Shown here one piece after another: positions 1 to 24,095 of a DNA stretch of 24,095 nucleotides. Each line of letters begins with the position of its first letter. The first letter of the stretch is position 1. The notes beneath the pieces were generated by a model. The model worked only from the letters and a program-made list of their open reading frames with translations, searched no databases and was not told the DNA's origin. Position numbers and translations under genes: made by a program. The stretch lies in IMG/VR virus record IMGVR_UViG_3300047560_000181, positions 1 through 24,095 of that record. One strand, written 5' to 3'. This stretch comes from a virus.

Positions 1-104
1 TGACAGAACAATCAATGGCTCTAATTGATTCTATCAATTCGCTCAAATTGATTAGTTCGAAATGTATACAGCTAAACGAGTTTTACTGGAGACAAGAAAA
101 ATGA
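1..104 (+). CDS. 3' end of an unidentified gene (5' truncated by window edge)
   Basis: A frame with codons starting at base 3 is open from the window edge to a TGA at 102-104. It encodes at least 33 residues, ending in a Leu/Ile-rich stretch and a Trp-Arg-Gln-Glu-Lys tail. The TGA overlaps the ATG of the next gene (ATGA at 101-104), the stop/start coupling used repeatedly in this window, and this is the main reason to believe the frame. The family cannot be recognised from so short a tail. By position it belongs to the same DNA-metabolism operon as the genes that follow. Confidence 0.55.
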   Translation, partial: TEQSMALIDSINSLKLISSKCIQLNEFYWRQEK

Positions 105-349
105 AAGACTTGTTTGGAGACGAAGAATTTGATTGGAAAAAAGAATGGCAAGGGATGCCAGAATTTGAACAGAATAATTTAAAAACAATTCATTCAATTG
201 TTGTTAATTTTATTACCGTTGAAGATATGAACGATTTTTCTGAACTGATAGGCAAACGCATACACTTTACGACGAAAAGCGTAATGTACCCAGTTAAAGT
301 GAACACAGACAAAAAGGTATGGGTTGACGATGAAACAGAATCATCCTAA
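101..349 (+). CDS. small conserved phage protein, unknown function
   Basis: This gene encodes 82 residues when started at the ATG at 101. That ATG is preceded by GGAGA at 88-92 with 8 nt spacing and overlaps the stop of the upstream frame. An in-frame ATG at 62 lacks a ribosome binding site and would overlap the upstream gene, so I prefer 101. The protein starts MKDLFGDEEFDWKKEWQG. Its core has a hydrophobic strand followed by an EDMNDFSELIGKRI segment and a VMYP motif, a pattern I recall from small phage proteins found near ParB-like or glycosyltransferase genes. There is no catalytic motif I can assign. The end overlaps the glycosyltransferase start, so the two are probably co-translated and may work in the same pathway; that link is inference. 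Confidence 0.75.
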   Translation: MKDLFGDEEFDWKKEWQGMPEFEQNNLKTIHSIVVNFITVEDMNDFSELIGKRIHFTTKSVMYPVKVNTDKKVWVDDETESS

Positions 350-1178
350 GTATCCTGTCTACATTATTTCAAAAGGTCGTGCTGACACAAGAAAAACAAG
401 TAAAGCGCTTGAAACAATGGGCGTTGCTTACAGAATTGTGATTGAAGCGCAAGAATACGATCAATATGCTGCTGTAATTGATAAAGCAAAAATATTGGTT
501 TTGCCTTTTAGCAATCTTGGTTTAGGCAGTTATCCTGCTCGCAATTGGTGTTGGGAACACGCAATTAGCGAAGGCCACGCTTTTCACTGGATACTTGATG
601 ATAACATTCACGGCTTTGCTCGTTTGTACAAAAATAAGCGGATACCGTGTAAATCTGGCGCAATTTTTAGAGCAGCAGAAGATTTTACAGACAGATATGA
701 AAACGTTGCACAAGCAGGCTTTCAATATCGATTTTTTGCTGAAGAACGTACAGATATGCCAGCATTTAGACTTAACACACGTATTTTCTCTTGTATTTTG
801 ATACGCAATGATTTACCGCATCGTTGGAAACTTAAATACAACGAAGACGTAGCTTTGTCGCTTGACGTTTTAAAAGACGGCTGGTGTACGATTATTTTTA
901 ACGCATTTTTGCAAGATAAAGCTGCAACTCTTAGTATGAAAGGCGGTAACACGACAGAGCTGTACGCTGACGGTGACAAAAAGAAAGAGAAATCGCAGAC
1001 GCTTGTAGACGCTTATCCAGACTTTGCATCGTTAGCATGGCGTTACGACAGGTGGCATCACAGAGTTGATTTTGACGTTTTTAAGAAAAATATACTTAAA
1101 AAAAAGCAAAATTTAGTAATACCTCAAGGCATTAACGAATTTGGCATGAAACTTGTCGCAAGAGAAACGCATGAATGA
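330..1178 (+). CDS. TET-associated-type glycosyltransferase (candidate DNA-base glycosyltransferase)
   Basis: The protein has 282 residues from the ATG at 330; a TTG at 324 would add two. It begins with a YPVYIISKGRADTRKTSKAL segment typical of TAGT (TET-associated glycosyltransferase) proteins in phages. Further family-like features are PARNW (69-73), HWILDDNIHGF with the DxD-like DDN at 90-92 that would bind a nucleotide sugar and metal, EDFTDRYENVA (117-127), LNTRIFSCILIRNDLPHRW, YNED (170-173) and SMKGGNT (202-208). The family is proposed to sugar-modify oxidised methylcytosine in phage DNA made by TET/JBP dioxygenases. No dioxygenase or cytosine methylase lies in this window, so the substrate is inferred from the family. 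It overlaps both neighbours, placing it in the early/DNA-metabolism operon. Confidence 0.8.
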   Translation: MKQNHPKYPVYIISKGRADTRKTSKALETMGVAYRIVIEAQEYDQYAAVIDKAKILVLPFSNLGLGSYPARNWCWEHAISEGHAFHWILDDNIHGFARLYKNKRIPCKSGAIFRAAEDFTDRYENVAQAGFQYRFFAEERTDMPAFRLNTRIFSCILIRNDLPHRWKLKYNEDVALSLDVLKDGWCTIIFNAFLQDKAATLSMKGGNTTELYADGDKKKEKSQTLVDAYPDFASLAWRYDRWHHRVDFDVFKKNILKKKQNLVIPQGINEFGMKLVARETHE

Positions 1179-1500
1179 GATAGATCCGCACAAAGCTGTC
1201 GAGTACATCTTTGATAACGCACCAGAGTATGCTCGTGCTAAGGGTCGACTTGCAGAGCTTGAAGTGTTTAAAAGCAGCTTAAAAGCGATTCTCATGAAAA
1301 GTAGTTACGAGACTGCAATTGGCGCACAAGAACGTGAAGCGTATGCTGATCCAAAATATCAGGAGTTAGCAAAAGCTATCGGTGAAGCAACAGAACAAGC
1401 TGAATTATTAAAATATCGTTTAGAGTCAGCAAAACTTAGAATTGAAGTTTGGCGCACACAAGAAGCAAACAACAGAAACATTGATAGGTTAACAAAATGA
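1171..1500 (+). CDS. small helical/coiled-coil phage protein
   Basis: This encodes 109 residues from the ATG at 1171, which overlaps the end of the glycosyltransferase gene. A TTG at 1153 in the same frame is less likely. The sequence is almost entirely predicted helix, rich in Ala, Glu, Lys and Leu, with an AKGRLAELEVFKSSLKAILM segment and a C-terminal LESAKLRIEVWRTQEANNR segment. Proteins of this shape are common in the replication/recombination modules of tailed phages, where they lie near nucleases and resolvases. I do not know a proven function. Its stop overlaps the next small gene (ATGA at 1497-1500). Confidence 0.75.
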   Translation: MNEIDPHKAVEYIFDNAPEYARAKGRLAELEVFKSSLKAILMKSSYETAIGAQEREAYADPKYQELAKAIGEATEQAELLKYRLESAKLRIEVWRTQEANNRNIDRLTK

Positions 1501-1673
1501 CAGATTACAGTCTAACTTTAGTCAAATTAGCAGCAGCAATTAAAGAATATAGGCAATTAGTATTAAAAGAGAAATTTCAAGCAGCAGCAGACGTAGCGGC
1601 TGATATTCAAATGTTAAGCAGCGATTTACAAATATGGGCAAAAAAGAAATGTATCGAAACCCAAAGCTCTTAA
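1497..1673 (+). CDS. 58-aa hypothetical helical protein
   Basis: This short frame fills what would otherwise be a 130-base gap between two genes. It starts at the ATG of an ATGA overlap with the upstream gene and ends at the TAA at 1671-1673, 40 bases inside the HNH gene. It encodes 58 residues beginning MTDYSLTLVKLAAAIKEYRQ, a mostly helical, Ala/Lys/Gln-rich sequence. I recognise no domain. The stop/start overlaps on both sides and the lack of another explanation for the gap support a real gene, but no homology was tested. Confidence 0.6.
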   Translation: MTDYSLTLVKLAAAIKEYRQLVLKEKFQAAADVAADIQMLSSDLQIWAKKKCIETQSS

Positions 1674-1933
1674 AGGCTTGCAGAGTGTTGCCGTGTCAAC
1701 TTTGCGACTCTGAAGACGGTACTGTTGTCGCAGCGCACTCAAATCAATTATTTGACGGCAAAGGCAGAGGCATAAAAGCGTCAGATTATCGCATCGCAGC
1801 ATTGTGCTTTACTTGTCACACAGAAATAGATCAAGGACACAAGTTAACAAAAGAACAACGTCGAGAGTTATGGGAGCAAGCGCACAGAAAGACGATAGGC
1901 GAGCTTTTTGAACGAGACTTGATAAGATGCTAG
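1634..1933 (+). CDS. YbcO/DUF1364-type HNH-like nuclease
   Basis: The protein has 99 residues. It carries a CQLC pair (21-24), then VVAAHSNQ and GKGRGIKASDYRIAALC followed by CFTCHTEIDQG. This arrangement of two Cys pairs and the AHSN and GIKASD motifs is characteristic of the YbcO/DUF1364 family, a compact HNH-like zinc-binding fold found in lambdoid nin regions and many other phages. YbcO is regarded as a putative nuclease. The C-terminal helix is rich in Glu, Arg and Lys. The gene overlaps the upstream 58-aa frame and runs 7 bases into rusA, so nuclease and resolvase are translated together. A role in recombination or DNA processing is a reasonable inference. Confidence 0.85.
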   Translation: MGKKEMYRNPKLLKACRVLPCQLCDSEDGTVVAAHSNQLFDGKGRGIKASDYRIAALCFTCHTEIDQGHKLTKEQRRELWEQAHRKTIGELFERDLIRC

Positions 1934-2289
1934 TAACTTTGCGTTTAACGCTGCCACCGTCTGTAAATTCGTACTGGAACAATTTTCGAGGGCGAACAAT
2001 TCTTAGCAAACAAGGGCGAAATTACAAACTTGCAGTACAAGAATACGTTAGTGCAAACAAAATCCCTAAATTTGGTTCGCAGCGTTTGCACGCAATTATT
2101 ACAATATTTCCACGAGACAAGCGTAAAATTGATTTGGATAATCGTCTGAAAGCGTTGTTGGATAGCCTACAAGATGCAGGCGTTTTTGACGATGACGAAC
2201 AATTTGACAAAATAGAGATTGCAAGAGGCTCGATTAAATCAGGTGGCGCTTGTACAATCGTAATAGCCACTTTAGAAAGCGAGGCATAA
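1927..2289 (+). CDS. rusA: RusA-family Holliday junction resolvase
   Basis: This 120-residue protein matches the usual RusA length. It has the N-terminal LTLPPSVNSYWN strand and the catalytic core around KIDLDNRLKALLDSLQDAG, followed by VFDDDEQ. In E. coli RusA the essential aspartates are Asp70, Asp72 and Asp91 with Lys76 nearby; the DLDN and DDDEQ acids and the intervening Lys here correspond to them. RusA is a dimeric, metal-dependent enzyme that cuts four-way DNA junctions, used by phages to resolve branched DNA before packaging. It overlaps the HNH gene and ends one base before the next ATG. I consider the family assignment secure. Confidence 0.93.
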   Translation: MLVTLRLTLPPSVNSYWNNFRGRTILSKQGRNYKLAVQEYVSANKIPKFGSQRLHAIITIFPRDKRKIDLDNRLKALLDSLQDAGVFDDDEQFDKIEIARGSIKSGGACTIVIATLESEA

Positions 2290-2574
2290 ATGGACTTTCC
2301 TGCTACTTTTGTATCAACGCTATTACATAGCGCAACAAACGCTCATTTTATGCATTTTCAGGCTGAAAGCTATGCAGAACACAAAGCGTTGCAAAAGTAT
2401 TATGAAGCTATCCCTGATTTAGTGGATGATTTCACAGAAGCCTATCAAGGCTGCTACGACAAGATAAAAAGCTATCCGGATGAGTTTCATTTGGCTAAAA
2501 ACCCACAAAAATACTTAAAAAGTCTTAGCGAATTTGTTGAAGAAATCAGAAAAGAGTTGCCAAAAGACACGTAA
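2290..2574 (+). CDS. DUF5856-like phage protein, apparently cut short by an in-frame TAA
   Basis: The frame encodes 94 residues from the ATG directly after rusA to the TAA at 2572-2574. The segments FVSTLLHSATNAHFMHFQAESYAEH and IPDLVDDFTEAYQGCYDKI resemble the helical DUF5856 family found in many phages; the His-rich N-terminal helix suggests a ferritin-like bundle, but function is unknown. After the TAA the same frame stays open for 23 more codons, to a TAG at 2644-2646. Those codons read LQNIIDEIAQLIDSTLYKLR and then FLK, which looks like the missing family C-terminus. The next ribosome binding site sits at 2645, just where the longer gene would end. The stop could be a nonsense mutation, a sequence error or a read-through site. 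Confidence 0.75.
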   Translation: MDFPATFVSTLLHSATNAHFMHFQAESYAEHKALQKYYEAIPDLVDDFTEAYQGCYDKIKSYPDEFHLAKNPQKYLKSLSEFVEEIRKELPKDT

Positions 2575-2654
2575 TTACAAAACATCATTGACGAAATTGC
2601 TCAGTTAATTGATTCTACGCTGTATAAACTACGCTTTCTTAAATAGGTGGCATG

Positions 2655-3155
2655 ATGGAAGAACTTGAACCAACAGCAGATGCGAAGAAAATTGCAGAAA
2701 TGCTGCGACAACAGCAAATGCAAAAGATTATGCAAAGTTTTCAAGCAAATGCGCCTATGAATACAGATCAATTAAACGCTAATTTGCAGAGTCAAGAGCC
2801 ACCGATGCAAAGCAACATGGGTTCACCTATGTACGCTATGGGCGGTCAAATGGCAGACATTCCTACGCCACGAGGCGTGCCTGCTGGTTTTTACAATCCA
2901 CAGCAGACGTTTCAACAGGGCGTAAAAATGAACCCGCTAATGGTGGGTGGCAGCGTTCCGATGGGCGAAGGCAGACTGCATGGCAATGTAGTAGGCACAA
3001 GCGTACAAGCGCCAGGCTACAACCGAACGGGCGTGAATCAAGTAGGCATGGGTTACAGCGCACCAGTTGGTGGCGGCACTTTGTCAGCAAACGTAAACGT
3101 GCCAACTCAAGGCAATAACTACAACGCAATGCTGCGTTATAACAAAGCGTTCTAA
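2655..3155 (+). CDS. Gly/Met/Gln-rich hypothetical protein
   Basis: This encodes 166 residues from the ATG at 2655. The AGGTGG at 2645-2650 leaves too little room for the ATG at 2652, so I prefer 2655. After a charged, helical first 40 residues (EELEPTADAKKIAEMLRQQQ) the protein becomes low-complexity, rich in Gly, Met, Pro, Asn and Gln, with repeated G-V-G and Y-N-x-x motifs towards the end. I recognise no domain. Position before the terminase genes and the composition resemble phage virion-associated or assembly proteins, but this is a guess. Confidence 0.7.
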   Translation: MEELEPTADAKKIAEMLRQQQMQKIMQSFQANAPMNTDQLNANLQSQEPPMQSNMGSPMYAMGGQMADIPTPRGVPAGFYNPQQTFQQGVKMNPLMVGGSVPMGEGRLHGNVVGTSVQAPGYNRTGVNQVGMGYSAPVGGGTLSANVNVPTQGNNYNAMLRYNKAF

Positions 3156-3156
3156 T

Positions 3157-3318
3157 ATGCCAAGCAAATCAGAAGCCCAAAAACGCACAATGAATGCGGC
3201 GGCGCACAATCCTGAGTTTGCAAAGAAGATGGGCATACCAGTAAGCGTAGCGCAAGAGTTTAATCAAGCAGACAAAGCTAAGAGAACAGCAGTATTGTTA
3301 AGTAAGATGAAGAAGTGA
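3157..3318 (+). CDS. 53-aa hypothetical protein, DUF3008-like
   Basis: This short frame starts two bases after the TAA of the upstream gene and ends with TGA at 3316-3318. It encodes a basic 53-residue protein beginning MPSKSEAQKRTMNAAAHNPE, followed by FAKKMGIPVSVAQEF and a Lys-rich tail. The M-P-x-K/T-S-x-A-Q-x-x-x-M opening and the GIP-x-S-V-A-x-EF segment resemble small basic phage and bacterial proteins of the DUF3008 type, which have no established function. It fills the only remaining gap before the terminase genes. Confidence 0.7.
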   Translation: MPSKSEAQKRTMNAAAHNPEFAKKMGIPVSVAQEFNQADKAKRTAVLLSKMKK

Positions 3319-3362
3319 GTTAAACTTAACCTATCTTAAATCTAAGACAATTGAGAAAAGAT

Positions 3363-3680
3363 ATGGAAGTCACTAAAGAATTAAAGTCTTCTGATAAAAG
3401 GAAGCCACCAAGGGCAGGCATGGGTCGACCCGCTGGAGTGCCCAATAAATCAACAGCAAAAGCTCGTGAAGCGATTGCAGCCTTTGTTGATGGCAACTCA
3501 GACAGATTGCAGACTTGGCTCGACCAAATCGCAGCAGATGAGCGATATGGCCCAAAAACAGCTTTTGAGTGTTTTATGTCTGTTGCTGAGTATCATGTGC
3601 CAAAGTTAGCAAGACAAGAACACGTTGGCGCAGATAACGGGCCTATCGAACTGGTGGTCAAATGGCAAGACGAGAGGTAG
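3363..3680 (+). CDS. probable small terminase subunit (TerS)
   Basis: This encodes 105 residues from the ATG at 3363; a TTG at 3351 in frame would add four. The basic N-terminus carries a GMGRPAGVPNKSTAKAREAI segment, a Gly-Arg-Pro-x-Gly-x-Pro-Asn-Lys motif seen in phage DNA-binding proteins annotated as small terminase-like (DUF5681 and relatives). The middle is helical and the C-terminus ends with a VELVVKW-like strand. It lies directly upstream of the large terminase and overlaps its ATG at 3662 by 19 bases, the standard place for TerS. TerS would recognise the packaging site and stimulate the TerL motor. The call rests on motif plus position. Confidence 0.7.
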   Translation: MEVTKELKSSDKRKPPRAGMGRPAGVPNKSTAKAREAIAAFVDGNSDRLQTWLDQIAADERYGPKTAFECFMSVAEYHVPKLARQEHVGADNGPIELVVKWQDER

Positions 3681-5004
3681 TCTTACCGTACTCGCCTCGC
3701 AAAGCATTTAAACCTTTTCACGATAGGAGTGAGCGGTGGGCGTGTTTAGTTGCCCACCGCCGAAGGGTGCTGGCAAGACTGTCGCAGCTATCAACGACAT
3801 TGTGCGTGCTGCGCTTATGAGCAAAGATGAATACCCGCTGTATGCGTACATAGCGCCTTATCGTTCGCAAGCTAAATCTGTCGCATGGGACTATCTCAAG
3901 CATTTTGCAGCACCTGTACTAAGAAGCTCAAATGAAGCTGAATTGACTGTTGAGCTAGTGACAGGCGCAAAGATACGCTTATTTGGTGCTGACAACGCAG
4001 ACGCAATGCGAGGCTTAGGCTTTTCAGGCGTGTTCATGGACGAGTACGGTGACTTCAGACCTAGCGTGTGGGGTAACGTCATTCGTCCTACTTTGAGCGA
4101 CAAGCAGGGCTGGGCCGTGTTCGCAGGGACACCCAAGGGCAAAAATCAGTTTTGGCAAATATATGACCAAGCGAACAGAAGCAACGGCGAATGGTTTTGT
4201 TTAAAACTCACAGCGTCAGAATCAGGTTTATTGCCACAGACTGAGTTAAATGCTGCAAGAGCACAAATCTCTGAGGATCAGTATCTCCAAGAGTACGAAT
4301 GTTCATTTGAAGCAAGCATCCTAGGCGCTTACTACGGCACAGACTTGCGTGAAGCTGAAGAAGCTGGGCGCATTACTGATGTGCCTTATGACGCACATTT
4401 GCCCGTTCATACAGCATGGGACTTAGGCTATCGTGATGACACGGCAATCTGGTGGTATCAAGTTGTTAGAAATGAAATACACATAATCGACTTTTTTGCT
4501 ATTTCCGGTGCTAATATTGAAGAAATTGCGAAAATAATCAAAGAAAAGCCTTATAAATACGGAAAACACCAACTTCCGCATGATGCGAGAGCTAAAACTC
4601 TAGCAGCACAGGGCAAATCGGTGATTGAGCAATTAGCAGAACATCTAGGTATAAACAACATGGCGATTGTGCCTGATTTGGGCGTACAAGATGGGATTCA
4701 AGCAGTTAGGCAATGCCTTCCGATGTGTTGGTTCGACAAAACTAAATGCTCGGATGGACTTGAAGCTCTGAGACAGTATCAACGGGAATACGACGAAGAC
4801 AAGAAAGCGTTTAGGAGTAGTCCAAGACATGATTGGACTTCACACCCAGCAGACGCTTTTAGGATGATGGCTGTAGCGTGGCGTTTAGAGCCAAAAGTTA
4901 AGCCGCCAGACGTTGTGAAACCGCTGATTGTTGGCCCAGAGAACACAGTAACTTTGAACGATATGTGGGCAACTTACCAACCTCCAAGGGGTAGCAGGAT
5001 ATGA
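3662..5004 (+). CDS. terL: large terminase subunit (TerL), frame broken by a -1 shift at Walker A
   Basis: The body of the protein is read from about 3763 to the TGA at 5002-5004. It contains the P-loop end GAGKTVAAIN, Walker B VFMDEYGD with the catalytic Glu, a motor coupling motif FAGTPKGKNQF, and the RNase H-like nuclease with TAWDLGYRDD and HDWTSHPADAFR. The expected N-terminus is in another frame: the ATG at 3662 starts 34 codons (MARREVVLPYSPRKAF, then RWACLVAHRR) that end at 3763. HRR followed by x-GKT is the normal Walker A of this family, so the two pieces belong together and a -1 shift near CGAAGGG (3761-3767) is needed. Alternatively translation starts at the GTG at 3736, which has AGGAG at 3725-3729, losing the N-terminal motif. 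TerL packages DNA into the procapsid through the portal. Confidence 0.88.
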
Positions 5005-5309
5005 GCGGAATCGAACGTGATTATGGGTATCAATACGAGACAGTCGCAGCAAGTCAGACGGCACAAGTGCTTGGCGGCGCTGGCAAAGCAGGCGATTACC
5101 TGCATCGTCTAGTTGTAACAGTCAACACAGCAGCGACTTCGACAGTTACGCTAACTGATGGCGTAACAGCAATTCCGATTGTGCCTGCAAACGTAGGCAG
5201 CGGCGTCGGCGTGTTAAATATTGAGCTAAACATGGCATCTCTAACTACTGGTTGGAAAGTCACCACAGGCGCAGGCGTTACAGTCGTGGCGGTTGGTCAA
5301 TTCAGCTAA
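5001..5309 (+). CDS. small beta-rich phage structural protein
   Basis: This 102-residue protein starts at the ATG of an ATGA overlap with terL. It contains YETVAASQTAQVLGGAGKAG, then DYLHRLVVTV, and ends VTTGAGVTVVAVGQFS. It is composed of alternating hydrophobic beta strands rich in Thr, Val, Gly and Ala with no enzyme motif. I have a recollection of similar small proteins next to terminase and portal genes in uncultured podoviruses, where they are called hypothetical or structural. A head or tail decoration role is plausible but unproven. Confidence 0.8.
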   Translation: MSGIERDYGYQYETVAASQTAQVLGGAGKAGDYLHRLVVTVNTAATSTVTLTDGVTAIPIVPANVGSGVGVLNIELNMASLTTGWKVTTGAGVTVVAVGQFS

Positions 5310-5319
5310 GAGGTTCTAA

Positions 5320-7521
5320 ATGGAAGCTCTAACGGGTATTCAAAAGTATTTGAACATCATTGCTCAATACGACAATGAGTTCAAAAAGTGGGAAGCTCGC
5401 ACGCAAAAGATAGTGAAACGCTATCGTGACGATAACCGCAATCAAAACACGAACGAAACAGCTAAGTTCAACATTCTGTGGTCTAACGTACAGACGTTGA
5501 TTCCTGCTGTTTACGCTCGTTTGCCAAAAGCTGCTGTAAATCGTCGTTTTGGTGACAACGATCCAGTCGGACGTGTCGCTTCGCAGCTTATTGAACGCTC
5601 GTTAGACTTTGAAATTGAGCACTATTCAGACTTTCGCAGCGCAATGCGTCACGCTGTTGAAGACAGGTTCTTAGGTGGTCGAGGCGTGGCATGGGTTCGC
5701 TATGAACCACACGTTGTAGCGCAAGATATGCCTGAAGACGGCTATCAAGTTACTGAAGACGTAGATAAAGAAACTGGCGAAGGCAACGATGGCAATGCAG
5801 GCACGCTTGATGGCGGCGCTGGCATGGAAGCAGAGCCACAAGAGGAAATTGAGTACGAATGTGCGCCTACTGATTACGTTCATTGGAAAGACTTTGGACA
5901 CTCTGTTGCTCGCACATGGGAAGAAGTCACGCAAGTCTGGCGCTGGGTTTACATGACTCGTGATGCGCTGATTGAGCGATTCGGCGAAGATGTGGGCAAT
6001 AAAATCCCGCTAGACGCTGGTCCTGAAAGCAACAAACAGTACGGGCAAAACAATCGTGACTTCACACGAGCAAAAATCTGCGAATTGTGGGATTTAGAGA
6101 CTGAGAAAGTCTACTGGTTTAGCAAAAACGCTGGGCAAATCATTGACGAACGTGATGACCCGCTAGAGTTAGAGGGGTTTTTCCCTTGCGCCAAACCGCT
6201 GTATGCAACAATGACAAGCGACACGCTCGTGCCTGTTGCTGACTTTGTGCTGTATCAAGACCAGGCGCAAGAGCTAGACATTTTGACAGACAGAATTGAC
6301 GGTCTAGTCAAAGCGCTGCGTATTCGTGGCGTGTATGACGCATCACAGCCTGCATTACAACGTCTGCTTACTGAGGGTGACAACAACACGTTGATCCCTG
6401 TGGATAAGTGGATGGCGTTTAGCGAAAAAGGTGGTCTTAAAGGCTCAATCGACATATTGCCTATTGACCAGATTGCTAGTGCTCTTATTCAATGCTATCG
6501 AGCAAGAGACGAGATCAAGGCGCAAATTTATGAAATCACGGGTATTTCAGACATTGTTCGTGGTCAAACTTCGGCAAGCGAAACAGCGACAGCCCAGCAA
6601 ATCAAAGGACAGTACGCAGGTCTACGACTTCGCTCAATGCAAGAAGATGTGGCGCTTTTTGCCTCAGAGTTAATTCGCTTAAAAGCACAGATTATTTGCT
6701 CTAAGTTTCAACCGCAGACGATTATCCAGTACGCTGCTGCTGAACAAATGAGCGATGCTGACAAGCAATTAGTGCCTGAAGCGTTGATGTTGCTTAAAGA
6801 CAAGCCGTTGCGTAACTTTAGGATTGAAGTCGCAGCAGATAGCCTTGTGCAGATTGACGAAAATCAGAACAAGCGTGACAGAGTTGAATTTTTGCAGGCG
6901 ATGGGTGGCTTTTTGTCACAGGCGCTGCCAATGGGTCAACAAGCACCTGAGCTTGTACCTATGCTTGTGGATATGGTCAAGTTTGGTATGTCTGCGTATA
7001 AGCAGGCAGAGCCAATTGAAGGCACAATAGATCAAGCGCTTGAGCAAATGAAGCAAAAACAAGCAATGGCAGCGCAGCAGCCGCCACAGCCTGATCCTGA
7101 AATGATGAAGATGCAAGCAGACCAACAGCGAGAGCAAGCGAGAACTGAGGCTGATATGCAAATCGAGCAAATCAAGATGCAGAGCGAAGCAGCGCTAGAG
7201 AAGCAGAAGCAAGACTTTGAGGCGTGGAAAGTACAGTTTGAAGCGCAGAATAAGTTGAATTTAGCTCGTATCGCTGCTAACCCTGGCGTAGACGTACCGT
7301 TACTCGAAGCGCAAGAGCTGCAAAGTAAGCAAATGGTTCAACAACTTGCTGGCAGTCTTAATGATGCAATCAACAGAATGACAGATTTGCATCAAAATAT
7401 GCTGCAAATGCAAGCTCAAACAATGGCGCAGATTGAAGGCGTGAAAAACGCAGCATCAGCACCTAAACGAGTCATTCGTGGCGCTGACGGTAAAGTCATT
7501 GGTGTCGAGGTCGTTCAATGA
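5320..7521 (+). CDS. portal protein, P22-like
   Basis: The protein has 733 residues, close to the 725 of P22 gp1. It follows an AGAGG ribosome binding site. The N-terminus has the NILWSNVQTLIPAVYARLPK segment and then RLIERSLDFEIEHYSDFRSA-like helices typical of P22-type portals. An acidic insertion rich in Asp, Glu and Gly lies near residues 145-175. The clip/stem region includes VRGQTSASETATAQQIKGQ at about 410-430. From about residue 570 to 690 the C-terminus is a long Gln/Met/Ala/Glu helix, matching the barrel of P22-type portals that extends into the capsid. As a dodecamer it would form the DNA channel at one vertex and dock TerL. It overlaps the next gene by 4 bases. Confidence 0.93.
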   Translation: MEALTGIQKYLNIIAQYDNEFKKWEARTQKIVKRYRDDNRNQNTNETAKFNILWSNVQTLIPAVYARLPKAAVNRRFGDNDPVGRVASQLIERSLDFEIEHYSDFRSAMRHAVEDRFLGGRGVAWVRYEPHVVAQDMPEDGYQVTEDVDKETGEGNDGNAGTLDGGAGMEAEPQEEIEYECAPTDYVHWKDFGHSVARTWEEVTQVWRWVYMTRDALIERFGEDVGNKIPLDAGPESNKQYGQNNRDFTRAKICELWDLETEKVYWFSKNAGQIIDERDDPLELEGFFPCAKPLYATMTSDTLVPVADFVLYQDQAQELDILTDRIDGLVKALRIRGVYDASQPALQRLLTEGDNNTLIPVDKWMAFSEKGGLKGSIDILPIDQIASALIQCYRARDEIKAQIYEITGISDIVRGQTSASETATAQQIKGQYAGLRLRSMQEDVALFASELIRLKAQIICSKFQPQTIIQYAAAEQMSDADKQLVPEALMLLKDKPLRNFRIEVAADSLVQIDENQNKRDRVEFLQAMGGFLSQALPMGQQAPELVPMLVDMVKFGMSAYKQAEPIEGTIDQALEQMKQKQAMAAQQPPQPDPEMMKMQADQQREQARTEADMQIEQIKMQSEAALEKQKQDFEAWKVQFEAQNKLNLARIAANPGVDVPLLEAQELQSKQMVQQLAGSLNDAINRMTDLHQNMLQMQAQTMAQIEGVKNAASAPKRVIRGADGKVIGVEVVQ

Positions 7522-7916
7522 CGCTCTATTATTCTGACGCTACAAGACACGCTCAAAATGAGGGGCTAATTGCTTATGCTGCAACAGGTGCGCTATTTAA
7601 TCTATATAACGGCACACAGCCTGCAAACGCTAATACTGCGATTACTACGCAAGTACTTCTCGTAAGTATGCCAATTGCAGGCGTTTTTGGTTCAGACACA
7701 AATGGCATTTTGACGCTTGGCACAGTAACGCAGACAAACGCAGTCGCATCAGGTGCAGCTACGTTTTTTCGTATCTTTAAGTCTGACGGCACAACAGTCA
7801 TCATGGATGGCTCTGTCGGCACATCTAGCGCAGACTTAATACTGAATACTGTTGACATTGTTGTAAGTCAAAGCGTAGACATTACAGCAGGCACGATTAT
7901 TAGGGGCAATGCATGA
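7518..7916 (+). CDS. small beta-rich phage structural protein
   Basis: This encodes 132 residues and starts in an ATGA overlap with the portal gene. The sequence includes GALFNLYNGTQPANANTAIT, then LLVSMPIAGVFG, ATFFRIFKSDGTTVIMDGSV and a Thr/Val-rich end. It is a beta-rich protein with strand-turn repeats and no catalytic motif. Such proteins are common in phage virion modules next to fibre-like genes. It is coupled to the following fibre-like gene by another ATGA overlap, so I suggest an accessory to that fibre or a decoration protein; this is inference. Confidence 0.75.
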   Translation: MTLYYSDATRHAQNEGLIAYAATGALFNLYNGTQPANANTAITTQVLLVSMPIAGVFGSDTNGILTLGTVTQTNAVASGAATFFRIFKSDGTTVIMDGSVGTSSADLILNTVDIVVSQSVDITAGTIIRGNA

Positions 7917-9667
7917 GCGTCACCGTAAAACATCCGTTTGTAAGTACTGTTCCTGACTCTACAGACACGAGCTTAGTTCGCCCTAGTAATTGGAACGCTG
8001 ACCACACGATTGTAGGTCTTGGCACAGCAGCAGAGCTAAACGCAGGTGTTGCAAATGGTGTTGCTACGCTTGACGGTGGTGGCACAGTACCGCTTAGTCA
8101 GATTCCTGCCTCGATTCAAGGCACATTAAGCTATCAAGGCACATGGAACGCATCAACCAATACACCGACTCTAGCCTCTGGTGTCGGCACAAAAGGTTAT
8201 TACTACGTTGTCAGCGTTGCTGGCTCTACCAACTTAGACGGGATTACTGACTGGAGCGTTGGTGACATGGCTGTCTATAGCGGCACAGCTTGGCAGCAGA
8301 TTGACAACACAGATGCAGTCACATCGGTAAATGGCTACACAGGCACAGTCGTATTAAACGCTGCTGACGTTGGCGCTTTAGCAAGCATCACTAGCTCTGA
8401 TGGCAGTATTGACGTATCAACTGTTGGCACAGCTGTTGATTTAACGGTTTCTGTAAATTCACCCGCTTCAACGATTGTGGGTCAAGTGCGTAACCAAACA
8501 GGTGCAACGCTAACACGAGGCACAGTTGTATACATTAGCGGTGCATCAGGCAACAAAGCGTTAGTATCAAAAGCAATAGCGACAAGCGATGCTACATCTG
8601 CACAAACGTATGGCGTGATTACTGCTGATATAGCAAACAATCAAAACGGTTACGCAACGCTCATTGGTTCTCTTGGAAGTTTGGACACATCTGCTTATGC
8701 AGAAGGATCACAACTTTATTTAAGTTCAACAACTGCTGGTGCTTGGACTGCCACAAAACAGTACGCCCCAGCGCACCTTGTTTATGTTGGTATTGTTACC
8801 CGTAGCCATGTAAATCAAGGCACAGTTGAAATAAAAATCCAAAACGGCTACGAAATGGACGAACTCCATAACGTGTCTGCACAAACCCCATCAAACGGCA
8901 ATGTGCTTATTTGGAACAATTCAACGCAATTATGGGAATCTGCTGGAATCACAGCAGGCACAGGAATTTCTGTCACAAACGGCGCAGGTTCAATTACGGT
9001 TGCAAATACTGGCGTGACATCTGTAAGCGGAACTGCACCTGTTGTATCAAGCGGTGGAACAACGCCAACCATTTCAATGGCTGCTGCAAGCGCATCGGCA
9101 AATGGTTATTTAACGTCAACTGATTGGTCAACGTTTAACAGCAAACAACCTGCTGGCACATACGTTAATTCTGTATCTGCAACTAGCCCAATTACAAGTA
9201 CGGGTGGCGTGACACCAACGATTGCAATGCCAGCTGCCACAGGTTCGACAAATGGCTACTTGACTAGCACCGATTGGACTACGTTTAATAACAAAGGCTC
9301 TGGTAGCGTCACAAGCGTTGCAGCATCTGTACCATCATTTTTAAGCGTATCTGGCACGCCCATTACTAGCTCAGGCACACTAGCAATTAGCTACTCAGGC
9401 ACAGCGTTACCTGTTGCAAACGGCGGCACAGGGCTAACTGCGGCAGGAACAGCTGGTTATGTCCTTACGTCAAACGGTACGGCATGGGTAAGCGCAGCTC
9501 CAGTAAGCAGCAATATCACGGCGCAAGGCTTGTTTGAGAACGCCAATACAATCTCTGCAAACTACACAATTGGCACAAATAACAACGCTGTGAGTGCAGG
9601 GCCAATCACGATTGCGTCAGGCGTAACTGTCACCGTTCCATCGGGTAGCGTTTGGGTTGTCGTATGA
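7913..9667 (+). CDS. tail fibre/spike-like protein with repeated GYLTSTDW modules
   Basis: The protein has 584 residues, rich in Thr, Ser, Gly and Ala. The N-terminal 150 residues contain LDGGGTVPLSQIPASIQGTL and SVGDMAVYSGTAWQQIDN, a pattern of phage fibre attachment or structural domains, followed by VTSVNGYTGTVVLNAADVGA, a motif widespread in tail fibres. Residues from about 360 to 500 hold repeated TSVSG-x-x-P-x-x-SSGG-x-x-P-TI-x-M and NGYLTSTDW-x-TFN-x-K modules, then LPVANGGTGLTAAGTAGYVL. The C-terminal 45 residues match the end of the fibre-like gene at 22192. No chaperone or depolymerase domain is visible. Its position between portal and scaffold is unusual, since fibres normally sit at the end of the virion module. 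A receptor-binding or capsid fibre role is inferred. Confidence 0.8.
   Translation: MSVTVKHPFVSTVPDSTDTSLVRPSNWNADHTIVGLGTAAELNAGVANGVATLDGGGTVPLSQIPASIQGTLSYQGTWNASTNTPTLASGVGTKGYYYVVSVAGSTNLDGITDWSVGDMAVYSGTAWQQIDNTDAVTSVNGYTGTVVLNAADVGALASITSSDGSIDVSTVGTAVDLTVSVNSPASTIVGQVRNQTGATLTRGTVVYISGASGNKALVSKAIATSDATSAQTYGVITADIANNQNGYATLIGSLGSLDTSAYAEGSQLYLSSTTAGAWTATKQYAPAHLVYVGIVTRSHVNQGTVEIKIQNGYEMDELHNVSAQTPSNGNVLIWNNSTQLWESAGITAGTGISVTNGAGSITVANTGVTSVSGTAPVVSSGGTTPTISMAAASASANGYLTSTDWSTFNSKQPAGTYVNSVSATSPITSTGGVTPTIAMPAATGSTNGYLTSTDWTTFNNKGSGSVTSVAASVPSFLSVSGTPITSSGTLAISYSGTALPVANGGTGLTAAGTAGYVLTSNGTAWVSAAPVSSNITAQGLFENANTISANYTIGTNNNAVSAGPITIASGVTVTVPSGSVWVVV
9014..9294 (+). repeat. two diverged in-gene fibre repeats
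   Basis: Two consecutive units of about 130-150 bases within the fibre-like gene encode closely similar peptides. Each runs from V-x-S-V-S-G/A-T through a P-T-I-x-M-x-A-A segment to NGYLTSTDW-x-TFN-x-K. The second unit begins at about 9160. At the DNA level they have diverged, mostly at third codon positions, so the duplication is old or maintained by selection on the protein. A third, partial unit (VTSVAASVPSFLSVSG) follows at about 9307. Confidence 0.6.
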
Positions 9668-10104
9668 CAGCAGCTTTTCAAACAAATGCGTTTCAGCCTA
9701 ATGCCTTTCAGGTATTGGTCGTTACTGGCGTTTTAAACGCTACAGATCAAAACGACACAGGCGCATTTACAGGCACAGTCGGTGGGATTGTGCCAGTCAT
9801 CGAAATTGATATGCACGATGGCGATAAAAGGCGCAAAGAGCAACGAGAGAAAGAAGCAGCAAAAGCTAAGAAGCGCAGAGATGAAGTTGTAGCGCTTTTT
9901 GAACATTTAGTTGAAGGCAAACCTTTAGTTGCAGAAGAAATAGCTGCACCATTCATTAAGCAAGCTACAATAAGCGAACTAAATTCAGCAGAGTTTGTAA
10001 AAACTGTTGATTTTGACGCATTGATGGCAGATTTGGCAAAAGTTCAGCAAATCTATGATGCTTATATTGAAATGGACGATGAGGAGGTTCTTGCTCTGTT
10101 ATGA
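9664..10104 (+). CDS. hypothetical virion-associated protein with AFQ-NAFQ N-terminus
   Basis: Started at the ATG at 9664, which overlaps the stop of the fibre-like gene (ATGA), this encodes 146 residues. The first 20 residues are a short repeat, MTAAFQTNAFQPNAFQ, common at the start of phage virion-module proteins. After a Thr/Val strand region there is a strongly charged helix (DKRRKEQREKEAAKAKKRRD) and an acidic helical C-terminus. I recognise no enzyme. The mix of a short repetitive head and a charged coiled coil suggests an assembly or attachment role, but this is a guess. Confidence 0.7.
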   Translation: MTAAFQTNAFQPNAFQVLVVTGVLNATDQNDTGAFTGTVGGIVPVIEIDMHDGDKRRKEQREKEAAKAKKRRDEVVALFEHLVEGKPLVAEEIAAPFIKQATISELNSAEFVKTVDFDALMADLAKVQQIYDAYIEMDDEEVLALL

Positions 10105-10427
10105 GAAAGACTTATGTTTACGTTGATGGCGAGTTAGTTGAGAAAGGCTCAGATGCACATCTTGAAAAGGTGTACGGCCCGTTCGTGATGCCAGACATTC
10201 AACCGTATAAAAGCATGATCGACGGTTCAATGATTACTAGCAGATCAAGGCATCGAGAACACTTGCAGTCGCATGGCTGTATTGAAGTTGGCAACGAAAA
10301 GATGGAAACCAAGTACACGCCAATTTCACAAGAAAGCAGACGAGATGTATTGCGCCAACAGCTCGGCAACATGACGCACAAACAAGCGCAGCAGATTTTG
10401 ACCCAATTACGCAGAAAAATTACTTGA
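10101..10427 (+). CDS. conserved phage hypothetical protein
   Basis: This 108-residue protein starts in an ATGA overlap. It has an N-terminal YVYVDGELVEK strand pair, a central MPDIQPYKSMIDGSMITSRS segment and REHLQSHGCIEVGNE, then a basic helical C-terminus (QAQQILTQLRRKIT). The central DIQPYKSMIDGSMITSRSxHREHL stretch is one I associate with a conserved family found just upstream of scaffold and capsid genes in podoviruses. The function is unknown. The location suggests a role in head assembly. Confidence 0.75.
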   Translation: MRKTYVYVDGELVEKGSDAHLEKVYGPFVMPDIQPYKSMIDGSMITSRSRHREHLQSHGCIEVGNEKMETKYTPISQESRRDVLRQQLGNMTHKQAQQILTQLRRKIT

Positions 10428-10437
10428 GGGAGTATTT

Positions 10438-11358
10438 ATGAGCGAAGAACAGTTAGACCGTAAAGAATTGCTAATGCAACAGTTTGATGCTGCTGAAGAT
10501 GCACAGCCTGTTGTTGAGATTGAGCCTGCTGCAAACGTAGCACCTGAGCCTGCGCCAGAGCCACCAATTTGGGAGCGTCCACCCGCTTCGTGGAAAAAGG
10601 ATTATCACGAAGTTTGGCAAACAGCTGACCCAAAACTTAAAGAATACGCATGGCAACGTGAAGAAGAAATGAAAAAAGGCGTTGAGCCTTTGCTTTCAAA
10701 AGCTCAGTTTGCAGATCAGATTCAGCAAGCAATTGAGCCGTATCAGAATAACCTGCGAACACTAGGAATTGCGCCACCTGAAGCGATTAAAGCGCTGATG
10801 GATGCTGACAACGTACTGCGACACGGTACGCCACAGCAGAAAGCGCAAATGTTTTCTACTCTTTCGCAGCAATATGGTGTAAATTTAGGGGAAATCGGCA
10901 GTTTGCAACAACAACCTGTTGATCCTACTGTGTCAATGCTTCAAAACGAGCTTTATAGCGTTAAAAATGAAGTAATGACATGGAAACAGCAGCAAGAGGC
11001 AGCACAAAACCAAGCTCTTTTAGGCGAAATCAATAATTTTGCAGAAAAGGCTGAGTTTTTTGAAGATGCACGACCAACAATGATCCAGCTTCTGAACTCA
11101 GGAATGGCTCAAAACTTGGATGATGCATATAACAAAGCATTACGCCTAGACGAAGCTCTGTCTAGCAAGCTACAGCAAAGCCTACAAGCCAAAACTGAAG
11201 CAGCTAAACGAGAATCGGCTAACAAAGCAGCGAAATCTGCTCGGGCGGCAGCGGTCAGCGTTAAAAGCTCTACACCCGGAGTGAACACGGCTACCAAAGC
11301 GCAAGATAGACGTTCTTTATTGGCTGAACAAATAGACAGCCTTAACGAACGCTTTTGA
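10438..11358 (+). CDS. capsid scaffolding protein
   Basis: The protein has 306 residues, almost the size of the P22 scaffold (303). It is preceded by a GGGAG ribosome binding site. The N-terminus is acidic and Pro/Ala-rich (VVEIEPAANVAPEPAPEPP), then WERPPASWKKDYHEVWQ, followed by long Gln/Glu/Ala helices and a basic, Ala/Lys/Ser-rich C-terminus ending RRSLLAEQIDSLNERF. This acid-to-helix-to-basic layout, with its position immediately upstream of the major capsid gene, is typical of scaffolds that line the procapsid and bind coat through the C-terminus. No protease domain is visible, so the scaffold probably leaves intact, as in P22. Confidence 0.85.
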   Translation: MSEEQLDRKELLMQQFDAAEDAQPVVEIEPAANVAPEPAPEPPIWERPPASWKKDYHEVWQTADPKLKEYAWQREEEMKKGVEPLLSKAQFADQIQQAIEPYQNNLRTLGIAPPEAIKALMDADNVLRHGTPQQKAQMFSTLSQQYGVNLGEIGSLQQQPVDPTVSMLQNELYSVKNEVMTWKQQQEAAQNQALLGEINNFAEKAEFFEDARPTMIQLLNSGMAQNLDDAYNKALRLDEALSSKLQQSLQAKTEAAKRESANKAAKSARAAAVSVKSSTPGVNTATKAQDRRSLLAEQIDSLNERF

Positions 11359-11378
11359 TAACCTAATCGGAGATTACT

Positions 11379-11646
11379 ATGGCCTTCGCCAATAGCTCGA
11401 TCAGCGACATCATTGCGACTAACATTCAAAGCCGCACCGGTGAACTAGCTGATAACGTAACAAACAACAACGCTTTATTGCGCCGACTCAAAGAACGTGG
11501 CAATGTAAAGACATTTTCTGGCGGTAACGTCATCCTCCAGGAAATTATGTACACGGATTCGGCAACGGACAACACCAATAGCTATTCAGGCTATGAAGTG
11601 CTAAACGTTAGCCAAAACAGTCCCATTGACGAACTAGTGGCCTTGT
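11379..11646 (+). CDS. major capsid protein, exon 1 (N-terminal 89 codons)
   Basis: The gene starts at an ATG behind GGAGA at about 11370. The first exon encodes MAFANSSISDIIATNIQSRT, then LADNVTNNNALLRRLKERGN, FSGGNVILQEIMY and NSYSGYEVLNV, a typical N-terminal arm and start of an HK97-fold capsid protein of podovirus type. Coding continues to codon TTG and the first base of a split codon, T at 11646. Read without splicing, the next bases give a UAG stop at 11646-11648, making an 89-residue truncated product. The rest of the protein is encoded from 11886 after a group I intron. The exon end is set by the P1 wobble pair in the intron and by frame; I consider it likely but it is not proved. 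Confidence 0.88.
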
Positions 11647-11885
11647 AGAGAAATCTGCATTGAAAAACTTTGTGAATTCGGTGGAACTCTGACCATTAAG
11701 TTGAAGACAATACCGAGCCAAGCCCAGAGATGGGAAGGTGTAACGACTAGGGTGTGACTACCCGTAGAGCCAAGTGGCTCGAAGTGCAAAGAACCCTACG
11801 GGGTTGTGAGATAGTCTGCTCTGCATAGAAATATGCAGCAGTCCGAAAGGGCGGCAAGAAATTAACGACTTCTTGTGAACATTTG
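11647..11885 (+). ncRNA. group I self-splicing intron, td-like, in the major capsid gene
   Basis: These 239 bases interrupt the capsid frame and carry a group I core. P1 pairs the exon end TGT with GCA and the intron AGA with TCT around a GAAA loop (11644-11659), with the U-G wobble at the splice site (11646/11657). The P/Q/R/S elements are CAATACCGAGCCAAGC (11708-11723), AAGGTGTAACGACTAG (11735-11750) and GAGATAGTCTGCTC (11808-11821). P7 pairs GACTA (11745-11749) with TAGTC (11812-11816). P8 pairs CCCGTA (11761-11766) with TACGGG, around an inner GAGCC/GGCTC hairpin. P9 hairpins are CTGCAT/ATGCAG, GTCC-GAAA-GGGC, and CAAGAA/TTCTTG with loop ATTAACGAC. From memory, the 3' half closely resembles the T4 td intron (subgroup IA2), including the TGAACAT-x-TG end. 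Joining 11646 to 11886 restores the frame through a TGT codon. No homing endonuclease is inside. Confidence 0.92.
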
Positions 11886-12640
11886 GTAGTGCGGCACAGT
11901 TTTCGATCACCCAGTACGCTGCTGCGGTTTCAATCAGCGGTTTGGAAATGATCCAAAACAGCGGTAAAGAAGCAATCATCGATTTGCTCGATGGTCGTAT
12001 GCAAGTGGCTGAAGCACAATTGGCTAACCGTATTTCGCAAGATATTTATCTTGACGGTACTGGTAACTCAGGCAAAAACATCACCGGTCTCGGTGCTGCT
12101 GTTCCTGATGCGCCTGCTACTGGCACATACGGCGGCATCAATCGTGCTACTTGGTCGTTTTGGCGCTCTGTCGCTTATTCTGGTGTAACTGATGGCGGCG
12201 CTGCTGTGTCGGCTTCAAACATTCAGAAATACATGGACTCGGTTGCTGTTCAACTGATTCGTGGAACTGACAAGCCTGATTTGATTGTTTGCGACAACAA
12301 CTACTACAGCCTGTACTTGCAGTCATTGCAAGCAATTCAGCGTATTACTGACGGTGGTAACTCTGGCGTTGGTGCTGGTTTTGCAAGCCTGAAGTATTAC
12401 GGTGCTGGTATGGCTTCTGACGTTGTGCTTGACGGTGGTATCGGTAACGATGCGACTGCCAATCACATGTGGTTCTTGAACACCAAGTACATGATGTTCC
12501 GTCCACACGTTGACCGCAATTTCGTGCCAATCGGCGGCGAACGCCAAGCTGTAAACCAAGACGCAATCGTGAAGCTCATCGGCTGGGCCGGGAACCTCAC
12601 ATCGTCTGGCCCTCAGTTTAACGGCGTGTTGATTGCCTAA
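11886..12640 (+). CDS. major capsid protein, exon 2
   Basis: The second exon begins with GT, completing a Cys codon with the T of exon 1, then encodes SAAQFSITQYAAAVSISGLE, MIQNSGKEAIIDLLDGRMQV and LANRISQDIYLDGTGNSGKN. These are conserved spine-helix and loop segments of the podovirus-type HK97-fold capsid protein. It ends GWAGNLTSSGPQFNGVLIA before the TAA. The spliced gene has 268 + 755 = 1023 bases, 340 residues, a normal length for the family. Reading upstream from the first internal start (TTG at 11942) meets no stop until 11876, inside the intron, so the exon is open across the splice site. The protein forms the capsid shell, guided by the scaffold upstream. Confidence 0.9.
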
Positions 12641-12661
12641 TTAACATAAAGGAAAACTATC

Positions 12662-12958
12662 ATGGCTTATTCAGTTTCGCACGTTATCGGCACTACGCTA
12701 ACTACTACTGTTCCAACTAATCTAAATTCAGCGAATGTTGCAATTCCAACTGAAGGCCCTTTAGGCTTAGAAGTGTTTGGCTCAGATGGTCGTTTGTATG
12801 TTTTAGCAAAAGCTAACGCATCAATTCCAGCGTCAACCGCAGTTTGTACTGTTGACCCTGCTACCTTTTTGGTAACAGCAACAGGCGGTGCATATACAAG
12901 CCCAGCAGTCGCTCTAGTTTCTGGCGATTACGCTTGGTTTAGCAAAGCATCGGTGTAA
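12662..12958 (+). CDS. small capsid decoration-like protein
   Basis: This encodes 98 residues behind an AAAGGA ribosome binding site. It contains SHVIGTTLTTTVPTNLNSAN, then PLGLEVFGSDGRLYVLAKAN and a Thr/Ala/Val-rich beta end closing DYAWFSKASV. It is a compact beta-rich protein directly downstream of the major capsid gene, the usual place for head decoration or cementing proteins. A strong terminator follows. The function is inferred from position and composition; I recognise no specific family. Confidence 0.75.
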   Translation: MAYSVSHVIGTTLTTTVPTNLNSANVAIPTEGPLGLEVFGSDGRLYVLAKANASIPASTAVCTVDPATFLVTATGGAYTSPAVALVSGDYAWFSKASV

Positions 12959-12965
12959 AGTAGTA

Positions 12966-12996
12966 CGGGGGGCGGGGAAACCTTCCCTCCGTTTTT
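12966..12996 (+). terminator. rho-independent terminator after the capsid genes
   Basis: Bases 12966-12972 (CGGGGGG) pair with 12985-12991 (CCCTCCG). After one mismatch GGG at 12974-12976 pairs with CCT at 12981-12983, closing a GAAA tetraloop. Five T residues follow at 12992-12996. This is a textbook intrinsic terminator, and a G-rich island in an A+T-leaning region. It separates the head genes from the neck/tail genes. Confidence 0.8.
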
Positions 12997-13015
12997 AATC
13001 TAACGGGAGAGGATT

Positions 13016-13561
13016 TTGGGACTAGATAGCGATATTCGTAATGCAGATTCACAATTATTTGTTGAGTTTTATACGTTTGAACATCCAAGTACGGATGTAA
13101 AAAAGCCATATCAAGGCGTGCCATTTGTTAGAATAGTAGTGCCTGGCGATAAAACAAACGTAGTCGAGCAACCTGTTCGTGAAAGTCATAAACAACGGTT
13201 TCCCCGTCAATGGCTGCACTTTCAGATGCAAAACAACGATGCACAGATGATTGGCACACCGTTGAAAGATTGGCATTTGGCTCGACCCGGTGAGTTTAAT
13301 CAAATGCAGCTAGAAGAATTGAGTATTTTGAAGTTTCAGACTGTTGAGCAAGTAGCTACTGCTTCAGATATGCAACTTCAGAAAGTAGGTATGGGCGCAG
13401 CAGGTTTGCGTGATAAAGCTAGAAGTTTCTTGTTGAACAAAAATCAGTCTGAAAGCCAAATTGAAATAGAGAGTACAAAGCAAGAAGTAGCTGAATTAAA
13501 AGCGCAACTCGCTGCTCTCATGGCTGAAAAGAAGGCTGGCAGACCGAAGAAAGAGGAATAA
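13016..13561 (+). CDS. conserved phage protein with helix-hairpin-helix-like segment
   Basis: The gene starts at a TTG at 13016, supported by GGGAGAGG at 13004-13011; no nearby ATG is in frame. It encodes 181 residues. The N-terminal half has an F-V-E-F-Y strand and a VPFVRIVVPGDKTNVVEQ strand region with RFPRQWLHFQ. The middle contains LSILKFQTVEQVATASDMQL followed by VGMGAAGLRDKARSFL, a helix-hairpin-helix-like pattern. The C-terminus is a coiled coil ending in AGRPKKEE. This type of protein recurs between capsid and neck genes in podoviruses, without a proven role. A DNA-contacting or assembly role is inferred from the hairpin and basic tail. Confidence 0.78.
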   Translation: MGLDSDIRNADSQLFVEFYTFEHPSTDVKKPYQGVPFVRIVVPGDKTNVVEQPVRESHKQRFPRQWLHFQMQNNDAQMIGTPLKDWHLARPGEFNQMQLEELSILKFQTVEQVATASDMQLQKVGMGAAGLRDKARSFLLNKNQSESQIEIESTKQEVAELKAQLAALMAEKKAGRPKKEE

Positions 13562-14467
13562 ATGTCAACAATGCTGCAATTAGTCACGCAAGTGACCAAC
13601 GAGCTAGGCGTATCAACTCCAAACTCGGTAGCGGGTAACACTAATCAAGACGTTATTCAAATCTTAGCTTTGATGAACGCATCAGGCTACGAGCTACTAA
13701 AGAAAGGCGATTGGCGCAGGCTGACTAAGCAGCATTTGTTCACAACATCGTACACAAACACAGTTGGCGATGTTACTACTGGCACTTACACAATTACAAA
13801 CATCCCAAGTACTGCTGGCTTTGATACAACGTATCAAGTAACAGGCAACGGGCTTGGCAACGCTACATACATTGTCAGCGTAGATTCACCAACACAAGTA
13901 ACAGTTAATCAGCCATCTACGGGAACGTATCTTGGCGCTGATCTGTGCTTTATGAAAGTAAAGTATCCGCTGCCTGTTGACTACGATGCGACTGTGCCTC
14001 GTACTCATTGGGATAAGGCGAAACATTGGGAAATGCTAGGGCCAACTGACGCACAGCAATGGGAATGGTTGCTGTCGGGGTATATTTCGACTGGCCCACG
14101 TATCCGCTGGCGCTTGCTTGGCAATACGTTTCAGATTTGGCCGGGTGTCTCAACCAATGAGCTACTAGGCTACGAATATCGTTCGCAAGGTTGGGCAGAA
14201 GCAGCAGATGGGACGCCAAAGAACTCGTTTACAGCGGATTCTGACACCTGCATTTATCCTGACCGTTTGATGGTGTTGTCTACAAAGCTCAAGTATTTTG
14301 AAGCGAAAGGCTTTGATACAACAGCGATGTTCCGTAATTACATGACTGAGCTAGAGACAGTTCTTGCTCAAGACATGAGTGCTGCAAATCTGTCGTTTGC
14401 GCCAAGACCAGGCACAGTTCTGATTGGTTACGACAATATTCCTGACACCGGATACGGCCCGAACTAA
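13562..14467 (+). CDS. neck/tail accessory protein, P22 gp4-like
   Basis: This encodes 301 residues right after the upstream TAA, with GAAAGAGGAA as ribosome binding region. The start MSTMLQLVTQVTNELGVSTP and NQDVIQILALMNASGYELLK, followed by DWRRLTKQH, are typical of the helical adaptor proteins that bind under the portal (P22 gp4-like, gp11-like in T7). A beta-rich insertion of about 50 residues (YTITNIPSTAGFDTTYQVTG) makes it longer than P22 gp4 (166 aa). The rest resembles the family with IRWRLLGNTFQIWPG and LLGYEYRSQGW. It probably extends the portal and helps retain DNA. P22 gp4 also has peptidoglycan hydrolase activity, which I cannot see here. Confidence 0.78.
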   Translation: MSTMLQLVTQVTNELGVSTPNSVAGNTNQDVIQILALMNASGYELLKKGDWRRLTKQHLFTTSYTNTVGDVTTGTYTITNIPSTAGFDTTYQVTGNGLGNATYIVSVDSPTQVTVNQPSTGTYLGADLCFMKVKYPLPVDYDATVPRTHWDKAKHWEMLGPTDAQQWEWLLSGYISTGPRIRWRLLGNTFQIWPGVSTNELLGYEYRSQGWAEAADGTPKNSFTADSDTCIYPDRLMVLSTKLKYFEAKGFDTTAMFRNYMTELETVLAQDMSAANLSFAPRPGTVLIGYDNIPDTGYGPN

Positions 14468-14468
14468 C

Positions 14469-16013
14469 ATGGCGACACGCAGAGGCATCAATCAGTTAGT
14501 TCAGCACAACGCAGCTCGTGTTGCGTCACTTCCTGCGCCTATTGGCGGGTGGAACGTGCGTGATTCGATTGCTAACATGGAAGTCGTTGACGCTGTGCAA
14601 TTGACTAACTTGTTCCCGTCTGTGAACAACGTGGTGCTGAGACCGGGCTACACGAAGCACGCTACAGGTCTTGGCGGTCAAGTTCAATCTTTGATGGGCT
14701 ATTCGTCTGGCGTAACAAACAAGCTATTTGCTGCTGTAGCTGACGAGATTTATGACGTAACAGCAAGTGGGCCTGTCGGCGCACCAGACCTGTTTGGCTT
14801 GTCTAACGCCAAATGGGAATATGTAAACGTCACTACGCCTGCTGGCGGCTACCTATACGCTGTAAACGGCGTTGATGACCCAATTATCTATAATGGCACA
14901 ACGTGGATTACTCCTGTCATTACAGGCGTCGATCAAAAAGACTTAAACAACATCACAACGTTTAAAAACCAAGTTTGGTTTACTGAAAACGATACGCTCA
15001 AAGCATGGTATTTGCCTACGCTGTCGATTCAAGGCGCTGCTGCATACATTGACATGAGCGCAGTCGCTCAGTTAGGTGGGCATCTCGTAAACGTTGGCAC
15101 TTGGACAATTGATGCAGGCTACGGCGTTGACGATAACCTTGTGTTTATTACGTCAAATGGCGAAGTTATTGTTTACAGCGGCACAGACCCTAGCGATGCA
15201 ACAAAATGGGCGTTAGTAGGCGTTTGGCGTGTTGGTAAACCTGTCGGCAAGCGCTGCATGATTAAATACGGTGGCGATATTGTCATCTTGACGTATAACG
15301 GCGTGTATCCGCTTGCTGCGAGCTTACAATCTTCACGTTTAGACCCTAGAATTGCGCTGTCAGACAAAATTCAGGGCGCATTTGCTGCTGCAACACAAAC
15401 TTACGGCGATACGTTTGGTTGGCAAATGATATTTGACCCAAAGCACAACGCTTTAAGCGTTAATGTGCCAATTTCAGTAGGACAACAACAGCAATATGTA
15501 ATGAATAACATCACAAAAGCGTGGTGTAACTTTACAGGCTGGGCTGCAAACTGTTGGGAAATCTTTGAAAACGAGCCATATTTTGGCGCTAACGGCTACG
15601 TTGCACACGCATGGGATGATACTTATGCAGATGACGGTGCAAACATCAATTCAAACGCATTTCAAGCGTTTAATTACTTTGACTCTCGTGGTGTAAAAAA
15701 GTATTTCACACGAGCAAGACCTAGTTTGTTCACAAATGGCGCACCCTCAGTCTTTGTCGGCATGAACGTTGATTTTGATTTGCAAGATACGACTGCATCA
15801 TTAGCGTTTTCGCCTAGCAACTTCGGTTTATGGGACACAGCGCTGTGGGACAGCTCGTACTGGGGAACAGAAAATATTATTAGCAATAACTGGCAAGGCA
15901 TTACTGGCATCGGTTATTGCGGGTCAACTCAATTTAAGACAGCTTCACAAGGCGTGACTATCTTGTGGGCATCAACTGATATTGTGTACCAACTCGGATG
16001 GGCTGGAATATAG
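14469..16013 (+). CDS. tail/neck hub protein, P22 gp10-like (DNA stabilisation)
   Basis: Started at the ATG at 14469, directly after the gp4-like gene, this encodes 514 residues (P22 gp10 is 472). An upstream in-frame start at 14424 would overlap the gp4-like gene by over 40 bases and I reject it. The sequence LPAPIGGWNVRDSIANMEVV, LTNLFPSVNNVVLRPGYTKH, then repeated beta blades with W-x-x-P and YNG motifs suggests a beta-propeller-like head completion protein. Such proteins plug the neck after packaging and connect to the tail needle or fibre. I base the gp10 link on position after gp4, size and these motifs. Confidence 0.75.
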   Translation: MATRRGINQLVQHNAARVASLPAPIGGWNVRDSIANMEVVDAVQLTNLFPSVNNVVLRPGYTKHATGLGGQVQSLMGYSSGVTNKLFAAVADEIYDVTASGPVGAPDLFGLSNAKWEYVNVTTPAGGYLYAVNGVDDPIIYNGTTWITPVITGVDQKDLNNITTFKNQVWFTENDTLKAWYLPTLSIQGAAAYIDMSAVAQLGGHLVNVGTWTIDAGYGVDDNLVFITSNGEVIVYSGTDPSDATKWALVGVWRVGKPVGKRCMIKYGGDIVILTYNGVYPLAASLQSSRLDPRIALSDKIQGAFAAATQTYGDTFGWQMIFDPKHNALSVNVPISVGQQQQYVMNNITKAWCNFTGWAANCWEIFENEPYFGANGYVAHAWDDTYADDGANINSNAFQAFNYFDSRGVKKYFTRARPSLFTNGAPSVFVGMNVDFDLQDTTASLAFSPSNFGLWDTALWDSSYWGTENIISNNWQGITGIGYCGSTQFKTASQGVTILWASTDIVYQLGWAGI

Positions 16014-16411
16014 TCCAAGGCGCTGAAATCGGCGCTTGGGTTGCGGATCGAATTGCAGGTGAGTTTTACTCAGAAACGAGTAGCGCTATTGGACTACAGA
16101 AAGATGGCGCAACGATAGCAGGCGTGATTTACGAAAATTGGAACAAAGCATCTATTTTTTGTCACATAGCGATTGAAGCAAGGTTAACAAAAGCGTATTT
16201 AAAAGCGATTTTTGATTACCCGTTCAATGTGTGCAAAGTGAAGAAAATTATTGTGCCAGTAGTCTCAAACCACGTTAAAAGTATAAAATTAGTAACAAAT
16301 ATGGGGTTCACCGAAGAAGCTAGAATCGTTGACGGTTCGCAAGACGGTGACATTATATTTTTGACAATGACAAGAGAAAATTGTCGATTTTTAGGGGTTC
16401 GTTATGGGTAA
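15998..16411 (+). CDS. GNAT-fold acetyltransferase-like protein
   Basis: The protein has 137 residues and starts 16 bases inside the gp10-like gene. It shows the GNAT outline: an A-G-V-I-Y strand, I-F-C-H-I-A-I-E-A strand, K-K-I-I-V-P-V-V-S-N-H and then SIKLVTNMGFTEEARIVDG, a typical motif with Asn-x-x-Ser-x-x-x-x-x-x-x-GF-x-x-E-A near the acceptor side. The canonical R/Q-x-x-G-x-G/A acetyl-CoA loop is not clear, so activity is uncertain. GNAT-like proteins are recurrent in the neck-to-ejection gene region of podoviruses. The gene overlaps the next one by 8 bases. The substrate is unknown. Confidence 0.78.
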   Translation: MGWNIVQGAEIGAWVADRIAGEFYSETSSAIGLQKDGATIAGVIYENWNKASIFCHIAIEARLTKAYLKAIFDYPFNVCKVKKIIVPVVSNHVKSIKLVTNMGFTEEARIVDGSQDGDIIFLTMTRENCRFLGVRYG

Positions 16412-17675
16412 GTCAGTTCAAGCGCCGCCAGTTCCGGATTATGTCGCAGCAGCGAAAGAGCAGGGCAAGCAAAATCTTGATGCGGCAAAAACGTCTGTTG
16501 TTTTGTCAAACCCAAATGTAATCACCCCCTATGGGACGCAAACTGTTTCATACGGCACTCCTACTTTTGACGAATCTCGTTACAACACAGATTTTGCAAA
16601 TTATCAGCAAAAAGCAAAGAACATCAATCGAAATGCTTTTTATCAGTCTGGCACTACAGACGAAGGCAATAAGTACAATTATTTTGATGATGCTGCGTAT
16701 CAAGCCGCATTAAAAGAAATAGGGGCAGCGCCTGATAGAAGTGCTTACACAACGCCAGGCACTCCGACTGTTACTCAAACTTTAACGCCACAAGCGCAAC
16801 AAACCCTTGATTCACAACAAAGAATTCAAACAGCTTTAGCTAATCTTGGTGAAGTTGGCATTGCTAATGCTCGTGCAACGTTGGAAAAACCTTTTGTTCC
16901 GACAACAACGGAAATTAAACACGATTTTGGTGGTTATGGCGAAGTGCCATTAGCTCAAGATTACATGGCAAAGACAGATGTGCCATTACAGTATTCTTTG
17001 GATACAAGTAATTTAGCGCCTATGCCAATCAATGTTGGCACAAAAGCACAAGATTTAATTTTGCAACGTTTAAACCCAACAATTCAAGCTGGGGATACTT
17101 CGTTCAAACAATCATTGGCAAACCAAGGGTTAATGCCTGGCACAGCAGCCTACGATGCAGCATATAGAAATCGAGCAAATCAAATTAACGATTTGTATAA
17201 TCAAGCGGCACTTACAGGCATCAATCTTGATTTAACAGCTCGTCAACAAGGTTTAAATGAACAAAACTTGTTAGGCACTTTTGCAAATCAAGCGCAACTT
17301 GCAGGTGCTGGTTTATACAATTCGGCAATGGGGCAAAATTACGGTCAAGGAATGACCTCACAAGGCACTCAATTTTCTCAAGGTCTTAACAAAGCTCAAT
17401 TTCAAAATACTGCACAACAACAACAGCTTGCACAAGATATGGCATTGCGAGCGCAGCCAATTAACGAAGTTATTGGGCTTTTGGGTGGCTCTCAGATTCA
17501 ATTGCCTCAATTCCAAGGTTATCAAGGCACAAGCGTTGCACCTGCACCAACATTTGCGGGTGTGCAAGCACAAAATCAAGCTGCTATGCAAAATTATGGC
17601 ATTCAACAGTCTGGTGCAAACGCAACGACTCAAGGTCTCACTCAAGCGGCGCTGGCTGCGGCAATGTATTTCTAA
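16404..17675 (+). CDS. Gln-rich internal virion (ejection) protein, probable
   Basis: This encodes 423 residues. The N-terminus MGKSVQAPPVPDYVAAAKEQ and NPNVITPYGTQTVSYGTPTF is a widespread opening of podovirus virion proteins. The middle has TPQAQQTLDSQQRIQTALAN and the C-terminal third is rich in Gln, Ala and Asn with helical repeats (GLNEQNLLGTFANQAQLAGA). These features, and position between neck genes and the large peptidase-fused protein, suggest an internal virion or ejection protein. No catalytic domain is visible. The TAA overlaps the next ATG (TAATG). Confidence 0.7.
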   Translation: MGKSVQAPPVPDYVAAAKEQGKQNLDAAKTSVVLSNPNVITPYGTQTVSYGTPTFDESRYNTDFANYQQKAKNINRNAFYQSGTTDEGNKYNYFDDAAYQAALKEIGAAPDRSAYTTPGTPTVTQTLTPQAQQTLDSQQRIQTALANLGEVGIANARATLEKPFVPTTTEIKHDFGGYGEVPLAQDYMAKTDVPLQYSLDTSNLAPMPINVGTKAQDLILQRLNPTIQAGDTSFKQSLANQGLMPGTAAYDAAYRNRANQINDLYNQAALTGINLDLTARQQGLNEQNLLGTFANQAQLAGAGLYNSAMGQNYGQGMTSQGTQFSQGLNKAQFQNTAQQQQLAQDMALRAQPINEVIGLLGGSQIQLPQFQGYQGTSVAPAPTFAGVQAQNQAAMQNYGIQQSGANATTQGLTQAALAAAMYF

Positions 17676-18367
17676 TGTTAGGTTTAGCTTTTTCTGGTGG
17701 CAAAGATTCGCTTGCTTGTTGGTATTTGTACAAAGACAAAAACCCTATAGTTTTTTGGGCAAATACTGGCAAAGCGTATCCTGAAACGATTGAAATAATT
17801 GAAAAAATTAAAGCAGAAGCGATTGAGTTTATTGAAGTAGTTTCAGATCAACAAGGTCAAATTGAAAAGTTTGGATTGCCTAGCGACATAGTGCCAATAG
17901 ACAGCACAAAAGATGGGATGCAATTGACAAAACAAAAGCCTGTAATGGTGCAAAGTTACTTAAATTGTTGTTATCAAAACAGATCAAAACCTTTGATGGA
18001 TGCTGCAAAACAACGTGGGATTACTCAAATGATTCGTGGTCAGCGGCTTGATGAAAGTCATAAAAGCACAGCTAAACACGGTTCAATAGTTGATGGGATC
18101 ATGTTTATTCAACCAATTGAAACATGGTCAAAAGAGCAAGTTTTTGCATTTTTGAGAACGCAAGGTGATTTGCCAGAGCATTTTTCAATAGATCATTCAA
18201 GCCTAGATTGTTATGACTGTACAGCATATTTAAACCATTCTTCAGACAGAATTGCGTGGACAAAAGAAAAACACCCAAAGCTGTATGAAAAATATAAAAT
18301 AAACATGGCGGCGTTAAAAACTGCTGTGTTGCCCACTTATGAAATATTAAGGAATTGCGATGTTTAA
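17675..18367 (+). CDS. PAPS/APS reductase-family PP-loop protein with CC...CxxC signature
   Basis: The protein has 230 residues. It begins MLGLAFSGGKDSLACWY, with the PP-loop SGGKDS at 7-12 that binds the nucleotide phosphates, then a WANTGKAYPET segment, RGQRLDESHKS (121-131) and IQPIETWSKEQVFAFL. Cys98-Cys99 and Cys179-x-x-Cys182, about 80 residues apart, match the 4Fe-4S signature of APS reductases and related enzymes. The usual C-terminal catalytic ECGLH motif of CysH is absent; the protein ends EILRNCDV. Related proteins reduce PAPS or APS, or act in DNA phosphorothioation (DndC) or RNA thiolation. Both ends overlap virion genes, so it is translated with late genes. The substrate cannot be set from the sequence. 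Confidence 0.88.
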   Translation: MLGLAFSGGKDSLACWYLYKDKNPIVFWANTGKAYPETIEIIEKIKAEAIEFIEVVSDQQGQIEKFGLPSDIVPIDSTKDGMQLTKQKPVMVQSYLNCCYQNRSKPLMDAAKQRGITQMIRGQRLDESHKSTAKHGSIVDGIMFIQPIETWSKEQVFAFLRTQGDLPEHFSIDHSSLDCYDCTAYLNHSSDRIAWTKEKHPKLYEKYKINMAALKTAVLPTYEILRNCDV

Positions 18368-18668
18368 TCAAATGGTCAATTTAACGCCTCAACAGCGAAT
18401 GGCTCAAATGTTGCAACAGCAAAGTCAACCTACAGAAGTACAAGGGCAACAAGCTATGCCTCAGTCTATGGGGCAAGCAGCGCAAAGTCCTTTTAGCTCT
18501 ATTCCTGATGCGATGAAAATGTATAGCCAATTTTCTCAATCAAATGACGCACAAGATGTAAAAGATTACATTGCTCGACTAAGATTTGGTCAAGCTCAAA
18601 AAGGCGGTATATTTGATTCGGCAAATGCTCAAGCACCGAATATGACTGCGAACAACTACACGGGTTAA
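18360..18668 (+). CDS. Gln/Met-rich hypothetical virion-module protein
   Basis: This 102-residue protein starts inside the end of the PP-loop gene. The first 60 residues are rich in Gln, Met and Pro (LTPQQRMAQMLQQQSQPTEV) and the rest is polar with a FSSIPDAMKMYSQF helix and a GQAQKGGIFDSANAQ segment. I recognise no domain. It sits between the PP-loop enzyme and the ejection proteins, and the composition resembles small accessory internal virion proteins. Confidence 0.65.
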   Translation: MFNQMVNLTPQQRMAQMLQQQSQPTEVQGQQAMPQSMGQAAQSPFSSIPDAMKMYSQFSQSNDAQDVKDYIARLRFGQAQKGGIFDSANAQAPNMTANNYTG

Positions 18669-18671
18669 ATC

Positions 18672-20090
18672 ATGGCTCTTAACTTCCCCGGCCCATACGA
18701 TGCAGAATTAAATTCAATTGCTCGTCGTGAAAAAATGGCGCAACTCATGCAGCAACAAGCGTTGCAACCTTTAGAAATTAACAGTTTTCAAGGTTTTCAA
18801 GCGCCAATTTCTCCGTTGCAAGGAATTGCGAAAGTATTGCAAATGTACATTGGGTCAAAACAAACAGATGAAGCTGAACAAGCTCGTCAGTTGCTTGGCT
18901 TAAAAGCGCAAACCGAAGGTGAAAATTTAATAGCTCCATTTGTTGGTGGGCAAGTAAATCCCAAACCTGTTGCTGTACAGCCTACAACGCCAATTGCTCA
19001 ACCAGCTCAAGCAAGTGTTGAACCGCCTGTAGCACAAGCATTTCCTATTGGCGCATCGGGTTCAGACCAATTGCCAGCAGTTTCTGAGGTTCGTCCAACA
19101 GGAACAGCACCAACTGTTTCAACAACCGCTTCAACGGCTGCATCAACTGCTGCGCCTACGGTCGCTCCACAAAAAGATATTCGTCAGCTTGTGCGAGCAA
19201 TGATGAATCCTTATGCTGCGCCTGTAGCTAAGATTTTGCTTGAACAAGAATTGAAAAACATTGCTCCAACGGAATTGTCTCGCAAGTTGGTTGAGGCTGG
19301 TTATCCTGTTGGAAGCCCTGAATATCAAACGTTTATGCGTGGCACTATCAACAAAGAAGCAACGCAATCGCACGTACCGGGCAGCGTTATTCAAGGGCCA
19401 CAAGGTATTGCTCACATTCCTAAAACTAGCGAAAATGTCAGCATTCAATATCCTAGCGGCAATTTAAATGCGCCTGTAGCTGTTGAAGTGCCAAATGCTG
19501 CTGACATTACATCAAGACAAAGCGCTAAAGTAGCAGGTTCTGAAGCAATAGCAAGAGAAACTGGAACATTAGCAGCAAAAGAATTGGCTGCAATGCACTC
19601 AGCAGCTCAAAACGCTCAAACAACTGTAGACCAAGCAAATAAAATCAATGACTTGATTGCTTCAGGCGCATTTGCAGGAGCAACTGCTGATATTAAATTG
19701 CAATTAGCAAAATTATTTAACGTTGCTGGTGCTGACAATAATGAAGTAATTAAAAATACCGAAGTATTGATTTCTCAGCTTGGTCAAAATGTTCTTAATA
19801 GCGCCAAAACATCAGGACTTGGGACTGGGCAAGGATTTACAGATAAAGATAAAGATTTTCTTGAAAAAGTTGTTGGTGGTTCAATTACGCTTAATGCTGA
19901 AACGCTTAAAGAATTGGGCAGAATTTCTAAAGATGTTGCACAAAAATCTGTATCTCAATGGAATTCACGTTTTGATAAAATGTCTCCTGACATTGCAAAA
20001 AATGCTGGTTGGAGCAAAGTTGAGCTATCAGGTGTTCATAGTCAAGCTGATATTCAAGCAGAATTAAGACGTAGAGGTTTAATAAAATAA
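18672..20090 (+). CDS. internal virion/ejection protein, probable
   Basis: The protein has 472 residues. It opens MALNFPGPYDAELNSIARRE and KMAQLMQQQALQPLEINSFQ, then has a Pro/Ala/Thr-rich linker (about 95-165) with STTASTAASTAAPTVAPQ, and a mostly helical C-terminal half including AMHSAAQNAQTTVDQANKIN and LGQNVLNSAKTSGLGTGQGF. The last part (FTDKDKDFLEKVVGGSITLN) resembles segments in podovirus ejection proteins. The gene is coupled to the next by TAATG. Such proteins leave the capsid with the genome to form a conduit through the cell envelope; this is inferred from layout and composition. Confidence 0.7.
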   Translation: MALNFPGPYDAELNSIARREKMAQLMQQQALQPLEINSFQGFQAPISPLQGIAKVLQMYIGSKQTDEAEQARQLLGLKAQTEGENLIAPFVGGQVNPKPVAVQPTTPIAQPAQASVEPPVAQAFPIGASGSDQLPAVSEVRPTGTAPTVSTTASTAASTAAPTVAPQKDIRQLVRAMMNPYAAPVAKILLEQELKNIAPTELSRKLVEAGYPVGSPEYQTFMRGTINKEATQSHVPGSVIQGPQGIAHIPKTSENVSIQYPSGNLNAPVAVEVPNAADITSRQSAKVAGSEAIARETGTLAAKELAAMHSAAQNAQTTVDQANKINDLIASGAFAGATADIKLQLAKLFNVAGADNNEVIKNTEVLISQLGQNVLNSAKTSGLGTGQGFTDKDKDFLEKVVGGSITLNAETLKELGRISKDVAQKSVSQWNSRFDKMSPDIAKNAGWSKVELSGVHSQADIQAELRRRGLIK

Positions 20091-22189
20091 TGTCTTTTGA
20101 ACTTCCTGAAGGTATTGACCCTATACTTGGCAAGCAATTACAACTTGCTAATCAGGCGCATATTGAAGAATATGGCACGCCTTTGCCTATTACAAGTATG
20201 GTTCGTACTAGAGAGAAGCAACAGCAATTATTTGATGATTGGCAAAGAGGCGTGCCAAATATTTTTATGCCAACTGACCCGTCAAAAACTGACAAACAGT
20301 TTTTTCACGAAAATGCGGTTGATATAAGTACTAATTTGCATCCAAATTTTGCAAAAAAAATGCAAGAAACTTTTGGTTTGCATAGACCTTTTGGAGAAAA
20401 AGACCCCGTTCATTGGGAAGTCCATCCAACATTTAAAATTAGGTTGGCAAACGGGCCGGTAACTTCTGACGCAAATCAACCAACTATGAGCAATTCATTA
20501 TCAAGTTTAAGCGATGAGCAATTATTAAAACTTGCTGGCAACAATGCTCCTACTGCACAAGCATCAGGTTTGCAAGGCATGAGCAATGAGCAATTGATGT
20601 CAATGTTGCAAACGCCTCAACAAACAGCGCCTCAAGAGCAAAAGCCGTTATCACCTACTGATGTTGCATACGGTGCAATTACTAATTTGCCGTCAAGTGC
20701 ATTGAAATTTGGCAAAGATATTGTTCATACAATAACAAATCCCATTGAATCAATTAAAAATCTTGGAATGACAGCAGCTGGTGGCGTTAAAAATTTAATG
20801 CCAGAATCTGTACAAAAGTTTATTACTTCAATTAGTAGCGAACCGGGGCAGATAGACAAAGCTGTTCAAATGGCTAACGCTGTTGGCGGAGATTTAGCAA
20901 AAAAATATGGGACTGTTGAAGGATTTAAAAAATATTTAGCTACTGATCCTGTTGGCGTCATGGGCGATATGTCTATGTTGTTCACAGGCGGTGGTTCTTT
21001 GGCTGCAAAATTGCCTGGCGTAGTAGGCCGAGCAGGAGAAGTTGTTGCGACAACTGGGCGAGCTATTGATCCATTAAATTTAGCAACAAAAGCTGTAACA
21101 ACGCCTATAAAATTAGCTGAAGCTCTTGCAATTACTCCAGCTTTAGGATTATCAACGGGCGCAGGTGCAGAGGCAATTCGTGAGGCTGCAAAAGCAGGCG
21201 CAGCAGGTGGCACAAAAGCACAAGCATTTTTAGATCAAATGCGAGGCAACGCACCAATTGAAAATGTTGTAAACACAGCAAAAGATGCTGTTGCTGAATT
21301 ATATAAAAATCGTTCAGATCAATATCTTTCGGGGATGAGCAATGTAGCAGGTAATAAAGCCATTTTAGATTTTGCCCCAATTGATGCGGCTATTACAAAA
21401 GCTGAAAAAGTAGGCACATTTAACGGCATACCAATTCGTAAAAATGCGACAGCAGCTTTATCCGAAATAAAACAAGTAATAGATCAATTTCGTGCAGGTG
21501 ATCCTGCAATATTTAGAACTGTTGAAGGTTTTGACAAACTAAAACAAGCAATTAGTGATATTCAACAAAATTTACCGTATGGTACGCCAGCTCGAAAAGT
21601 TGCTGACGAAATGTATAACGCTGTTAAAAATGAAATTGTTAAGCAAGCGCCTGATTATGCAAAAGTAATGAGCGATTATGAAAGCGCAAGTGCATTACTT
21701 AAAGACATTCAAGGCACGCTTTCGCTTAACAAAAACGCAAACGTAGATACTTCAATACGCAAATTGCAATCAATTATGCGTAACAATGCAAACACGAATT
21801 ATGGTCGCAGAGTCGATTTAGCTAAAGAGCTAGAGGCAACAGGAGTGCCTGGCGCTGACACGTTGTTTCCGCAAATTGCAGGGCAAATGCTTAACTCAAA
21901 AACGCCTCGTGGTATTCAAGGCGGAATTTTGCCAAGCGCAGCTGGTGGCGCAGCAGTTTATAGTGGATTAACAAATCCAGCGACACTTGCAATGATTGGT
22001 ACTGGAGCTTTAGCAAGTTCGCCTCGTTTTGTTGGAGAAACAGCATATTACGGCGGAAAAGCATTTGGTGCAGGGCAAAAACTTGCTGACGCTTTAAAAT
22101 CATATACAGGCAAATCGCCAATCGACCCGTACACTTTGCGTATGCTTGCAGCTAAACTAGGTCAACAACAGACTGAAGAACAGAGGTAA
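20090..22189 (+). CDS. ejection protein with N-terminal M15-type peptidase domain
   Basis: The protein has 699 residues. The first 125 residues resemble an M15 (VanY/D-Ala-D-Ala carboxypeptidase-like) peptidase: LQLANQAHIEEYGTPLPITS, MVRTREKQQQLFDDW, FFHENAVDIST with likely zinc ligands His and Asp, and PVHWEVHP with the last His ligand(s). Next come two SDEQLLKLAG/SNEQLMSML repeats (about 140-170), a motif family common in virion proteins. The rest is helical with Gly/Ala-rich hydrophobic segments, for example GAGAEAIREAAKAGAAGGTK, and GAAVYSGLTNPATLAMIGTG near the end, possibly membrane-active. The likely job is local peptidoglycan cleavage and DNA ejection, as T7 gp16 does with a lytic transglycosylase domain. 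The zinc-site assignment is by eye. Confidence 0.8.
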   Translation: MSFELPEGIDPILGKQLQLANQAHIEEYGTPLPITSMVRTREKQQQLFDDWQRGVPNIFMPTDPSKTDKQFFHENAVDISTNLHPNFAKKMQETFGLHRPFGEKDPVHWEVHPTFKIRLANGPVTSDANQPTMSNSLSSLSDEQLLKLAGNNAPTAQASGLQGMSNEQLMSMLQTPQQTAPQEQKPLSPTDVAYGAITNLPSSALKFGKDIVHTITNPIESIKNLGMTAAGGVKNLMPESVQKFITSISSEPGQIDKAVQMANAVGGDLAKKYGTVEGFKKYLATDPVGVMGDMSMLFTGGGSLAAKLPGVVGRAGEVVATTGRAIDPLNLATKAVTTPIKLAEALAITPALGLSTGAGAEAIREAAKAGAAGGTKAQAFLDQMRGNAPIENVVNTAKDAVAELYKNRSDQYLSGMSNVAGNKAILDFAPIDAAITKAEKVGTFNGIPIRKNATAALSEIKQVIDQFRAGDPAIFRTVEGFDKLKQAISDIQQNLPYGTPARKVADEMYNAVKNEIVKQAPDYAKVMSDYESASALLKDIQGTLSLNKNANVDTSIRKLQSIMRNNANTNYGRRVDLAKELEATGVPGADTLFPQIAGQMLNSKTPRGIQGGILPSAAGGAAVYSGLTNPATLAMIGTGALASSPRFVGETAYYGGKAFGAGQKLADALKSYTGKSPIDPYTLRMLAAKLGQQQTEEQR

Positions 22190-22191
22190 TT

Positions 22192-22884
22192 ATGTCTTAC
22201 AACGGGAATGGCGTATTTCAAATCAACACAGCAGGTCAGCCTGTTGTTGCTGGCACAGTCATTAGCTCAACAGCGTTTAATGCGCTGACTAACGACTTAG
22301 CTGGCGGTCTGACTAACGCAATCACTAAAGACGGTCAAAGCACGCCAACAGCAAATATCCCGATGGGTGGCTTCAGGATTACTGATCTTGCAGCAGGTGT
22401 ATCAGCTACAGACGCAGTACGTTTAGCGCAGCTGCAAGGCAACACGCTTAACTACATGACTGTGACTGGCACAGACATTTTGCTTGGTTCTCTTACGCCA
22501 CCACTTTTAGCGTATGTGACAGGCGCAATGTTCAGTTTTATCGTTGCAAACACTAATACTGGTGCTGTAACTCTTAATATTGACGGTTTAGGCGCAAAAG
22601 CGCTGCTTCGCAACGGTACAGAGCCTGTTCAAGCAGGAGATTTAACTGCGGGTAACGTAGTCGTTGTAATATATGACGGTACAGAATTTCAGCTAATCTC
22701 TGTCGGCTTTGGCGGTGGCGCAACTGGCGCTGGTGGCGACAAAATCTTTATCGAGAACGGTCAAACTGTGACAACGAGTTATTCGCTTCCAGTTGGTTCT
22801 AACGCAATGTCTACAGGCCCGATTGCTATCGCATCAGGCGCAACGGTAACAATCCCGTCCGGTAGCACTTGGGCAATTATTTAA
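22192..22884 (+). CDS. tail fibre-like protein
   Basis: This encodes 230 residues behind AGAGG. The start MSYNGNGVFQINTAGQPVVA and GTVISSTAFNALTNDLAGGL, followed by TANIPMGGFRITDLAAGVSA, are motifs common at the N-terminus of phage tail fibres. A beta-rich middle (TGAVTLNIDGLGAKALLRNG) follows. The last 45 residues, with FIENGQTVTTSYSLPVGSNA and IASGATVTIPSGSTWAII, match the C-terminus of the fibre-like gene at 7913. The full protein is too short to be a complete fibre, so it may be an anchor or an adaptor that combines with the next gene products. Confidence 0.8.
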   Translation: MSYNGNGVFQINTAGQPVVAGTVISSTAFNALTNDLAGGLTNAITKDGQSTPTANIPMGGFRITDLAAGVSATDAVRLAQLQGNTLNYMTVTGTDILLGSLTPPLLAYVTGAMFSFIVANTNTGAVTLNIDGLGAKALLRNGTEPVQAGDLTAGNVVVVIYDGTEFQLISVGFGGGATGAGGDKIFIENGQTVTTSYSLPVGSNAMSTGPIAIASGATVTIPSGSTWAII

Positions 22885-22893
22885 GGATAAAAC

Positions 22894-23220
22894 ATGGCTG
22901 GTCAAATTGGACTAAAAGCGCCAAGCGGCGGCACAGTTACGCTAAATGCAGCGGATACGGCAAGCAATTTTGTTGTGACGCTGCCTGCTGCAACAACTAC
23001 GGTTGTAGCTACAGATGTAGCGCAAACGCTTACAAGTAAAACATTAACTTTGCCTGTTTTGACATCGTACACAGTAGCGACTTTGCCTACTGTTGGAACG
23101 ATTGGACGATTGGCTTTAGTTACTGATGCTTTAGCACCGACATTTTTAACAACTATTGTCGGCGGCGGTTTGGTGAAAGCCCTTGTTTTAGATAACGGCA
23201 CTAATTGGGTGGCAATATGA
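22894..23220 (+). CDS. small tail fibre-associated protein
   Basis: The gene encodes 108 residues starting at an ATG behind AAGGATAAAAC. The sequence GTVTLNAADTASNFVVTLPA, then ATDVAQTLTSKTLTLPVL and GLVKALVLDNGTNWVAI is typical of modules in phage tail fibres and appendages. It is composed of beta strands with no enzyme motif. The stop overlaps the start of the glycine-rich gene (ATGA at 23217-23220). Confidence 0.75.
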   Translation: MAGQIGLKAPSGGTVTLNAADTASNFVVTLPAATTTVVATDVAQTLTSKTLTLPVLTSYTVATLPTVGTIGRLALVTDALAPTFLTTIVGGGLVKALVLDNGTNWVAI

Positions 23221-24095
23221 CTTCTTACGTAGGCGGTACAACAGGGTTTGGCCCTCCATCATGGACAACAGCAGGTCGCCCATCAAGTCCTGTGAACGGG
23301 CAATTGGGGTGGAATAGTACGCTTGCTGTTTTGGAAGTTTGGAATAGCGTGAGCTGGCAAACAATTGCTTCAACTGCTTATACCGTTGATTACCTTGTTG
23401 CAGCAGGCGGCGGTGGCGGTGGGCCATCCACTTACGGAGCAATTAACAGCGGTGGTGGTGGCGCAGGTGGATTTGTAACTGCTGCAAGTTTGTCCGTATC
23501 CCCCGGTACTTCTTATACAGTTACCATTGGGGCAGGTGGATCAAGCGGAGCTGCTGGGTCAAATTCAGCATTTAGTACTTTTGCAACCGCTGTGGGCGGT
23601 GGATATGGTGCTTCTTCGGTTGCTGCTGGATCAGGTGGCTCTGGTGGTGGCGGTTCAAATACTAATACTTCTGGAGGCGCTGGGACAGGTGGTCAAGGCT
23701 ATGCTGGCGGCACAAGCCCTAATAACGGAGGTGGCGGTGGTGGAGGAGCAGGTGCTGTTGGTTCTAATGCAGTAGGTTCTGTAGGTGGAGCTGGAGGCAT
23801 TGGAGTTTCTTCTTTATACCCCGGCACTTCAACATATTTTTGTGGCGGTGGGGGTGGTAGCGGCAGCACTGGAGGATCGGGGGGTTCAGGTGGCGGCGGT
23901 GCGGGTTCAGCTACTCAAGGTTCCCCCGGAGTTGCAAATACTGGTGGCGGCGGCGGCGGGTCATATTCCGCTAATAGTTACTCAGGTGGTGCAGGTGGTT
24001 CAGGCGTAGTCATTATTCGTTACGCAGGCACTTCAGCAAGAGCTTCAGGCGGCTCAATTACCATTACTGGCGGATACGTCATCCATACCTTTAAC
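23217..24095 (+). CDS. glycine-rich tail fibre/adhesin, 3' end outside window
   Basis: The frame starts in an ATGA overlap with the previous gene and stays open to the window edge, 293 codons. The first 60 residues hold MTSYVGGTTGFGPPSWTTAG, NGQLGWNSTLAVLEVWNS and an IASTAYTVDYLVAAGGGGGG-like entry, followed by about 200 residues of polyglycine-rich sequence (GGGGGGAGA, GGAGGSG and similar) with interspersed Ser, Thr and Asn. The end SGVVIIRYAGTSARASG and GGYVIHTFN is a known closing block of glycine-rich domains in phage tail fibres and adhesins. The stop is probably a few codons past the edge. A receptor-binding fibre tip is the likely role. Confidence 0.85.
   Translation, partial: MTSYVGGTTGFGPPSWTTAGRPSSPVNGQLGWNSTLAVLEVWNSVSWQTIASTAYTVDYLVAAGGGGGGPSTYGAINSGGGGAGGFVTAASLSVSPGTSYTVTIGAGGSSGAAGSNSAFSTFATAVGGGYGASSVAAGSGGSGGGGSNTNTSGGAGTGGQGYAGGTSPNNGGGGGGGAGAVGSNAVGSVGGAGGIGVSSLYPGTSTYFCGGGGGSGSTGGSGGSGGGGAGSATQGSPGVANTGGGGGGSYSANSYSGGAGGSGVVIIRYAGTSARASGGSITITGGYVIHTFN

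Follow-up and report, generated by a model that had tools for sequence, protein, structure and literature searches.

Group I introns within virion structural genes of phages have been described before: the capsid intron of mycobacteriophage LittleE was confirmed by RT-PCR, the tail intron of mycobacteriophage BAKA has 265 bp and no endonuclease gene, and the paper that reports both also cites a capsid intron of the lactococcal phage Tuc2009 (PMC3706429). The introns of T4 td, nrdB and nrdD, all of subgroup IA2, reside in genes of nucleotide metabolism. For some introns, mobility can be provided by an endonuclease that acts in trans: the psbA intron of S-PM2 can be moved by F-CphI (PMC6083498) and the nrdB intron of T4 by MobE (PMC2988022). 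Here, we analysed IMG/VR record IMGVR_UViG_3300047560_000181 (positions 1 to 24,095; these 24,095 nt are called the window below), and we conclude, with a probability of about 93%, that its major capsid gene is split after U11626 by a group I intron of the T4 td/nrdB kind, with the ends given below. The first-pass annotation had regarded a capsid gene as a less common host for such an intron; uncommon it is, but LittleE and, as cited in PMC3706429, Tuc2009 are precedents, and the intron of the window is a further case of a phage capsid intron.

The window has two open frames, one at 11379-11648 and one ending at 12640, which cover consecutive parts of the major head protein family PHROG 9953 (positions 4-79 and 84-328 of 329, respectively), in agreement with the two capsid-protein halves that had been seen to flank an insert. 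At the curated cut-off (50 bits for RF00028), Rfam has a single match in the window, Intron_gpI (RF00028), which covers the full model (1-253 of 253) at 11615-11838 (64.3 bits, E=2e-14), and the earlier reading of a group I intron that splits the major capsid gene is thus borne out. Both halves of the capsid gene are present in 78 of 80 close IMG/VR relatives that were compared; in 74 of the 78 the protein is continuous from Ile83 to Ser84, and an insert after residue 83 is found only in L025, L026, L028 and L038. As these 74 relatives run directly from Ile83 to Ser84, the insert comprises 260 nt (11627-11886); the insertion is precise, the gene is otherwise continuous, and the 260 bases are absent from the homologous capsid genes rather than part of their coding sequence. 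All features described here are on the plus strand: exon 1 (11379-11626) has 82 codons and the AU of the Ile83 codon, the intron (11627-11886) is non-protein-coding and exon 2 (11887-12640) includes the stop codon. With U11626 as the last base of exon 1 and G11886 as the last base of the intron, the Ile83 codon is rebuilt from AU of exon 1 and U of exon 2, and the predicted spliced capsid protein has 333 residues. These two terminal bases, a U that is paired with G in P1 and a G, match the requirements of group I chemistry.

These ends differ from those proposed in the first-pass annotation, which had an insert of 239 nt, a 5' splice site at 11646 and a spliced product of 340 residues, because an in-frame UAG stop codon inside the intron (11646-11648) had been taken for the end of the exon. 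This boundary is 20 nt too far downstream and the six residues DELVAL are intron read as codons; the junction 11646/11886 was rejected, as DELVAL is present in no intronless relative and the junction does not fit P1. In some intron copies the in-frame TAG reads CAG, as expected of non-coding sequence. An intein was also considered and rejected, because there are stop codons within the reading frame of the insert.

A set of helices from P1 to P10, including P7.1, P7.2, P9.1 and P9.2, can be drawn by hand, and P3, P4, P6, P7, P8 and the P3/P7 pseudoknot are all present in both the Rfam model and the hand drawing; the P, Q, R and S elements that had been noted between the capsid halves, together with P7, P8 and P9, are indeed there. 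P1 (11623-11640) is an inferred pairing of CCAUU (11623-11627) with AGUGG (11636-11640), and its U11626·G11637 pair marks the 5' splice site. It is followed by the P2 hairpin (11645-11658; loop GAAA, in some copies GUAA), by P3 (11668-11674 with 11785-11791), by P4 (11677-11682 with 11712-11717), which encloses P5, and by P6 and P6a (11718-11738; P6a pairs CCC with GGG). The guanosine-binding helix P7 pairs GACUA (11745-11749) with UAGUC (11812-11816), and the hairpins P7.1 (11750-11763) and P7.2 (11767-11780), both paired by hand, lie between P7 and the 3' strand of P3. P8 (11792-11805) and P9 (11821-11838, GAAA loop) are seen in the Rfam match and by hand, and P9.1 (11842-11851) and P9.2 (11855-11875) by hand. 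The 5' strand of P10, ACUA (11633-11636), is predicted to pair with the first four bases of exon 2, UAGU (11887-11890). P1, P10 and the terminal G coincide with the ends fixed by the relatives.

Across nine distinct copies of the intron, 99.4% of the cells of the hand-drawn structure pair, compared to 37-41% in a control with the partners slid by one to three columns. Nearly all differences between the copies leave the helices intact: two pairs are altered in both partners (U-A to C-G in P5 and G-C to A-U in P9.2), and P2 and P10 have one-sided changes that retain pairing; the innermost pair of P9.2 is not maintained. Covariation offers modest support for the drawn structure, because few columns vary. 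The plain energy fold, which leaves out the P3/P7 pseudoknot, is unexceptional (z=-1.5). Hairpins P7.1 and P7.2 in the position given above are typical of subgroup IA. Together with sequence kinship they support the classification of the intron as IA2-like, of the T4 td/nrdB type: the likeness of the 3' half to the T4 td intron, which the first-pass annotation had noted, is confirmed with 65.6% identity over 125 nt (E=7e-9), and an nrdB-type intron of a T4-like phage, to which the 3' half is closer than to T4 td, is 72% identical over 152 nt.

Most likely, the intron splices itself from the transcript by two transesterifications. The RNA would fold and a guanosine bound to P7 would attack after U11626, where P1 has its U·G pair. 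The end of exon 1 that this releases, aligned by P10, would in turn attack after G11886. Joining of the exons would produce AU plus U (Ile) at codon 83 and restore the 333-residue capsid protein. On unspliced RNA, ribosomes would stop a few codons into the intron, and no capsid protein would be made without splicing. The sequences show the structure, the exact ends, the distribution, the horizontal spread and the replacement of flanking exon, whereas splicing in cells and any role of an endonuclease are inferred.

A pattern scan of IMG/VR identified 11 further contigs that carry the intron in the same capsid gene and at the same site, with 93.9-98.1% identity to the intron of the window. When a tree is made from the capsid coding sequences, with nine full-sequence carriers and after removal of the 90 nt that flank the junction on either side, the carriers are scattered: at least six changes are needed, and a single carrier clade is rejected (p-AU 1e-4). 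Two of the carriers have identical introns, with coding sequences that are only 86.6% identical. By these comparisons, the intron has spread horizontally between related phages at one site.

The exons next to the intron have been replaced too. Each carrier and its nearest intronless relative share only 77-90% identity in the 45 nt on either side of the junction, as against 91-98% in the remainder of the gene. On average, identity near the junction falls by 14 points in carriers and by 3 points in non-carriers (p about 1e-5); nothing comparable is seen at seven further sites of the carriers, with the limitation that flank replacement was examined in carriers only, which biases towards tracts that hold the intron, since a replaced tract must then include it. 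The pattern shows replacement of the flanks by recombination, and not by itself the action of a nuclease. The spread most likely proceeds by homologous replacement, in which some tens of bases of the adjoining exons are carried along, and it may be initiated by a cut that an endonuclease from another locus makes in trans.

The intron has no homing endonuclease of its own, as there is no sense ORF of at least 60 amino acids within its 260 nt, and no endonuclease gene was found next to the capsid gene, either in the window or in three longer carriers. An endonuclease gene common to the carriers was not found. Searches of the carrier records for HNH and for GIY-YIG endonucleases returned nothing, the latter with a screen that is unreliable, as it missed a known GIY-YIG gene (that of L075, see below). 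One of the three longer carriers scanned, L256, has an HNH_3 endonuclease gene (1718-2260) upstream of the large terminase gene. There is close to an even chance that the intron spreads by ordinary homologous recombination of co-infecting phages, with no endonuclease involved: neither the intron nor the neighbourhood of the capsid gene provides one, the carriers encode proteins of the Erf-like annealing, SSB and exonuclease families, which makes general recombination a real alternative, and the capsid genes of the group have a mosaic look at other places as well. What speaks against it is the shortness of the replaced tracts, which have the intron at their centre, and the lack of a comparable drop at the seven other sites, even if this is in part a matter of ascertainment. 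A nuclease acting in trans is plausible by analogy to S-PM2 and T4 nrdB; we hold such a step to be tentative, at rather less than even odds, and rate the two routes as about equal.

A related intron that does bear an endonuclease is present in the same capsid gene. L075 has, at 2075-2779, a different but related group I intron at codon 27, which encodes a 152-residue GIY-YIG protein (Pfam E=6.5e-6) and matches the Rfam model over its full length with a sub-threshold score of 34.7 bits. It is conceivable, if somewhat doubtful, that a minimal intron without endonuclease, in the capsid gene of a widespread group of uncultured phages, keeps spreading between lineages at one site via a putative trans nuclease and that its endonuclease-bearing relative targets codon 27 of the same gene. 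Another related group I intron, with 72.3 bits and no ORF, is found at 12757-13010 of L135 (same contig as L151), in a distant capsid gene that is about 24% identical to that of the window. Nearly identical relatives of L135/L151 do not have the intron. One of them is L154, in which, upstream of the junction there is one mismatch in 2247 nt, at a distance of 3 nt, and downstream there are seven mismatches within 86 nt and then none for 2.3 kb. The L135 intron has thus been gained recently, along with a short stretch of replaced flank. No related intron was found in a set of Mx8-like capsid genes; this set gives no intron frequency, because the query favours uninterrupted copies.

In comparison to the intronless L002, the exons of the window have 93 synonymous and only 3 nonsynonymous codon differences. 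The capsid exons of carriers are thus under strong purifying selection across the intron, which indicates that the capsid product is used. This makes it very improbable that the insert is a degenerate intron in a broken gene, or the break an assembly artefact: twelve independent contigs share the insert with an intact core and intact exons, and the exons change almost solely at synonymous positions. More improbable still is that ribosomes bypass the insert or that the halves are made as separate proteins, for which the stop codon at the end of the first half and a TTG start in the second could be quoted, since the group I core is complete and the splice-site pairings fall exactly at the ends set by the relatives, the position of the stop varies between copies and the protein is a single chain in 74 of 78 relatives.

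The predicted self-splicing intron is a clear case in the gene for the most abundant structural protein of a phage, with exact ends and 12 copies, and the near-identical phages with and without it are a natural experiment on the spread of an intron that has no endonuclease. Such capsid genes are prone to be split by gene callers, as in the window, where six intron-encoded residues were added to the first half. Elsewhere in the window, positions 324-1178 encode a member of the TET-associated glycosyltransferases (Pfam PF20691, E=5e-44; PHROG 842), which suggests glycosylated modified bases in the phage DNA, and a PAPS-reductase-family protein is encoded among the late structural genes (17675-18367). 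A capsid gene with 73% identity is present on a 1.2-Mb contig of Pandoraea iniqua LMG 31009 (L265); it probably belongs to a prophage and gives a hint of host range.

Of the named phages, large Vibrio phages (eugene 12A10, 249E41-1 and their relatives) have the introns that match best: two segments, which together cover 61-71% of the query, are about 80% identical. These phages differ in their much larger genomes and in the neighbouring genes, and Vibrio phage 249E41-1 encodes a NUMOD1 protein directly downstream of the intron. With the introns of T4 td, nrdB and nrdD, the capsid intron shares the core, P7.1/P7.2, the S region and the P9 hairpin, but its host is a capsid gene, it has no endonuclease ORF and it is only 260 nt long. 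The S-PM2 psbA and T4 nrdB introns likewise have no working endonuclease of their own; they do have partner endonucleases, whereas a partner of the capsid intron is only hypothetical. LittleE, BAKA and Tuc2009 also have their introns in virion structural genes, and, as here, a U ends exon 1 and a G ends the intron (PMC3706429). Their hosts and genes are unrelated to ours, and the LittleE intron carries a LAGLIDADG-like ORF, while the intron of the window has none. What is less usual than a capsid intron as such is that copies devoid of an endonuclease have moved between phage lineages at one site of a capsid gene.
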